This document shows, in pieces, positions 1-64,000 of a stretch of 64,000 bases of DNA. The stretch is from assembly GCF_030733745.1 (NCBI RefSeq), contig NZ_JASHIK010000003.1, forward strand, positions 1 through 64,000. Direction: 5' to 3'. The notes beneath the pieces were generated by a model. It made no database searches and was not told the DNA's origin. It was given only the letters and a program-made list of their open reading frames with translations. Both the position numbers and the translations under genes were made by a program. Position 1 is the stretch's first letter. The number at the start of each line of letters is the position of its first letter. Source of the stretch: Stappia sp. MMSF_3263 (GTDB lineage Bacteria; Pseudomonadota; Alphaproteobacteria; Rhizobiales; Stappiaceae).

Positions 1-29
1 GTCCGGGTCGCGCCGCCGGGTGCATGCGA

Positions 30-1253
30 TCAGAAAAAGGCCTGCAGGCCGGTCTGGGCGCGGCCGAGGATCAGCGCATGGACGTCATGCGTGCCCTCGT
101 AGGTGTTCACCGTCTCCAGGTTCTGGGAGTGGCGCATCACGTGATACTCCTCCTGGATGCCGTTGCCGCCGTGCATGTCGCGAGCCTGGCGGGCAATGTC
201 CAGCGCCTTGCCGCAATTGTTGCGCTTGACGATGGAGATCATCTCCGGCGCCACGCGGCCCTCGTCGAAGAGGCGGCCGACACGCAAGGACCCCTGCAGG
301 CCGAGTGCGATCTCCGTCTGCATGTCGGCGAGCTTCTTCTGGAAGAGCTGCGTCTGCGCCAGCGGCCGGTTGAACTGCTTGCGCTCCAGGCCATAGTTGC
401 GCGCCCGGTGCCAGCAGTCCTCGGCCGCGCCCAGCGCACCCCAGGAAATGCCGTAGCGGGCCCGGTTGAGGCAGCCGAAGGGGCCCTTCAGGCCGGAGAC
501 GTTGGGCAGAAGCGCGTCCTCGCCGACCTCGACACTGTCCATCACGATCTCGCCGGTGACGGAGGCGCGAAGCGAGAGCTTGCCGCCGATCTTCGGTGCC
601 GACAGGCCCTTCATGCCCTTGTCCAGCACGAAGCCGCGGATCGCCCCGTCATGGGCTTCCGACTTCGCCCAGACGACGAAGACATCGGCGATCGGCGAAT
701 TGGAGATCCACATCTTGGATCCCTTCAGCCGGTAGCCGCCGTCGATCTTCTCGGCGCGGGTGCGCATGCCGCCGGGATCGGAGCCGGCATCCGGCTCGGT
801 CAGGCCGAAACAGCCGACGAATTCGCCCGAGGCGAGCTTCGGCAGGTATTTGCGCCGCTGTTCCTCGCTGCCATAGGCATAGATCGGATACATGACCAGC
901 GACGACTGCACCGAGTTCATCGAGCGGAAGCCGCTGTCGACGCGCTCGATCTCGCGGGCGACGAGGCCATAGGCGACATAGGAGGCGGCGGCGCAGCCGT
1001 AATCCTCCGGCAGGGTCACGCCGATCAGGCCGAGCTCGCCCATCTCGTTGAAGATCTCGCGATGGGTGCGCTCCTGGCCGTAGGCCTCGAGCACGCGCGG
1101 CATCAGCTTTTCCTGGGCGTAGGCGCGGGCCGTCTCCATGATGAGGATCTCGTCCTCGTTGAGCTGGTCGCGCAGCAGGAACGGATCGTCCCACGCGAAC
1201 CGCCCACCTCCGGTCGGATCGGATTTCGGCTTGGTTGCGGCCTGTGCGGTCAT
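30..1253 (-). CDS. gcdH: Glutaryl-CoA dehydrogenase
   Basis: A 407-residue FAD acyl-CoA dehydrogenase, predicted to oxidise and decarboxylate glutaryl-CoA to crotonyl-CoA in lysine, tryptophan or aromatic catabolism. The N-terminal half carries the flavin-domain stretch [16 protein letters not shown] and the substrate loop SKMWISNSP. The C-terminal half holds [20 protein letters not shown] and the [17 protein letters not shown] signature, with the probable catalytic base Glu386. Length and motifs fit GcdH better than short- or medium-chain dehydrogenases. The ATG at 1253 follows a strong GGAGGAG ribosome site. A LysR regulator is divergent 186 bp away, so local control is likely. The gene ends 29 bp from the window edge, so any partner downstream is not visible. 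Confidence 0.93.
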
Positions 1254-1439
1254 GTTCTGTCTCCTCCTGGCGGGCCGGCTTGCGGGGCGCGGAAGCGCGC
1301 CGCCATACCGTCATTCCTGGCCATAAAGCCCGGTTTTCCGCCCCGGGCCGGTGTTGATCGCGAGGCCGAAGTGTCTGGCCTGTGCAGGCTTGCGCAAAGT
1401 GATATGTTGTCCCGACTTCATGAGCGAATGGAATAGGTT

Positions 1440-2360
1440 TTGAAACGCGGTTTCGTTCCCCACGCCGACAGCCTGATCGCCTTCGAATGCGCGGCCCGCC
1501 ATGGCAGCTTCACCCGCGCCGCCGAGGAGCTGCACCTGACCCAGGGCGCGGTGTCGAAGCAGGTGCGCCATCTGGAGGTGCGTCTCGGCGTCGAATTGTT
1601 CAAGCGGGTGCGTCAGCGCATCGTCCTGACCGACGCCGGCCGGCTCTATCTGCACGATGTGCGCGGCGCGCTGGAAAGCCTCACCGCCGCCACCCGGCAG
1701 GTGATGTCCTTCGCCGGCAACGAGGACGTCCTCAACCTTGCAACCCTGCCGTCCTTCGGCACCCACTGGCTGGCGCCACGCCTCGCCGGCTTCATCGCGG
1801 CGCACCCCTCGGCGAGCTTCAATATCGCCGTGCGCCTGCGGCCCTTCGACTTCGCCAAGGAGCCCTTCGACGCGGCGATCCATTACGGCGATCCGGTCTG
1901 GGCCGGCGCGGTGGCCGAACCGCTGTTCCGCGAGGAGGTGGTCGCGGTGTCCTCCCCGTCCTTCCGCGCCCGCCACCGCATTTCAGGCCCGGCCGATCTC
2001 GCGGGCCTGACGCGGCTGCACCAGTCGACGCGGCCGCTTGCCTGGCGGCAATGGTTCGAGGCTGCCGGCGTCGACACGGATCTCGCCTTCCAGGGGCCGC
2101 GCTTCGAGCAGTTCGTGATGATGGCGGAGGCCGCGGCCAACGATCTGGGCGCGGCCCTCGTGCCGCGCTTCTTCGTCTCGGAGGACCTGGCCAGCGGGCG
2201 CCTGGTGCAGTTGTTCGACACGGTTCTCAGGCTGCCGTCCGCCTATCATCTGGTCTATCCGGAAAACCGGGGCTTGCGGCCGGTGGCGGCGCGCTTCCGG
2301 GACTGGCTGCTGGCCGAGGCCGCCGCCGGCAATGGCGACAGGGCCTGGCTCCCGGGTTGA
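1440..2360 (+). CDS. LysR-family transcriptional regulator (GcvA-like)
   Basis: A 306-residue LysR-type regulator. Residues about 9-66 form the winged helix-turn-helix (SFTRAAEELHLTQGAVSKQV), followed by a linker and a periplasmic-binding-protein-like effector domain. The effector domain resembles the GcvA subgroup (LATLPSFGTHWLAPRL, FDAAIHYGDPVW). An in-frame stop at 1434-1436 means the TTG at 1440 is the first possible start. It is divergent from the glutaryl-CoA dehydrogenase gene, the usual layout for a LysR activator of its neighbour; an 8-bp TTGCGCAA palindrome lies in the shared gap at 1390-1397. The inducer, perhaps glutarate or glutaryl-CoA, is inference. Confidence 0.9.
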   Translation: MKRGFVPHADSLIAFECAARHGSFTRAAEELHLTQGAVSKQVRHLEVRLGVELFKRVRQRIVLTDAGRLYLHDVRGALESLTAATRQVMSFAGNEDVLNLATLPSFGTHWLAPRLAGFIAAHPSASFNIAVRLRPFDFAKEPFDAAIHYGDPVWAGAVAEPLFREEVVAVSSPSFRARHRISGPADLAGLTRLHQSTRPLAWRQWFEAAGVDTDLAFQGPRFEQFVMMAEAAANDLGAALVPRFFVSEDLASGRLVQLFDTVLRLPSAYHLVYPENRGLRPVAARFRDWLLAEAAAGNGDRAWLPG

Positions 2361-2687
2361 GACAGGACGTGCGGGCGGCGGCGTCAAGGCATTGAACACA
2401 GGGAAAGTTGTTCAGTCTTCACCGGATGTGGGAGAGCTTGTGCAGCCGCGCGGACGGGGTGGCGGGATCGTGCAGGTTTCGCGGCGTTCGGACGCAAGGC
2501 AAAATTTCGGGTTTGCATCCCGCGCGAATCCTGCTGGTATCTGACTGTCTTCGTAAAGGAGATGCGGCGGTCCTGACCGTGGGGTTCCCCCCCTCCCTCC
2601 CTGCGGTCAGGACCATTTTTTTGTCGCGGCCGCTTCCATCCCGAACGATCTCCCGGACCATGGTCATTTCGCGTTGAGCCAACGCTG
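2361..2687. other. 327-bp gap with terminator hairpin and possible small RNA
   Basis: There is no convincing coding frame between the LysR gene and the convergent RlpA-like gene. The right half holds a strong intrinsic terminator for the plus strand (2569-2622). The 208 bp before it could be the 3' untranslated region of the LysR mRNA or a separate small RNA. No clear promoter was found, so the 5' end is unknown. Confidence 0.6.
2569..2622 (+). terminator. Rho-independent terminator with C-rich loop
   Basis: The 11-bp arms GGTCCTGACCG (2569-2579) and CGGTCAGGACC (2604-2614) pair perfectly and are followed by A and seven T residues (2616-2622). The 24-nt loop contains an unusually long C/T tract including CCCTCCCTCC, complementary to ribosome-binding sequences. 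It may simply end the LysR transcript. A C-rich unpaired loop is also typical of anti-Shine-Dalgarno small RNAs in alphaproteobacteria. Confidence 0.85.
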
Positions 2688-3056
2688 TCACCCGCAGGCG
2701 GGTGCCTTTCTGCCGGCGACGGTGACGCGCACCCGCGTCACGCCCCTGTTGATGAACTTCAGCTCCCGCGCCGCCCGCCGCGAGACGTCGATCACCCGGC
2801 CGCGCACGAACGGGCCGCGGTCGACGATGGTCAGCGTCACCGACCGGCCATTGGCAAGATTCTCGACGGTCACCCTTGTGCCGAATGGCAGCTTGCGATG
2901 GGCCGCGGTCATCTTTTCCGGGTCGGCCATCGCGCCGCTCGCCGTGCGGCCGCGCAGCTCGTACCAGGACGCACCGCCGCACTCGGCCGCGGCCAGTGCC
3001 GGTGCCGCTAAGGCAGAAACTGCCGCAATTACGTATAGGCAAGGCTTGCGAATCAT
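2688..3056 (-). CDS. RlpA-like double-psi beta-barrel protein, secreted
   Basis: A 122-residue protein with a signal peptide (about residues 1-23, ending near ALAAAE) followed by a single RlpA-type double-psi beta-barrel domain. Recognisable blocks are ASWYELRGRTASG, the basic stretch KLPFGTRVTVENLANGRSV and VDRGPFVRGRVIDVSRRAA. RlpA proteins act in the periplasm on peptidoglycan glycan strands lacking stem peptides. This copy has no SPOR domain and no lipobox, so it is a minimal soluble form, and lytic activity is not assured. It is convergent with the LysR gene and divergent from the GGDEF gene. Confidence 0.88.
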   Translation of the reverse strand: MIRKPCLYVIAAVSALAAPALAAAECGGASWYELRGRTASGAMADPEKMTAAHRKLPFGTRVTVENLANGRSVTLTIVDRGPFVRGRVIDVSRRAARELKFINRGVTRVRVTVAGRKAPACG

Positions 3057-3254
3057 TTCAGGCCACTCATACTCGGAGTCTTGACAGATTTTCGGAGCGC
3101 GTCTCTACGGCTCCATCAATTGACGAGTCTATTGGGGCATGATCATTTTTTATGACCTTGTTAAGGCGGGGGCCGGGTCTCCGTCGTACTGTTCGGGGCT
3201 TTGCTTTGGGCATGGGGCAGGCGGCGGCAACGCCATTCGCGACGGAAATCCGCG

Positions 3255-5336
3255 ATGAGCGACAAAGGCAAGGGGGGCGGCGCGACGGGATCGCGCGAAT
3301 GGACCGGCAATCTTCACGCCGCGATCATTGCCGCGTCGCAGGACCCGATTTACTTCTGTTCGCCCGACTATATCATCCGCGAGGCAAACGAACCCTACGC
3401 CGCCATTGGTGGCTTCACGCGCGAGCAGGCCATCGGCCGCACCGTGCAGGAAGTTGCCGGCGCGTCGGCCTTCGAACATCGCAAGCCTTATCTGGCCAGG
3501 GCGCTCGCCGGCGAGGCCGCCGTCCTGCAGGACTGGATGAACGTGCCGGGATTCGGCCGCCGCTTCTTCGATGTCCGCTATCAGCCCGTTCACGACGATG
3601 ACGGCATGCTTCTGGGGGTCGCCGCCTATGGCCGCGACATCACCGACCTGAAGCAGGCCGAGGAGGTGCTGCGCCTCTACGAGAACGTCATCAACCAGAT
3701 GTCGGACCGTCTTTCGATCATCGACCGCTCCTTCCGTTACATCCTCACCAACGAGAGCAATGCCCGGTGGCATGGTCGGCCCCGCGACGCGTTCCGGGGC
3801 CTGCAGCTGATCGGCATGGTCGGCGAGGAGCGCTTCCACGCCGAAATCCTGCCGCGCCTCGAACGCTGCCTTGCCGGTGAGACGGTGGAGTATCACTACG
3901 ACGACACCGCGCCGGACGGATCTTCGGTGGTCATGGGTGCCCGGCTCGAGCCGTTCCGCAATTCGGTCGGCGAGATCGAGGCGGCCGTCGTCACCTTGCG
4001 CGATGTCACCGAGACCCGCCGTCTGTCAGACAGGCTGGAACGGCTGACCCTGCAGGACGACCTGACCGGCATTGCCAACCGCCGCGCCTTCGAGAAGTGG
4101 CTGGAGCGGCGCGTTGCCGCCTTTCGTGCCGGCGAGATCCCCGGCTTCAGTGTCGTTTTCATCGACCTCGACAGTTTCAAGCTGGTCAATGACACCGTCG
4201 GTCACGGTGCCGGCGACCGGTTCCTGCAGGACATCGCCCGCATTCTCGTTCAGTTCGCCGGCGAGGATGTCTGCGTGGCGCGCATCGGCGGCGACGAGTT
4301 CGGTCTCATCATCGATACCGAGGACGGGGTCGCCGCCCATGCGATCTGCAACCGCCTTCTCTCCGCCTTCGAGGTGCACCGCTTCAACTGGGAGGGCATG
4401 ACCTTTCGCAGCAGCGCCAGTGTCGGGCTGGCGACGGTTGCCCCGCTCGCCGGGCAGGACGGCGGGGACAGGCTGGAGCAGGCGGTCACCGTCGGGCGGG
4501 TGCTGCAATGGGCGGATTTCGCCTGCATGCAGGCGAAGGCCGCCGGTGGTCACAGGATCGTTGCCCATGACGGTGCGGATCGTTCCGGCGAGGACCGCAA
4601 GGCGGAGATGCGCCACCTGCTGGCGGTGGAAAAGGCGATTGCCGAGGACGGTTTCCTGCTTCATCAGATGACGGTCGTCGACCTGGCCACCGGTTCGCCC
4701 GCTATGCGCGAGGTCCTGCCCCGGCTCGCCGGCGCCGACGGCGGTCTGCACGGACCGTCGATGATCCGCGCCACGGCCGAGCGGCACGGGCTGATGCGGG
4801 CGGTCGACCGACTGGTCCTGTCTGCCGTTCTGGCCCGGCTGGAGACCGCCGAGCCCGGTCTCGACATGCCGGTCTGCCTCGATCTTTCCTCCGAGTCGCT
4901 GCACAGCCCGGTTTTCGCGCGACTGCTGTTGGACCGGCTGGAGCACCACGCCTCGATCCCGCCGCTGCTCGTCTTCGAAGTGTCCGAGAGCGTGCTTGCC
5001 CGTCTCAAGCCGGAGGCCTGGTCCTTGCTGTCCGACCTGCGCGACCGGGGTTGCCGGGTCGCGCTCGACCATTTTGGCCGGGGCTTTGCCTCTTTCACCC
5101 AGCTGCGCGCCAATGCCTTCGACCTGATCAAGATCGACAGGGTGCTGACCGCGGGCCTCGCCAGCGATCCCGTCAAGCGGGCAGCGGTGTCCGGCATCGT
5201 CGGCCTCGCCGAGGCGCTCGGCCTGCCGACGGTGGCCGAATATGTGACCGAGCCGCTGCATCTCGACATCCTGCGCGGGCTGGGCGTGACCTATGCCGAG
5301 GGGCACGCCGTCGCCCCGCCGCAAGCCTGGAGCTGA
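3255..5336 (+). CDS. PAS-PAS-GGDEF-(degenerate EAL) signalling protein
   Basis: A 693-residue cytosolic c-di-GMP protein with no membrane segment. Two PAS domains (about 20-135 and 140-255) precede a GGDEF domain with intact GGDEF at 345-349 and DDLTGIANRRAF upstream, so cyclase activity is plausible. No RxxD inhibitory site sits before it. The EAL domain lacks its key residues: EVLPRL (486-491) replaces the ExLxR motif, DHFGRG (605-610) replaces DDFGTG, and DLSSESL replaces the NxS region. It is probably a sensor or binding domain without phosphodiesterase activity. The ATG at 3255 is preferred. A TTG 54 bp upstream in frame (3201) would add a basic tail unlike a PAS protein. Confidence 0.9.
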   Translation: MSDKGKGGGATGSREWTGNLHAAIIAASQDPIYFCSPDYIIREANEPYAAIGGFTREQAIGRTVQEVAGASAFEHRKPYLARALAGEAAVLQDWMNVPGFGRRFFDVRYQPVHDDDGMLLGVAAYGRDITDLKQAEEVLRLYENVINQMSDRLSIIDRSFRYILTNESNARWHGRPRDAFRGLQLIGMVGEERFHAEILPRLERCLAGETVEYHYDDTAPDGSSVVMGARLEPFRNSVGEIEAAVVTLRDVTETRRLSDRLERLTLQDDLTGIANRRAFEKWLERRVAAFRAGEIPGFSVVFIDLDSFKLVNDTVGHGAGDRFLQDIARILVQFAGEDVCVARIGGDEFGLIIDTEDGVAAHAICNRLLSAFEVHRFNWEGMTFRSSASVGLATVAPLAGQDGGDRLEQAVTVGRVLQWADFACMQAKAAGGHRIVAHDGADRSGEDRKAEMRHLLAVEKAIAEDGFLLHQMTVVDLATGSPAMREVLPRLAGADGGLHGPSMIRATAERHGLMRAVDRLVLSAVLARLETAEPGLDMPVCLDLSSESLHSPVFARLLLDRLEHHASIPPLLVFEVSESVLARLKPEAWSLLSDLRDRGCRVALDHFGRGFASFTQLRANAFDLIKIDRVLTAGLASDPVKRAAVSGIVGLAEALGLPTVAEYVTEPLHLDILRGLGVTYAEGHAVAPPQAWS

Positions 5337-5372
5337 GGGATCTGAAGCGGTGGCAGCGGGGGTCGCGCCGGC

Positions 5373-6440
5373 TCACGTTTCCTGCATCCACTCGGCATCC
5401 GTGGGGAAGCGTTGCCCGGCTTCCCGTGCCAGCGCATCCGCCGCGCCATCCTCTCCGCCTGCCCGCAGGGCCGCGATCCGCTCCCGCCAGAACGTCTTGA
5501 GCCAGCGCTTGGGCAGGGCCCGTGCGCCCGGGCTCGCATCGATCGTCGCCTGCGCCAGGGCCAGTTCCGCTGCGGCCTCGGCCGGCGCGCCGATGCCGGC
5601 GAGCGCCCGCGCCACTTCCAGCGCATGGCCCGGGTTGCGGGCGCGATAGGGATCGCGCCGCGCCGCCGCGATGGCATCCGGCGTCAACCGCCCTGCGGCC
5701 CGCGCCGATGCGAAGCCGGAGAATCTTGCAAGTTCGGCGTCGGTGTCGGATGAGATCAGGCCGCGCTCCGCGCAAAGCGCCGCAAGATCCCGGTCGAGCC
5801 CGGCGATCAGCTTGCGGGCGATGTTGAGCGTGTAGAGATGGTCGTGGCTGGCATGGGGCGAGGCGAGCCGCAGCACGCGGACGCCCGCCGGTAGCGGCCT
5901 GTTGGCGAGCGCCGTCGCCCCGCCCGCATCGACCGGATCGAAAATGCCGAAGACCAGTGTGACGGGCATCCCGGCCGCCGCCAGCGGGCCGGCAAGGCCT
6001 GCTGCCCGCGCCATTGCCGGCGCGAAGACCCTGGCGCTCTGGCTGCCCGGCTGCCCGAGCACCAGCTCCGGACCGAAGGCGAACGCCTCGCCGTCGCCGC
6101 GCCGCAGCGCCGTTGCCAGTGCCCCGTGCGCGCCCTTGGAGGCGCCGTAATAGACGATGCGTCGGGACGATGACGCGGCCTCGACGGCGCGCGCGATCTC
6201 GCGGTCGATCGCCGCCTCGCAGCCAAGATACCAGACCGGGTCGGGGCAATTGAGAAACAGGCAGGCATGCCGGGTGTTGGCAAACAGCCGCTCCAGGCCG
6301 AAGCGGCCCTCCGGCACCCGCATCTGCGAAAAGACCACGGCGAGAATGCCGGCACTGTCCGCGCGCGGCGCCGGGCGAAAGCGCCAGGAGAGGCCGGTTG
6401 CCGCATCGCACCCCTCGAAGCCGGCCGCGTCCCCCGTCAT
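5373..6440 (-). CDS. Alpha/beta-hydrolase-like protein of unknown function
   Basis: A 355-residue protein I cannot assign to a named family. Features compatible with an alpha/beta hydrolase are the YYGASKGAHGALA stretch (a G-x-S-x-G-like elbow), a strand-like VTLVFGIFDPVDAGG block that could bear the acid, and SPHASHDHLY with a candidate histidine. The last 100 residues are helical and alanine-rich, with repeat-like AxxLAxxG spacing suggesting TPR-like helices. There is no signal peptide. It begins 7 bp after the SulP gene stop, so it is probably the last gene of the BigR-facing sulfur operon. That position is the only hint of a role in sulfur metabolism. Confidence 0.6.
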   Translation of the reverse strand: MTGDAAGFEGCDAATGLSWRFRPAPRADSAGILAVVFSQMRVPEGRFGLERLFANTRHACLFLNCPDPVWYLGCEAAIDREIARAVEAASSSRRIVYYGASKGAHGALATALRRGDGEAFAFGPELVLGQPGSQSARVFAPAMARAAGLAGPLAAAGMPVTLVFGIFDPVDAGGATALANRPLPAGVRVLRLASPHASHDHLYTLNIARKLIAGLDRDLAALCAERGLISSDTDAELARFSGFASARAAGRLTPDAIAAARRDPYRARNPGHALEVARALAGIGAPAEAAAELALAQATIDASPGARALPKRWLKTFWRERIAALRAGGEDGAADALAREAGQRFPTDAEWMQET

Positions 6441-6447
6441 CGTCGCC

Positions 6448-8232
6448 TCAGATCTCCGGGCCGATCCAGAAATCGGCGCGGGTCGCCTTGCGCGGCTTGC
6501 GCGCCTCGGCGATATGGGCTGTGTCCGGATCGAGCGCGGCGAAGGCCTCGTACTGGGTCAGGAACACCTCCCCGTTCAGGTGCTTGAGGAAATCCGTGCG
6601 CTGCAGCCGGTCCATCACCGGCCCCTTCACTTCCGAGAGATGGAAGCCGACGCCCGCATCCAGCAGCCGCCGGTTGATCTCCTCCAGGCTCTCCAGCGCC
6701 GAGGCGTCGATCTCGTTCACCGCCGGGCACATCAGCACCACATGCTTGAGTGCCGGCCGCTCGGCGACGAGTTCGGTCAGCCGGTCCTCCAGGAAGCGGC
6801 TGTTGGCGAAGAACAGGCTCTCGTCGACGCGCACGGAAAGCACCTTGTCGCCGGTGATCACCTTGTGCCGGTTGACGTTTCGGAAATGCTCGGTGCCCGG
6901 CACGATGCCGACGATCGCCATGTGCGGGCGCGAGTTGCGGTACAGATAGAGCGCCAGCGACACGGCGACGCCGGTGACGACGCCGGTTTCCACGCCGAAG
7001 CCGAGCGTCACCGCGATGGTGCCGGCCATCGCCGTGAAGTCGCTTTTCGAATAGGCATGCACCCGGGCGAGCGCCTTGAAGTCGACCAGCGACAGCACCG
7101 CGACGATGATCGTCGCCGCCAGCGTCGCCTGAGGCAGGTTGGCGATCAGCGGCGTCAGGAAGAGGGTCGCCATCGCGATGCCGACGGCGGTGAAGGCGCC
7201 GGCGGCGGGTGTCGCCGCGCCCGCGTCGAAATTGACCACCGAGCGGGCAAAGCCGCCGGTCACCGGATAGCCGCCGGACAGGCCGGAGGCGAGATTGGCC
7301 GCGCCCAGACCGATCAGCTCCTGGTCGGGAACGATGCGCTGGCGTTTCTTGGCTGCCAGGGTCTGCGCCACGGAGACGGATTCGACGAAACCGATCGCCG
7401 AGATCAGCAGCGCGGGTCCGGCAAGCTGCGACCACAGCGCGGGGTCGAATCCCGGGAGCGCCGGCACCGGCAGGCTGGAAGGGATCGCGCCGACGAGCTT
7501 CACGCCCTTTTCGCCGAGGTCGAATATTTCGGCGGCGGCGGTCGTTGCCGCCACGGCGGCCACCGGTCCCGACTTGGCGATGATGTCGGCAGTGCGCGGA
7601 CCAAGCCCGGCGCGCAGCAGCAGCGGCTTCAGCCCGCCCCGCACCCAGAACAGGAAGGCGGTGGCGGGAAGCCCGACGGCCAGCGTGTAGGGATTGGTCT
7701 CGCCGATCCGGGAGACGAGGGCGCTGGCGATCTCCACCAGCGTGTGCCCGGAGGCCTGGATGCCGGCGAGATGCTTGATCTGCGACGCGGCGATGATCAG
7801 CCCGCTTGCGGTGATGAAGCCTGAAATCACCGGATGGCTGAGGAGATTGGCGAGAAATCCGAGCCTGAGCAAGCCCATTGCGACGAGCATCAGGCCCGAC
7901 AGCACGGCGAGCGCGATCGCCGCGCCCAGATATTCCGGCGTGCCCTGCGCCGCGATGTTGCCGACGGCCGAGGCGGTCATCAGGGAGACGACCGCGACCG
8001 GCCCGACGGCCAGCGCCCGGCTGGTGCCGAAGATCGCATAGGCGACCAGCGGCAGGATCGAGGCATAAAGGCCGATCTCCGGCGGCAGTCCGGCGAGCAG
8101 CGCATAGGCCAGCGATTGCGGGATCAGCATGATCGTGACGATCACCGCGGCGACCAGGTCGTCGGTCGCCGTGGCGCGCGTGTAGCTGCGTCCCCAGTCG
8201 AGGATCGGCAGGTAGGACGAGAGTTTTTTCAT
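6448..8232 (-). CDS. SulP-family anion transporter with STAS domain
   Basis: A 594-residue inner-membrane transporter. The first ~420 residues form the SulP core of many hydrophobic helices (LIPQSLAYALLAGLPPEIGLY, GPVAVVSLMTASAVG, YPVTGGFARSVVNFDAGA). The remainder is a cytoplasmic STAS domain with the NEIDASALESLEEI signature. SulP proteins carry sulfate, bicarbonate or other anions. The ATG at 8232 begins MKKLSSYLPILDWGR, a normal SulP start; the open frame runs further upstream but encodes an arginine-rich shadow of the neighbouring gene. It lies 67 bp downstream of the DUF442 gene on the same strand, so export of sulfite or sulfate made by persulfide oxidation is a reasonable inference. 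Confidence 0.92.
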   Translation of the reverse strand: MKKLSSYLPILDWGRSYTRATATDDLVAAVIVTIMLIPQSLAYALLAGLPPEIGLYASILPLVAYAIFGTSRALAVGPVAVVSLMTASAVGNIAAQGTPEYLGAAIALAVLSGLMLVAMGLLRLGFLANLLSHPVISGFITASGLIIAASQIKHLAGIQASGHTLVEIASALVSRIGETNPYTLAVGLPATAFLFWVRGGLKPLLLRAGLGPRTADIIAKSGPVAAVAATTAAAEIFDLGEKGVKLVGAIPSSLPVPALPGFDPALWSQLAGPALLISAIGFVESVSVAQTLAAKKRQRIVPDQELIGLGAANLASGLSGGYPVTGGFARSVVNFDAGAATPAAGAFTAVGIAMATLFLTPLIANLPQATLAATIIVAVLSLVDFKALARVHAYSKSDFTAMAGTIAVTLGFGVETGVVTGVAVSLALYLYRNSRPHMAIVGIVPGTEHFRNVNRHKVITGDKVLSVRVDESLFFANSRFLEDRLTELVAERPALKHVVLMCPAVNEIDASALESLEEINRRLLDAGVGFHLSEVKGPVMDRLQRTDFLKHLNGEVFLTQYEAFAALDPDTAHIAEARKPRKATRADFWIGPEI

Positions 8233-8299
8233 GTCGCTGTGTCGCTGCCGGATCCGGGGCGCGCGGGCGGCGCGGGAACCGCGCGCCCGGGCCGTTGTG

Positions 8300-8737
8300 T
8301 CAGCCGCCGGCCCTGGTGCCGGCCAGCTGCTGCAGCATCGGCACCAGGCCGGAGAGGTCGTAGCCCGCATCGGCGGCGAGCCCGACGATCTCCGACGCAT
8401 CGCGTCGGCCCGCTTGCGACAGGGCCCAGAGGTTGATCGACCGCGTGCCGGTGCGGCAGAAGGCGAAGACCGGGCCACCGGCCGCGTCCATTGCCTGGCG
8501 GAAGCCGTCGATCAGCTCGGGCCTGATCCCGTCGCGGCCGAGCGGCAATGCCGTGTAGGCAAGGCCGGCGGCGGTTGCGGCGGCCTCGATCTCGTGGCCG
8601 CCCGGCTGGTCGGGCGCCTCGCCTTCCGGCCGGTTGTTGATGATGGCGACGAAGCCGGCCGCGCGGATCGCGTCGACATCGGCGGGTTCGATCTGGTAGG
8701 CGACGGTGAGCGTGTCGTCGACCCGGGCGCTTTGCAT
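8300..8737 (-). CDS. TIGR01244/DUF442 sulfur transferase or phosphatase-like protein
   Basis: A 145-residue DUF442 protein with the FCRTGTRS loop; Cys94 is the likely nucleophile. In Agrobacterium and Xylella Blh proteins this domain is fused to a persulfide dioxygenase. Here it is a separate polypeptide whose start is 13 bp from the end of the dioxygenase gene. The fold is phosphatase-like, but fused versions are described as rhodanese-like sulfur transferases. The likely role is to pass sulfane sulfur to or from the dioxygenase during sulfide detoxification. No signal peptide is seen. Confidence 0.88.
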   Translation of the reverse strand: MQSARVDDTLTVAYQIEPADVDAIRAAGFVAIINNRPEGEAPDQPGGHEIEAAATAAGLAYTALPLGRDGIRPELIDGFRQAMDAAGGPVFAFCRTGTRSINLWALSQAGRRDASEIVGLAADAGYDLSGLVPMLQQLAGTRAGG

Positions 8738-8750
8738 TTCTGTCTGTTCC

Positions 8751-9644
8751 TTACAATCCGTTGACCGGCACCTTGAGGAAGGTCTTGCCGCTGTCGTCCT
8801 TGGGCGGCAGTTTGCCGGCGCGCATGTTGACCTGTATCGAGGGAATGATCAATTTCGGCATGTCGAGCGTCGCGTCGCGCGCCGTCCGCATGGCCACGAA
8901 TTCCTCTTCCGTGACCCCGTCGCGCGCGTGGATGTTGTGCGCCCGCTCCTCGCCCACCGTTGTCTCCCAGCGGATGTCGCGGCCGTTCGGGCCGTAGTCG
9001 TGGCACATGAACAGGCGGAAGTCCTGCGGCAACGCCAGCACCTTGCGGATCGAGCGGTACAGCTCGCCCGCATCGCCGCCGGGGAAGTCGGCCCGCGCCG
9101 TGCCGCCGTCCGGCATGAACAGCGTGTCGCCGACAAAGGCGGCATCCCCCATCACATGGGTCATGCAGGCCGGCGTGTGGCCCGGCGTGTGCATGGCGAA
9201 GCATGTCATCCCGCCGACCTTGTAGGTGTCGCCTTCGCCGAACAGGTAGTCGAACTGCGAGCCGTCGCGCTGGAATTCGGTGCCTTCGTTGAAGACCTTG
9301 CCGAACGTGTCCTGGACGATGCGGATGTTCTCGCCGATGCCGATCCGTCCGCCGAGCTTTTCCTGGATATAGGGCGCCCCCGACAGGTGGTCGGCATGGA
9401 CATGGGTCTCGATCAGCCATTCGAGCTTGAGGCCCTTCTCGCGGATATGCGCGATGATGCGGTCGGCCGATTCAAAGAAGATCCGGCCGGCGGCGTAGTC
9501 GATGTCCATGACGCTGTCGACGACGGCGCAGGCATCCGAACCCGGATCCTGAACGACATAGGAGATCGTGTTGGTCTGCGGATCGAAAAAGGCGGTGACC
9601 TCCGGCTTCGTCGCCGGGTCGATCGGATAGGTTGTGTCGGTCAT
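8751..9644 (-). CDS. Persulfide dioxygenase (ETHE1/Blh-type MBL-fold)
   Basis: A 297-residue metallo-beta-lactamase-fold enzyme of the ETHE1/Blh group, predicted to oxidise glutathione persulfide to sulfite and glutathione with mononuclear iron. The THVHADHLSG motif gives H81, H83, D85 and H86, followed by HTPGHTP, VGDTLFMPDGGTARADFPGG and the FMCHDYGPNGRDIRWET block typical of persulfide dioxygenases. The ATG at 9644 gives the usual N-terminus; the long upstream open frame is antisense shadow. Sandwiched between YeeE-type transporters and the DUF442 gene, it is the catalytic core of this operon, probably repressed by the BigR-like regulator at 10725. Confidence 0.93.
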   Translation of the reverse strand: MTDTTYPIDPATKPEVTAFFDPQTNTISYVVQDPGSDACAVVDSVMDIDYAAGRIFFESADRIIAHIREKGLKLEWLIETHVHADHLSGAPYIQEKLGGRIGIGENIRIVQDTFGKVFNEGTEFQRDGSQFDYLFGEGDTYKVGGMTCFAMHTPGHTPACMTHVMGDAAFVGDTLFMPDGGTARADFPGGDAGELYRSIRKVLALPQDFRLFMCHDYGPNGRDIRWETTVGEERAHNIHARDGVTEEEFVAMRTARDATLDMPKLIIPSIQVNMRAGKLPPKDDSGKTFLKVPVNGL

Positions 9645-9694
9645 GGCTGGTGCTCCGTGATGGCGCGGTCGGGGTCCGTGCGGCCGGCGCTGTC

Positions 9695-10144
9695 TCAGGC
9701 GGCTCGCGGGCGGGAGGGCGCGCGGGTTTCGATTCTTCTTGCCGCGATCATGCCAAGGATCATTGTCGAGACAAAGACGAGAGGCTCGATACGGCCGAGG
9801 CCGAGCGCCGGCACCGCCCCGCCGGGGCAGAAGCCGGTGATCCCCCAGCCGATGCCGAACAGGGCCGCGCCGCCGATCAGCCGCGCATCGAGCACAGTCT
9901 TGTTCGGCAGGTGAAAGCGCGCGTCCGCGAGCGGGGCGGGGCGCCGCAGCACCAGCCGGTAGCCGATCGCCGTGACAACGAGCGCGCCGCCCATGACGAA
10001 GGCGAGGCTCGGATCCCATGTGCCCTCGGCAATGCCGCCAAGATCGAAGAAATTCAGTACCTTGGCCGGATTGGCCATGCCCGAGATCAGGATGCCGGCG
10101 CCGAAGACGAGGCCGGCGGCGAAGGAAAGCGCGATCCGCATCAT
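9695..10144 (-). CDS. YeeE/YedE-type membrane protein, C-terminal half (DUF6691)
   Basis: A 149-residue membrane protein with about four hydrophobic helices. Conserved blocks are SGMANPAKVLNFFD and GWGITGFCPGGAVPALG, with Cys106 in the characteristic GFCPGG motif. Two ATG codons are adjacent (10144 and 10141) behind a GGAGG site. It partners the YeeE half encoded just upstream, whose stop codon lies 5 bp before this start. Such split YeeE/YedE pairs are predicted to move thiosulfate or other sulfur species. Confidence 0.9.
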   Translation of the reverse strand: MMRIALSFAAGLVFGAGILISGMANPAKVLNFFDLGGIAEGTWDPSLAFVMGGALVVTAIGYRLVLRRPAPLADARFHLPNKTVLDARLIGGAALFGIGWGITGFCPGGAVPALGLGRIEPLVFVSTMILGMIAARRIETRAPSRPRAA

Positions 10145-10149
10145 GGGTG

Positions 10150-10575
10150 TCAGCCTCCCGCCACATGGCGCAGCACGAAGACGGTTGCCGCCGTCGTCGC
10201 CATGAAGACGAGCGTTGCCGCGATCGAACGCTTCGACAGGCGGGCCATGCCGCACACGCCGTGACCGGAGGTGCAGCCATTGCCGTAGGAGACGCCGATG
10301 CCCACCACCAGGCCGCCGACGGCAAGCAGGGGGAGGGAGACAGGCACGTCGATTTCCGGCATCCGGCCCGTGGCCAGGTAAAGCAGCGGCGCGGCGGCGA
10401 CCATGCCGGCGAGAAACGCGACCCGCCAGCCCCGATCCGCCGGGAGAGGCGGCAACAGGCTGCCGACAATGCCGGCTATGCCGGCGACGCGGCCAAGCCC
10501 GGCCATCAGCAGCACCGCGGCAACGCCGATCAGCAGGCCGCCGGCCGTGGAGGAAAGGGGGGTGAAGTCATTCAT
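10150..10575 (-). CDS. YeeE/YedE-type membrane protein, N-terminal half
   Basis: A 141-residue membrane protein with four hydrophobic segments and the diagnostic GNGCTSGHGVCG motif (Cys101 and Cys108). Together with the adjacent DUF6691 protein it forms the two-part YeeE/YedE transporter that accompanies BigR and persulfide dioxygenase in many Rhizobiales. It is first in the leftward operon and faces the BigR-like gene across a 149-bp AT-rich gap, so its promoter must lie there. The two cysteines suggest passing of a sulfur species along the pore; that is inference from YeeE work. Confidence 0.9.
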   Translation of the reverse strand: MNDFTPLSSTAGGLLIGVAAVLLMAGLGRVAGIAGIVGSLLPPLPADRGWRVAFLAGMVAAAPLLYLATGRMPEIDVPVSLPLLAVGGLVVGIGVSYGNGCTSGHGVCGMARLSKRSIAATLVFMATTAATVFVLRHVAGG

Positions 10576-10724
10576 CTGACAGTCTCGCGGCGTGATATTT
10601 CAAGATCGGGGAGGGCCGACGGATCACGGAAACTGTCAATTGCACTAAAGCACAGTTGCGACCATCCGACCCGTAAGGGGTTTATCGAATTGGCAATATA
10701 AGAGAATCAATTAAATTAGCAAGA
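10576..10724. promoter_or_regulatory. Divergent BigR/yeeE control region
   Basis: A 149-bp divergent intergenic region, strongly AT-rich from about 10680 to 10735 in an otherwise GC-rich window. The perfect 10-bp palindrome TGAATATTCA (10726-10735) overlaps the start codon of the ArsR-type gene. AT-rich operators overlapping promoters are characteristic of BigR/SqrR repressors. I did not identify exact -10/-35 elements. Confidence 0.5.
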
Positions 10725-11027
10725 ATGAATATTCAAGAAATGGAAGATAACGCCGATCAGGCGGCTGCGCTGCTGGCGTCGATGGCGAATTCCCGCCGTC
10801 TGATGGTGCTGTGCCATCTTGTTTCAGGCGAGTGTTCGGTCGGGGTTCTGGCCCAGCGGGTCGGCCTCAGCCAGTCGGCGCTGTCGCAGCATCTGGCGCG
10901 CATGCGCGCGCAAGGGTTCGTCGATGCCCGCCGCGACGGCCAGACGGTCTATTACCGCCTTGCCAGCCAGAAGGTCCGGGCCTTGCTGGAAACGCTTCAC
11001 GGGCTCTACTGCTCGCCCGCGTCCTGA
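10725..11027 (+). CDS. bigR: ArsR-family sulfide/persulfide-responsive repressor (BigR/SqrR-like)
   Basis: A 100-residue ArsR-type winged-helix repressor. The recognition helix is in QRVGLSQSALSQHLARMR and the wing in RRDGQTVYYRL. Cys37 (SGECSV, helix 2 region) and Cys96 (HGLYC, last helix) match in spacing the cysteine pair that forms a tetrasulfide link in BigR and SqrR when persulfides accumulate; Cys30 is an extra cysteine. There is no metal-site CVC motif. It is divergent from the YeeE-dioxygenase operon, which it probably represses until sulfide or persulfide rises. It is slightly shorter than typical BigR, with a short C-terminal tail. Confidence 0.88.
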   Translation: MNIQEMEDNADQAAALLASMANSRRLMVLCHLVSGECSVGVLAQRVGLSQSALSQHLARMRAQGFVDARRDGQTVYYRLASQKVRALLETLHGLYCSPAS

Positions 11028-11031
11028 CGCT

Positions 11032-13086
11032 TTACCGGTCGAGCCCGCCCAGCACCACGCCGGAGCCGTCGCGGCGGCTGCGCAGTGCCGTGCCCGGCAA
11101 TCCCGGCAGCGGGTTGTCCTTTGCTTCCGGCAGGTCCCGGTCCGTGCGCGGTGCCGACAGCTCGTTGAGCGGCCTCAGGATCCGCTCGTGGATCAGCGAG
11201 CCGACATAGATCGGCTGCATGCCTGCCTCTCCCCGGCGAACCTCGTAGCGGGTCGGCCACAGGCGCAGCACCCAGCGTCCGCCCGGCGCCGGCTCGCCGT
11301 CCTGTCCGGTGTCTCCGCCGCCGCTCTCCGGTCCCTTGCTGTCGCTGTCGCGGCGCACCAGCACCAGTTCCGCGCCGCGTCCGTTGTGGACGCGCGGCAG
11401 CGCCGGCAGGTCTTCCGGCGCGGTTTGTCCCGTAAGGAAGCCGGCAAACGTGGTCAGCGACCAGCCCTGCGCCGGCATGTAGCCGGCCGGCGCCAGCGCC
11501 TCGGCCAGTGCCTTCGGGGTGCCGCTCCATTGCAGGATCAGCGGTTCCTCGCGTTCGCCGTTGAGCTCGATGCGGTGCGAGGGCAATTGCCGCCAGCCGT
11601 CGGCAAGCCAATCGTCGGCCGACATCGACACCACCGGCGTTGCCGGCCGGTACATGGCCGCGGTCCGGTCGAAATTGCGCATGACATGCAGGCCGCCGAC
11701 GGTTGCCAGCGTTACGCAGGCAAGCCCTGCCAGGGCCCAGCGCCCGATCTTCTCGTTGTGGATCGAACCGAAGACGAAGGCGAAGGCGGCCACCATCGCC
11801 GTGCCGAACGCCAGGCCGCCCACCACGTCGCTCATCCAGTGGGCGCCCAGATAGATGCGCGAAAAGGCGACGCCGCCGATCAGCGGCACCGTGATCGAAA
11901 AGACGCCTGCCTTGGTCAGGGGCGAGCGGTCATGGGCGACGAGCACCGCGATGATGCCGTAGAGCACCGTCGTCAGCGTGGCATGGCCGGAAGGAAAGGA
12001 CAGCGCATCGGCGCCGGAATAGATGTCGATCGGCCGCTCGCGGTGGAACAAGAGCTTGAACAGCGGCACGAACACCGCCGCTCCGGCGATCGCGATCAGC
12101 AGCCCGCTCGCCCGCCGCCAGGCGCGCCGGGCGAAGAGATAGGCGACCACCACGGCAGCGACGCAGGCGGTGACGACGCCGTCGCCCAGCATCGTCAGGA
12201 AGGTCATGATGTCGTCGCCGACGGGGGTCCGCAGGTCGTGGAACAGGTTGCGGATCGCGGTGTCGGCGCGGTTGAGGCCGTTGTCGGGCGAGATCGCCGC
12301 GGCCAGCGCGACGAAGAGCGGCACCGTGATGATGATCGCCAGCGCCGAAAGGATCATGCCGGCCGAGCGCGGATGGCTGGGGTCGAGCGCCCGGGCCAGC
12401 CACTTGGCCGCCCGGTGTTGGCGCCGGGCCAGCCAGTCGACGGTGCGCAGCCGGCTGCCGGCATAAAGCGGCAGCACGATCAGGATCATCCAGCGTGCGA
12501 TCATCACGGCCAGGAACAGCAACACCATGAAGACGCCGAGCATCGTCGCCAGCCGTCCGCTGATCTCGCCGAGTGCGCTGAAGGCGGTGCCGGCGATGAC
12601 GCCCGGTCCCAGGTGGACGATGCTCCAGGCGATCGCCGAGGTGACGTTGATGAAGGTGAAACGCCCCGCCGGCATGCCGACCATGCCGGCGATGCCGGGC
12701 ACGATCGCCTTCACGCCCGGCACGAAGCGACCGATGAAGACGCTCTTCCCGCCATGACGCAGGAAATAGGCCTCTCCCCTGTCGACCAGCGTCCGGTAGC
12801 GGTTGAACGGCCAGACCGCCTTGATCCGGTCCTTGTAGAAATGGCCGATCCAGTAGGAGATGGCATCGCCCGCGATGGCGCCCAGCACCGTCCAGATGAA
12901 GATCGGCCAGGGGTCGAGCTTGCCGAGCCCGACCAGCGTCCCGGCCCCCACCAGCACCACGGTCGAGGGCACGACCATGCCGATGATGAACAGCGCCTCG
13001 CCCATGGCGATCAGGAACACGACGGCATTGGCGAGCGTCGGGTGCTCGCCGATAAAGGCGACGAGCTGGTTGAGAAGGTCGGTCAC
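11032..13086 (-). CDS. DedA-PAP2-LssY fusion membrane protein
   Basis: A 684-residue inner-membrane protein with three joined parts. Residues about 1-200 are a DedA/VTT domain (GDAISYWIGHFYKD, FIGRFVPGVKAIVPGIAGM). Residues about 240-440 are a PAP2 phosphatase with the motifs KLLFHRERP, SFPSGHAT and SRIYLGAHWMSDVVGG. Residues about 480-660 are a soluble LssY-like C-terminal domain. DedA proteins are linked to lipid scrambling, so a fused lipid-phosphate phosphatase suggests recycling of undecaprenyl phosphate or dephosphorylation of another membrane lipid. The start is GTG at 13086. It converges with the BigR gene, with stops 5 bp apart. Confidence 0.9.
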   Translation of the reverse strand: MTDLLNQLVAFIGEHPTLANAVVFLIAMGEALFIIGMVVPSTVVLVGAGTLVGLGKLDPWPIFIWTVLGAIAGDAISYWIGHFYKDRIKAVWPFNRYRTLVDRGEAYFLRHGGKSVFIGRFVPGVKAIVPGIAGMVGMPAGRFTFINVTSAIAWSIVHLGPGVIAGTAFSALGEISGRLATMLGVFMVLLFLAVMIARWMILIVLPLYAGSRLRTVDWLARRQHRAAKWLARALDPSHPRSAGMILSALAIIITVPLFVALAAAISPDNGLNRADTAIRNLFHDLRTPVGDDIMTFLTMLGDGVVTACVAAVVVAYLFARRAWRRASGLLIAIAGAAVFVPLFKLLFHRERPIDIYSGADALSFPSGHATLTTVLYGIIAVLVAHDRSPLTKAGVFSITVPLIGGVAFSRIYLGAHWMSDVVGGLAFGTAMVAAFAFVFGSIHNEKIGRWALAGLACVTLATVGGLHVMRNFDRTAAMYRPATPVVSMSADDWLADGWRQLPSHRIELNGEREEPLILQWSGTPKALAEALAPAGYMPAQGWSLTTFAGFLTGQTAPEDLPALPRVHNGRGAELVLVRRDSDSKGPESGGGDTGQDGEPAPGGRWVLRLWPTRYEVRRGEAGMQPIYVGSLIHERILRPLNELSAPRTDRDLPEAKDNPLPGLPGTALRSRRDGSGVVLGGLDR

Positions 13087-13320
13087 GGATCGCTGCTCGG
13101 CATCATTGCAAAATCGCTGAAGGGTGGTGCGGCCACCGGGATGAAACGATGCCCAATGGTGCAGGGCCCGCTACATGTACGCGCTGCGGGGCGCTCCGCC
13201 AATCCTTGGCCGCGCCGTTTTCTGCGTCGTCATGCGGGTTTGGCATGTTTGGCGATTGCGCCGGCCGGCGCGACGCGCCACCCTTGGCGTCCGGATTTCC
13301 CGAGAAAGGTGCCCGTTTTC

Positions 13321-14811
13321 ATGTTCCAGTCGGCTTCGCTTCCCGTCGATCTTTCCCGCGCCGATTTCCACGCGCTCGAGCCGGTCCTGCGCACCGAGCT
13401 GCTTGCGGCCCAGCGCAAGGTGATCGAGACGAAGCCCTTCTCCATCGTCATCGTCGTGGCCGGCATCGATGGCGCGGGCAAGAATGCGGCCATCGCCCGC
13501 CTGCATGAATGGCTCGACGTGCGCTACGTCACCTGCAACGCCTATGACGGGGAGACCGATGTGGAGCGCGAGCGGCCCGGCATGTGGCGCTACTGGCGCG
13601 ACCTTCCGGCGCTGGGCGAGATGTCCATTGTCGTCGCCTCCTGGTACAACGCGCCCATGCGCGACTTCGCCCTCGGACGCACCGACGAGACGGAGTTCGA
13701 ACGCGCGCTTGCCCGTATCAACCGGTTCGAGGACCTGCTGGCGCGCGAAAACGTGCTGGTGCTGAAATTCTGGTTCTCTCTCGCCCCGAAGGTGCAGAAA
13801 GAGCGCCTCAAGGGGTTGGGCAAGAAGGCCCGTGCCCGCCACATCCTGGCCGAGTGGACCGACATCGGCCGGGCTGCCCAGGCCCGCGCGGTGTTTGAAC
13901 GCGCGGCGCTGGTCACTTCGACGCCGGCCGCCCCGTGGATCGTCATTCCGAGCGAGGATCCGCACGCCCGCGACCTTGCCGCCGGGCGCTGTCTCGAGAT
14001 GGCGGTGAGCCGCAGGCTCGAAACGGTGGAGGCGGCCGCGGCCCCGCCGCTTCCCGCCCTTCCCGCCGTTGCCTCCGGGCTCGGAGCCGATGGCGGGCGG
14101 CGCAGCGCGGTGGAGGCGATCGACCTTGCCAGCCGGATCTCGAAGAACCGCTACCAGGCCGAACTCGACCATTGGCAGGGCGAGCTTGCCCATCTCGCGG
14201 CCAGGAAGGCGTTCGGCAAGATGTCGCTGGTCGTCGCCTTCGAGGGCAATGACGCGGCCGGCAAGGGCGGCGCCATCCGCCGGGTGACGCGGCCGCTCGA
14301 TCCGCGCCGCTACCGGGTGCACCGGATCGCGGCGCCGGGCGAGGAGGCGCGTGCGCGCCCCTATCTCTGGCGGTTCTGGCGGCGCCTGCCGCGGCTCGGA
14401 CACACCGCGATCTTCGACCGCTCCTGGTACGGACGGGTGCTGGTCGAACGGGTCGAGGGGTTCTGTTCGCAAGCCGACTGGATGCGGGCCTACAACGAGA
14501 TCAACGAGTTCGAGGCCGAACTTCAAGATGCCGGCACGCTGGTCGTCAAGTTCTGGCTGGCGATCAGCAAGCAGGAGCAGCTCGCCCGCTTCAAGGAGCG
14601 CCAGGAAACGCCCTACAAGCAGTTCAAGATCACTGACGACGACTGGCGCAACCGGCTGAAATGGGACGCCTATGCCCAGGCTGCCGGCGACATGATCGAC
14701 CGCACCTCGACCAGCTACGCGCCGTGGCATCTGGTGCCGGCCGAGGACAAGCGTTTTGCCCGTGTCGAGGTGCTGCGCACCCTGGTCGGCCGGTTGAAGG
14801 AGGTGCTGTAG
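13321..14811 (+). CDS. pap: Polyphosphate:AMP phosphotransferase (two-domain PPK2)
   Basis: A 496-residue class II PPK2 with two PPK2 domains in tandem, predicted to make ADP from AMP and polyphosphate. Each domain has a Walker A loop, GIDGAGKNAA near residue 48 and GNDAAGKGGA at about 309. The catalytic DRSWYGRV motif is complete only in the C-terminal domain; the N-terminal domain has ASWYN instead. The active site is therefore probably in the second half, as known for other two-domain PPK2 enzymes. The ATG at 13321 follows AAAGG at a long spacing. The open frame extends over 2 kb upstream, but that part is antisense to the DedA gene. Confidence 0.93.
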   Translation: MFQSASLPVDLSRADFHALEPVLRTELLAAQRKVIETKPFSIVIVVAGIDGAGKNAAIARLHEWLDVRYVTCNAYDGETDVERERPGMWRYWRDLPALGEMSIVVASWYNAPMRDFALGRTDETEFERALARINRFEDLLARENVLVLKFWFSLAPKVQKERLKGLGKKARARHILAEWTDIGRAAQARAVFERAALVTSTPAAPWIVIPSEDPHARDLAAGRCLEMAVSRRLETVEAAAAPPLPALPAVASGLGADGGRRSAVEAIDLASRISKNRYQAELDHWQGELAHLAARKAFGKMSLVVAFEGNDAAGKGGAIRRVTRPLDPRRYRVHRIAAPGEEARARPYLWRFWRRLPRLGHTAIFDRSWYGRVLVERVEGFCSQADWMRAYNEINEFEAELQDAGTLVVKFWLAISKQEQLARFKERQETPYKQFKITDDDWRNRLKWDAYAQAAGDMIDRTSTSYAPWHLVPAEDKRFARVEVLRTLVGRLKEVL

Positions 14812-14817
14812 GAGGTC

Positions 14818-15690
14818 CTATCCGGCGCCCGAGGTGAAGCGGCGGCGGAAGTCGCGCGGCGAGACGCCTGTCTGCGATGTGAACACCCGCGAGAAATAGC
14901 CGGGATCGGAAAACCCCAACCGGTAGGCGACCTCGGCAACGCTCGCCTGGGTATAGGCGAGCAATCGCCGCGCCTCCAGCATCTGCCGTTCGCGGATCAG
15001 CGCCGAGGCCGGCTGGCCGAGTGCCTCGCGGCAGGCGCGCGACAGGTGCGGCGGCGTCACCGAGAGCGCCGCCGCATAGGCGCCGACCGCGTGCCACTCG
15101 CCGTGATGCCGGTCGAGCAGCCCCTGGAACCGTTCCGCCAGCCGCGCCGAGGCGCCGCCTCCCGCGGCCGCTGTGCCCGGCGCGGCGTCCATTTGCCTGA
15201 GCGCCCAGACGAAGGCGAGCGCGGCAAGCGCCGCCAGCGCCTCGCCCCGGTTGGCGCGCCGCCCTCCATGCTCGGCAATCAGCGCTTCCATCTCGGCCGG
15301 CGCCGTTCGCGCCGCCCTCACCTGCAGCCGCGTCAGCCGACGGTCCGGATCGATGCGGGCGCGGATCGGCTCGAACACCGTGTCCGGCAACGTCAGGACC
15401 GAGCCCTGCGTGCCCGGGGCGAAGCGGAAGCCATGCGTCGTCCCGGCCGGCATGTTGACGAAACTGGCGTCGAAAAGTGCGCTCTCGCCGTCCTCGTGGA
15501 AGAGGGCGCCGCCGCCGTGCTCGATCCAGAACAACTGGTGAAGGGACGGATGGCGATGAGGGGAAATGCGCCAGCGCCGCGGCCCGCTGCGCACCGAAAG
15601 ACGTTCGATATGCAGCGTATCCGGAAATCCGGAAGCGGCCGGTTCCCCATAAAGGCTGTAATCGGGAGCGAAAGGGAGCGTTCGATTCAT
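14818..15690 (-). CDS. pobR: AraC-family regulator, probable PobR
   Basis: A 290-residue AraC/XylS-type activator. The N-terminal part is a cupin sensor (HRHPSLHQLFWIEHGGG). The last 100 residues hold two helix-turn-helix motifs ending in ASVAEVAYRLGFSDPGYFSRVF, the AraC signature. It is divergent from pobA with 138 bp between starts, the arrangement seen for AraC-type PobR, which activates pobA when 4-hydroxybenzoate is present. The effector is inferred from position and family. It converges with the PPK2 gene, only 6 bp separating the stops. Confidence 0.85.
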   Translation of the reverse strand: MNRTLPFAPDYSLYGEPAASGFPDTLHIERLSVRSGPRRWRISPHRHPSLHQLFWIEHGGGALFHEDGESALFDASFVNMPAGTTHGFRFAPGTQGSVLTLPDTVFEPIRARIDPDRRLTRLQVRAARTAPAEMEALIAEHGGRRANRGEALAALAALAFVWALRQMDAAPGTAAAGGGASARLAERFQGLLDRHHGEWHAVGAYAAALSVTPPHLSRACREALGQPASALIRERQMLEARRLLAYTQASVAEVAYRLGFSDPGYFSRVFTSQTGVSPRDFRRRFTSGAG

Positions 15691-15825
15691 CCATGTATTG
15701 GAGCGAATTCTTCATTCCCTTGTCCAGCCCCTTCCGGCAAGATCTGAAAAAATGCGGCCGCGTCGCTGCGCATAGCGCCGCGCTTTCCGCCGACGACATC
15801 CAGGACCTGCTCAGGACGCCCGTAG

Positions 15826-17317
<1,492 letters not shown>

Positions 17318-18607
17318 ATGTCTCCCGACCTTCTCGTCAAGAACGCGACCCTGCCCGACGGGCGCGAAAACATCGACATCGCCTGCGAGCGCGGCATCAT
17401 TGTCGCGCTCGGGCCCGGCATCGAGGCCGAGGCCGGCCGGGTGATCGATGCCGGCGGCCGCCTCGTTTCGCCGCCCTTCGTCGACAGCCATTTCCACATG
17501 GACGCGACGCTGTCCCTCGGCCTGCCGCGCATGAACGAGAGCGGCACGCTGCTGGAGGGCATCGCACTGTGGGGCGAGCTGAAACCGCTGCTCACCGTCG
17601 AGGCGGTGGTCGAGCGGGCGCTTGCCTATTGCGACCTTGCGGTCGCCCAGGGCCTGCTCGCGATCCGCTCTCATGTCGATGTCTGCGATGACCGGCTGAC
17701 GGGTGTCGAGGGCCTGCTTCAGGTTCGGGAAATGGTGGCGCCATATCTTGACCTGCAGCTTGTCGCGTTTCCCCAGGACGGGCTCTACCGCTCGGCGAAT
17801 GCGGAGAAGAACCTGCTGCGTGCCCTCGACATGGGGGTCGATGTGGTCGGCGGCATTCCCCATTTCGAGCGCACCATGGAGGATGGCGCCCGCTCGGTGC
17901 GCGCGCTCTGCAAGATCGCGGCCGAGCGCGGGCTGATGGTCGACATGCATTGCGACGAGAGCGACGACCCTCTTTCGCGCCATATCGAGACGCTGGCGGC
18001 GGAGACGCAGCGCCTCGGCTTGTCCGGCCGCGTCGCCGGTTCGCACCTCACCTCCATGCACTCCATGGACAATTACTACGTTTCCAAGCTGCTGCCGCTA
18101 ATCGCGGAGGCCGGCGTCCACGCGATCGCCAATCCGCTCATCAACATCACCCTGCAGGGCCGCCACGACACCTATCCGAAGCGCCGGGGTCAGACCCGCG
18201 TGCCGGAGATGCGCGCCCATGGCATCAATGTCGCCTTCGGCCACGACTGCGTCATGGACCCCTGGTACTCGATGGGCTCCGGCGACATGCTGGAGGTCGC
18301 CTCGATGGGCCTGCACGTTGCCCAGATGATGAGCCGCGAGGAGATGCGTTACGCTTTCGACTGCGTCACGCTCCATCCGGCCCGCGCGATGGGGCTGGAG
18401 GGCTACGGGCTGGAAAAGGGCTGCAGGGCCGATTTCGTCCTGCTCCAGGCAGCGGATACGATCGAGGCGATCCGCCTGCGCGCCCGTCGCCTTGCCGTGG
18501 TGCGGGCGGGCAGGGTCATTGCCGAGAGCGATCCCGCCATCACCCGCCTTTCCCTTGACGGACGACCGGCGGAGGTTGATCCGGCGTCCTACGCGCCGAA
18601 AGGCTGA
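17318..18607 (+). CDS. CodA-like amidohydrolase, cytosine or 5-methylcytosine deaminase
   Basis: A 429-residue amidohydrolase that tracks E. coli cytosine deaminase closely: DSHFHMD metal site, VGGIPHFERTMEDG, DMHCDESDDP, LQGRHDTYPKRRGQTRV and FGHDCVMDPWYSMGSGDML. The catalytic Asp310 is kept, but the next residue, Asp314 in E. coli CodA, is Cys311 here. As I recall, that position controls whether the C5 methyl group fits, and prokaryotic 5-methylcytosine deaminases have a small residue there. The substrate may therefore be 5-methylcytosine or another oxo-pyrimidine rather than cytosine. There is no transporter partner beside it. Confidence 0.88.
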   Translation: MSPDLLVKNATLPDGRENIDIACERGIIVALGPGIEAEAGRVIDAGGRLVSPPFVDSHFHMDATLSLGLPRMNESGTLLEGIALWGELKPLLTVEAVVERALAYCDLAVAQGLLAIRSHVDVCDDRLTGVEGLLQVREMVAPYLDLQLVAFPQDGLYRSANAEKNLLRALDMGVDVVGGIPHFERTMEDGARSVRALCKIAAERGLMVDMHCDESDDPLSRHIETLAAETQRLGLSGRVAGSHLTSMHSMDNYYVSKLLPLIAEAGVHAIANPLINITLQGRHDTYPKRRGQTRVPEMRAHGINVAFGHDCVMDPWYSMGSGDMLEVASMGLHVAQMMSREEMRYAFDCVTLHPARAMGLEGYGLEKGCRADFVLLQAADTIEAIRLRARRLAVVRAGRVIAESDPAITRLSLDGRPAEVDPASYAPKG

Positions 18608-18617
18608 GATGGCAAAT

Positions 18618-18648
18618 GGCAAGGGGCGACGCGGCGCCGCCCCTTGCC
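18618..18648. terminator. Strong hairpin between convergent genes
   Basis: The 11-bp arms GGCAAGGGGCG (18618-18628) and CGCCCCTTGCC (18638-18648) pair perfectly around a 9-nt loop, between the stop of the deaminase gene and the stop of the YdhR gene. There is no T-run on either side, so it may act as a bidirectional stem or as an mRNA 3' stabiliser. Confidence 0.55.
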
Positions 18649-18682
18649 GGGGTTACCTTCGGCCGGGCGACCGGCCACGCGC

Positions 18683-19528
18683 TCACACGTAGTAGGGGGA
18701 TCGCATTTCCCGGCTGGCGGCCTCGATCGCGGCGGCGTCGAAGACGCGTGTGTACAGCGCCGCATTCATCCTTGCGGCGGTCTCCGGGAAGACATTGACG
18801 GCAAAGTCCTTCGCGTTTTCAAGCGTGTCGAAGGCATCGACGCCGCCGATCGTACCGGTGTGAAGGCCGCTCAGCCAGGTCTTCGACAAGAGCCCCTTCT
18901 GCGCCCGCAGAACCGGGTTCCTGTCCTGCCAGGGCACTTGCGGGAAAGGCATGTTCACCTGCAGCTCGGTATAGACGAAGGCGCCGGGCGCGGTTGTCGG
19001 CCTTGCGCCGAAATGCGGCGAGGCAAGGTCGCGGCTCGCCTCCTGCGTTGCCGCCGCATCGAAGATCCGCGTCGTATGGGCAACGCCGAAGCCGGCGGCC
19101 TCGCGCGGGAAGTAGCCGGTGACGAAGGCTTCCGCGTTGCTGATGCTGTCGAAGGCGTAGATGCCGCCGAGCGAGTTCGTGCCGCTGCCGGCGAACCACG
19201 TCTTGTTGAGGAAGCCGGGCTGTTGGAGGATCGCCTGGTTGATCGCTTTCCAGGGCGCCTGCTCGAAGGGGACGGCGATCTGGACTTCGGTGTAGACGAA
19301 GGCTTTCGGGGTCATGGAACGGTCCTTGTCGGAAAGGGTGGTCGGTATGGTGCCGGCCATTGCTGGTGAAACGGAGAACCCGCTCGGCGCCGCAAGCAGG
19401 CCGGAACCGGCGACGACGCCCGTCAGCGCGGCGCCCTTGAGGCCGTGGACGAGGATCTGCCGGCGGCTCGGTGCCGGCGACAGTGATTGTGCCGGCGGGA
19501 TGTCGCCTGGCGCATGCGTGTCTGTCAT
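18683..19528 (-). CDS. Tat-exported protein with two YdhR-like domains
   Basis: A 281-residue protein made of an internal duplication. Residues about 70-165 (AFVYTEVQIAVPFEQAPWKA) and about 178-275 (AFVYTELQVNMPFPQVPWQD) are related dimeric alpha/beta-barrel domains of the YdhR putative monooxygenase type. The first 60 residues contain SRRQILVHGLKGAAL, a twin-arginine signal, then a hydrophobic stretch ending near PAMAGT, so export to the periplasm is likely. The ATG at 19528 has a GGAG site. An internal ATG at 19315, behind AAGGA, could give a cytosolic form. It is divergent from a TetR regulator across three identical-type operators. Confidence 0.82.
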   Translation of the reverse strand: MTDTHAPGDIPPAQSLSPAPSRRQILVHGLKGAALTGVVAGSGLLAAPSGFSVSPAMAGTIPTTLSDKDRSMTPKAFVYTEVQIAVPFEQAPWKAINQAILQQPGFLNKTWFAGSGTNSLGGIYAFDSISNAEAFVTGYFPREAAGFGVAHTTRIFDAAATQEASRDLASPHFGARPTTAPGAFVYTELQVNMPFPQVPWQDRNPVLRAQKGLLSKTWLSGLHTGTIGGVDAFDTLENAKDFAVNVFPETAARMNAALYTRVFDAAAIEAASREMRSPYYV

Positions 19529-19588
19529 GAAGGTCTCCTGTGCGGCAACGCGACCCGGATCGCATTGCCGTCATGGGATAAATGGAAT

Positions 19589-19658
19589 ATAACGATCGTT
19601 ATGAGTGATGTTGCATAACGGTCGTTATTTCGTCAATCAAAAATATAACGATCGTTAT
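19589..19658. promoter_or_regulatory. Three copies of the palindrome ATAACGNTCGTTAT (TetR operators)
   Basis: Three 14-bp palindromes stand in the divergent gap: ATAACGATCGTTAT at 19589-19602, ATAACGGTCGTTAT at 19615-19628 and ATAACGATCGTTAT at 19645-19658. Their centres are 26 and 30 bp apart. The third extends to a 16-bp perfect palindrome (19644-19659). Such repeats in front of a TetR gene are almost certainly the binding sites of its product, giving autorepression and control of the YdhR-type gene. Confidence 0.85.
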
Positions 19659-19676
19659 ATGAATGGGTGCACGCAG

Positions 19677-20267
19677 ATGTCTGACAGGGACCCCAAGGGG
19701 CGGAAGAAGCAGGAAACCCGGGCGCTGGTGCTCGAGGCGGCGGAGCGCGGCTTCAAGCAGCACGGCTATGCCGGGGTCGGCGTCGACGGCATCGCCCGCG
19801 AGGCGGGCGTCACCTCGGGGGCTTTCTATGCCCATTTCGGGTCGAAGACCGGGGCCTTCCAGAAGGCGCTCGAGGCTGGCCTGGACGCGACCCTCGCCCG
19901 CTTGCCGGAGTTCCGCGAGGAACATGGCGCGAACTGGCCGGCGGCCTTCGCCGACTACTATCTGGGTTCCGCCCATCGCGCCGATCTGGCCTGCGGCTGC
20001 GCCATGGCGGCGCTTTCCGGCGAGGTGATGCGCGGCACGGACGAGAACCGGGCGACCTATCGGGAGCGCATGGGACGGATCGCGGGGATTGTCGCGGCCG
20101 GCCTTGAAGGGGAGCGCGATGCCGAAGCCCGGGCCTGGGGCTTCCTGTCGATCCTGATCGGCGGTCTCACCGTCATCCGGGCGATGCCGGACGGACCGCA
20201 GGCCGATGCGGTCGCGGGAAACGTCCGGCAGATGGCGCTGGCGGTTGCCGGCCCGGCCCGGCCGTGA
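19677..20267 (+). CDS. TetR/AcrR-family regulator
   Basis: A 196-residue TetR repressor. The N-terminal helix-turn-helix is GVDGIAREAGVTSGAFYAHFGSKTGAF, followed by an all-helical ligand domain with CGCAMAALSGEV, close to the YxiF/AcrR-like subgroup that often senses electrophiles. The ATG at 19677 is chosen because it places the HTH at the normal distance from the N-terminus. In-frame starts at 19605 (GTG), 19608 and 19659 would translate through the operator palindromes. The CGC cysteine pair in the sensor domain could be redox- or electrophile-responsive; this is inference. Confidence 0.88.
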   Translation: MSDRDPKGRKKQETRALVLEAAERGFKQHGYAGVGVDGIAREAGVTSGAFYAHFGSKTGAFQKALEAGLDATLARLPEFREEHGANWPAAFADYYLGSAHRADLACGCAMAALSGEVMRGTDENRATYRERMGRIAGIVAAGLEGERDAEARAWGFLSILIGGLTVIRAMPDGPQADAVAGNVRQMALAVAGPARP

Positions 20268-20429
20268 ATCATAAATGCTGCAATTTCGAAAAAGAATCGA
20301 ACAAGTTTTCGCAAATTCTGGTCGTGAATTGTCAAAATTGTACCGGAATCGGCGGAAACTTTGCCCACTTTCAGGGCTTGGAGGGAGACCCCGTCCGGGC
20401 GATAAACCCCCACCTGCCACGCGCGCCGG

Positions 20430-21953
20430 ATGAGAACCATGGATGAACCGACAGGGACGAATGGCGGTGTGCGGGGCGCGCAGGGCGCGGGCGTATGCCC
20501 GGTTCACCCTGCGCCTGTGCCCGCGACCGCCGGCGGTCCGCCGACCGATATCCCCCTCGCCGAAGGGCAGGCGGCGGTTGCCGGTGACGGCTATGTGCCG
20601 CCCTATCCGTTCCGCCATGTGAAGGCGCTGCCGGTCTACCGGCTGCTGGGGCTTGCCCGGCGCAGCTTTCTCTCGGTCTGGCCGGCCTCGGCCTTTGCCA
20701 GGCCCTGGCTGAGGATCGCGGTCCTGCGCAAGCAGATCTTCGTCTGCAACAGCCCGGAAACCGTGCAGGAGGCCTTTGTGCGCAAGCACGAGACCTTCCA
20801 GCGCAAGAGCGCCCAGATGCGCCACGCGCTCGAGCCCCTGCTCGGCGACGGCCTGTTCGTCTCCGACGGCGAGACCTGGCGCCGCCGCCGCCAGGTGGTC
20901 GCCCCGATCATCCATTCCTCGAAAGTGCGCGAGTTCTTCCCGGTGATGGTGGAAACGGTGGCCGAGCGGCGCAGTGCCTGGGCGGCGGCGGGCGAGGGCG
21001 CACCTGTCGATGCCTTGCAGGAAATGGCGCATCTGACCGCGGAAATCATCTGCCGCACCATCTTCGGCAGCGCGCTCGGGCGCGACTATGCCGCCGAGGT
21101 GGTCGAGAGCTTTTCCGACTACCAGCGCCATATCGACCAGATCGACCTTCTCTCCCTGCTCGGCTTGCCCGACTGGCTGCCGCGCCGGCGCGGCCGGGCG
21201 ATCCGCCGCTCGGTGGCGCGCATCGACAAGGTGCTCGACGAGGTCATCTCGCGCTATCAGCAGAAGAGTCGCGACGGCGAGACCTCGGTGATCGGCGGGC
21301 TGCTCGATGCCCGCGACGAGGACGGGCAGCCGCTGTCGCGCGAGGCGATCCGCAACGAGGCGGCCGTGATCTTCATGGCCGGCCACGAGACGACGGCCAA
21401 CACGCTCGCATGGGCCTGGTTCCTGCTGTCGCAGGCGCCCGCCGCCCGCCATGCCCTGCACGCGGAGCTCGATCAGGTGCTCGGCGGGCGGATGCCCGGT
21501 TTCGACGACATCGCCCGGCTGCCCTATGCCCGCGCCGTCATCGAGGAGACCCTGCGGCTCTACCCGCCGGTGCCGATTCTTGCCCGCGAGGCGCTCGCCG
21601 ACGGGACGGTCGGCGGGATGGCGACGCCGAAGGGTTCGATCGTCATGGTCGTCCCCTGGCTGCTGCACCGCAATCCCGAGCTCTGGCAGCGGCCCGATCA
21701 TTTCGAGCCGGAACGTTTTCTCGGTGGCGCCCGTGGCGGCCAGTCGAAATTCGCCTATGTTCCCTTCGCCATAGGCCCGCGCATCTGCGCCGGCCTTGCC
21801 TTCGGCATGACGGAATCGATCCTGTCGCTCGCAATGCTCGCCCAGGCCTTCGACCTGAAGCTCGAGGACGGCGTCGACATCCAGCCGGTCTGCCGGCTGA
21901 CGCTGCGGCCCGGTGACAGGCTGCCGATGCGGCTCGTTCCGCGCTCCTCGTGA
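20430..21953 (+). CDS. Cytochrome P450
   Basis: A 507-residue soluble P450. The I-helix has AGHETTAN, the K-helix ETLRLYPPVP, and the heme loop FAIGPRICAG with Cys453 as the thiolate ligand. The first ~55 residues are rich in glycine and proline and precede the usual P450 start, an unusual extension. ATGs at 20430 and 20439 both work; neither has a strong ribosome site. The redox partner is not in the window. The gene overlaps the following acyltransferase by a GTGA junction, so the two proteins are made together. The substrate is unknown; a lipid is plausible from the partner. Confidence 0.9.
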   Translation: MRTMDEPTGTNGGVRGAQGAGVCPVHPAPVPATAGGPPTDIPLAEGQAAVAGDGYVPPYPFRHVKALPVYRLLGLARRSFLSVWPASAFARPWLRIAVLRKQIFVCNSPETVQEAFVRKHETFQRKSAQMRHALEPLLGDGLFVSDGETWRRRRQVVAPIIHSSKVREFFPVMVETVAERRSAWAAAGEGAPVDALQEMAHLTAEIICRTIFGSALGRDYAAEVVESFSDYQRHIDQIDLLSLLGLPDWLPRRRGRAIRRSVARIDKVLDEVISRYQQKSRDGETSVIGGLLDARDEDGQPLSREAIRNEAAVIFMAGHETTANTLAWAWFLLSQAPAARHALHAELDQVLGGRMPGFDDIARLPYARAVIEETLRLYPPVPILAREALADGTVGGMATPKGSIVMVVPWLLHRNPELWQRPDHFEPERFLGGARGGQSKFAYVPFAIGPRICAGLAFGMTESILSLAMLAQAFDLKLEDGVDIQPVCRLTLRPGDRLPMRLVPRSS

Positions 21954-22966
21954 GTGCGGTTCGCGGCCGTCGCCGCATTCCGCCGGTCGCCTTCGGGGAG
22001 ACCTGCGCGCCGAAACTCGCGCCGGTATCTCCGGCGGGCCGCTTGCGGGCGTGGCTGCGCGATCTTCTCAAGCAGGCCCTGCACGAGATCCTGCGTCGGC
22101 TGCCGGTCGGCCTCGCTCCGCGCCTGGGGCGGCTGCTCGCTCCGCTCGTGCAGCGGAGGAACGGCAGCCGCATCTTTGCCCGTCGCATCGCCTGGAACCT
22201 TGCCCGTCTGCACGCGCGAGCGCCGCTGTCGGAGGCTGGTCACGCGGCCGCGCTTGGCCGCTGGTGGAAGGGAGCCAGTGCGGTCTTTGCCGAATACGCG
22301 ACGGTGGAACGGCTCCGGGATGCCGGCCGGGTGGACATCGACGACCCGGAGGGCACCATTGCTGCGCTTCCCGCCGATGGCCCGGTGATCTTCGCCTGCA
22401 TTCACCTGGGGCCTTTCGAACTCTGCTTCGAGACGATCCTCAACGGGCTTGGCCGCGAGGCTGTCGGCACCTGGCAGCCGGAACCGTCGAACGCCTCCAA
22501 CGCCATTCTCGCCCGGTTGCGGGCCCGCTACGGGCTCTTTGCCTTCCCGCCGGGACAGCGCTCCGCCCGTCACCTGCACAAGATGGCGGTCGCTGAAGGT
22601 TTCGACGCGATCCTCTTCGTCGACGAGGTCCGCGACCGGCAGGTTCACCTGCCCGCCTTCGGCCGCAACCTGCCGGCGCGCGGCAATGCGGTGACGGCGG
22701 TGAAGCTGGCCCTGAGGACGGGCGCCCCGCTCGTGCCGGTCCATCTCCTGCGCACCGGGACGGCCCACTACCGGTTCGTCGTCGGCGCGCCCCTCGTCGT
22801 CGAGCGGGAGGGAGAGGAAGGTCATTCGGTTCCAGATGGCGTGGCAGCGCTCGACCGGCATTTCGACCCGCTCGTGCGCGCTCATGTCGAGCAGTGGTAC
22901 ATGCTGCCCGAATTGCGGCTGCCGGGGTTTGTCGCCCGTCCGCAGGACGATGCGGCAGCTCAGTAG
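21950..22966 (+). CDS. LpxL/HtrB-type (LABLAT) lipid acyltransferase
   Basis: A 338-residue acyltransferase of the lipid A late-acyltransferase superfamily. HLGPFE (His152 to Glu157) is the H-x4-D/E catalytic motif, followed by GQRSARHLHK and a LFVDEVRDRQVHLPAFGRNL block. The GTG start at 21950 overlaps the TGA of the P450 gene, a classic coupling junction. Its lack of an N-terminal membrane anchor and its link to a P450 make lipid A acylation less likely than acyl transfer to another lipid or a secondary metabolite. Its 3' end overlaps the convergent TRAP permease gene by 7 bp. Confidence 0.83.
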   Translation: MSAVRGRRRIPPVAFGETCAPKLAPVSPAGRLRAWLRDLLKQALHEILRRLPVGLAPRLGRLLAPLVQRRNGSRIFARRIAWNLARLHARAPLSEAGHAAALGRWWKGASAVFAEYATVERLRDAGRVDIDDPEGTIAALPADGPVIFACIHLGPFELCFETILNGLGREAVGTWQPEPSNASNAILARLRARYGLFAFPPGQRSARHLHKMAVAEGFDAILFVDEVRDRQVHLPAFGRNLPARGNAVTAVKLALRTGAPLVPVHLLRTGTAHYRFVVGAPLVVEREGEEGHSVPDGVAALDRHFDPLVRAHVEQWYMLPELRLPGFVARPQDDAAAQ

Positions 22967-24282
22967 AGCAGCCGCACCAGGAACAGGGTCAGGCCGGGGA
23001 AGAGCACCAGGATCGCCACCCGCACGATGTCGCTGGCAATGAAGGGCACCACGCCCCTGAAGGTCTGCGACAGCGGCACGTCGGGCGCCATCGAGTTGAT
23101 GACGAAGAGATTCATGCCCACCGGCGGGGTGATCAGCCCGACCTCGACGACGATCAACACGATGATGCCGAACCACAGAGCGAACTCTTCCGGCGGCAGC
23201 CCGAAATCCAGAACCGAGACGATCGGGAAGAAGATCGGAATGGTCAGCAGGATCATCGAGAGCGAATCCATGATGCAGCCGAAGATCAGATAGCAGACCA
23301 GGATCAGCACCAGCACCGTCCAGGGATTGAGGCCGAGATCGACGACGAAAGCGGCTGACTGCTGGGGCAATTGCGAGAAGGCGAGGAAACCGTTGTAGAC
23401 GCTGGCGCCGAGCACGATGAAGAAGATCATGCCGGTGGCGCTGGCCGTGGACAGGAAGGAGTCCACCAGGCCCTTGCGGTCGAGCCCGCCATTGAGGAGG
23501 GCGACGATGCCGGTGCCGGCGGCGCCCACCGCCGCCCCTTCCGTCGGCGTGAAGATGCCGGAATAGATGCCGCCGATGACCACGATGAAGATGATCATCA
23601 CGGGCCATACGGCGATCAGGGCCGCGCCCCGTTCGGCCCAGCTCGCCTTCTCCTGGCTGCCGGCGCTTTCGGGCCGGAAACGCACATAGAGCGACACGGT
23701 CAGCATGTATCCGGCGGCGGCGAGAATGCCGGGAATGAAGGCCGCCATGAACAGCTTGGCGATGTTCTGCTCGGTCAGGATGGCGTAGATAACCAGCACC
23801 ACGGAGGGCGGAATGAGGATGCCCAGCGTGCCGCCGGCGGCAAGGCAGGCGGTCGACAGCGCGCCGGAATAGCCGCAGCGGCGCATCTCGGGAAGCGCCA
23901 CCTGGCCCATGGTCGCGGCGGTGGCAAGCGACGATCCGCAGATCGCGCCGAAGCCGCCGCAGGCGGCGACGGCTGCCATGGCGACGCCGCCGCGCCTGTG
24001 TCCGACGAGCGTCTCGGCCGCCTTGAACAGGGCGCGCGACATGCCCCCGCGGGTGGCAAACTGACCCATCAGCAGGAACAGCGGCACGATGGACAGCGAG
24101 TAGTTGGAAAAGGTGCTGTAGACCAGTGACTTGAGCTGGGCGAGGATCGGCACGGTCGAGCCCGTGACGAGGCTCGTTCCGGCCACGCCGACAAGGAACA
24201 TCGCAAGGCCGATGGGCATGCGCGCGAAGATCAGCGCCAGCAGGATCGGGATCGACCACAGCCCGTATTCGAGGGACGTCAC
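22960..24282 (-). CDS. dctM: TRAP transporter large permease (DctM)
   Basis: A 440-residue inner-membrane protein with about a dozen hydrophobic helices. Blocks such as PLFLLMGQFATRGGMSRALF, ICGSSLATAATMGQVALPEMRR, GILIPPSVVLVIYAILTEQ and FTPTEGAAVGA are diagnostic of DctM. It uses the ion gradient to import the ligand delivered by the periplasmic binding protein. It follows the small permease gene by 6 bp. The set is divergent from a sulfatase-like gene, so the ligand may be that enzyme's product or substrate. Confidence 0.95.
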   Translation of the reverse strand: MTSLEYGLWSIPILLALIFARMPIGLAMFLVGVAGTSLVTGSTVPILAQLKSLVYSTFSNYSLSIVPLFLLMGQFATRGGMSRALFKAAETLVGHRRGGVAMAAVAACGGFGAICGSSLATAATMGQVALPEMRRCGYSGALSTACLAAGGTLGILIPPSVVLVIYAILTEQNIAKLFMAAFIPGILAAAGYMLTVSLYVRFRPESAGSQEKASWAERGAALIAVWPVMIIFIVVIGGIYSGIFTPTEGAAVGAAGTGIVALLNGGLDRKGLVDSFLSTASATGMIFFIVLGASVYNGFLAFSQLPQQSAAFVVDLGLNPWTVLVLILVCYLIFGCIMDSLSMILLTIPIFFPIVSVLDFGLPPEEFALWFGIIVLIVVEVGLITPPVGMNLFVINSMAPDVPLSQTFRGVVPFIASDIVRVAILVLFPGLTLFLVRLLY

Positions 24283-24288
24283 GTCTGT

Positions 24289-24813
24289 CTACTCCTGGCG
24301 CGGGGCGGCGCTTGGCCGGGCGAGGGTTTCATCGAGACTGCGCCAGACGGTATAGGCGCTGACGATGATCGCGAAAACGGCACCGGCCATGGCCGCCGCG
24401 TAAGGCCACCAGAGCGGAAATTGCAGGATGAACGTGGTCTCGCCATAAGCTTTCTTGTCGAGAAGGCCAAGCCAGAGCCGCCAGCAGATGAGCGCGCAGA
24501 CGGCGGTCATCAGGAGGTTGGAGACGACGTCGACCGCCGCATTGGCGCGCGGCCCGAAGCGGGCGAGAAACAGGTCGACGGTCACATGGCCGCGACGCAA
24601 CTGGCACCATGGCAGGAAGGCGAAAATGGCAAAGGCCGTGCCGGCCTCGACCAGCTCGTAATCGCCGGGGATGGGGCCGAGACCGGCCCAGTTGAGGGCA
24701 CGCCCGGAGATAGAGATCACCGTGGTGGCCGTCAACGCGACAAGCACAGCGCCGCCCGCGATGGCAAGGGCGGCGGCGAGCCGCTCGAGCACGCGTTCGA
24801 TGGTTTGACGCAC
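24289..24813 (-). CDS. dctQ: TRAP transporter small permease (DctQ)
   Basis: A 174-residue four-helix membrane protein. The conserved CQLRRGHVTVDLF block identifies the DctQ family. The GTG at 24813 is preferred because a GGAGGGAGAGG stretch lies 8 bp ahead of it. A longer frame upstream encodes only arginine-rich junk. It works with the DctM protein encoded 6 bp downstream. A hairpin with a short T-run lies between the binding-protein gene and this start. Confidence 0.92.
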   Translation of the reverse strand: MRQTIERVLERLAAALAIAGGAVLVALTATTVISISGRALNWAGLGPIPGDYELVEAGTAFAIFAFLPWCQLRRGHVTVDLFLARFGPRANAAVDVVSNLLMTAVCALICWRLWLGLLDKKAYGETTFILQFPLWWPYAAAMAGAVFAIIVSAYTVWRSLDETLARPSAAPRQE

Positions 24814-24857
24814 CTGGTTGACCTCTCCCTCCGCCGCCGGCCGGCAACCCTGTCCGG

Positions 24858-24885
24858 AAAACCGGCCCGCAGTGACGCGGGCCGG
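24858..24885 (-). terminator. Hairpin with T-run between dctP and dctQ (partial terminator)
   Basis: On the minus strand CCGGCCCGC, a 6-nt loop and GCGGGCCGG form a perfect 9-bp stem (24862-24885), followed at once by TTTT (24861-24858). This is an intrinsic terminator shape inside the operon. It probably lets most transcripts stop after dctP, giving the excess of binding protein over permease that TRAP systems need. Confidence 0.65.
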
Positions 24886-24923
24886 CGGTCTGCCGGGCGC
24901 GGGCGGCTTGCTGCCCGACTGTC

Positions 24924-25961
24924 TTACTTGCCGGCTTCGGCGGCGACAAGCGCGCGCGAATCCTCGACCAGCGCGGCGCCGTCGACGCCCTTGCCGTTCA
25001 TCTCGACGATCCATTCGGCCACGATCGGATCGGCCGCGGCCTTCCAGCGGGCGGTTTCGGTCGGATCCAGCGTGATGATCTTGTTGCCGCTGGCTTCCGC
25101 CTTGGCGCGGCCGATCTTGTCGACCTCATCCATCGCACGACCGAACATGCCGGCCGTCTCGATGCCGGAATTGGCGTCGATGATCGCCTTCAGGTCGTCG
25201 GGCAGCTTGTCGTAGCTTGCCTGGTTCATGGCGAAAACGAAGGTCGCTGTGTAGAGACCGCGCGGATCGTCGAAGCCGGTATGGGTGTTGACCAGTTCGG
25301 TCAGCTTCAGCGGAAGCGTGACTTCCCAAGGCACCACGGCACCATCGATAACCCCTTTGGAGATCGCCTCCGGTACCGCCGGCACCGGCATGCCGATGGC
25401 GGTTGCGCCGAGCTTTTCCAGCAGCTTGGTGACGATGCGTGTCGGCCCGCGCAGCTTCAGGCCGTTCATGTCCTCCAGCTTGCCGACGCCCTCGCCCTTG
25501 ACGTGCAGAAGGCCGGGCCCGTGCACATGCAGGGCGATCGGCTTCACGCCTTCGAACTCGTCCATGGCGTGTTCGGTGACGAAGGCATGGAAGGCGCGCG
25601 AGGTGGCTTCGCCGCCGGCGCCCAGGAAAGGCAGCTCGAAGGCTTCGGTCTTGGGGAAGCGGCCGGGCGTGTAGCCGAGCACGGTCCAGACGATGTCGAC
25701 AACCCCGTCCTTGGCCTGGTCATAGAGCGAGGGCGGGGCGCCGCCGAGCTGCATCGAGGGATAGTGCTCGACCTTGATGCGTCCGCCCGACTGGGCCTCG
25801 ACCGCCTCGATCCATGGCGTGATCGCCTTGGCCGGGATGGCCGCCTGCATCGGCAGCATCTGGTGCACGCGCAGGGTCACGTCCTGCGCCTGCGCCGACA
25901 TGCCGGCGAGCGCGGCGATGGCGGTCGCGGCCACCATCGTCGTCATGAATTTTCCGATCAT
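24924..25961 (-). CDS. dctP: TRAP transporter substrate-binding protein (DctP)
   Basis: A 345-residue periplasmic binding protein. The signal peptide spans about residues 1-25 (cleavage near SAQAQD). The mature part has the TRAP pattern: KVEHYPSMQLGGAPPSLYDQ, LKLRGPTRIVTKLLEKLGA with the arginine that normally binds a substrate carboxylate, and VPWEVTLP. The ATG at 25961 follows GGAGGAG. The arginine suggests an organic acid ligand, which need not exclude a sulfated or phosphonylated acid. It is first in the operon and divergent from the sulfatase-like gene across about 211 bp. Confidence 0.93.
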   Translation of the reverse strand: MIGKFMTTMVAATAIAALAGMSAQAQDVTLRVHQMLPMQAAIPAKAITPWIEAVEAQSGGRIKVEHYPSMQLGGAPPSLYDQAKDGVVDIVWTVLGYTPGRFPKTEAFELPFLGAGGEATSRAFHAFVTEHAMDEFEGVKPIALHVHGPGLLHVKGEGVGKLEDMNGLKLRGPTRIVTKLLEKLGATAIGMPVPAVPEAISKGVIDGAVVPWEVTLPLKLTELVNTHTGFDDPRGLYTATFVFAMNQASYDKLPDDLKAIIDANSGIETAGMFGRAMDEVDKIGRAKAEASGNKIITLDPTETARWKAAADPIVAEWIVEMNGKGVDGAALVEDSRALVAAEAGK

Positions 25962-26172
25962 TGTGTCTCCTCCCACGGCTTCGGACCCGCGCCCGCCGAT
26001 GGGACAGTGCGACGGGATCTCGAATACAGAAGGATGGGCCATGCAAATGGTAATGTAAAATGAGATTTGAGCCGCTTTGTATAACCGGACGTCGGGGAAT
26101 TTTGCCTTCGCGGCGTGTTTCCCGCTTGCCGGGCAGGCCGGCAGACCGGATCAATTGCCGCCCGTGGACCGC

Positions 26173-27909
26173 ATGTCGTCCGAAGCCAAGGAAGCTGCCG
26201 CCGTGCCGAGACATCCCCGCAACATTCTCTTCGTCATGTATGACCAGCTGCGCTTCGATTATCTCGGCTGCGCCGGACACCCGCATCTTGCGACGCCGAA
26301 TTTCGACCGGCTGGCGGCGATGGGGGTCCGTTTCACGAACGCCTATGTCCAGTCGCCGATCTGCGGCGCCTCGCGGATGAGCTTCTACACCGGCCGCTAT
26401 GTGCAGTCGCATGGCGCCGCCTGGAACAATTATCCGCTGAAGGCGGGCGAGATGACGCTCGGCGACCACCTGCGCGAACGCGGCATGGACGCGGTGCTGA
26501 TCGGCAAGACCCACATGAAGGTCGATGGCGCCGGCCTCGACCGGCTCGGCATTTCGCGTGAGGGTATTATCGGCGCGCGCATCGCCGAATGCGGCTTCGA
26601 CGCGCATGTGCGCGACGACGGGCTGTGGGCCGAAGGCCCGGACGGTCCTTACGACGCCAAGCCCTCGCCCTATAACGACTTTCTTCGTGCCAGGGGTTAT
26701 GCGCCGCGCAATCCCTGGCACGATCACGCCAACTCCGGCCTGTCGGAGGAGCTGGATGCGGACGGGCTCGGCGCGATCGAGAGCGGCTGGCTGATGCGCA
26801 ACGCGGCGGAGCCGGCGAACGTCCGCGAGGAGGACAGCGAGACGCCCTGGTTGACCGACCGGGCGCTGGAATTCATGGCGAGCCGCGCCACAAGCCGCCG
26901 CGCGGTGCCCTGGCTCTGTCACCTCTCCTATATCAAGCCGCACTGGCCCTATATCGTTCCGGCTCCCTATCACGCCATGTACGGGCCGGAGCACGTGCTC
27001 CCCGCCTTGCGCGATCCGCGCGAGCGCGAGGATCCCAATCCGGTCCATGCCGCCTTCATGGCCTCGCGCGTGTCGCGCAGTTTTTCCCGGGACGAGGTAC
27101 GGGAGGCCGCGATCCCCGCCTATATGGGCCTTGTCCGGCAATGCGACGATCATTTCGGCCGGTTGCTCGACCATCTGCAGGAGACCGGCGCCCTTGAGGA
27201 GACGATGATCGTCGTCACCTCCGATCACGGTGACTATCTCGGCGATCACTGGATGGGCGAGAAGGACCTGTTCCACGAGCCCTCGGTCAAGGTGCCGCTG
27301 ATCGTCTACGACCCTTCGCAGGCCGCCGACGCCACGCGCGGCACGACCTGCAACGCGCTGGTCGAGGCGATTGATCTTGCCGCGACCTTTGTCGAGGTCG
27401 CGGATGACGGCACCCGGGACTCTCCCTCGCACATTCTTGAGGGGCGCTCGCTCCGGCCCTTCCTGCATGACAAGAAGCCTGCCGACTGGCGCAAGGCGGC
27501 GATCAGCGAATACGACTATTCCTGTACGCCGATGGCCGACCGGCTCGGCGTCTGCGTGAAGGATGCGCGCCTCTTCATGGTGTTTGACGGGCGCTACAAG
27601 CTGATCCACGCGGAAGGCGGCCTGCCGCCGATGCTGTTCGACCTGGAAAGCGATCCGCGGGAGTTCAACGACCTCGGTCGCGATCCGGCCCATGCCGGGG
27701 AAGTCGCCCGGCTGCGCGCCCTGCTGTCCGACTGGGCGCTGCGCCTCAGCCAGCGGACCACGGTCTCCGACGCGGCCATTCTGGCAAGGCGGCGCGGGAC
27801 TGGCGGCAACACCGGCGTGCTGATCGGGGTCTATGACGAGGCGGACGCGAACGCCGAGGAGTTGGCCGTCTATTCCGGCCGGGCGCCGCGCATTGCCCCG
27901 GACGGGTAG
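26173..27909 (+). CDS. Sulfatase-superfamily hydrolase, phosphonate monoester hydrolase-like
   Basis: A 578-residue alkaline-phosphatase/sulfatase-fold hydrolase. ICGASR provides Cys64 in a C-x-A-x-R context, the formylglycine modification site. Metal residues lie in ILFVMYDQLR (Asp24) and VVTSDHGDYLGDH. The middle block KPHWPYIVPAPYHAMYG matches, as I recall, the phosphonate monoester hydrolases of Rhizobium and Burkholderia better than choline sulfatases. It may cleave sulfate, phosphate or phosphonate diesters. No signal peptide is seen, so it is cytosolic and acts after uptake. The start is taken at ATG 26173; TTG 26077 and GTG 26164 are in frame. Its last 40 bp overlap the convergent nagA. 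Confidence 0.85.
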   Translation: MSSEAKEAAAVPRHPRNILFVMYDQLRFDYLGCAGHPHLATPNFDRLAAMGVRFTNAYVQSPICGASRMSFYTGRYVQSHGAAWNNYPLKAGEMTLGDHLRERGMDAVLIGKTHMKVDGAGLDRLGISREGIIGARIAECGFDAHVRDDGLWAEGPDGPYDAKPSPYNDFLRARGYAPRNPWHDHANSGLSEELDADGLGAIESGWLMRNAAEPANVREEDSETPWLTDRALEFMASRATSRRAVPWLCHLSYIKPHWPYIVPAPYHAMYGPEHVLPALRDPREREDPNPVHAAFMASRVSRSFSRDEVREAAIPAYMGLVRQCDDHFGRLLDHLQETGALEETMIVVTSDHGDYLGDHWMGEKDLFHEPSVKVPLIVYDPSQAADATRGTTCNALVEAIDLAATFVEVADDGTRDSPSHILEGRSLRPFLHDKKPADWRKAAISEYDYSCTPMADRLGVCVKDARLFMVFDGRYKLIHAEGGLPPMLFDLESDPREFNDLGRDPAHAGEVARLRALLSDWALRLSQRTTVSDAAILARRRGTGGNTGVLIGVYDEADANAEELAVYSGRAPRIAPDG

Positions 27910-29069
27910 AACCGGCTGCCGCCGATCCAGGTGGCGCGCACCTTGAGAGTTTCGTCCAGCTCGACGATATCCGCGTCGTGACCTGGCGCCAAGCGACCCT
28001 TGCGCTGGGCCGCGTCGATCGCCTCGGCCGGGTAGAGCGAGGCCATGCGCAGGGCTTCCTCAAGGGGCACGCCGAGCCCTGCCACCAGGCGCGCGACCGA
28101 TGCGGCCATGTCGATATCCGCTCCCGCCAAGGTTCCGTCGGCAAGCGTCAGCCGGCCGATGCCGTCCGCACCCCGCCGGCGGGTGATCTCGCGGCCGTTG
28201 AGGGAGAAACCCTCCGCCTCGGTGCCGAGCGGCGCCATCGCGTCGGTGACCAGGAATATCCGCCCTGGTCCGGCCTTGGCCCTGAGCGCCAGGGAGGCGA
28301 CCGGGTCGGCGACATGGATGCCGTCGGCGATCAGCCCGGCGGAGAGGCCGGGCAGGGCGAGCGCCGCGCCGGCAAGGCCCGGGGCGCGGTGCCCGAGCGG
28401 GCTCATCGCGTTGAAGAGGTGGGTGACGAGCCGCGCGCCGGCCTGCGCATAGGCGCATGCCGTGTCGAAATCGCAGTCGCTGTGACCGAGGCTGACGCGG
28501 ATGCCGGCCCGGGCGAGCCGGCCGACCTGTTCGGCCGAGACGCTTTCCGGCGCCAGCGTCACCAGGAGCACCGGCAGCAGCCGGGCCGCGTCGACAAGCG
28601 CGTCGAGATCCGCTTCCTGCATCGGCCTGATCAGACGCGCGTCATGGGCGCCCTTGCGTGCGAGGGACAGATGCGGCCCTTCCAGGTGCAGGCCGAGGCA
28701 GCCGGGCACAGAACGGCTGGCTCCGGTGGCGGCGCGGATGGCCCGCGCGGTGATTTCCGGCGTGTCGGTGATCAGGGTCGGCAGCATCGAGGTGGTGCCG
28801 AAGGCGTGATGCGCCCCGGCAATGCGGGCGATGGTGTCATGGTCGGGGGCATCGTTGAACTGGCAGCCGCCGCCGCCATTGACCTGCAGGTCGACGAAGC
28901 CGGGCGCGAGGATCCGTCCACGCGCCTCCACCAGGCGGGCGGATGCGGGCACGTCCCCGCGCGGTACGATGCCGGCCACATGGGCGCCCTCGATGAGCAC
29001 CGCGGCATCGTCATGCCAGCGTTCCGCGTCGAAGATCCGCGCGGCGGCAAGGGCTGTGAGTTCGGTCAT
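27870..29069 (-). CDS. nagA: N-acetylglucosamine-6-phosphate deacetylase
   Basis: A 399-residue amidohydrolase-fold NagA that removes acetate from GlcNAc-6-phosphate. Metal and substrate blocks are VDLQVNGGGG, GLHLEGPHLS, GHSDCDFD, VTHLFNAMSPLGHR, LIADGIHV and VTDAMAPLG. The ATG at 29069 fits the usual N-terminus. It lies 95 bp downstream of a sugar kinase gene and is last in a phaZ-nagK-nagA run. Its 3' end overlaps the sulfatase-like gene by 40 bp in the opposite direction. No glucosamine-6-phosphate deaminase gene is present. Confidence 0.93.
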   Translation of the reverse strand: MTELTALAAARIFDAERWHDDAAVLIEGAHVAGIVPRGDVPASARLVEARGRILAPGFVDLQVNGGGGCQFNDAPDHDTIARIAGAHHAFGTTSMLPTLITDTPEITARAIRAATGASRSVPGCLGLHLEGPHLSLARKGAHDARLIRPMQEADLDALVDAARLLPVLLVTLAPESVSAEQVGRLARAGIRVSLGHSDCDFDTACAYAQAGARLVTHLFNAMSPLGHRAPGLAGAALALPGLSAGLIADGIHVADPVASLALRAKAGPGRIFLVTDAMAPLGTEAEGFSLNGREITRRRGADGIGRLTLADGTLAGADIDMAASVARLVAGLGVPLEEALRMASLYPAEAIDAAQRKGRLAPGHDADIVELDETLKVRATWIGGSRFYPSGAMRGARPE

Positions 29070-29164
29070 CCGCGCTGCGATCCTCCGGGCGGCCTGCTGA
29101 AGACAGCGTGCCCCGCCTTCATGCGCCAGCCGGCGCGTCCGCGCAAGCCGCGCTGGGCGCAGGC

Positions 29165-30037
29165 TCAGCGTCTCGCGAAGGTCCGCACGGCGAGACGGAC
29201 CGCGCCGTCGAGCGCATCGCCCTGCGGCTCCGACAGCCGGTCGCGCAGGCCAGCGGCAAGGTGGCGGCCGTAAAGCGGCGCGAGACCGCCCATCAGGACG
29301 ATGCGCGGACACCCCGGCCAGTCGAGGTGCGCGATCATCTCGCAAATATCCGCTAAAGCGGCCTGCAGAAGCCCGATCGCGTTCGGATCGCCGGTATCCG
29401 CCGCGTCGAAGACCTGCGGCGCGAAACGGCCGAAATCGGCGGGCCGGGCGGCTCCGGCAAAGGCCACCATCTGCGCGGGATCGTCGTCGAAGGCGGAAAG
29501 CAGCGCCCGTGACAGGGGGCCGTGCGGGCGCATGCCGTCGCGGGCCAGCAGCGCCGTCCGCAAGGCCTCCCGTCCAAGCCGCGCGCCGCCGCCCTGGTCG
29601 GCCAGATGCAGGCCCCAGCCGCCGACGCTGCGGATTTCGTCGCCGCGCCGGGCCAGAAAGGCGGAGCCGGTGCCCAGGATCGCCATGATGCCGTCACCGG
29701 GCCCCAGCGCGCCTTCCAGCGCGATTTCGGCATCGCCGGTGAGTTCCATGCGGGAAAACGGGAGGTCGCCGAGAAGCGTCCGGGCCGTTGCCGCCGCCTG
29801 CCGGGCGCCGGCAAGTCCCAGCAGGGCGGCGCAATCGCGGATCGTGTCCGCCGGCAATCCGGCATCGGCAACCGCCGCCTGCGCGGCGGCCGCGATGCTG
29901 GCTCCGGCCTCGCCCGGGTCGGTGGCGATGTTGGCGGGCCCTGCCCGGCCCCGGGCAAGGATGCGGCCGTCGCGCGTCGCCAGGGCGGCCCGGCAGGTGC
30001 TGCCGCCGCCGTCGACGGCGATCAGGTAACCGCCCAT
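29165..30037 (-). CDS. BadF/BadG-type ATPase, probable N-acetylglucosamine kinase
   Basis: A 290-residue ASKHA-fold kinase of the BadF/BadG/BcrA/BcrD group. The phosphate-1 loop AVDGGGSTCRAAL and the adenosine-side ILGTGSAF are in place, and DQGGGARLGREAL is typical of eukaryotic-like GlcNAc kinases. With NagA just downstream, phosphorylation of N-acetylglucosamine (or N-acetylmuramate-derived sugar) is the best guess. The gene starts 11 bp after the phaZ stop, so the two are likely co-transcribed. That would provide GlcNAc-6-phosphate without a phosphotransferase system. Confidence 0.83.
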   Translation of the reverse strand: MGGYLIAVDGGGSTCRAALATRDGRILARGRAGPANIATDPGEAGASIAAAAQAAVADAGLPADTIRDCAALLGLAGARQAAATARTLLGDLPFSRMELTGDAEIALEGALGPGDGIMAILGTGSAFLARRGDEIRSVGGWGLHLADQGGGARLGREALRTALLARDGMRPHGPLSRALLSAFDDDPAQMVAFAGAARPADFGRFAPQVFDAADTGDPNAIGLLQAALADICEMIAHLDWPGCPRIVLMGGLAPLYGRHLAAGLRDRLSEPQGDALDGAVRLAVRTFARR

Positions 30038-30048
30038 GGCCCGCGTCG

Positions 30049-31614
30049 TCAGGAAGCGGTCGGCTGCGCGGCGAGGCCGCGGGCCTGCTCGATCCAACCG
30101 TCGCGGTCGATCCGGCCGCGGAAGTCGAGGCGGCTGTCCAGGGCGGCGATCTGGACGTCGGTCAGCGCCGCGATCTGCCAGAAGTGGAAGATACCGGCGC
30201 CATTGAGCGCCGTCTGCAGCTTCGGGCCGACGCCGGTGATCGCCGTCAGGTCGTCGGCGACGCCGCGCGGTCTGGCGAGCAGCACCTCGGCCAGCGGATC
30301 GGATGCCTTTGCGGCCTTTGCGGCGGGCTTGCGCGCCTCCGCCACGGGAGCGTCGGCGGCCGCGGCCTTCGGCGCGTTCTCCGGGCGCGTCCAGTGGGTG
30401 CGCATGAAGTCGAGAATGCGCGGTGCGATCTCGGAGCGGAAGCGCGAGCCGTTGAAGACGCCGTAGTGGCCGACGTCGGGCTGCATGTAATGGGCCTGCA
30501 TGTCCGGCCCCAGGCCCGTGCAAAGGTCGTGGGCGGCGCGGGTCTGGCCACGACCGGTGATGTCGTCCTTCTCGCCCTCGATGGTGAGAAGCGCGGTGCG
30601 CCGGATGGCGCCGCAATCGACGAGCTCGTCGCGGTGACGGAACGTGCCGCGCGCCAGCGCATGCTGGATGAACACCGTGTCGACGGTCTGCAGGTAGAAC
30701 TCCGCCGTCAGGTCCATGACCGCCAGATACTCGTCATAGAAATCGCGGTGCTTCTCGGCGCTGTCCCCGTCATTGGTGACGAGATGCTGGAAGAATTCGT
30801 GATGGGCGCTGACATGCCGGTCGAGGTTCATGCTCATGAAGCCGGACAGCTGCAGGAAGCCGGGATAGACGTCGCGCATGAAGCCGGGCTGCGGGAACGG
30901 CACCTTCATGATGACGTTGCGCTCGAACCACTCGATGCTCTTGTGTTCGGCGAGATCGTTGACGGCGGTGGGGTTGATGCGGGTGTCGATCGGCCCGCCC
31001 ATCAGCGTCAGGCTGGCGGGGGCGAAGGGATCGTCATGAGCCTCCATGACGGCGGCCGCGGCAAGCGCGGGCACCGACGGCTGGCAGACCGCCATCACAT
31101 GGGTGTCCGGGCCGAGGAAATGCAGCATCTCGATCAGGTAGTCGATGTAGTCGTCGAGATCGAAGCGGCCTTCCGTGAGCGGAACCATGCGCGCGTCGAT
31201 CCAGTCTGTGATGTAGATGTCCGCGCCGGGCAGCAGCGTCTCGACCGTGCCGCGCAGCAGCGTCGCATAGTGACCCGACATCGGCGCCACCATCAGGATT
31301 TTCGGATCCTTGCGCTGCTTCGCGCCGAGCTTGCGGTCGAAATGCAGAAGGTTGCAGAACGGCTTGCTCCAGACGATTTCCTCGCGCACAGGGACCTTGA
31401 CGCCGCTGACCGTTGTCTGGCCGAGGCCGAACTCCGGCTTGCCGTAACGCCGCGTCATCCGCTCGATGAGCTCGCATCCGGCGGCCATCGAGCGTCCGAA
31501 CGGCGTATGCGTCAGCGGGTTCAGGGGGTTCTGGAAATAGAGCCGCGTCATGTCGGCAGTGGCCCGTACCGGACTCATTGCCGCATGGTTGAATTCATAG
31601 ACCTGGTAGAACAC
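30049..31614 (-). CDS. phaZ: Intracellular poly(3-hydroxybutyrate) depolymerase with C-terminal HhH domain
   Basis: A 521-residue protein. Residues 1-424 form an intracellular PHB depolymerase with the VCQPSVPALAA lipase-like box (Cys177 as nucleophile) and ITDWIDARMVPL. After an Ala/Lys-rich linker (about 425-451), residues 452-521 form a helix-hairpin-helix domain (ITGVGPKLQTALNGAG, RLDFRGRIDRDGWIEQA). Ordinary PhaZ proteins end near residue 420. The same HhH module forms C-terminal extensions in Rhizobiales ribosomal protein L21. The GTG at 31614 matches the usual M-FYQVYEFNHA start. Any role of the HhH part, such as nucleoid or granule attachment, is inference. Confidence 0.88.
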   Translation of the reverse strand: MFYQVYEFNHAAMSPVRATADMTRLYFQNPLNPLTHTPFGRSMAAGCELIERMTRRYGKPEFGLGQTTVSGVKVPVREEIVWSKPFCNLLHFDRKLGAKQRKDPKILMVAPMSGHYATLLRGTVETLLPGADIYITDWIDARMVPLTEGRFDLDDYIDYLIEMLHFLGPDTHVMAVCQPSVPALAAAAVMEAHDDPFAPASLTLMGGPIDTRINPTAVNDLAEHKSIEWFERNVIMKVPFPQPGFMRDVYPGFLQLSGFMSMNLDRHVSAHHEFFQHLVTNDGDSAEKHRDFYDEYLAVMDLTAEFYLQTVDTVFIQHALARGTFRHRDELVDCGAIRRTALLTIEGEKDDITGRGQTRAAHDLCTGLGPDMQAHYMQPDVGHYGVFNGSRFRSEIAPRILDFMRTHWTRPENAPKAAAADAPVAEARKPAAKAAKASDPLAEVLLARPRGVADDLTAITGVGPKLQTALNGAGIFHFWQIAALTDVQIAALDSRLDFRGRIDRDGWIEQARGLAAQPTAS

Positions 31615-31664
31615 GTGACCGACCTCGCAGTCTGGCGGACGCGGCGCAACATCGCCCGCGCATT

Positions 31665-31681
31665 TTTTCGCATTGCAAAAA
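31665..31681. promoter_or_regulatory. Imperfect palindrome upstream of phaZ, possible PhaR site
   Basis: TTTTCGCATTGCAAAAA centred on GCA-T-TGC has one mismatch in eight arm positions and lies about 50-67 bp upstream of the phaZ start. GCA/TGC-containing palindromes in AT-rich flanks resemble sites described for the PHB regulator PhaR. No PhaR gene is in the window, so the assignment rests on position and motif only. Confidence 0.35.
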
Positions 31682-31727
31682 TAGTATGACAAAGATGTGC
31701 GTCGCATCAACCGATACGGAGGTCGAT

Positions 31728-31880
31728 ATGCCGCGGTGCGAAGAAGATGCCAGGGCATTTGTCACGAAAACAGATGGGATGAAGCCGGATGCAGGGACGA
31801 AAAGACCCGCCGCCACAGCGGCTTCCGGGCGCGGCTGCCGGAGGTCCGGAGCGACAGGTATGCGCAAAAGAACCAGGTAA
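31728..31880 (+). CDS. Possible small basic protein (50 residues)
   Basis: A short frame in the phaZ-hemW gap starts with ATG at 31728, preceded by GGAGG at a good 6-bp spacing. The product begins MPRCEEDARAFVTKTDGMKP and ends in a basic tail (SGATGMRKRTR). Acidic-then-basic charge layout and no hydrophobic segment suggest a soluble peptide. I do not recognise it. It is antisense to the phaZ promoter region, so it may also be chance; the ribosome site is the main support. Confidence 0.3.
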   Translation: MPRCEEDARAFVTKTDGMKPDAGTKRPAATAASGRGCRRSGATGMRKRTR

Positions 31881-31883
31881 AAA

Positions 31884-33047
31884 TTACGCCGCGAGATCGG
31901 CGACGACCGCGTCGAGCACCAGGAAACCGGCCGGTGTGGCCCGCATGCGCGTGTCGCTGAGTCGTTCCACCATGCCGTGCTCGACAAGGTCCGCCACCCG
32001 GCGCGGGTCGATCCGGCGGTCGGCGATCGCCTCGTAGCGGGCGAGATCGACGCCCTCGACGAGCCGCAGACCCATCAGCAGGTATTCATCACCCTGTTCT
32101 TCCTGGGTCAGGGCGAGATCCTCCACCGTGCCTTCGCCGCGCGCCTCGACCGCCGCAAGCCAGGTTTCGGGGTGGCGCTCGGTCGCGGTGGCGAACTTGC
32201 CGTTGCCGCCGCTGAGCCGGCCGTGCGCGCCTGGACCGACGCCGACATAATCGCCATAGCGCCAGTAGACGAGATTGTGCCTGCATTCGGCGCCGGGCAC
32301 CGCGTGGTTGGAGACCTCATAGGCCGGCATGCCGCGCCCGGCGCAGATGTCCTGGGTCAGGTCGTAGAGATCGGCGGCGGCGTCGACATCGGGAACCACC
32401 AGCTTGCCGGCCCGGTGCAGCTCGAAATAGGGCGTGCCCTGCTCGATGGTGAGCTGGTAGAGCGACAGGTGGTCGGCGGCAAGATCGATGGCCTCGTTCA
32501 GTTCCCGCCGCCAGGCCGCGCCATCCTGGCCCGGCCGTGCATAGATCAGGTCGAAGGAGATGCGCTCGAAGGTCGAGCGGGCGATACCGATCGCGGTCTT
32601 GGCCTGGGCAACGTCGTGCAGCCGGCCGAGGCGGCGCAGATCACCGTCGTTGAGCGCCTGCACGCCGAGCGACAACCGGTTGACGCCGGCCGCGCGGTAG
32701 CCGCGAAACCTGTCCGCCTCGACGGAGGACGGGTTGGCTTCCATCGAGACTTCCGCGTCCGGCGCCACGCTCCACAAGCCTGCGATCGCATCGAGCACGC
32801 GGCCGACGGTTGCCGGATCCATCAAGGACGGCGTGCCGCCGCCCAGAAAGATCGAATCGACGCGGCGTCCCCGCGTGCGGGCCGCGAAATGGGAAAGCTC
32901 GCGCTCGAAGGCAGCGGCAAAACGAGGCTGGTCGACGCCGGCGTGACGGACATGGCTGTTGAAGTCGCAATACGGACACTTGGCCTCGCAGAAGGGCCAG
33001 TGCACATAGATGCCGAAACCGCCGTCAACCTTCGCCGTATCAGCCAT
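31884..33047 (-). CDS. hemW: Heme chaperone / radical SAM protein HemW
   Basis: A 387-residue radical SAM protein of the HemW group, formerly taken for anaerobic coproporphyrinogen oxidase. CEAKCPYC near the N-terminus binds the [4Fe-4S] cluster, and the extra F/Y-C-D-F that follows is typical of HemW. FLGGGTPSLM, VSMEANPSSVE and LSLGVQALND are the conserved core blocks. Its start overlaps the rdgB stop by one base (TGATG), so translation is coupled. It is third in the leftward rph-rdgB-hemW operon. Confidence 0.93.
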   Translation of the reverse strand: MADTAKVDGGFGIYVHWPFCEAKCPYCDFNSHVRHAGVDQPRFAAAFERELSHFAARTRGRRVDSIFLGGGTPSLMDPATVGRVLDAIAGLWSVAPDAEVSMEANPSSVEADRFRGYRAAGVNRLSLGVQALNDGDLRRLGRLHDVAQAKTAIGIARSTFERISFDLIYARPGQDGAAWRRELNEAIDLAADHLSLYQLTIEQGTPYFELHRAGKLVVPDVDAAADLYDLTQDICAGRGMPAYEVSNHAVPGAECRHNLVYWRYGDYVGVGPGAHGRLSGGNGKFATATERHPETWLAAVEARGEGTVEDLALTQEEQGDEYLLMGLRLVEGVDLARYEAIADRRIDPRRVADLVEHGMVERLSDTRMRATPAGFLVLDAVVADLAA

Positions 33048-33688
33048 CACCCCTCCAGGCACCGTGCCGAAAAGTCCGCGAAAGCGAGGGCGCGGTGCGA
33101 CATGCCCTGCTTTTCCGCCGTCGGCATCTCGCCGAATGTGCGGCTCTCGCCGTCCGGCTGGAACATCGGGTCGTAGCCGAAGCCTCCGCTTCCGCGCGGC
33201 GGCCACACGGCTGTTCCATCGACCTCGCCACGGAACATCTCGACATGCCCGTCCGGCCAGGCGAGGCAGAGCACCGCGACGAAGGAAGACCGGCGGTTTT
33301 CGGGCGCGGTGGCGCCGGCCGCCTGGAGCTTTTCCTCGATGGTGCGCATCGCCATGGCGAAATCCTTCTCCGGACCCGCCCATCGGGCCGAATAGACGCC
33401 GGGATCGCCGTCGAGCGCGGCAACACAGAAACCGCTGTCGTCGGCAAGCGCGGGCAGTCCCGAGACCTCGGCCGCGGCCCGCGCCTTCAATTCCGCATTG
33501 GCCTCGAAGGTCGTTCCGGTTTCTTCCGGCTCCGGCAGGTCGAGACTGCCGGCCGAAACGACATCATAGCCGAACGGTGCCATCAGCGCGTCGAACTCGC
33601 GCAGCTTGCCGGGATTGTGGCTGGCCAGCACAATACGGCCCGGCGCCAGCCGGCGCGGCACTTGGGTGGATGCGGGCGTGTCGGTCAT
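33047..33688 (-). CDS. rdgB: Non-canonical purine NTP pyrophosphatase RdgB
   Basis: A 213-residue HAM1-type pyrophosphatase that hydrolyses dITP and XTP to prevent mutagenic incorporation. The phosphate-binding start [53 protein letters not shown] and [13 protein letters not shown] are all present. The ATG at 33688 is the family's normal start. It is seven bases after the rph stop and overlaps hemW by one base. The rph-rdgB-hemW order is common in Rhizobiales. Confidence 0.95.
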
Positions 33689-33695
33689 GCGCGTC

Positions 33696-34409
33696 TCACA
33701 GGATGGCCAGCTTCTGCAGGTCGACCAGCTGGCCGATACCCGCCTTGGCAAGGCCGAGAAGCTGGGCGAATTCCTCCTCGGTGAAGGGCGTGCCCTCGGC
33801 CGTGCCCTGGATCTCGACAATGCCGCCGGCTCCGGTCATGACGAAATTGGAGTCCGTCTCGGCTTCCGAATCCTCCGCGTAGTCGAGGTCGAGAACGGCC
33901 TGCCCGCCGTGAATGCCGCAGGATATGGCGGCGACATGATCCCTGAGCACCGGTTTGGTGACCATGTCGCGCGCGCGCATCCAGGCGATGCAGTCATGCA
34001 GCGCGACCCAGGCGCCGGTGATCGCGGCGGTTCGCGTGCCGCCATCGGCCTGGATGACGTCGCAATCGACCGAGATCTGGCGCTCGCCGAGTGCCGTCAG
34101 GTCGACCACGGCGCGCAGCGACCGGCCGATCAGGCGCTGGATCTCCTGGGTGCGTCCCGACTGCTTGCCGGCCGAGGCCTCGCGGCGCATGCGCTCGCCG
34201 GTGGCGCGCGGCAGCATGCCGTATTCCGCCGTCACCCAGCCGCGCCCCTGGCCTCGCAGCCAGGGCGGAATGCGCTCCTCGAGACTGGCCGTGCACAACA
34301 CATGGGTGTCGCCGAACTTGACCAGGCATGAGCCTTCCGCGTGTTTGGAAACGCTCCGCTCCAGCGTCACGGCGCGCAACTCGTCGGCTGCGCGTTTGGA
34401 TGGCCGCAT
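33696..34409 (-). CDS. rph: Ribonuclease PH
   Basis: A 237-residue phosphorolytic exoribonuclease that trims tRNA 3' ends. [12 protein letters not shown] at the start, [19 protein letters not shown] and [20 protein letters not shown] with the phosphate-binding arginine are diagnostic. The ATG at 34409 fits. It is divergent from hrcA over about 300 bp and heads the rph-rdgB-hemW operon. Confidence 0.95.
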
Positions 34410-34708
34410 GTCGATCCCCTTCAAGCCGGTCCCGCAGGGGCGCTGTGCCCGTGCTCCTGTCTGGCGTCCCTCTTAATCCAAGATGGGGCCGGAATGAAAT
34501 GCCTGTCTGAGCTTTCTCGAACCGCGGGACGCAATGGTGCGCGTCGCGATGGTGTGTTTGCGGTGGGCAATCGCGGCGAAGACGCACTATATTCGCCGCG
34601 AGGGGCGAAGCTGCTCGCCCGATTATCCGCGGTCATGACGAAATCCGCCCATGGCCGGCAGCGGCGACGCAAGAGGAAAGACATGCAAGAGGACCGGGGA
34701 CCGCAAGC

Positions 34709-35776
34709 GTGACACTCGGCGTGCCATCCGTCAGCCTGAGCGAACTGGACCGGCGTTCGCGCGAAATTTTCCGCGCGATCGTCGAATCGTATCTGGAGAC
34801 CGGCGAGCCGGTCGGGTCGCGCAATCTGTCCCGCTTGCCGTCCATCCAGCTTTCGCCGGCCTCGATCCGCAACATCATGGCCGACCTGGAACATGCCGGC
34901 CTGCTCTATGCACCGCATACATCCGCTGGTCGCATGCCCACCGAGGGCGGTCTGCGTTTTTTCGTCGACGCCTTGCTGGAAGTCGGAGACCTGACGCGCG
35001 AGGAGCGCGCCCAGATCGAGATCCAGGTCAAGGCGGCGCGCAGCGAGAGCACCAGCGAACAGTTGCTGACGGAGGCCAGCCAGATGCTGTCCGGCCTGTC
35101 GCGCGGCGCCGGCGTGGTCTTCACCCACAAGGGCGATGTGCGCCTGCGCCATGTCGAATTCGTCCGCATCGAGCCGCTGAAGGCGCTGGTCGTGCTGGTC
35201 GGCGATGACGGTTCGGTCGAGAACCGGATTGTCGACCTGCCGCCCGGCCTGCCGCAATCGGCGCTGATCGAGGCCTCGAATTATCTGACAAGCCTGATTC
35301 GCGGGCGCACCCTTGCCGAGGCGCGGCGCGAGCTGGAGACCCAGCGCGACCGCCACCAGAAGGAACTGGACGAGCTCACCGCCAAGCTGGTCGAAGCGGG
35401 CATCGCCCTGCGCGGGGGAACCGGCGGGGATGCCGGTTCGCTGATCGTGCGCGGGCGCTCGAACCTGCTCTCGCATCTGGAGGCGGAACAGGACCTGGAA
35501 CGCATCCGCCTCCTCTTCGACGATCTGGAGAGCAAGCGCGACCTGATCCAGCTTCTGGCCGCCGCCGAGGGCGGGGAAGGGGTGCGCATCTTCATCGGCT
35601 CGGAGAACAAGCTGTTCTCGCTGTCGGGGTCCTCGATCGTCGTTTCCCCCTTCCGGGACCAGGACGAGCGCATCATCGGCGTGCTCGGCGTGATCGGGCC
35701 GACCCGCCTCAACTATGCCCGCATCATCCCGATGGTTGACTACACCGCACGCCTGGTCGGCCGGCTGCTGCGCTGA
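34709..35776 (+). CDS. hrcA: Heat-inducible repressor HrcA
   Basis: A 355-residue HrcA. The N-terminal winged helix contains [22 protein letters not shown] and [18 protein letters not shown], and the C-terminal part has [16 protein letters not shown] and [20 protein letters not shown]. HrcA represses groESL and related operons through CIRCE elements and needs GroEL for activity. The start is GTG at 34709. I see no CIRCE palindrome in the divergent rph-hrcA gap, so autoregulation is not supported. The next gene is moeB-like; grpE, its usual partner, is absent. Confidence 0.94.
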
Positions 35777-35804
35777 CCGGCCCCAATCCCTCAACGGACA
35801 TTTC

Positions 35805-36611
35805 ATGACGACCCTGACGCCCGCCGAACTCGAACGCTATGCCCGCCACATCGTGTTGCAGGACGTTGGCGGACCGGGGCAGCAGAAGCTCAAGGCGGCC
35901 CGGGTGCTGGTCGTGGGCGCCGGCGGTCTTGGCGCGCCGGTGCTGCAATACCTGGCGGCCGCCGGGGTCGGCACGCTCGGCATCGTCGACGACGACACCG
36001 TGTCGCTCTCCAATCTTCAGCGCCAGGTGATCCACGACACCGACCAGCTCGGCGAGCCCAAGGTGGCGAGCGCGGCGGAGGCGATCGCCCGGCTCAATCC
36101 GCATGTGCGCGTCGAGCCGCATCCGGTGCGCCTGTCGGCGACGAACGCGCTGGCGCTGATCTCGCGCTACGACCTCGTCATCGACGGTTCCGACAATTTC
36201 ACCACGCGCTATCTTGTCTCCGATGCCTGTTTCTTCGCTGGCAAGCCGCTCATTACGGGCGCCGTCGGCCGCCTCGACGGCTCGCTGACTCTGCTGAAGC
36301 CCTACGCGACGGACGCCGAAGGCACGCCCAATCCGACCTATCGCTGCCTGTTTCCCGACCGTCCTGCCGACGGTGCGCTGCCGACCTGCGCGGAAGCCGG
36401 GGTGCTTGGCGCCCTGACCGGCATGATCGGCACCATGCAGGCGATGGAGGCGATCAAGGAGATAGCCGGGTTCGGCGAGGGACTCCTCGGCCGGCTGCTG
36501 CTCGTCGACGCGCGCTCGATGCGCTTCGAGACCATCCGTTACCGCTGGTCGGCGAAGAACCCGCTGAACGGATCGGCGCCACTGCGCTTCGACGAACTGG
36601 CGGGCGCGTGA
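35805..36611 (+). CDS. moeB: MoeB/ThiF-type ubiquitin-like protein adenylyltransferase
   Basis: A 268-residue E1-like enzyme that adenylates the C-terminus of MoaD or ThiS. GAGGLGAPVLQYLAAAG is the nucleotide loop, SLSNLQRQVIH supplies the arginine finger, and TCAEAGVLGALTG contains the catalytic cysteine. The paired zinc cysteines of E. coli MoeB are mostly missing: TYRC replaces CYRC, and the C-terminal CxxC is gone. The ATG at 35805 lies 28 bp after hrcA. The following peptidase gene overlaps the stop as GTGA. Which sulfur carrier it serves cannot be told here. Confidence 0.9.
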   Translation: MTTLTPAELERYARHIVLQDVGGPGQQKLKAARVLVVGAGGLGAPVLQYLAAAGVGTLGIVDDDTVSLSNLQRQVIHDTDQLGEPKVASAAEAIARLNPHVRVEPHPVRLSATNALALISRYDLVIDGSDNFTTRYLVSDACFFAGKPLITGAVGRLDGSLTLLKPYATDAEGTPNPTYRCLFPDRPADGALPTCAEAGVLGALTGMIGTMQAMEAIKEIAGFGEGLLGRLLLVDARSMRFETIRYRWSAKNPLNGSAPLRFDELAGA

Positions 36612-37348
36612 GAGCCATGTTCGGGATGCGCGCGGCGCCGCTTCCAGAGGCCATCACCGTCGCGCTTGCCGACGGCGAGCAGCGCATCGAGCTGCGTCGC
36701 AACGCCAATGCGCGGCGTTACATATTGCGGCTGCCGGCAACGGGCGGCGATCCGGTGCTCACCGTTCCGGCGAAGGGAACGCTTGCCACGGCGCGAGATT
36801 TCGCCGAGCGCCAGCGCGACTGGCTCGCGGCACAGCTCGACCGGCGGCCGGACGCCGTCGCCTTTGTCGCGGGAGGGATCGTGCCGCTGCGCGGTGAGCA
36901 GCACCGGATTGTCGCTGCCGGGGGCCTCCGCGGTCTCGTACGGATCGGGGAGCAGGCCGGCGAGGCGGTGCTGCATGTGCCGGGCGCGCCGGAGCATCTC
37001 GCGCGCCGGCTGACGGACTGGCTGAAGCGCGAGGCGCGCCAGGACCTGGAACGGGCCGTCGAGTTGCACGCCGGCGCGCTGGGGCATCGCCATGCCGGCA
37101 TCACCTTGCGCGACACGCGCAGCCGCTGGGGCTCGTGCACCTCCGACGGCCGGCTTTCCTTTTCCTGGCGGCTTGTGCTTGCGCCGCCTTTCATCCTCGA
37201 CTACGTCGCGGCCCACGAGGTTGCCCATCTCGCCGAGATGAACCATGGCCCGCGTTTCTGGGCCCTGTGCCGGCGCTTGGCGCCACGCACCGAGGAGGCG
37301 CGTGGCTGGCTCCGCCGGGAGGGCGGCCGCCTGCATCTCTACGGCTAG
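36608..37348 (+). CDS. YgjP-like (DUF45) zinc metallopeptidase
   Basis: A 246-residue protein of the DUF45/YgjP family, often listed as M48-like predicted metal-dependent hydrolase. The zinc motif HEVAHLAEMNHGPRFW (HExxH plus a later histidine) is in the C-terminal third, preceded by RDTRSRWGSCTSDGRLSFSWRL, the family's signature. The N-terminal part is a beta-rich domain. The GTG at 36608 overlaps the moeB stop; ATGs at 36617 and 36626 are alternatives. There is no signal peptide, so it acts in the cytosol. The biological substrate of this family is not settled. Confidence 0.88.
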   Translation: MRAMFGMRAAPLPEAITVALADGEQRIELRRNANARRYILRLPATGGDPVLTVPAKGTLATARDFAERQRDWLAAQLDRRPDAVAFVAGGIVPLRGEQHRIVAAGGLRGLVRIGEQAGEAVLHVPGAPEHLARRLTDWLKREARQDLERAVELHAGALGHRHAGITLRDTRSRWGSCTSDGRLSFSWRLVLAPPFILDYVAAHEVAHLAEMNHGPRFWALCRRLAPRTEEARGWLRREGGRLHLYG

Positions 37349-37424
37349 GTCGCCGACAAGGAACCGGAACAGGCTTCCGCTTGGCGACAGCCCGGCAGCA
37401 ACCGCACGAGAAGGTGCCCGTCAC

Positions 37425-38615
37425 ATGCTCAAGCCCGACACCTGGGCGCTCACCATCCTGCTCGCCTGCCTGACGGCGCTGGGGCCGTTGTCCACGGACA
37501 TGTACCTGCCGGCGCTGCCGGCGATCCTGCGTGATCTCGACACGGTGCATGCCTCGGTGCAACTGACCCTGTCCGTGTTCCTGGTCGGCTTCGCCGTCGG
37601 CCAGATCTTCTATGGTCCGCTCGCCGACCGGCTGGGGCGCAAGCCGGTGTTGATGACGGGGCTCGCGATTTACGCGGGCGCGTGCCTTGCCTGCACCCTG
37701 GCTCCGACGGTCGAGGTGCTGATCGGTGCGCGCTTCCTCCAGGCATTCGGGGCGGCGGGGCCGGTCGTCCTCGCCCGAGCCATCGTGCGCGATCTCTACG
37801 AGGGCCCCCGGGCCGGCCAGGAACTCGCCCGGATGGGCTCGATCATGGGACTGGCTCCGGCCGTTGCCCCCTTCTTCGGCGGACTGATCGCTGCGGCCGG
37901 CGGTTGGCGGCTGGTGTTTCTCGTGTCGCTCGCCTTTGCCGCCGCGGTGCTGGTCGCGATCTGGCGGCGTCTGCCGGAAACGATCCGGGCCCGCGAGACC
38001 GCGCCGTTCTCCGCGCGGGCGCTGGTCTCCGCCTTTGCCGGCCTGCTGCGCCACAGGGTGTTCGCGGCCCATCTGGCGATCGTCACGCTGACCTATTCCG
38101 GCCTGTTCGCGTTCATTTCCGGCTCGTCCTTCGTCCTGCAGGACATTTTTGGCCTGAGCCCTGCAGGTTTCGGCATCGCGTTCGGCATCTGTGCGCTCGC
38201 CTATGTGGCCGGCACGCTCGCGGGGCAGCGGCTGGCGCCGAAAAAGGGCGCGGAGACGACGATCCTGGCCGGCTGTCTGCTGATGGGGACGGCCGGCGCG
38301 GCCATGATCGCGGCGGTGTTCCTCGCGCCTTCGATGCCTGCCGTCGTGCTGCCGATGATGCTCTACATGGCCGGCGTCGGGCTCGCCATGCCGCAGGCCC
38401 AGGCAGCCGCGCTGATGCCCTTTCCCGGGCGCGCGGGAACAGCCTCGTCGCTGATGGGCATCTGTCAGATGAGCGTAGCCGCGCTGGTCGGTATCCTTGT
38501 CGGCATGACCCACGGCGGCACGGCCCTGCCGCTGGCCCTGATCATCGCCGCCAACGGCGTGGGCGCCGCACTTGTCTTTCTCGCAACAGCCCGGGCAAGG
38601 GCGGCTGGCGTGTAG
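37425..38615 (+). CDS. Bcr/CflA-family multidrug efflux MFS transporter
   Basis: A 396-residue MFS drug:proton antiporter with 12 predicted helices. [19 protein letters not shown] at the first helix and [15 protein letters not shown] in loop 2-3 mark the Bcr/CflA subgroup, which exports drugs such as bicyclomycin, chloramphenicol or sulfonamides. The ATG at 37425 lies behind a GAGAAGG site. It converges with the PBP gene with only 9 bp between the stops. No dedicated regulator lies next to it. Confidence 0.9.
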
Positions 38616-38624
38616 CCTGGAACC

Positions 38625-40823
38625 CTAACCGCCGAAGATCCGGTTGAGCAGGTCGAGCGGTCCGCCGCCGCCCTCGCCGTCGCGCATCGGCGGCAGGCGG
38701 CGGGCGGGGTCGCCTTCCGCGGGAATGTCGCGCATCGGCATGTCGAGCGGCGCGGCCGGTTCCGCCACCTGGACGGGGCGGTCGGAAATGCCGGGAAGGC
38801 CGGCGACCGGCAGGCCCTGGTGACCGGCCGACATCACGTCCTTCCAGATCTTTGCCGGCAGCGACCCGCCGGTTGCCCGCTTGGTCGGCGAATTGTCGTC
38901 ATTGCCGAGCCAGACGGCGGTGGTCATGCTGCCGGTGTAGCCGATGAACCAGCCGTCACGGAAATCCTGGCTGGTGCCCGTCTTGCCGCCGGCCGGACGA
39001 CCGGCAAGATGCGCCGCCTTGCCCGTGCCAGTCATCAGGGTCTCGCCCATCATCATGTTCATGTCCGACAGGGTCCGGTGGTCGATCACCCGACCGCCGC
39101 CATCGCCCTTGCGGGCATAGAGCAGCTTGCCGTCCATCGTGCGGATCGAGCGGATGACATGCGGTACGACCGCGTGGCCGCCGTTGGAAAAGGGCACATA
39201 GGCGGCGGCGATTTCCAGCGGCGTCACTTCCGAGGTGCCGAGCGAGATCGACAGGTTGGAGGCAAGCGGCGAGGAAATGCCGAGCTTGCGCGCCGTGCGG
39301 ATGATCGCCTTCGGGCCGACCTCGTTGGCAAGGCGCGCGGCGACCGTGTTGAGCGACAGCGACAGGGCTTCCGTCAACGTCACCGGTCCGCGATAGGATT
39401 TGGAATAGTTTTGCGGCGCCCACTTGCCGATCTTGACCGGAGCGTCCTGGCGCACGGTGCCGGGCGTCAGGCCGCGTTCCAGCGCCGCCAGGTAGACGAA
39501 CGGCTTGAAGGCCGAACCCGGCTGGCGGCGGGCATTGACGGCGCGGTTGAACTGGCTGCGGGAATAGTCGCGCCCCCCCACCAGCGCCTTGACCGCGCCG
39601 GAACCGTCGAGCGTCACCACCGCGCCCTGGCCGACGCCGCGCTTGGCGCCTTCCTCGTCAAGCGCCCGGCGCAGTGCGTCCTCGGCGATGATTTGCAGGC
39701 CCAGGTCGATGGTCGTGTCGACGATGATGTCGGCATCGACGGCGCCGACATAACCCGGGAGCCGCTCCATCACCCAGTCGGCGACGTAGTTCTCGCTGGC
39801 CGAGGTGTGGTGGGTGACGACACGCATCGGCGCGGCGATGGCGTCGGTCGCCTCGCGCTCGGTGAGATAGCCCTCCTCGGCCATTGCGCCGAGAACGGTC
39901 GCGGCGCGCTCCGCGGCAAGGTCCGGATTGCGGGTCGGGGCATAGCGCGACGGCGCCTTCAGCAATCCGGCGAGCGTTGCCGCCTCGGCGATGCTGACGA
40001 GGCGGGCGGACTTGCCGAAATAGCGCCGCGCCGCGCCATCGACGCCGTAGGCGCCGGCGCCGAAATAGACCCGGTTGAGATACATCTCCAGGATTTCGTC
40101 CTTGGAGTAGCTGGCTTCCAGCCAGATCGCCAGGACCGCCTCCTGCACCTTGCGCTTCAAGGTCCGGTCGGGTTCGAGGAAGAGGTTCTTGGCGAGCTGC
40201 TGCGTCAGCGTCGAGCCGCCCTGCACGAGCCGTCCTGAGGTGATGTTGGTGAACACGGCGCGGGCAAGGCCGAGCGGATCGAGACCGAAATGCGAGCGGA
40301 AGCGCCGGTCCTCGATGGCAATCACCGCCTGCGGGAGATAGGGCGGCAACTGTTCCAGGCGCACCGCCTCGCCGCCGGTGTCGCCGCGATTTGCCATCAA
40401 TGTGCCGTCGGCCGCGACAATACGGACATTGGGCGGGCGCTGCGGCACCTTCCATTCCGAGGTCGGTGGCAGGTAGGCGGCGTAATAGATGAGCACGCCG
40501 GCGCCGCCGATGCCGGCCCAGATGCACAGCACGAAGCCCCAGTAGACCGCCCGGCGGATCAGCCCGACAAGTCCGCCGCGCCGACGCCTTGCCTTCCCCT
40601 TTCGGCCGCCGCCGCGCGGCGGGCGGCCATTGCCGCCGGAGCGACCCTTTGTCTCCGCGTCGCCCTTCCGTCCGCGGGACGCACGCTGCCGGGACGGCTT
40701 GCCGCCGGCCGCCGGCCTGTCCGCGCCCGTCAGCCGCATGTCGAGCGTGCCGGCCTCGGGTCCATCGAGGCGCGGCTCCACGCGCGGTTCGCGCCGTTTT
40801 CCGGTTGACGGTCCTCGTGCCAT
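38625..40823 (-). CDS. Class A penicillin-binding protein (PBP1A-like)
   Basis: A 732-residue bifunctional peptidoglycan synthase. The first 90 residues are a basic, low-complexity cytoplasmic tail; one membrane helix spans about 92-115. The GT51 domain has IEDRRFRSHFGLDP (Glu171 catalytic) and GGSTLTQQLAKNLFL. The transpeptidase domain has QPGSAFKPF (active serine), SLSLNT and GKTGTS. The C-terminal ~60 residues are proline-rich. A CtrA-type box lies 79-93 bp upstream of the start, so expression may be cell-cycle linked. It is larger in its N-terminal tail than E. coli counterparts. Confidence 0.93.
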   Translation of the reverse strand: MARGPSTGKRREPRVEPRLDGPEAGTLDMRLTGADRPAAGGKPSRQRASRGRKGDAETKGRSGGNGRPPRGGGRKGKARRRRGGLVGLIRRAVYWGFVLCIWAGIGGAGVLIYYAAYLPPTSEWKVPQRPPNVRIVAADGTLMANRGDTGGEAVRLEQLPPYLPQAVIAIEDRRFRSHFGLDPLGLARAVFTNITSGRLVQGGSTLTQQLAKNLFLEPDRTLKRKVQEAVLAIWLEASYSKDEILEMYLNRVYFGAGAYGVDGAARRYFGKSARLVSIAEAATLAGLLKAPSRYAPTRNPDLAAERAATVLGAMAEEGYLTEREATDAIAAPMRVVTHHTSASENYVADWVMERLPGYVGAVDADIIVDTTIDLGLQIIAEDALRRALDEEGAKRGVGQGAVVTLDGSGAVKALVGGRDYSRSQFNRAVNARRQPGSAFKPFVYLAALERGLTPGTVRQDAPVKIGKWAPQNYSKSYRGPVTLTEALSLSLNTVAARLANEVGPKAIIRTARKLGISSPLASNLSISLGTSEVTPLEIAAAYVPFSNGGHAVVPHVIRSIRTMDGKLLYARKGDGGGRVIDHRTLSDMNMMMGETLMTGTGKAAHLAGRPAGGKTGTSQDFRDGWFIGYTGSMTTAVWLGNDDNSPTKRATGGSLPAKIWKDVMSAGHQGLPVAGLPGISDRPVQVAEPAAPLDMPMRDIPAEGDPARRLPPMRDGEGGGGPLDLLNRIFGG

Positions 40824-40886
40824 GCCTGCGGTCTGCGTCTTCCCTTGGGAGCGAAAGGCTCCTTTGTCCCTCGTGTCGGGGTGAAG

Positions 40887-40916
40887 CTTAAATGCGGCAA
40901 TTTAAGGGGGTGTTAA
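40887..40916. promoter_or_regulatory. CtrA-type box TTAA-N7-TTAA and overlapping inverted repeat
   Basis: TTAA at 40902-40905 and TTAA at 40913-40916 are separated by exactly seven bases (GGGGGTG), matching the CtrA consensus. A further TTAA at 40888-40891 belongs to a perfect inverted repeat, CTTAAAT-N6-ATTTAAG (40887-40906). In such GC-rich DNA this cluster is unlikely by chance. It lies upstream of the PBP gene (left) and the DUF1330 gene (right). Confidence 0.65.
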
Positions 40917-41042
40917 GTCTGACGCACCGCGCCCGGGGCGGGCTCCCGCGCGGCTTTACAGGCAGGGGCGCGGCGGGCTACGCCTGAAGACCGAAATCGC
41001 CACCGGCAAGGTGCGCAGGAGAGGATCAGGGGACGAGACGGC

Positions 41043-41345
41043 ATGGCGAAGGGATACTGGGTGGCGCGGGTCGATGTGACGGACGCCGACGCTTACAAGG
41101 CGTACATCGCGGCCAACGCGGAGGCGTTTCACGCCTATGGCGCCCGCTTCATCGTGCGGGGCGGCCGGTTCGAGTGCAAGGAGGGCGCGGCGCGGGCGCG
41201 CAATGTCGTCATCGAGTTCGACAGCTATGAAAAGGCACTCGAATGCTACGAGAGCGAGGCCTATGGGCGCGCGATGTCGCTGCGCCTTGGGCAGGCTGTC
41301 TCCGACCTGGTCATCATCGAGGGTTACGACGGCCCGCAACCGTGA
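41043..41345 (+). CDS. DUF1330 family protein
   Basis: A 100-residue ferredoxin-like alpha/beta-barrel protein of the DUF1330 family. GYWVARVDVTDADAYKAY and FECKEGAARARNVVIEFDS are characteristic, and the pattern YESEAYGRAMSLR follows near the C-terminus. Function in the family is unknown. Its TGA overlaps the GTG of the next gene (GTGA), so the two form an operon. Confidence 0.88.
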   Translation: MAKGYWVARVDVTDADAYKAYIAANAEAFHAYGARFIVRGGRFECKEGAARARNVVIEFDSYEKALECYESEAYGRAMSLRLGQAVSDLVIIEGYDGPQP

Positions 41346-41821
41346 CCCGGTCGGCCGGCGCTTTCGTCGTGCGTCCGGTGGAACGCCCGGAGGTCGATGC
41401 ATTGCATGCATTGTGGCAGGCGGCCGACGATCGCGGCGACTGGCGGCCGGCCTCCGGTGGCCAGGGGCTTGTCGAGGAACTCGACATCCTCGCCTCGGAA
41501 GGGCGGGTCTGGGCGGCCTTCCAGCGGGGCCTTCCGGTCGCGCTTGCCGCCGCAGGCGATCTGGACGGGGCCTTGTGGCTGTCGGTGTTCGGCGTATCGC
41601 GGACCTGCCGGGGACGCGGACTGGCGAGCTCGCTTCTGGCGGCCGTCCTCGGCTATGGGCAATGGGCCCAGTATCCGGCGCTGGTGGTGCTGGCGCCGAA
41701 AGGCGAAAACGCCTTTCTGGAACGGGTCGGATTCATGCGGCTCGACGGCGAGCGGCTTGCAGGAGGCGTCCGTGCGCTGGCCCGTTCGCGCGATCTGGCG
41801 GTCTGGGTCCGGCGGATCTGA
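41342..41821 (+). CDS. GNAT-family N-acetyltransferase
   Basis: A 159-residue acetyltransferase-fold protein. GVSRTCRGRGLASSLLAAVLGYGQ contains the R-x-x-G-x-G/A acetyl-CoA loop, and the C-terminal EGxxFLERVGFMRLDG block fits the GNAT fold. The GTG at 41342 is coupled to the DUF1330 gene. The acceptor is unknown. It ends 19 bp before the stop of the convergent olsB-type gene. Confidence 0.82.
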   Translation: MTRSAGAFVVRPVERPEVDALHALWQAADDRGDWRPASGGQGLVEELDILASEGRVWAAFQRGLPVALAAAGDLDGALWLSVFGVSRTCRGRGLASSLLAAVLGYGQWAQYPALVVLAPKGENAFLERVGFMRLDGERLAGGVRALARSRDLAVWVRRI

Positions 41822-41840
41822 CACCGCTGCGGCAGATCGG

Positions 41841-42782
41841 CTACTGGCTGGCGTAACGTCCGGCGTCTGCCCCGTAATGGTTGACATAGCGGCTGTTCAG
41901 CGCCTGCACCGGCATGACGATCAGCACGTCCGTTGTGCCGAACTGGTGGTCAACCACGGCGCCGTCGCCGATATAGGCGCCGAGCCGCAGGTAGCCCTTG
42001 ATCAGCGGCGGCAATTCACGCAGGGCCTGGCGCTCGTTGACCTCGGCCCGTGGCAGGCGGTTCATGTCGACATAGCGGGCGTCGAGTGCCCGCACGCGCC
42101 ATTCCTCCGGTGCCCGCGCATTGTGGTGCAGGAAGGCCAGTTGGGAGGCCAGACGCTCGGGATCGGTGCCTTCGATCGAGGCGCAGCCGACCATCACGTC
42201 GATGCGGTGCATCAGCACGTAGGCCCAGATACCGTGCCAGAGCAGCTCCACAGTGCGCTTGGTGCGGTAGGGCTTGAGGACGCAGGAGCGACCAAGTTCC
42301 AGGAATTGCAGGCGCGGATGGGCGTCCACCAGCGACTGGATGTCGAATTCGCTGGCCGTGTAGAAGCCGGCATGGCGCTCGGCGACATCCTGGCGCAGCA
42401 GCCGGTAGGTGCCCACGATCCGGGGTTTGCGCCGGCCGAGCGCGTTGCGCTCCGTTGTCTCGTGATCCAGCACCAGAAGATGGTCGCAGATCGTGTCATA
42501 GGCGTCGACGTCGCGGCCGAGTGTCGCGGTGTGCGGGTCGGCGACCGCCGACATCTCCTCGTAGAAAACGTGGTAGCGCAGCTCCTGCGCCTTGCGGATC
42601 TCCTTGGCGGTGCGCGCCAGGCGAACCTCGAGGGGACCGATGCGGCCGAGACTTGGCGTATGACGACCGGCGGGAGCGGTCTTGGTGCCCGGAAGCCAGG
42701 CGTGGCGCAAGGCTGCGCCGGCCGCTGCGGGAACGAACTTGCGCACAAGACTGCGCGGCGACAAAAGTGCGTTCCTTGTCAT
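41841..42782 (-). CDS. olsB: L-Ornithine N-alpha-acyltransferase (OlsB-type)
   Basis: A 313-residue GNAT-superfamily acyltransferase of the OlsB group, which puts a 3-hydroxyacyl chain from acyl carrier protein on ornithine to give lyso-ornithine lipid. RKAQELRYHVFYEEM near residue 65, DAYDTICDHLLVLD and FLELGRSCVLKPYRTKR with the acyl-CoA/ACP loop are the family's landmarks. An OlsA O-acyltransferase is not next to it; it is encoded elsewhere or its role is taken by another enzyme. The gene stands alone, with a 218-bp gap upstream. Confidence 0.87.
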   Translation of the reverse strand: MTRNALLSPRSLVRKFVPAAAGAALRHAWLPGTKTAPAGRHTPSLGRIGPLEVRLARTAKEIRKAQELRYHVFYEEMSAVADPHTATLGRDVDAYDTICDHLLVLDHETTERNALGRRKPRIVGTYRLLRQDVAERHAGFYTASEFDIQSLVDAHPRLQFLELGRSCVLKPYRTKRTVELLWHGIWAYVLMHRIDVMVGCASIEGTDPERLASQLAFLHHNARAPEEWRVRALDARYVDMNRLPRAEVNERQALRELPPLIKGYLRLGAYIGDGAVVDHQFGTTDVLIVMPVQALNSRYVNHYGADAGRYASQ

Positions 42783-43000
42783 GGCCCCGATGCCTTCCCT
42801 GACTGCCCCCGAGCGGATGCTTCCAAGGCATCCCGCTTATGATTATCTCGGCTGCCCTCGTCCGTTTTGCAAGTCACCCGGTTAAGGAGCCGAATGCGGA
42901 CGGACATGCCGGATCGCGCGATCAATCGCGTCGAGCGTGCCGTAGATCATACTTTCCCGACACTTGCGTGACAATTGACGATGTTTTTGACAAGCCGGCG

Positions 43001-45346
43001 TCAGAACCGGCTGGAGCCCCGTTCCCGGGTGATGCGCCGGCTCAGGAGATCAGGGTCGAGAGGCTTGGCGAAAACCGCGTCGGCGCCCGCGGCAAGCGCG
43101 GCCTCCTCGGCGTCCGGGGTCACATCGGCGGTTACCGCGAACACCGGAATGCGCGACCATTTGCCGTCGTGCTCCAACGCGCGGAACCGTCGGATCGCGG
43201 TGACCCCGTCGACGACCGGCATGTGAAGATCCATCAGGATCAGGTCGAAACCGCCGTCCGCGGCCACGTCCAGGGCTTCCGCCCCGTCGCCCACGACGAC
43301 CGGCTCGTGGCCGAGCTTGCGCAGCAAGGCTTCGCTCAGCATCCGGTTGATGTCGTTGTCATCGGCAACCAGAACCCGCAACGGTCGCGCGGGTGATGAC
43401 GCCGTGTTCGTGTCCTCCGCGTCCGGTGCCTGGCCGGCGACATGCGTCGTTCCGCTCGCCTGCTCCCAGGGACACCATTCGCTCTCGTGGCCCAGCAGGG
43501 TGTGGGCCAACTTCACCAGCGATGCGGAGCGTACGGGGCGAATCAGATAGCCGCCGAAGCCGGCCTCGCGCAGGCGCGGCAACCGGTCACGGTCGGCGGG
43601 CGCTATGAGGGCCGCGGCCGGCGCCTGGACCCCGACGGCGCGGGCACCGGCGAGCCAGGCTCCGGCATCGGCCACGCAGCCTGGATCGAGCAACACGAGA
43701 TCGGCGGCAAGCAGCTTTTCGTCGCCGGTTTCGTCGCCGGGCGTTACCAGCGCGACCTGCGCGCCATGCGCCTTCAGCGACCGTGCGGCGAGTGGCGCCT
43801 CGATCCGGCTGGCCGAGACGATGACAACCTGCGCCGCGCCGAGATCGGCGAGGCCGTCCGGTGCGTCCTCGATCACCTCGAGGGGCAGTTCGACGCGGAA
43901 ACAGGCGCCCTTGCCGGGATCCGAGTGTGCCGTGACGTCGCCGCCCATCAACCGCGCCAGCCGGCGCGAGATGGCCAGTCCGAGGCCAGCCCCGTCGAAA
44001 CGGCGCGCCGGTCCATGGTCGACCTGTTCGAATTCCTCGAACAGGCGCTCGCCTTCGCCTGCGGCGAACCCGATGCCCGTGTCGCGCACGGCGATCGCGA
44101 ACCTGGGTGTCCCGGAAGCGTCGGCCGAGACGGTTTCGATCGATACCTCGACGCCTCCGGTCTCCGTGAACTTGAGGCCGTTGCCGGCAAGGTTGAACAG
44201 GATCTGGCGCAACCGGGTCGGATCGATGGAAATGCGTCGCGGCATGTCGGGCGCGATGAAGCAGCCGATCTCAAGTCCCTTCGACTGCGCGCGCGGTCCC
44301 AGAAGTTCCACGACACCCTCGGCAAGCGATGCGATCTCGACCTCGTCGGGGACAAGGTCGAGCCGTCCGGCTTCGATTCGCGAGAGGTCGAGCACCTCGC
44401 TGATCAGGAGCAGCAGGATTTCGCCGGAGCTTCGAACCGCCTCCACATAGCTGCGCTGCTCGGCGGTCAGCCGTGTGTCGCACAGCAGTCCGGCCATGCC
44501 GAGAATGCCGTTGAGCGGCGTGCGGATCTCGTGGCTGACAGTGGCCAGGAAACGGCTTTTCGAGGCGCTCGCGATTTCGGCCTGGTTGCGGGCGGCAACG
44601 AGGGCGTCCTCGATGCCGCGCCGGTCCGACACGTCGCGCAGCATGGTCTGGATCAACGGTTCGCCGCTCTTGCCGTCACGCACCGCGACGTCGCGGCGCG
44701 CGAACCACCTGGCCCCGTTGGCGGTCTCGATGAGGATGTCGCCGCTGCTCGTCTCGGCTGGGCCGGCAAGCGGTTCACGGGCCGTACGATCCGCATTGCC
44801 GTGCAGCGCCGCGGCCAGTCCTTCCGGAAATAGCCCCTGTGCGGCGTCATTGGCGTAGACGATCTCTCCGCCGACGCGCCACCGGGTGACGACGTCGCCG
44901 AGTGTGTCGAGCACGTCGCGCAGGCGTGCGTCGCTTTCCTTCAGCCGCCAGGTCTCGTCACGCAGGCGTTCGTTGTCTCGGGCAAGCGACAGCCTCTCGC
45001 GGACCAGCGCATCGATCCGCGCCGAGGCGTCGGCAAGCGCCTGTCGGTCGCTGCGGCGGCGGGCCTCGAGCGCGCTGAACACTCCGGTCGCCAGCCCGGT
45101 TAGCGCAAGCGCCGTGCCGGCAACGGTAAGGCGCAGCGTCTCCGGCACCACCGCCACGACGAGAGCCGCGCCGCCAACGAAGGCTGCGAAGGAGACGGCG
45201 ACAAGCACAAGGCCGCCAAGAACGCCGGCAAGGGTGCGCGGTGCGGCGAGCGCCGAAGCCTCGCCCGCACGGGCCTCGATGCGCTCAGATGCGGTCGTTC
45301 CGGTGTCGCGTTGCTCCGCACGGTCATGGCGTTTCGGGGCGGCCAC
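43001..45346 (-). CDS. Hybrid sensor histidine kinase with two receiver-like domains
   Basis: A 781-residue membrane kinase. Two hydrophobic segments lie at about 38-68 and 73-93, followed by a coiled coil (100-140), a PAS domain (140-245), a dimerisation domain with [15 protein letters not shown] (His272), and an ATPase domain ([25 protein letters not shown]). Residues about 515-630 resemble a degenerate receiver. The C-terminal domain is a true receiver ([10 protein letters not shown], Asp706 in LILMDLHMP, final Lys in FAKPLD). The GTG at 45346 has a GGAG site. No cognate output protein is adjacent, so it probably feeds a phosphorelay. Confidence 0.92.
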
Positions 45347-45472
45347 CTGCTCTCCTCGTCAATCGGTTGGTCCGCGCAAGGCACACGAACCTGTCCATTT
45401 TCGGCGGGAGAGATTGAGAAACCGTTGCGGCAAAAGGCCTTGAGTGGGGCGGACTACCTGGAACCGGCGGCC

Positions 45473-45494
45473 GATGCGCCCGCAAGCGGGCGCA

Positions 45495-45496
<2 letters not shown>
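45473..45496 (-). terminator. Hairpin at the 3' end of the LLM gene
   Basis: GATGCGCCCGC (45473-45483) and GCGGGCGCATC (45486-45496) are perfectly complementary with two bases between them. The stem overlaps the TGA codon of the LLM gene. There is no T-run, so it may protect the mRNA end or act as a weak terminator. Confidence 0.45.
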
Positions 45497-46514
<1,018 letters not shown>

Positions 46515-46578
46515 GAGGATCTCCGTTGGATCCTCATTTAGGATGCGGCGGCCCAGCAGCCAAGGGCGGAGGGGGCGC

Positions 46579-48105
46579 TCAGGCCGCCCGGCGTTCCAGA
46601 CTGGCGCCCCGATAGCTGAGCGCTTCGGCCAGATGCAGGCGCGAGACGGTTTCCGCGCCGTCCAGATCGGCCAGCGTGCGGGCGACCTTGAGCACCCGGT
46701 GATAGCCGCGCGCCGAGAGCTGCAGGGCGTCGGCCGCGCCCTGCAGGAGCTCCATCCCGGCGGCATCGGGAGCCGCGACCTGCTCGATCAGCCGTGCGCC
46801 TGCCTGCGCATTGGTGCGCGCCGAAACGCCGAGGACGGAATACCGTTGCGTCTGCCTTTGCCGCGCCGCCGCCACGCGGCCGGCGACGGCGCTTGAGCTT
46901 TCCGCGTCTGCCGGCCGGATCAGGTCGGCGGCGGAGACCGCCGGAACCTCGATGCGCAGGTCGAGCCGGTCGAGCAGCGGGCCCGACAGGCGCGACTGGT
47001 ACTCGCTCGCACAGCGTTCGCCCCGCCGGCATGTGTGGCCGGGTTCGCCCGCATGGCCGCAGCGGCAGGGGTTCATCGCCGCGATCAGCTGAACGCGCGA
47101 GGGATAGCTGGTGCGGTGGTTGGCGCGCACGATGACCGTCTCGCCGCTTTCCAGCGGCTGCCGCAGGCTGTCGAGCACCTGGGGGTGGAACTCGGGCAAC
47201 TCGTCGAGGAACAGCACGCCGTTGTGCGCAAGCGAGACTTCGCCGGGTCGGGCCCGGATGCCGCCGCCGACAAGCGCTGCCATGGAGGCGGAATGATGCG
47301 GCGCGCGAAACGGTCGCCGGTCGGTCAGCCGTCCGTCCGCCAGTTCGCCGGCGATCGAGGAGATCATCGAGACCTCCAGCAACTCCTTCGGGCTGAGCGG
47401 CGGCAGGATCGACGGCAGACGGGTGGCGAGCATCGACTTGCCGGCGCCCGGCGGTCCGATCATCAGCAGGTTGTGGCCGCCGCCGGCCGCGATCTCAAGC
47501 GCGCGCTTGGCGGTCTCCTGGCCGCGTACCTCCGAAAGGTCCGGCAGCACTGCAGGGTCGGCGTTCAGCTTCGGCGCGGGACGCGACAGCATCTGCGTGC
47601 CCTTGAAGTGGTTGGCGAGCTGGATCAGCGAGACCGGTGCGAGCAGGTCCATCTCCGGATCGGCCCAGGCGGCCTCCGCACCGCAGGTCGCCGGGCAGAT
47701 AAGGCCCTTGGACAGTGTGTTGGCGCCGATCGCCGCCGGCAGCACACCGGCGACGGCCGTGATCGTGCCGTCCAGCGCCAGTTCGCCAAGCACGACATAG
47801 CGCTCCAGCTCGGCGGCCGGTACCGCGCCCATGGCAGCCATCAGCGCCAGCGCGATCGGCAGGTCGAAATGCGATCCTTCCTTGGGAAGGTCGGCGGGGG
47901 CAAGGTTGACGGTGACGCGCTTGGCCGGCAGCGACAGGCCTGATGCCAGCAAGGCGGAACGCACCCGCTCGCGGCTTTCGCCGACCGCCTTGTCCGGCAG
48001 GCCGACAATCGTGAAGGCGACCTGGCCGGGGCCGATCTGCACCTGCACATCGACAGGTTGCGCCTCGATCCCCTGGAACGCGACCGTCGTGACCCGCGAA
48101 ACCAT
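46579..48105 (-). CDS. comM: ComM/YifB-family AAA+ ATPase
   Basis: A 508-residue protein with an N-terminal Lon-protease-like domain (about 1-170), a central Mg-chelatase-type AAA+ domain ([20 protein letters not shown] Walker [10 protein letters not shown] Walker B) and a C-terminal domain ([18 protein letters not shown]). ComM is a helicase that drives branch migration during natural transformation. The zinc-like C-x-C-G cluster ([19 protein letters not shown]) typical of the family is present. The ATG at 48105 is well supported. Confidence 0.94.
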
Positions 48106-48227
48106 CGCCCCTCCCGCCTCCGTAGCCTTGCGCGCGACCGGCGCAACTGGACTGGATGCAACTTAGCGCAACCGGAAGTCGGTCACAACCGGGGCGGGAG
48201 ACGGGGCGGCGACTCGCGGAAAGAGGA

Positions 48228-49202
48228 TCAGGTCGCGGCGCGCTTGGCCTCCACGACATCCCAGACCTTGCCGGCGATGTCGGGGCCGCCGAGGCGGGCA
48301 ACGGCGCGGATGCCGGTGGGGGCCGTCACGTTGATTTCCGTCAGGCAGCCGTCGATGACGTCGATGCCGACGAGGATCAGGCCCTTCTCGCGCAGGGCCG
48401 GGCCGAGGCGGGCGCAGATCTCGCGCTCGCGCGGGGTGAGGTCGGCCTCGCGCGCCGCACCGCCACGCACCATGTTGGAGCGCAGGTCGCCTGCCTGCGG
48501 CACCCGGTTGACCGCACCGGCGAACTCGCCGTCGACCAGGAGGATGCGCTTGTCGCCCTTGGAGACCTCCGGCAGGAAGCGCTGGATTACCCAGGGCTCG
48601 CGGAAGGTGGCGGCGAAGAAGTCATAGAGCGAGCCGTAATTGAGGTCGTCGGCGGTGATGCGGAAGACCGCCGCCCCGCCATGTCCGAACAGCGGCTTCA
48701 TGACGATGTCGCGGTGCTCGGCGCGAAACGCGTCGATGGCGTCCCGGTCGCGGGTGATCAGCGTTTCGGGCATCAGGTCGGCGAATTCGGTGACGAACAG
48801 CTTTTCCGGCGCGTTGCGCACCGATGCGGGGTCGTTCACCACGAGGGTCTTCGGGTGGATCTTCTCCAGCATGTGGGTCGCCGCGACATAGGCCATGTCG
48901 AAGGGCGGATCCTGCCGCATCAGGATGACGTCCATCTCGGAAAGGTCGGTGAGCCGCTTGTCCCCGAGCGAGAAATGGTTGCCCGGCTCGTCGCGCACGG
49001 TGACCGGCTCGAGCGCCGCCGTGACCGTGTCGCCGTTCATGGCGAGCCGCTCCGGCGTGTAGTGGTGCAGGACGTGGCCGCGCGCCTGGGCTTCCAGCAT
49101 CAGCGCGAAGGCGCTGTCGCCGGCGATGTTGATGCTGGAGATGTGGTCCATCTGGACCGCGACCTTGAGGGGACGGGAGGTCGGCTTTGTGGAAGACGGC
49201 AT
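48228..49202 (-). CDS. gshB: Glutathione synthase
   Basis: A 324-residue ATP-grasp enzyme that joins glycine to gamma-glutamylcysteine. [21 protein letters not shown] at the start, [16 protein letters not shown] (ATP loop), [21 protein letters not shown] and [12 protein letters not shown] are typical. The ATG at 49202 is preferred; the long upstream frame is shadow. It sits in the conserved order rsmI, small membrane protein, yraN, gshB, all leftward. Glutathione also links it to the persulfide operon, though that lies far away in the window. Confidence 0.95.
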
Positions 49203-49330
49203 GGGAGGGTCTCCGGCGCCCGGACAGGCGGATGGAAAAAACGGGACAACGGTCCCGGAAGGGTTGGAGAGCATATGCGATCCGTAAGGGGCTTTGTCCA
49301 GTCGCAGCCCCTGCGCGGCGCCTCCCGGGC

Positions 49331-49726
49331 TCAGTCGGGCGGGGCGGGGAAGGCGTCGACGACATGCTCGGGCAGCCGCCATGGCAGGACGAGGATCGCG
49401 TCGAAGCGCAGCGTTGCAGTGCCGAGGTCTTCGCGGCTGGCGCACCAGGACCGCGCCGCCGACGCGATCCGCCTCCGGGCGCGCGGGGTGATCGAGGCAA
49501 GGGCCTGGTCGCGGGAAGTGCGCGCCTTTACCTCGACGAAGGCGATGGTCGCCCCGCGTCTTGCGATGATGTCGATCTCGCCGCCCCCTGCCCGGTAGCG
49601 GCGGGCGAGCACCCGCCAGCCCTTGAGTTGCAGGAGCGCGGCGGCAAGCGTCTCGGCGCGCAAACCGAGGCGATAGGCGCCGCGCCTCCGTCCGCTTGGC
49701 GTGTCCGGGCGGTCGGGGCGTGTCAT
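49331..49726 (-). CDS. YraN-family (UPF0102) endonuclease-fold protein
   Basis: A 131-residue protein of the YraN/UPF0102 family, which has a restriction-endonuclease-like fold. [27 protein letters not shown] contains the E-D-x(n)-E-x-K catalytic pattern. Function is unknown, with a suggested link to DNA processing. It lies between the gshB and rsmI genes as in many alphaproteobacteria. Confidence 0.92.
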
Positions 49727-49747
49727 GGCGACCTCTGCGCGGACTGT

Positions 49748-49921
49748 TCAGGCGGCGGGCTGGAACATGGCGGCGAGGATCACCGCGAAGACGGTCACCA
49801 GGAACCCGCCGGCGGCCAGCTTCCAGGCATCGCGACGGTGATGCAGGCCGGGCCAGCCGAGCGGCTTGATCAACTGGATGGCGGCGACGGCGGCGAAAAA
49901 CACCATGATGATCTTGGTCAC
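49748..49921 (-). CDS. Small two-helix membrane protein, unknown function
   Basis: A 57-residue hydrophobic protein starting at GTG 49921, with GGAG six bases ahead. Two hydrophobic segments ([16 protein letters not shown] and [18 protein letters not shown]) flank a short loop with [14 protein letters not shown] do not recognise the family. It lies between rsmI and yraN in the same direction, 21 bp from yraN, so co-transcription is likely. A longer start at 49951 would only add ten residues. Confidence 0.6.
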
Positions 49922-50008
49922 GCGCGTCTCCGGAAAGCGGGCCGATGGCACGGCCGTTGGTGCCGGGTTGGCCTAGCATGCTTTCCGCCGGCCGGCAAAA
50001 CCGGGCGC

Positions 50009-50968
50009 TCAGCCGGCCTTGATCGCCAGGGCGCGGGCGTAGAGGTCTTTGCGGTCAAGACCGGTCAGTCCGGCGACATGCTTGGCGGCGCCTGCGGGTT
50101 TCATTGTCTTCAGGGCCGCGCCGAGCAGCGCGTCTGCATCGGCGGCTTCGGCAGCCGGGCGGGCCTCGGGCGGCGCGATGACGACGACGATCTCGCCCTT
50201 GACGGTTTCGCCGTCAAAGCGCCCGGCCAGTTCCCCGAGGGTGCCGCGCTCGAAGGTCTCGAAGCGCTTGGTCAGTTCGCGCGCCACCGCAGCCTGACGC
50301 GAGTCCCCCAGAACCTCCGCCATGTCGGCGAGCGAGGCGGCAATCCGGTGCGGGCTTTCGAACAGGACAAGCGTGGCAGGGAGCGCTTCGAGCTCTTGCA
50401 ACCTGGTACGGCGCTGGCCGCTTTTCTGTGGCAGGAACCCGGCAAAGCAGATCGTGTCGGAAGGAAGTCCGGACCCCACGAGAGCGGCCAGCGGCGCATT
50501 GGCGCCGGGCACGGGAAAGACGCGGTGCCCTTCCTCGATCACGTCGCGCACCAGCCGGTAGCCGGGATCGGAGACGAGCGGTGTGCCGGCGTCGGAGACG
50601 AGCGCCACGACCTTTCCCTCGGCAAGCGCGGCCATCAGTTTCGGCTTCGCGCGCTGGGCGTTGTGCTCGTGATAGGCGGTCAGCGGCGTCCTCAACCCGA
50701 AGCGACGCATCAAGGTCGCCGTCACGCGCGTGTCCTCGCAGGCGACGATATCGGCGGCGGCCAGCGTCTCCAGTCCGCGCAAGGTCATGTCGCCGAGATT
50801 TCCGATCGGCGTCGAGACGATGTAGAGCCCGGCCTCGATTCGAGGCGCGTCCAGCCTGTGTGCGCCGATGAAGAAGGACCGGTCGCCTTGCCCGCCCGTT
50901 TCGTCCTGCGCGGCCGGGTCGCCCGTGCCGTCGTCGTCTGGGGTCGTGTCTGGGTCGGGAGACGTCAT
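50009..50968 (-). CDS. rsmI: 16S rRNA (cytidine(1402)-2'-O)-methyltransferase
   Basis: A 319-residue SAM-dependent methyltransferase of the tetrapyrrole-methylase fold. [39 protein letters not shown] and [19 protein letters not shown] are the signature blocks. It methylates C1402 of 16S rRNA together with RsmH. The N-terminal 45 residues are an acidic, low-complexity extension before the usual start, though the ATG at 50968 is the only clear one. It is divergent from the LpoA-like gene, a conserved pairing. Confidence 0.93.
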
Positions 50969-51201
50969 GGCGGGTCCGGAGCGGGAGGCGGGGACCGGCG
51001 CAGCGCAAGGCGGCCGGATCGATCTCGTCCGTTTTGACAGGAATCACCTGCAAGGCCAAGCTGGCCAGCGAAGGTTTGCAGCGCGCCGGGCGTGCTGGTA
51101 AGCATTTGCGGGAACGCAGCGCGCGAGGATCGCGCGCAGGCTGCCCGCGGCGGGGTGGCAGATCGCGGACATGGACTGCCGATACGGGGAGATCGGGCCC
51201 A

Positions 51202-52419
51202 GTGCTTCGAATCGTGAAAGAGACTTTCCGCCTCGCGCGCGGGCGACGGGCCGCCCAGGGGCTGGCGCTTGGCGCGTCGATGGCACTCGCCGGCTGTTCC
51301 GGATCGAGCCTTGGCGAATATCCGGGTTATCCTTCCACGCCGTCCGGCCAGCCGCCGGTCAGCGGTCAGACCATCGGTACCGGGTCGGTCCGCGTCGCCA
51401 TGCTCCTGCCGATGAGCGGTGGTGGCAGCGCGACCTCCATCGCCACCGTTTTCCGCAACACCGCCGAACTGGCCCTGTCCGACTTCCAGGGCGCCGACAT
51501 CCAGATTCTCGTCAAGGATACCGGCGGGACGGCGCAAGGCGGTCAGGCCGCCGCCCAGGCCGCGATCGCCGAAGGGGCGGAGCTGATCATCGGTCCGGTC
51601 TTCGCACCGGCCGTCGGCGGTGCCGGATCGGCCGCGCGCTCGGCCGGAGTGCCGGTCGTTGCTTTTTCCAGCGATGAATCCGTCGGCTCGCGCGGGGTCT
51701 ATCTGCTGAGCTTCCTGCCGCGCAGCGACGTGGCGCGGATCGTTTCGCATGCCGCGCGCCAGGGCAAGCGCTCGTTCGCAGCGCTCCTGCCTGACGATAC
51801 ATACGGCGCGGTGGCCGAGGCGGCGTTCCGCCAGGAAGTCGGCCGGGCCGGAGGCCGTATCGTGTCGATCGAGCGCTACACCCTGCAGGGCAACGACACA
51901 TCCGATATTGCCGCCAAGGCCGGGCGAATCGCGGCCAACGCAGCCCAGATCGACGCGATTTTCGTTCCCGCCGGCAATGTCGCGCCCTTCGTGGCGCAGA
52001 CGCTGACCACTGGCGGCGTGAACCTTGCCACGACCCGGCTCCTGGGCAGCGGCCAGTGGGAGACGCCACAGGTGCTCAACGCCTCGCCGTTGACCGGAGC
52101 CTGGTATCCGGGACCCGACAGCGCGGGCTTCCAGGCATTCGCCGATCGCTATCGCAGCACCTATGGCAGCCAGCCGCCGCGCAACGCATCGCTTGCCTAT
52201 GACGCGACGATCCTCGCCGCGGGGCTGGTGCGTTCGGCGGGCCAGGCACGGTTTTCCGAACGGGTCCTGACCAACCGCGACGGGTTCCTTGGCATCGACG
52301 GCGTGTTCCGCTTCGAACGGAACGGTGGCAACCAGCGCGGGCTTGCGATCTACGAGGTCACGGGGTCGGGATCGCGCGTTGTCTCGCCGGCGCCGCGCGC
52401 GTTCGGCTCGGGAAGCTGA
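51202..52419 (+). CDS. LpoA-like lipoprotein, penicillin-binding protein activator
   Basis: A 405-residue outer-membrane lipoprotein of the periplasmic-binding-protein fold. The lipobox LALGASMALAGC gives Cys32 as the lipidation site. The mature part has VAMLLPMSGGG, GAELIIGPVFAPAVGG and VVAFSSDESV, as in the LppC/LpoA domain that activates PBP1A. The GTG at 51202 is chosen; a second GTG at 51214 is possible. A class A PBP in this window could be its partner. It is divergent from rsmI, as in many alphaproteobacteria. Confidence 0.9.
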   Translation: MLRIVKETFRLARGRRAAQGLALGASMALAGCSGSSLGEYPGYPSTPSGQPPVSGQTIGTGSVRVAMLLPMSGGGSATSIATVFRNTAELALSDFQGADIQILVKDTGGTAQGGQAAAQAAIAEGAELIIGPVFAPAVGGAGSAARSAGVPVVAFSSDESVGSRGVYLLSFLPRSDVARIVSHAARQGKRSFAALLPDDTYGAVAEAAFRQEVGRAGGRIVSIERYTLQGNDTSDIAAKAGRIAANAAQIDAIFVPAGNVAPFVAQTLTTGGVNLATTRLLGSGQWETPQVLNASPLTGAWYPGPDSAGFQAFADRYRSTYGSQPPRNASLAYDATILAAGLVRSAGQARFSERVLTNRDGFLGIDGVFRFERNGGNQRGLAIYEVTGSGSRVVSPAPRAFGSGS

Positions 52420-52472
52420 CGCTGCTCCGAGCGAACCGTTGCCGGCCGGCATTCGGCGTCTGAACCGGGGGA

Positions 52473-53690
52473 GTGAGCCGGGTGGATCTTTCGCAAAAGC
52501 GCATTCTTCTCGTTATTGGCGGCGGCATCGCCGCCTACAAGAGCCTCGACCTGGTGCGCCGCCTGCGCGAGCGCGGCGCCCGTGTGCGCGCGGTTATGAC
52601 GGAAGGTGCGCGCCAGTTCGTCACGCCCATGGCGGTCGGCGCACTGACCGGCGACAAGGTCTTCACGGACCTCTTTGATCGCGACGACGAGCATGATGTC
52701 GGCCATATCCGCCTGTCGCGGGAGGCCGATGCGATCATTGTCGCACCGGCCACCGCCGACCTGATGGCGAAGATGGCGGCCGGGCTCGCCGGCGATCTTG
52801 CGACTGCGGTGCTGCTCGCCACCGACAAGAAGGTGCTGCTTGCTCCGGCCATGAACCCTGCCATGTGGAATCATCCGGCGACCCGGCGCAATGTCGCGCG
52901 GCTCGCGGCCGACGGTCTTGCCCTTGTCGGCCCGAATTCCGGCGAGATGGCCGAGAGTGGCGAGGCTGGCATCGGCCGCATGGCCGAGCCGCTGGAGATC
53001 GTCTCGGCACTGGAAGACATGCTGTCGCCGGTGGCGCCGAGCCTTGCCGGCCGCCATGTCCTGATCACGTCCGGCCCGACCCATGAGCCGATCGATCCGG
53101 TGCGGTATATCGCCAACCGTTCGTCGGGCAAGCAGGGCCACGCGATCGCCGGCTGGATGGCGCGTCACGGTGCCAGGGTGACGCTGGTCAGCGGCCCGGT
53201 GACGTTGCCCGATCCGCCGGGCGTCGACGTGATCAGGGTCGAGACGGCGCGCGAGATGCTGGCGGCGGTCGACGCGGCGCTGCCCGCCGATGTCGCCGTG
53301 ATGGCGGCGGCGGTTGCCGACTGGCGCGCGGCGGAGGCCAGCGGCCGCAAGATCAAGAAGGACGGCAGCGGCGAGGTGCCGGCGCTGGCGCTGGCCGAGA
53401 ACCCTGACATTCTCGCGACCGTGGGGCGTCACGCGACACTGCGCCCGCGTCTTGTTGTCGGGTTTGCCGCCGAGACCGATGCGGTTGTCGACAACGCCCG
53501 GGCCAAGCTTGACCGCAAGGGCGCCGACCTGATCGTTGCCAATGACGTTTCCCCCCAGCATGGCGTGATGGGCGGGGACGCGAACACGGTGCGTCTCGTC
53601 AGCCGCGAGGGTGTCGAAGACTGGCCGACGCTTCCCAAGGACGAGGTCGCGCGGCGGTTGGTCGCCGAGATTGCGCGGCGGCTTACCTGA
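52473..53690 (+). CDS. coaBC: Bifunctional phosphopantothenoylcysteine decarboxylase/synthetase
   Basis: A 405-residue fusion for coenzyme A synthesis. The CoaC half has LVIGGGIAAYKSLDLVRRLR, the flavin site, and APAMNPAMWNHPATRRN with the PxMNxxMW motif. The CoaB half has VLITSGPTHEPIDPVRYIAN with RSSGKQGHAIA after it, and KIKKDG. It first joins cysteine to phosphopantothenate, then decarboxylates the product. The GTG at 52473 follows a GGGGGAG ribosome site. It lies 53 bp after the LpoA-like gene and 113 bp before dut, the common coaBC-dut order. Confidence 0.95.
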   Translation: MSRVDLSQKRILLVIGGGIAAYKSLDLVRRLRERGARVRAVMTEGARQFVTPMAVGALTGDKVFTDLFDRDDEHDVGHIRLSREADAIIVAPATADLMAKMAAGLAGDLATAVLLATDKKVLLAPAMNPAMWNHPATRRNVARLAADGLALVGPNSGEMAESGEAGIGRMAEPLEIVSALEDMLSPVAPSLAGRHVLITSGPTHEPIDPVRYIANRSSGKQGHAIAGWMARHGARVTLVSGPVTLPDPPGVDVIRVETAREMLAAVDAALPADVAVMAAAVADWRAAEASGRKIKKDGSGEVPALALAENPDILATVGRHATLRPRLVVGFAAETDAVVDNARAKLDRKGADLIVANDVSPQHGVMGGDANTVRLVSREGVEDWPTLPKDEVARRLVAEIARRLT

Positions 53691-53803
53691 TCCGGCGTGG
53701 ACGAGCGGGGCGAAGCGCTTGATCCGGGCGCTGTCCGATGCGATCACCGCAACGGGGGAACCCCTCCCGCGCCGTTCCCGAAGCTGCCGACCCGGAAAAC
53801 GCC

Positions 53804-54253
53804 ATGACCCTTCCCGTTCAAGTACGCCGCCTGTCCCATGGTGCCGACCTGCCGCTGCCCGCTTATCAGAGCGAGGAGGCCGCCGGCCTTGACCTTCTGG
53901 CCGCCGTCGAGGCGCCGCTGGTGATCGCACCGGGCTCGCGGGCGCTGGTGCCGACCGGGATTGCCATTGCCCTGCCGCCGGGAACGGAAGCCCAGGTCCG
54001 GCCGCGCTCGGGGCTTGCCGCGCGAAACGGCGTCACCGTTCTCAACACGCCGGGGACGGTGGATTCCGATTATCGCGGCGAGATCAAGGTGATCCTGATC
54101 AATCTTGGCCATGAACCCTTCACCGTGGAACGTGGCAGCCGCATCGCGCAGATGGTCATCGCACCCGTTTCCCGGGCAAGTCTTGTCGAGGTCTCGGTTC
54201 TCGACGAGACGCGCCGGGGAGAGGGCGGGTTCGGATCGACCGGGCATCATTGA
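53804..54253 (+). CDS. dut: dUTP diphosphatase
   Basis: A 149-residue trimeric dUTPase, making dUMP and limiting uracil in DNA. Motifs [44 protein letters not shown] and the C-terminal [10 protein letters not shown] are all intact. The ATG at 53804 fits the known start, and it follows coaBC. Together with the PreTA and CodA-like genes, it makes pyrimidine handling a recurring theme of the window. Confidence 0.96.
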
Positions 54254-54446
54254 CTGGGCGACGTCCGGCTCCGGCAGGTCTTCTGTGAAATTTCGTTCCG
54301 GAAATCGGGGGATTTCGGGCATCCCGTTCCAATCTTCGGGGATGGCTGGTTGGCCGGGGGTCTCGCCAGCGTCGCAGTCAGTGCCTAGATTGACCGGAGA
54401 ACGAGATGCCGGGCGCGACGCGGCCCGGCCAAGCAGGGAGCCTCGC

Positions 54447-55409
54447 ATGAGCGACAAGAAACCCGGCCGCGGCCGCATCTATGCCTCGATCACCGAGACC
54501 ATCGGCGACACGCCCCTCGTCCGGCTTGACCGGCTCGCGCAGGATGCCGGCGTCGAGGCGGAAATTCTCGGCAAGCTCGAGTTCTTCAACCCGATCTCCA
54601 GCGTCAAGGACCGCATTGGCGTCTCGATGATCGAGGCGCTGGAGGCCGATGGCAGGATCGTTCCCGGCAAGACGACCCTGGTCGAGCCGACATCCGGCAA
54701 CACCGGCATCGCGCTCGCCTTCGTGGCTGCCGCCAAGGGCTACCGGCTGATCCTGGTGATGCCCGAGACCATGTCCATCGAACGGCGCAAGATGCTGAAG
54801 CTGCTCGGCGCGGAGCTGGAGCTGACCGAAGGGCCCAAGGGCATGAAGGGTGCGATCGCCCGGGCGGAGGAACTGGTCGGCGAGATCGACAACGCGGTAA
54901 TGCCGCAGCAGTTCGAGAACCCGGCCAACCCGGATATCCACCGCCGTACCACCGCCGAGGAGATCTGGAACGACACCGACGGCAAGGTTGACGTCTTCGT
55001 TTCCGGCATCGGCACGGGCGGCACGATCACCGGTGTCAGCGGCGTGCTGAAACAGCGCAATCCGGATCTCCATGTGGTCGCCGTCGAGCCCACCGACAGT
55101 CCGATCCTGTCCGGCGGAAATCCCGGCCCGCACAAGATCCAGGGGATCGGCGCCGGCTTCGTGCCGGGTGTGCTCAACACCAAGGCCTATGACGAAGTTG
55201 TCACGGTCGCCAATGACGAGGCCTTCGAACTGGCCCGCAAGGTGGCCCGCATCGAGGGCCTGCCTGTCGGCATTTCTTCGGGCGCGGCGCTGGCGGCGGC
55301 GCTGAAGGTCGGCGCGCGCCCCGAAATGAAGGGCAAGCGGATCGTTGTGATCATCCCCTCCTTCGCCGAGCGCTATCTGTCCACGGCGCTGTTCGACGGA
55401 CTGGACTGA
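54447..55409 (+). CDS. cysK: Cysteine synthase A
   Basis: A 320-residue PLP enzyme that makes cysteine from O-acetylserine and sulfide. [13 protein letters not shown] contains the PLP-binding lysine, [19 protein letters not shown] the substrate loop, and [14 protein letters not shown] the phosphate loop. [16 protein letters not shown] near the end completes the fold. The ATG at 54447 is behind GGGAG. The 193-bp gap upstream suggests its own promoter. A clear terminator follows the stop. Confidence 0.95.
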
Positions 55410-55450
55410 GGCGTCGCCGCGTCTTTCGGCGGCATGCAGGACAGGCGATG

Positions 55451-55476
55451 ACGGCGGGGAATGACCCCGCCGTTTT
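55451..55476 (+). terminator. Rho-independent terminator after cysK
   Basis: ACGGCGGGG (55451-55459) and CCCCGCCGT (55465-55473) form a perfect 9-bp stem around a five-base loop, followed by a TTTT run (55473-55476). It lies 41 bp after the cysK stop on the plus strand and just before the convergent YbjQ gene. Confidence 0.85.
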
Positions 55477-55490
55477 CGTTCCAGGACAGC

Positions 55491-55811
55491 TCAGCGAATG
55501 GTTACGGCGGTTCCCGTCGCGCTGACCATCAGCATGGAGCCGTTCTGGCCGACGGTCTCATAGTCGAGATCGACGCCGATCACGGCGTTGGCGCCAAGCT
55601 GAGCGGCGCGTTGCTGCATCTCGCCAAGGGCGATCTCGCGGGCTTTCATCAACTCTTCCTCATAGGCGCCGGACCGGCCGCCGACGATGTCGCGTATGCC
55701 GGCGAAAAGATCCTTGAAGATGTTGGCGCCGAGAATGGCCTCGCCCGTGACAATCCCTTTGTAGTCGGAAATCTCGCGGCCCTGCAGCGTGTTGGTCGTT
55801 GTGATCAGCAT
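55491..55811 (-). CDS. YbjQ-family (DUF74/UPF0145) protein
   Basis: A 106-residue protein of the YbjQ family, forming a pentameric beta-rich ring. [19 protein letters not shown] at the start, [21 protein letters not shown] and [19 protein letters not shown] are conserved. Function is not settled. The ATG at 55811 is the family start; a longer frame adds 21 poorly matching residues. It lies 75 bp downstream of the spermidine-synthase-like gene on the same strand. Confidence 0.9.
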
Positions 55812-55886
55812 CGGTCGGTGGGTCTCCCGTTGTCCGTACGCTCGGGAGATGGCGTCGGTGCGCGCCGGTATCAAGCCGGAGCTGGA

Positions 55887-57455
55887 TCAGGGCTTGGGTC
55901 CCATCAGCCGGTCGATCGGCACATAGTCGTCGGTGAGCACCGGCGGATCGAGTGTTGCCACCAGCGTGTCGATACGCGCCGCCGGCATCCGCCCGAGGAT
56001 GCGAGCACTGCTCCCCGGCGCATCCGGCGGCAGCACGAAGCGGGCCTGCGGCGTGGGGGTGCGGCCGGCGACGAGCACGAATGTGGTGCGTCCGCCGGCG
56101 GTGAAGTCCTCCGCCTCCACCCAGACCTCGACCGTGTCGAAGACCTCGCGCAGCGTGCGAACGGTTGCGGCGAGTGCTTGCAGCCGGTCCATGTGGTCGA
56201 TCAGGTTCATCGCGTAGAAGCCCTCCGGCGCGAGGGCCGAACCGACCTGCGAATAGAACTCGCGCGTCACCAGATGCGCGGGAACCGCGATGTCGGTGAA
56301 GGCGTCCCCGATGACCAGTTGCAGGCCGCTGTATCCCTCCAGAAGGGCGCGGGCGTCGCCGTGACGGACGGTGAAGCGCGTCGGGTCGACGCCGAAATCC
56401 GATGCAGCGACGCGGGTAACCTGCGGATCGATCTCGGCAACGACAATGCCGGGTCGCGGTGTCCCGGCCGCCCAGGCGCGGGGCAGGGTCAGCGATCCGC
56501 CGCCGATGAAATAGGCGCGTTCCGGCAGACCGCCGAGACGCGCGCGCGTCACCGTGTCGATGATCGCCGCATAGGGCATCACCAGCCGCGCCGGGTCGTC
56601 GAGCACGTTGATGCCGTGGCCCAGGTGATCGAGCACCATCAGGCGTGTCGGGGCGCCGAAGTCAGTGGAAACGTCGAGCGAGCGGATGCAATAGTAGCGG
56701 CTCTCCACCATGCAGGCGCTGGTCGTCAAGGCCGGTCCCGCCGCCACTGCCGCCAGCGACAGAACGGTGGCGGCAAGGCCCGCCCGCAGCGTCGCTCGGC
56801 CGCCCTGTTCCGGTTCGCGGCGCGCCATCCACAGGCAGACCAGCGCGAAGCAGGCATAGGCGGCTGCCACCGCGATCAGCGTCCAGGCGGTTCCCATCCA
56901 GGAAATGAAGAGGTAGCCGGCGGCCAGCGTGCCGGCGATGGCGCCGATGGCGGAGACGGCATGCAGGGCTCCGAGCGCGCGGCCGCTCTGTTCGCGGCCC
57001 TCGATGGCGAGCCGCGCCAGGATCGGTGAGGGAATGCCCGCGGCGAAGGAGGGCAGGAAGAACAAAAGGCCGGTCAGTGCGACAATGCCGGCAACCGGAT
57101 CCGTGAGTGTCGACAGGACCGGACCCGAAAGATAGCGGAGCAGCGGCAGCGCGGCGATGGTGGCGACAGCGCCGAGTGCGCCGGAGATCGCCAGCCAGCC
57201 GAGACCGGAGCGGGCCGGCCGGTCGGCGACGAGCCCGCCGGCCCAGTGACCGGCGGAAAAGCCGGCGAGCACCACCGCGATGACGGCCGTCCATGTATAG
57301 AGGGACATGCCGACGTAGGGCGCCAGCATTCGGCCGGCGACGATCTCGACCACAAGACCGGCGGCCGCAACGAGGAACTGCGCGGCAAGCAGGAAGGAGA
57401 AGGGCACGACAGGTGGGACCGGTTGCGCGCCAAGGGGCGGGACAGTGTCGTTCAT
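55887..57455 (-). CDS. Membrane-fused spermidine-synthase-like methyltransferase-fold protein
   Basis: A 522-residue protein. The first ~260 residues hold about eight hydrophobic helices of an MFS-like module (VEIVAGRMLAPYVGMSLYTW, LPSFAAGIPSPILARLAI). The soluble C-terminal half resembles spermidine synthases: YFIGGGSLTLPRAW, VVAEIDPQVTRVAASDFG, RHGDARALLEGY and VIGDAFTDIAVPAHLVTREF. Fused forms like this are common but their substrate is uncertain. The ATG at 57455 begins MNDTVPPLG; upstream codons are unlikely. It lies 93 bp downstream of a GST gene in the opposite reading order but on the same strand. Confidence 0.87.
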   Translation of the reverse strand: MNDTVPPLGAQPVPPVVPFSFLLAAQFLVAAAGLVVEIVAGRMLAPYVGMSLYTWTAVIAVVLAGFSAGHWAGGLVADRPARSGLGWLAISGALGAVATIAALPLLRYLSGPVLSTLTDPVAGIVALTGLLFFLPSFAAGIPSPILARLAIEGREQSGRALGALHAVSAIGAIAGTLAAGYLFISWMGTAWTLIAVAAAYACFALVCLWMARREPEQGGRATLRAGLAATVLSLAAVAAGPALTTSACMVESRYYCIRSLDVSTDFGAPTRLMVLDHLGHGINVLDDPARLVMPYAAIIDTVTRARLGGLPERAYFIGGGSLTLPRAWAAGTPRPGIVVAEIDPQVTRVAASDFGVDPTRFTVRHGDARALLEGYSGLQLVIGDAFTDIAVPAHLVTREFYSQVGSALAPEGFYAMNLIDHMDRLQALAATVRTLREVFDTVEVWVEAEDFTAGGRTTFVLVAGRTPTPQARFVLPPDAPGSSARILGRMPAARIDTLVATLDPPVLTDDYVPIDRLMGPKP

Positions 57456-57548
57456 GCAGCGCAGACTAGCCCTCTCGCCGCATCTGGCAAAGCACCCGCT
57501 GCGCCGAAATTGCACGAATTCGAAACAGCGGATGCGACGCGGGGTGAC

Positions 57549-58199
57549 TTACGCCTGTGGCGGGCCGATCCGATCCGGATGGGCGTCGGCAAAGGCCGCC
57601 ATTTCGTTGCATGCAGCGTCAATGGCGACGAGACGCGGCAGGGGCGTGAGATCGATCCCCCAGCGCCGGGCATTGTACATCTGCGGCACAAGGCAGAGAT
57701 CTGCCAGTGTCGGCGTGTCGCCATGGCAGAAGCGCCCGGTCGCGGGATGGTCGAGCATCCGCTCCAGAGCCGAAAGCCCCTTCGAGATGAAGGTCTGCAT
57801 CCAGGTCGCCTTGGCGGCATCGCCGCCTCCGGTGAGATCGGCCACGTGCGAGGCGACCGAAAGGTTGCAGACCGGGTGGATCTCCATGGCGATGGCGTGG
57901 GCAAGCGCCCGCACCCGGTGCCGGCCGCCGGCATCACCCGGCATCAGTGACGATGTCTCAGGGTGGGTCTCGTGGAGATACTCGATGATCGCCAGCGACT
58001 GGGTGAGGTCGTGGCCGTCGACCGCCAGTGTCGGAACGAGGCCTTGCGGATTGCGCGCAAGGTTGTCGTCGGCCCGGTGCGCGCCGGTCAGCAGGTTGAC
58101 GGCGACCGTGTCGTGCTCGATGCCAAGCAGGTTGAGCGCGATGCGCACCCGGTAGCTCGCCGAAGAGCGCCAGTAGTCGTAAAGGACGGGTCGGGTCAC
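57549..58199 (-). CDS. maiA: Zeta-class glutathione S-transferase / maleylacetoacetate isomerase
   Basis: A 216-residue zeta GST. SSASYRVRIALNLLGI is the family's SSx-S-x-RVRIAL signature, and LTQSLAIIEYLHETHP gives the second glutathione site. The enzyme isomerises maleylacetoacetate to fumarylacetoacetate in tyrosine or homogentisate breakdown; dichloroacetate-type dehalogenation is the alternative. The GTG at 58199 follows GGAGAG with six-base spacing. No homogentisate genes are adjacent. The RutR-type site lies about 134 bp upstream, so control by RutR cannot be excluded. Confidence 0.88.
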   Translation of the reverse strand: MTRPVLYDYWRSSASYRVRIALNLLGIEHDTVAVNLLTGAHRADDNLARNPQGLVPTLAVDGHDLTQSLAIIEYLHETHPETSSLMPGDAGGRHRVRALAHAIAMEIHPVCNLSVASHVADLTGGGDAAKATWMQTFISKGLSALERMLDHPATGRFCHGDTPTLADLCLVPQMYNARRWGIDLTPLPRLVAIDAACNEMAAFADAHPDRIGPPQA

Positions 58200-58649
58200 G
58201 GGTCTCTCCCTGGATCTGAAGGGCGCCTGTCGGTGGCGCCGCCGGCCCGATATCGCACGGCCGGAACCCGGGGCCAAGCCTTGCGTGGTTGCCGCAGCGG
58301 CAGCCCGGCTTTCGGCCATTGCGACAAAAAATTTGACTATTTGGTCAAAATTCGGCCCAATGACATTCGGCGGACCCGCACCCGAGAAACGAGGCGCGTG
58401 CCGCATGCAATCGCCAGAGATGGCGCTGGACGAAAACGGGCCTCCTTCCGGACCCGAGAAAAACCGCGAAACCGCACGTCCCGCGCCCTGGAGCATCCGG
58501 CTTTCGCCGGAGACGGAAACGTTGCTCCAGCATTGAGGCCGGTCAGTTTTCGCACGCTCGATCGTCACGATTGAGCGTCGGCTGACCCAGAGGGGTAAAT
58601 CAGCGCCGGGAGCCGCCAGAGACGGCCCGGCCAATGCGGAGGTGCAGCC
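58200..58649. other. 450-bp divergent gap with RutR-type operator
   Basis: The gap between maiA and preT carries one clear site, the RutR-like palindrome at 58333-58348. To its right, 301 bp precede the preT start. A 43-residue frame (58406-58537) ends in WSIRLSPETETLLQH, which recalls the first strand of ribbon-helix-helix proteins but stops there; its coding status is doubtful. I see no RNA gene or terminator. Confidence 0.6.
58333..58348. promoter_or_regulatory. RutR-type operator TTGACYA-N2-TGGTCAA
   Basis: TTGACTATTTGGTCAA matches the RutR consensus TTGACCA-NN-TGGTCAA at 13 of 14 fixed positions; only one C is T. RutR senses uracil and thymine. The site is upstream of preT and preA, whose substrates are those pyrimidines, and a RutR orthologue is encoded at 63230-63871. 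This is strong evidence that RutR controls preTA. Confidence 0.85.
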
Positions 58650-60005
58650 ATGGCTGACGCGCTCGTTAGTCCCGACATTCGCGCGGGGCGCCTGACGGCG
58701 GACGATTATCTGGAGAACTTCGACGACCTGCACCCGCCGCTCGGCGTGCACGAGGCGCGGGTCGAGGCGGATCGCTGCTATTTCTGCTACGACGCGCCCT
58801 GCACGATCGCCTGTCCGACATCGATCGACATTCCCAAATTCATCCGGCAGATCTCGACCGGCAATCCGCTCGGCTCGGCGAAGACGATCTTCGAGCAGAA
58901 CATCCTTGGCGGGATGTGCGCCCGCGTCTGTCCGACGGAGACGCTGTGCGAGGAAGCCTGCGTGCGCAATCTCGCGGAGGACAAGCCCGTCGCCATCGGC
59001 CTGCTGCAGCGGCACGCGACGGACACCTATTTTGAACGCGATGAAAAGCACCCCTACGAGCGAGCCGCTTCGACCGGCAAGCATGTCGCCGTCGTCGGCG
59101 GCGGTCCGGCGGGTCTTGCCTGTGCCCATGCCCTGGCGCGCCAGGGTCACGATGTCACCATCTTTGAGGCCCGGCCGAAGCTCGGCGGTCTCAGCGAGTT
59201 CGGCATCGCCGCCTACAAGACCACCAACGATTTCGCCCAGGACGAGGTCGATTTCGTCCTCTCCATCGGCGGCATCTCGGTGGAGTGTAACAAGGCGCTC
59301 GGGCGCGACATCACGCTCGAGGCCCTGCGCCGCGACCATGACGCGGTGTTCCTTGGAGTGGGGCTTGCCGGCGTCAATGCGCTCCGGGCGGAGGGTGAGG
59401 ATCTTGCCGGCGTCATCGATGCCGTTGCCTATATCGCCGACCTGCGCCAGGCGAGCGACCTTTCCACCCTGCCCATCGGCCGCAAGGTCGTGGTCATCGG
59501 TGGCGGCATGACGGCCATCGACATCGCCGTGCAGGCCAAGCGCCTTGGCGCCGAGGAGGTGACGATCGCCTACCGGCGCGACCGGGAGGCGATGAAGGCC
59601 AGCGCCTACGAGCAGGAAGTCGCGCTCACCAATGGTGTCGTCATTCGCGAGTGTCTGGCGCCCAGGCGCCTGATCGGCGAGGCCGGACATGTGCGCGCCA
59701 TCGAACTGGAGCGGGTCGTCGCAGACAGTTCCGGCCGGCTTGCCGGTACCGGCGAGACAGTGACGCTGGAAGCGGACCAGGTCTTCAAGGCCATCGGGCA
59801 GACCTTCGTGCCGGACGGGCTCGGCGGGGCGGACGCACTCCGGCTCGATGGCGGGCGGATCGACGTCGATGCCGACCGCCGCACGTCGCTGCCCGACGTG
59901 TGGGCCGGCGGCGACTGTATCGAGGGCGGCGAGGACCTGACGGTCGCCGCGGTCGAGGACGGCAAGATCGCCGCCGCCGCCATCCATGCGGCACTGAGCG
60001 CCTGA
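58650..60005 (+). CDS. preT: NAD-dependent dihydropyrimidine dehydrogenase subunit PreT
   Basis: A 451-residue flavoprotein subunit. The N-terminal part has the cysteine-rich iron-sulfur region RCYFCYDAPCTIACPTSIDI and GMCARVCPTETLCEEACVRN. The FAD site is VAVVGGGPAGLACAHALARQ and the second nucleotide site VVVIGGGMTAIDIAVQAKR. With PreA it reduces uracil and thymine to dihydro forms in the reductive pyrimidine pathway. The ATG at 58650 is behind GGAGG at a seven-base spacing. preA follows after 59 bp. Confidence 0.94.
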   Translation: MADALVSPDIRAGRLTADDYLENFDDLHPPLGVHEARVEADRCYFCYDAPCTIACPTSIDIPKFIRQISTGNPLGSAKTIFEQNILGGMCARVCPTETLCEEACVRNLAEDKPVAIGLLQRHATDTYFERDEKHPYERAASTGKHVAVVGGGPAGLACAHALARQGHDVTIFEARPKLGGLSEFGIAAYKTTNDFAQDEVDFVLSIGGISVECNKALGRDITLEALRRDHDAVFLGVGLAGVNALRAEGEDLAGVIDAVAYIADLRQASDLSTLPIGRKVVVIGGGMTAIDIAVQAKRLGAEEVTIAYRRDREAMKASAYEQEVALTNGVVIRECLAPRRLIGEAGHVRAIELERVVADSSGRLAGTGETVTLEADQVFKAIGQTFVPDGLGGADALRLDGGRIDVDADRRTSLPDVWAGGDCIEGGEDLTVAAVEDGKIAAAAIHAALSA

Positions 60006-60064
60006 GGCGCCGCCCGCAGTCCCGCTTTTCCTTTCACCCCCGAACATGTGGGGAGGTTTTCGAA

Positions 60065-61375
60065 ATGGCCGATCTCAGCACCAATTTTCTCGGCATCAAG
60101 TCGCCCAATCCGTTCTGGCTCGCCTCCGCGCCGCCGACCGACAAGGAATACAACGTCGTGCGCGCCTTCAAGGCGGGCTGGGGCGGTGTCGTGTGGAAAA
60201 CGCTCGGCGAGGACCCGGCGGTGGTCAATGTCAACGGCCCGCGCTACGGCGCCGTCCACGGCCGCGACCGCAACGTCATCGGGTTCAACAACATCGAACT
60301 GATCACCGACCGCCCGCTTGAGGTGAACCTGCGCGAAATCAAGCAGGTTAAGCGAGACTGGCCCGACCGGGCGCTGGTGGTTTCGCTGATGGTGCCCTGC
60401 GAGGAACAGAACTGGATCGACATCCTGAGGCGCGTAGAGGAGACCGAGGCCGATGGCGTCGAGCTCAATTTCGGCTGCCCGCACGGCATGTCGGAGCGCG
60501 GCATGGGCTCGGCAGTCGGCCAGGTGCCGGAATATATCAAGATGGTCACCCGCTGGTGCAAGCAGAACACCCGCATGCCGGTGATCGTCAAGCTGACGCC
60601 GAACATCACGGATATCCGCAATCCGGCCCGTGCCGCGCATGCTGGCGGTGCCGATGCGGTCTCGCTGATCAACACGATCAACTCCATCGTCTCGGTCGAT
60701 CTCGATCAGATGGCGCCCAATCCGACAATCGACGGGCGCGGTGCCCATGGCGGCTATTGCGGGCCGGCGGTGAAGCCGATCGCGCTCAACATGGTGGCGG
60801 AGATCGCCCGCGATCCGCAGATGCGCGGCCTGCCCATATCCGGCATCGGCGGCGTCACCGACTGGCGCGACGCGGCGGAGTTCATGGCTTTGGGCGCCGG
60901 AACGGTGCAGGTCTGCACCGCGGCGATGGTCTACGGCTTCCGTGTGGTCGAAGACATGATCGACGGCCTGTCCGACTGGATGGACGAGAAGGGCTATACC
61001 TCGGTCGACCAGTTTGTCGGCCGCGCCGTGCCCAATGTCACCGACTGGCAGCAGCTCAACCTGAACTACGTGGTCAAGGCGCGCATCGACCAGGACGCCT
61101 GTATCCAGTGCGGCCGATGCCATATCGCCTGCGAGGACACCTCGCACCAGGCGATCACCGCGATGAAGGACGGGTTGCGGCACTTCGAGGTGATCGACGA
61201 GGAATGTGTCGGCTGCAACCTGTGCGTATCGGTCTGCCCGGTCGAGGATTGCATCACCATGGAACACATTGCCGAGGGCACCGATCCGCGCACCGGCAAG
61301 CCGATCAATCCGGACTACGCCAACTGGACGACCCATCCGAACAACCCCAACCGGGTGCAGGACGCGGCTGAATGA
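60065..61375 (+). CDS. preA: NAD-dependent dihydropyrimidine dehydrogenase subunit PreA
   Basis: A 436-residue subunit with an FMN-binding TIM barrel (residues 1-320: NPFWLASAPPTDKEYNVVRA, VELNFGCPHGMSERGMG, AHGGYCGPAVKPIAL) and a C-terminal ferredoxin domain with two clusters, CIQCGRCHIACEDTSHQ and CVGCNLCVSVCPVEDC. It binds the pyrimidine while PreT delivers electrons. The ATG at 60065 has GGGGAGG upstream. Hydropyrimidinase and beta-ureidopropionase, the next steps, are not in the window and may lie to the right. Confidence 0.95.
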   Translation: MADLSTNFLGIKSPNPFWLASAPPTDKEYNVVRAFKAGWGGVVWKTLGEDPAVVNVNGPRYGAVHGRDRNVIGFNNIELITDRPLEVNLREIKQVKRDWPDRALVVSLMVPCEEQNWIDILRRVEETEADGVELNFGCPHGMSERGMGSAVGQVPEYIKMVTRWCKQNTRMPVIVKLTPNITDIRNPARAAHAGGADAVSLINTINSIVSVDLDQMAPNPTIDGRGAHGGYCGPAVKPIALNMVAEIARDPQMRGLPISGIGGVTDWRDAAEFMALGAGTVQVCTAAMVYGFRVVEDMIDGLSDWMDEKGYTSVDQFVGRAVPNVTDWQQLNLNYVVKARIDQDACIQCGRCHIACEDTSHQAITAMKDGLRHFEVIDEECVGCNLCVSVCPVEDCITMEHIAEGTDPRTGKPINPDYANWTTHPNNPNRVQDAAE

Positions 61376-61400
61376 CTTCTTGCACGAAACGGCGGGTGCG

Positions 61401-62309
61401 GTGACGGTCGGCACCGCACCTCCAGAGGACGAAACCGGGCGCGCTCATGTGGCGATGCTCGGTTTCGTGTTTCTCGTCTCCACGTCCTTCCCTGTCGGAC
61501 ACGCGATCACGGCCGCGCTCGACCCGGCCGTGCTCACGGCCTTGCGCTTCTGCATCGCCGCGGCGATCTTTGCCGGCATGGCCACCGCCAAGCGGCAATG
61601 GCATCGGCCGAAGCTTGCGCGGCTGCCGGTCTATTTTCTGATCGCGCTGCTGCTCGACATATTCTTCGTGACCATGTTCGAGGCGCTGCGACTGACGAGC
61701 GCGCTCAATGCCGGAGCGGTCTTCACGCTGCTGCCGGCGTTTACAGCCCTTGCCGGCCTGATGCTGCTCGGCCAGCGGATCTCGCGCTTTCAGACGGTCT
61801 GCCTGGCGGTTGGGGCTGGAGGTGCGTTGCTTGTCCTGTTCGGCTCGGACCTCTCGCGGCTCGCAAGGCTCGAGTTCGGCGAAGGGGAGCGGATCTACCT
61901 CCTAGGTGTCGCCGCCTATGCCTTCTATGCGCCGCTGATGCGGCTGCTCAACAAGGGTGAGCCGCTCGAGCACTTCAATTTCTGGATCCTGGTCTGCGGG
62001 GCCGTGATGTTGCTGGCCTACGGCCGGAAGGAGTTGGCGGCGACGGACTGGATCGCGGTCCCGCCGGCCGTCTATCTCGGGATCGCCTATCTGGCGGTGT
62101 TTCCGACGGCGACCAGTTTCTTCTGCGCCACTTATGCCAGCCTGCGCCTGCCCTCCGGCCCGGTGATGGCCTACACCTATCTGCTGCCGTCCTTCGTGCT
62201 GGCCGAGACGCTGGCGCTGGGCGCATCCTGGCCGGGCCTGTGGACCGTTGCCGGCGTGCTGGTGACGGCCGTCGCGACCGTCCTCCTGCAGCGCCGGACC
62301 GGCCGCTAG
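61401..62309 (+). CDS. EamA/DMT-family transporter
   Basis: A roughly 302-residue transporter with ten hydrophobic helices and the two EamA repeats (TALRFCIAAAIFAGMATAKRQ, TSALNAGAVFTLLPAFTALA and VMAYTYLLPSFVLAETLALG). DMT proteins export amino acids, nucleobases or metabolites. The start is uncertain: GTG 61401 is taken, with TTG 61380, GTG 61449 and ATG 61455 as alternatives. It begins 26 bp after preA, so it may belong to the pyrimidine operon, though the cargo is unknown. Confidence 0.83.
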   Translation: MTVGTAPPEDETGRAHVAMLGFVFLVSTSFPVGHAITAALDPAVLTALRFCIAAAIFAGMATAKRQWHRPKLARLPVYFLIALLLDIFFVTMFEALRLTSALNAGAVFTLLPAFTALAGLMLLGQRISRFQTVCLAVGAGGALLVLFGSDLSRLARLEFGEGERIYLLGVAAYAFYAPLMRLLNKGEPLEHFNFWILVCGAVMLLAYGRKELAATDWIAVPPAVYLGIAYLAVFPTATSFFCATYASLRLPSGPVMAYTYLLPSFVLAETLALGASWPGLWTVAGVLVTAVATVLLQRRTGR

Positions 62310-62324
62310 TCTGTTCTCCTGTCG

Positions 62325-63128
62325 CTAGCGACGGAGCTGCGTTGCGAAATGGGCGATGGTCTTGCGATAGACTTCCGCTCTGTTCCAGTCCCTCAGCACC
62401 CCGTAGTTGCGGCTGCCCGGCGACCAGTCGCCCCCCTTGCTCCAGCCGTGCTGGCGCAGGAAGTTCGCGGTCGAGGCAAAGACGTCCGGCGTGCTCCGGA
62501 TCAGGTTGGGGCGTCCGTCGCCGTCGAAGTCGACCGCGTAGCGTTCGTAGCTGGAGGCCAGGAATTGCGTCTGGCCGATCTCGCCCGCCCAGGCACCTTT
62601 CATGTCGGCAATCCGCATCTGGCCGCGATCGGCGATCCGCAAGGCGCTCATCAGTTCGTTGGTGAAGAATGCCGAGCGGCGGCAGTCATAGGCGAGCGCG
62701 GAGAGCGAGGAAAAGATCGGGATGTTGCCCATGAAGCCGCCGAAGCCGGATTCGAGCCCCCAGATCGAAACGATGACTTCCTTGGGGACGCCGTACTTGC
62801 GCTCGACCCGGTCGAGTACTCTTGCATGCTGCTGCATCCGGCGCTTGCCCATGGCGATCGTGGAGGGTGGCGCGCGACGGGCGAGAAACTGCTCGAACGA
62901 AAGCTTGAAGGATTTCTGGTTGCGGTCGAGGCGGATGACCTTGCGGTTGTAGGTCATGTTCCCGAGCGCGGCCTCGACCGTGCGGCTGGAGATGCCCGAC
63001 GCGACCGCCTCGCGCTTGAACGCGGCAAGCCACTTGGGAAAGCCTTGGGCATTGTTGCCGCACTTGGCGGCTTCCGCGGTTCCGCTCGCAAGCATAATTA
63101 AACCGGCAATGAGAAGGGCCTTGCGCAT
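62325..63128 (-). CDS. MltB-type lytic murein transglycosylase
   Basis: A 267-residue periplasmic enzyme. The signal peptide covers about residues 1-20 (cleavage after GTAEA). SIWGLESGFGGFMGNIP holds the catalytic Glu126, and GEIGQTQFLASSYERYAVDFDGDG and NFLRQHGWSKGGDW are typical MltB blocks. It cleaves peptidoglycan with formation of a 1,6-anhydro end. It lacks a lipobox, so it is soluble. The ATG at 63128 is the family's signal start. It converges with the EamA gene, 15 bp apart. Confidence 0.92.
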   Translation of the reverse strand: MRKALLIAGLIMLASGTAEAAKCGNNAQGFPKWLAAFKREAVASGISSRTVEAALGNMTYNRKVIRLDRNQKSFKLSFEQFLARRAPPSTIAMGKRRMQQHARVLDRVERKYGVPKEVIVSIWGLESGFGGFMGNIPIFSSLSALAYDCRRSAFFTNELMSALRIADRGQMRIADMKGAWAGEIGQTQFLASSYERYAVDFDGDGRPNLIRSTPDVFASTANFLRQHGWSKGGDWSPGSRNYGVLRDWNRAEVYRKTIAHFATQLRR

Positions 63129-63229
63129 GGAATCTCCCGTCCTGTGGCATGGCGCCGCGCAACCCGCCAACCGGATCCGCGACCGCACGCCAGCCATCGG
63201 AATGCAGGATACAAGCCGCAAGGCCAAGA

Positions 63230-63871
63230 TCAAGCGCGCGGCAGCAGGCCGCCGAAGATCAGGTCGGTGAGCGAGGCCAGGGCCTCCTTGCGGAATTTCG
63301 GATCGTCGATGCCGGTGCCGGTGATCGCCTCGATCTGCGGGGCGAAATCGGCATAGGTCTGGGTTGTCGCCCAGATCAGGAAAATGAGGTGATGCGGATC
63401 GACGGGCCGTATCCGGCCGCGCTCCGCCCAATGGCGCAACACCTCGGACTTCTCGTCGACAAGCGCCTTCAAAGGGCCTTCCAACACGTCGCGGATCATT
63501 GGCGCGCCTTGCATCACCTCGCTGGCGAAGAGCCGAGAGGCTTCCGGATGCTCGGCTGAAAAGCGCAGTTTCTGTTCGATATAGGCGGCAAGTTCGGTGC
63601 GCGGATCGCCGTCGGGGTCGAGGGTGCGCAAGGGCGCCAGCCATCGGTCGAGCAGGTCGGCCAGCACCGCCTTGTAGATCTCCGACTTGGAACCGAAATA
63701 GTACAGAAGGTTCGACTTCGACATGCCCGCATCCTCGGCGATCTGATCGACGCGGGCGCCGCGGTAGCCGAAGCGCGAAAACACGGAAAGCGCCGCATCG
63801 AGGATCCGCGCCCGGTTCTTCTCCTGGATACGGGTGCGCGGCGTGTCCTGTTGCGGGGCGGTGCTGTCCAT
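63230..63871 (-). CDS. rutR: TetR-family pyrimidine regulator RutR
   Basis: A 213-residue TetR repressor that aligns with E. coli RutR throughout: VDQIAEDAGMSKSNLLYYFGSK in the HTH, DRWLAPLRTLDPDGDP, HPEASRLFASEVMQGAPMI, GPLKALVDEKSEVLRHW, RIRPVDPHHLIFLIWATTQTY and ADFAPQIEAITG. RutR binds TTGACCANNTGGTCAA and is released by uracil or thymine. A near-perfect copy of that site lies upstream of preT, giving a local pyrimidine circuit. The ATG at 63871 has an AGGGA site. It is 9 bp after an incomplete gene's stop. Confidence 0.93.
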   Translation of the reverse strand: MDSTAPQQDTPRTRIQEKNRARILDAALSVFSRFGYRGARVDQIAEDAGMSKSNLLYYFGSKSEIYKAVLADLLDRWLAPLRTLDPDGDPRTELAAYIEQKLRFSAEHPEASRLFASEVMQGAPMIRDVLEGPLKALVDEKSEVLRHWAERGRIRPVDPHHLIFLIWATTQTYADFAPQIEAITGTGIDDPKFRKEALASLTDLIFGGLLPRA

Positions 63872-63880
63872 GGTCCCTGC

Positions 63881-64000
63881 CTATCTTCCCGGCGCGGTTG
63901 CGTCGCCGTTGGGGGCGGTCCGTGCCACTGCGCCGCCAAGCGCGGGGGAGGTGGCGCCGATTCCCGCCAGAATGATGCCGATCACCGTTTGCTTCGCCTC
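63881..64000 (-). CDS. Partial gene running off the right edge (C-terminal 39 residues)
   Basis: An open leftward frame enters from the window edge and ends at TAG 63881-63883. The visible end reads EAKQTVIGIILAGIGATSPA and then a short polar tail; it is hydrophobic like the last membrane helix of a transporter. It is 9 bp ahead of rutR, a spacing typical of operons. A pyrimidine permease would be sensible, but nothing in 39 residues proves it, and chance is not excluded. Confidence 0.35.
   Translation of the reverse strand, partial: EAKQTVIGIILAGIGATSPALGGAVARTAPNGDATAPGR

Follow-up and report, generated by a model that had tools for sequence, protein, structure and literature searches.

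Two RutR-family regulators and conserved operator-like sites in a predicted reductive pyrimidine-breakdown circuit of Stappia sp. MMSF_3263

In Escherichia coli, the regulator RutR governs the rut operon and carAB, and uracil impairs its binding to DNA; five positions of its uracil pocket are given as W77, Y97, W167, Q171 and Q179 (PMC10891134). For dihydropyrimidine dehydrogenase, a repressor resembling RutR has been described in Pseudomonas putida under the name PydR (Hidese et al. 2012, J. Biochem. 152:341, as cited in PMC7332683). Furthermore, the RegPrecise reconstruction (Leyn et al. 2016, PMC5343134) assigns RutR regulons to "pyrimidine catabolism" in 68 genomes from 13 taxonomic groups, with a mosaic distribution and taxon-specific substitutions in the motif. 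The Stappia locus described here fits this picture; the sections of that account consulted list no alphaproteobacterial targets and no tandem paralogues. For tandem RutR paralogues, no publication was recognised among the matches listed, which comprised titles and the beginnings of abstracts, with the subscription literature mostly out of reach.

Stappia is an environmental marine genus, and the window analysed, the whole stretch of 64,000 nucleotides, carries both subunits of a dihydropyrimidine dehydrogenase on its forward strand. The NAD/FAD subunit is encoded by preT (58650..60005, 451 aa), assigned from its Pfam domains Fer4_20 ("dihydropyrimidine dehydrogenase domain II") and Pyr_redox_2 and from its position before preA; of the 25 NCBIfam families listed, it reached the cut-off of none. 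The catalytic subunit, preA (60065..61375, 436 aa), scores 751.8 bits against the PreA equivalog NF006183, whose cut-off is 335. On the reverse strand lies maiA (57549..58199), for a maleylacetoacetate isomerase (TIGR01262, 263.6 bits, cut-off 171). In contrast with E. coli, whose RutR is described as controlling the rut operon, the whole Stappia genome yielded no RutA above the cut-off (best match 23.9 bits against 498) and no match to RutB at E 0.001, so that its RutR-family regulators show no linkage to a rut operon.

The first-pass annotation had placed a RutR-like box before preT, and this was confirmed: the strandless site TTGACTATTTGGTCAA at 58333-58348 agrees at 13 of 14 fixed positions with TTGACCANNTGGTCAA, the RutR consensus supplied by that annotation, a sequence that the paper text searched for it does not contain. 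The site stands 301 bp from the preT ATG at 58650, as annotated, and 133 bp from the maiA GTG at 58199, where 134 bp had been given. When the 450-bp gap between maiA and preT was resampled 20,000 times under a Markov-1 model, no site with one mismatch or fewer arose. The genome-wide search for the box that had been suggested gave a divided answer. With at most one mismatch, TTGACYANNTRGTCAA occurs at six places in the 5.02-Mb genome, three of them clustered within 6.4 kb in the preT-rutR region and the other three inside open frames of at least 120 aa (putative coding). With at most two mismatches, the motif had 42 matches and the reversed control 48, with no excess; consequently, weak matches are regarded as noise, and prediction of a genome-wide regulon from the motif alone was ruled out. 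The variant TTTACCANNTGATAAA was named post hoc, once the sites had been viewed.

Comparison with relatives showed that both the position and the sequence of the site are conserved, within the family and, in a looser form, in most of the other loci examined, including other alphaproteobacteria. Scanning 320 bp upstream of preT, we found the site with at most one mismatch in 17/17 family loci with preT, which are 17 of the 24 family loci, preT being absent from the 20 kb fetched for the other seven; 60 Markov-1 resamples never gave one, and the reversed pattern occurred in 0/17. Outside the family, with up to three mismatches and the same 320 bp, it was present in 41 of 48 loci (resample mean 0.37, maximum 2; reversed pattern 1/48). 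These results support a conserved operator-like element, with preT, more than maiA, as its target. We consider it likely that the 58333 site is the operator of a RutR-family repressor controlling preTA. Counting against such an operator are the seven outside loci without a site at three mismatches or fewer, the distance to preT, which at 301 bp exceeds the 84-233 bp of the other 16 family loci, and the consensus promoter scan, which found no sigma-70-like promoter in the maiA-preT gap. The absence of a genome-wide excess at two mismatches and the scores of RutR1 below the RutR equivalog cut-offs count against it as well.

Which of the divergent genes the site serves had been left open, and comparative grounds now favour preT. 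That the site acts mainly on maiA, or on both genes, would agree with its lying nearer to maiA in the window and with maiA adjoining preT in 13 of the 17 family loci. Against this, the other four loci keep the preT site with nothing matching maiA in their fetched 20 kb, and this persistence makes preT the likely target. Moreover, seven MaiA-like genes (46-63% identity) in six relatives lack the site, the best candidates in 450 bp having four to six mismatches, and a looser form of the site accompanies preT in 41 of the 48 loci outside the family. We therefore set maiA aside as a target; it is a neighbour and probably no target, and a role of the site at maiA appears quite unlikely. Far less plausible still is that the palindrome arose by chance or serves some unrelated TetR protein as its operator. 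Such a reading could draw on the lack of excess over the reversed control at two mismatches, but it is opposed by the conservation of position and sequence and by the co-location of the site with regulator genes and two further sites.

The first of these regulator genes, rutR1 (63230..63871, reverse strand, 213 aa), lies 1.9 kb past preA. The TetR gene here had been called RutR itself, and its near-full-length similarity stands: by phmmer, residues 11-212 of 213 align with E. coli RutR (3loc/6z1b) at 213 bits, with the same pocket and DNA-contact residues. The equality of name does not, since RutR1 scores below the cut-offs of both NCBIfam equivalog models for RutR (TIGR03613, 261.4 against 368; NF011584, 227.5 against 230); "RutR-clade regulator", an assignment also based on the TetR_C_3 domain and the trees, is the safer term. 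The second gene, rutR2, ends 9 bp upstream of rutR1 and straddles the window edge: the 3' part occupies 63881..64000 on the reverse strand, and the gene continues to 64576 on the contig. Its 231-aa product is 38% identical to RutR1 and is also below both cut-offs (204.6 and 179.5). TetR_N and TetR_C_3 (YcdC-like) exceed the Pfam gathering scores in both proteins, and among the loci carrying both genes, 18/36 show a possible overlap of the two. The five pocket residues, and lysines 52 and 62 with them, are kept in 100/100 RutR1-like and 33/33 RutR2 proteins; in seven other gammaproteobacterial relatives, W77 is present in five and Y97 in six, and Q179 is missing from two distant outlier rows of the alignment.

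Beyond rutR2, two more predicted operators lie 33 bp apart at 64658-64673 and 64691-64706 (contig coordinates continuing those of the window). Across all loci, 22 of 27 close pairs in the regulator gap have this spacing, the others measuring 31 bp (twice), 34 bp (twice) and 35 bp (once). Divergent from the regulators, a gene row at 65059-71676 encodes an AptA-type aminotransferase, a methylmalonate semialdehyde dehydrogenase (MMSDH), a cupin, an amidase, an exporter and a dihydropyrimidinase. NF052567, TIGR01722, TIGR01879 and TIGR02033 are above cut-off in this row; the exporter is below its own (138.8 against 184) and the cupin was identified by eye. The best model for the amidase bears the name allantoate amidohydrolase, so that beta-ureidopropionase is a putative assignment. 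The local circuit at preTA proposed earlier is thus upheld in its site and regulator gene and proves larger, with a second regulator gene and two more predicted operators, extending to the whole reductive pathway.

Most likely, the paired sensors and conserved sites switch on uracil breakdown when uracil is present. RutR1, and probably RutR2, would recognise palindromes of the TTGACCANNTGGTCAA type: the one before preT, and the pair in the intergenic region that separates rutR2-rutR1 from the divergent genes for the remaining reactions (dihydropyrimidinase, beta-ureidopropionase, aminotransferase, semialdehyde dehydrogenase and transporter). If control is repressive, the regulators would remain bound when uracil is scarce; uracil or thymine, the presumed ligands, would occupy the W77/Y97/W167/Q171/Q179' pocket and release them, turning on the reductive pathway, in its putative operons, together with the regulators' own genes.

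The assignment of paralogues to sites in this scheme is itself provisional, and RutR2, rather than RutR1, may work at the preT site, leaving RutR1 redundant or serving something else. Consistent with such a division, the two operators directly adjoin rutR2, RutR2 shows slightly stronger conservation than RutR1 where a family locus has the two genes (68-88% against 60-86% identity to the window copies), and the PreA-linked regulators from ten Pseudomonas loci fall into one set with RutR2. On the other hand, the genome G017, whose one match to the RutR family at E 1e-20 is a RutR1-type protein, retains an identical preT operator, plus one site at the aminotransferase gap, and RutR2 without RutR1 occurs in none of the fetched family loci. 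The ten Pseudomonas proteins, furthermore, have R at position 52, and upstream of their preT no TTGACCANNTGGTCAA site was found at three mismatches or fewer, which also counts against the general model. We regard RutR2 alone at preT as unlikely, and retain RutR1, probably with RutR2, as the preferred reading.

These Pseudomonas loci, read in 10 of the 34 genomes that matched PreA, differ from Stappia in that the regulator, with R52, is encoded downstream of preA on the opposite strand, whereas Stappia has two paralogues and three sites. Other conserved stretches are present in their aligned preT gaps. Their regulators are presumed to be PydR from position. With a PydR-like neighbourhood and a putative operator at preTA in 17/17 family loci, the Stappia circuit belongs to an already known kind of control.

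Neither the Stappia genome nor 39 of 40 relatives yielded panD; the pathway may therefore supply beta-alanine for CoA, and a uracil-responsive repressor may govern a vitamin supply. Relatives that have no RutR-family genes are mostly without panD as well, which weakens this link. In a more elaborate and rather doubtful version, RutR-type and PydR-type paralogues would act on one shared set of operators, either as a pair of homodimers or as a heterodimer, read different pyrimidine signals and tune the reductive pathway as the main beta-alanine source for pantothenate/CoA in panD-less bacteria; repression would then need to remain leaky, or a biosynthetic signal would have to relieve it.

Less expected was the placement of the paralogues in the tree, where RutR1 joins E. 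coli RutR, and RutR2 falls with the PreA-linked Pseudomonas regulators in a 40-row set (SH-aLRT 99) that includes six other gammaproteobacterial proteins and leaves RutR1 outside. An exclusive clade of RutR2 and the ten Pseudomonas proteins was rejected (p 0.0276), other gammaproteobacterial proteins lying among them. Both trees carry a warning that long branches meet. The second omits 20 locus identifiers (near-duplicates, long branches, and L068, L069 and L140); these last three, apparent repeats of G001, G013 and G009, were left out of the trees and of the preT, pair-spacing and residue-conservation counts, and are still included among the 80 neighbourhood loci.

Between rutA and rutR of E. 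coli lies TGGACTAAACGGTCAA, with three mismatches, which is not above chance alone, as 70 of 200 shuffles of the 9.5-kb E. coli stretch also yield a three-mismatch site. Five rut-bearing gammaproteobacterial genomes gave no PreA match at 1e-60. The first-pass annotation had seen control of the reductive PreTA, instead of rut, as a departure from E. coli; the failure to find RutA or RutB agrees with the substitution, but it is not unusual, since PydR is published and since 68 of the nearest 80 loci kept, a sample chosen by likeness to RutR1, lie beside reductive-pathway genes and five beside rut genes. Because the clade is mostly found beside the reductive pathway, with the rut-linked regulators of E. 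coli and Pseudomonas nested inside it, the textbook rut role of RutR may be the derived one, as far as an unrooted tree and a likeness-chosen sample indicate.

The RutR-type palindrome that the first-pass annotation had placed before preT was found as TTGACTATTTGGTCAA at 58333-58348, in the gap between the divergent maiA and preT genes, at distances of 301 bp (preT) and 133 bp (maiA). An equally good site occurred in 0 of 20,000 Markov-1 resamples of this 450-bp gap, and a scan of the same gap found no consensus promoter. RutR-family genes were present in 29 of 41 genomes (E 1e-20), and the 28 positive genomes other than the window's contributed 30 regions, none longer than 20 kb. The resulting 31 loci, the window's included, comprised 20 with both RutR1 and RutR2 types, 9 with RutR1 only plus pathway genes, and 2 with distant relatives. 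All 17 of the 24 Stappiaceae loci in which preT lay within the fetched region carry a site with at most one mismatch there. It lies 163-233 bp from preT in 15 of them, whereas G022 has a spacing of 84 bp and the window one of 301 bp. Roughly 100 bp between operator and preT in the window (~58495-58610) are absent from 12 aligned relatives. Alignment of the 13 loci in which maiA adjoins preT revealed a conserved core extending ~13 bp past the site towards preT. As to which of the two genes the site serves, 4 of the 17 loci keep it though the fetched 20 kb hold no maiA match. Additionally, the site was absent at 7 MaiA-like genes (46-63% identity) in 6 relatives.

A scan of named genomes yielded at least 590 confirmed relatives, selected by likeness to the window's protein, as were the tree rows; those closest to the regulator come from Stappia, which points to this genus and to the family Stappiaceae. 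Among the best 80 of these, both paralogue types occurred in 16 loci, all with pathway genes, and RutR1 only with pathway genes in 52; rut genes were found in 5 (Pseudomonas, Stutzerimonas and Salinicola), and 7 had neither pathway nor rut genes in the flank examined. Outside the family, 41 of 48 loci had a preT site with at most three mismatches, against a mean of 0.37 and a maximum of 2 in 60 resamples and 1 for the reversed pattern. The exact variant TTTACCANNTGATAAA, defined post hoc, was found at preT in 19 of the 48, all Rhodobacterales by record names; taxon-specific substitutions in the RutR motif are noted by Leyn et al. 2016 (PMC5343134).

The TetR gene at 63230-63871 (RutR1, reverse strand) aligns with E. 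coli RutR over residues 11-212. A second gene, rutR2 (63881-64576), encodes a RutR-family protein 38% identical to RutR1 and scoring 159 bits to E. coli RutR, and it ends 9 bases upstream of rutR1. Of the 36 loci that hold both genes, 18 have a candidate rutR1 start codon 4 bp before the rutR2 end (12/20 relatives' loci and 6/16 named loci), compared with the 9-bp gap here. Two genes (61206-63128), for an EamA-type transporter and a transglycosylase, lie between preA and rutR1; in many other named-genome loci the regulator is followed by preA as the next matched gene.

Reading the contig (genome size, 5.02 Mb) for 12 kb beyond the window end revealed two palindromes past rutR2, TTGACCGGATGGTCAA (64658-64673) and TTGACCATTTGGTCAG (64691-64706), 33 bp apart start to start, a spacing shared by 22 of 27 close site pairs across all loci. 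Facing them is a gene row (65059-71676) with profile matches to an AptA-type aminotransferase, methylmalonate-semialdehyde dehydrogenase, a hydantoinase/carbamoylase-family amidase and dihydropyrimidinase, together with a LysE/RhtB-type exporter scoring below its cut-off; next comes an ABC transporter whose binding protein is of the NMT1 type (domain match). To judge by these matches, preTA and this row can together form a reductive pyrimidine pathway that is complete. In the window's genome RutA reached at best 23.9 bits (cut-off, 498) and RutB had no match; both families were matched in the E. coli control.

The arrangement of sites and genes is most likely that of a repressor-type circuit relieved by uracil or thymine. 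Either pyrimidine would lift repression by the RutR-family regulators, preTA and the divergent genes of 65059-71676 would be under common control, and the regulator genes would be autoregulated. Because G017 keeps an identical operator with only one RutR-family match, of the RutR1 type, RutR1 without RutR2 is probably enough at the site before preT. RutR regulons have been described in 68 genomes of 13 groups (Leyn et al. 2016, PMC5343134), and PydR of Pseudomonas putida is a published RutR-like repressor of dihydropyrimidine dehydrogenase (cited in PMC7332683); thus, the circuit is of an already known sort, and what deserves following is the tandem arrangement of the paralogues and the lack of a panD match.

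A tree of 148 rows placed RutR1-like proteins and E. coli RutR in a single group (SH-aLRT 99), with the rut-linked rows inside it among rows adjoining reductive genes, and a separate group (86) united 33 of 34 RutR2-labelled rows with 3 gammaproteobacterial proteins. In a Pseudomonas-centred sample, 34 of 59 genomes had a PreA homologue; 10 of these loci were read, each with a RutR2-type regulator (47-50% identity) as the neighbour of PreA. These 10 regulators shared a 40-row set with RutR2 and a further 6 gammaproteobacterial proteins (SH-aLRT 99); an exclusive clade of RutR2 and the 10 was rejected (p 0.0276). The direction of evolution is only suggested, because the sample was chosen by likeness and the trees had midpoint roots and flagged long branches. 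The residues reported to contact uracil in E. coli RutR (W77, Y97, W167, Q171 and Q179; PMC10891134) are kept in 100/100 RutR1-like, 33/33 RutR2 and 10/10 Pseudomonas proteins, the last differing in having R in place of K52. Of seven other gammaproteobacterial relatives, 5 keep W77 and 6 keep Y97; Q179 is absent from two outlier rows. Nine of 10 Pseudomonas loci (L201-L210) share another conserved stretch, CCTGTCAAGTGCGTCAAAATGG, upstream of the dihydropyrimidinase gene hydA, and this may be the operator of the Pseudomonas regulator.

Aspartate decarboxylase (PF02261, matched in 8 of 14 control genomes) had no match in the window's genome, where panC was found, nor in 39 of 40 relatives, G032 being the sole match. 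Rhizobium etli CFN42, which is without panD, is reported to obtain beta-alanine through beta-alanine synthase, an enzyme of uracil breakdown (PMC7142369), and by this analogy the reductive pathway here may feed CoA synthesis. A tight link of this kind is opposed by the genomes without a RutR-family match, 11 of 12 of which also have no panD match; therefore, either relatives have other beta-alanine sources or the search misses some. Glutamate decarboxylase and the aminotransferase may also be sources.

A Bmp/PnrA-type transporter gene is a possible further target of RutR-type regulators. In G000 (C9:106544-106578; L168, 3045-3079), the palindromes TTGACCAGACGATCAA and TTGTCCATTTGTTCAA, with 2 mismatches each and 19 bp apart, lie 231 and 212 bp upstream of it, and within the genus 13 of 14 genomes keep the pair (at most 3 mismatches each), G001 having one site only. 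Among more distant relatives, no RutR-like site was found upstream of the Bmp-type gene in G029 and G033; in the L197, L199 and L200 set, one lies 22 bp upstream in G015 (2 mismatches), 167 bp in G030 (2 mismatches) and 46 bp in G034 (1 mismatch).
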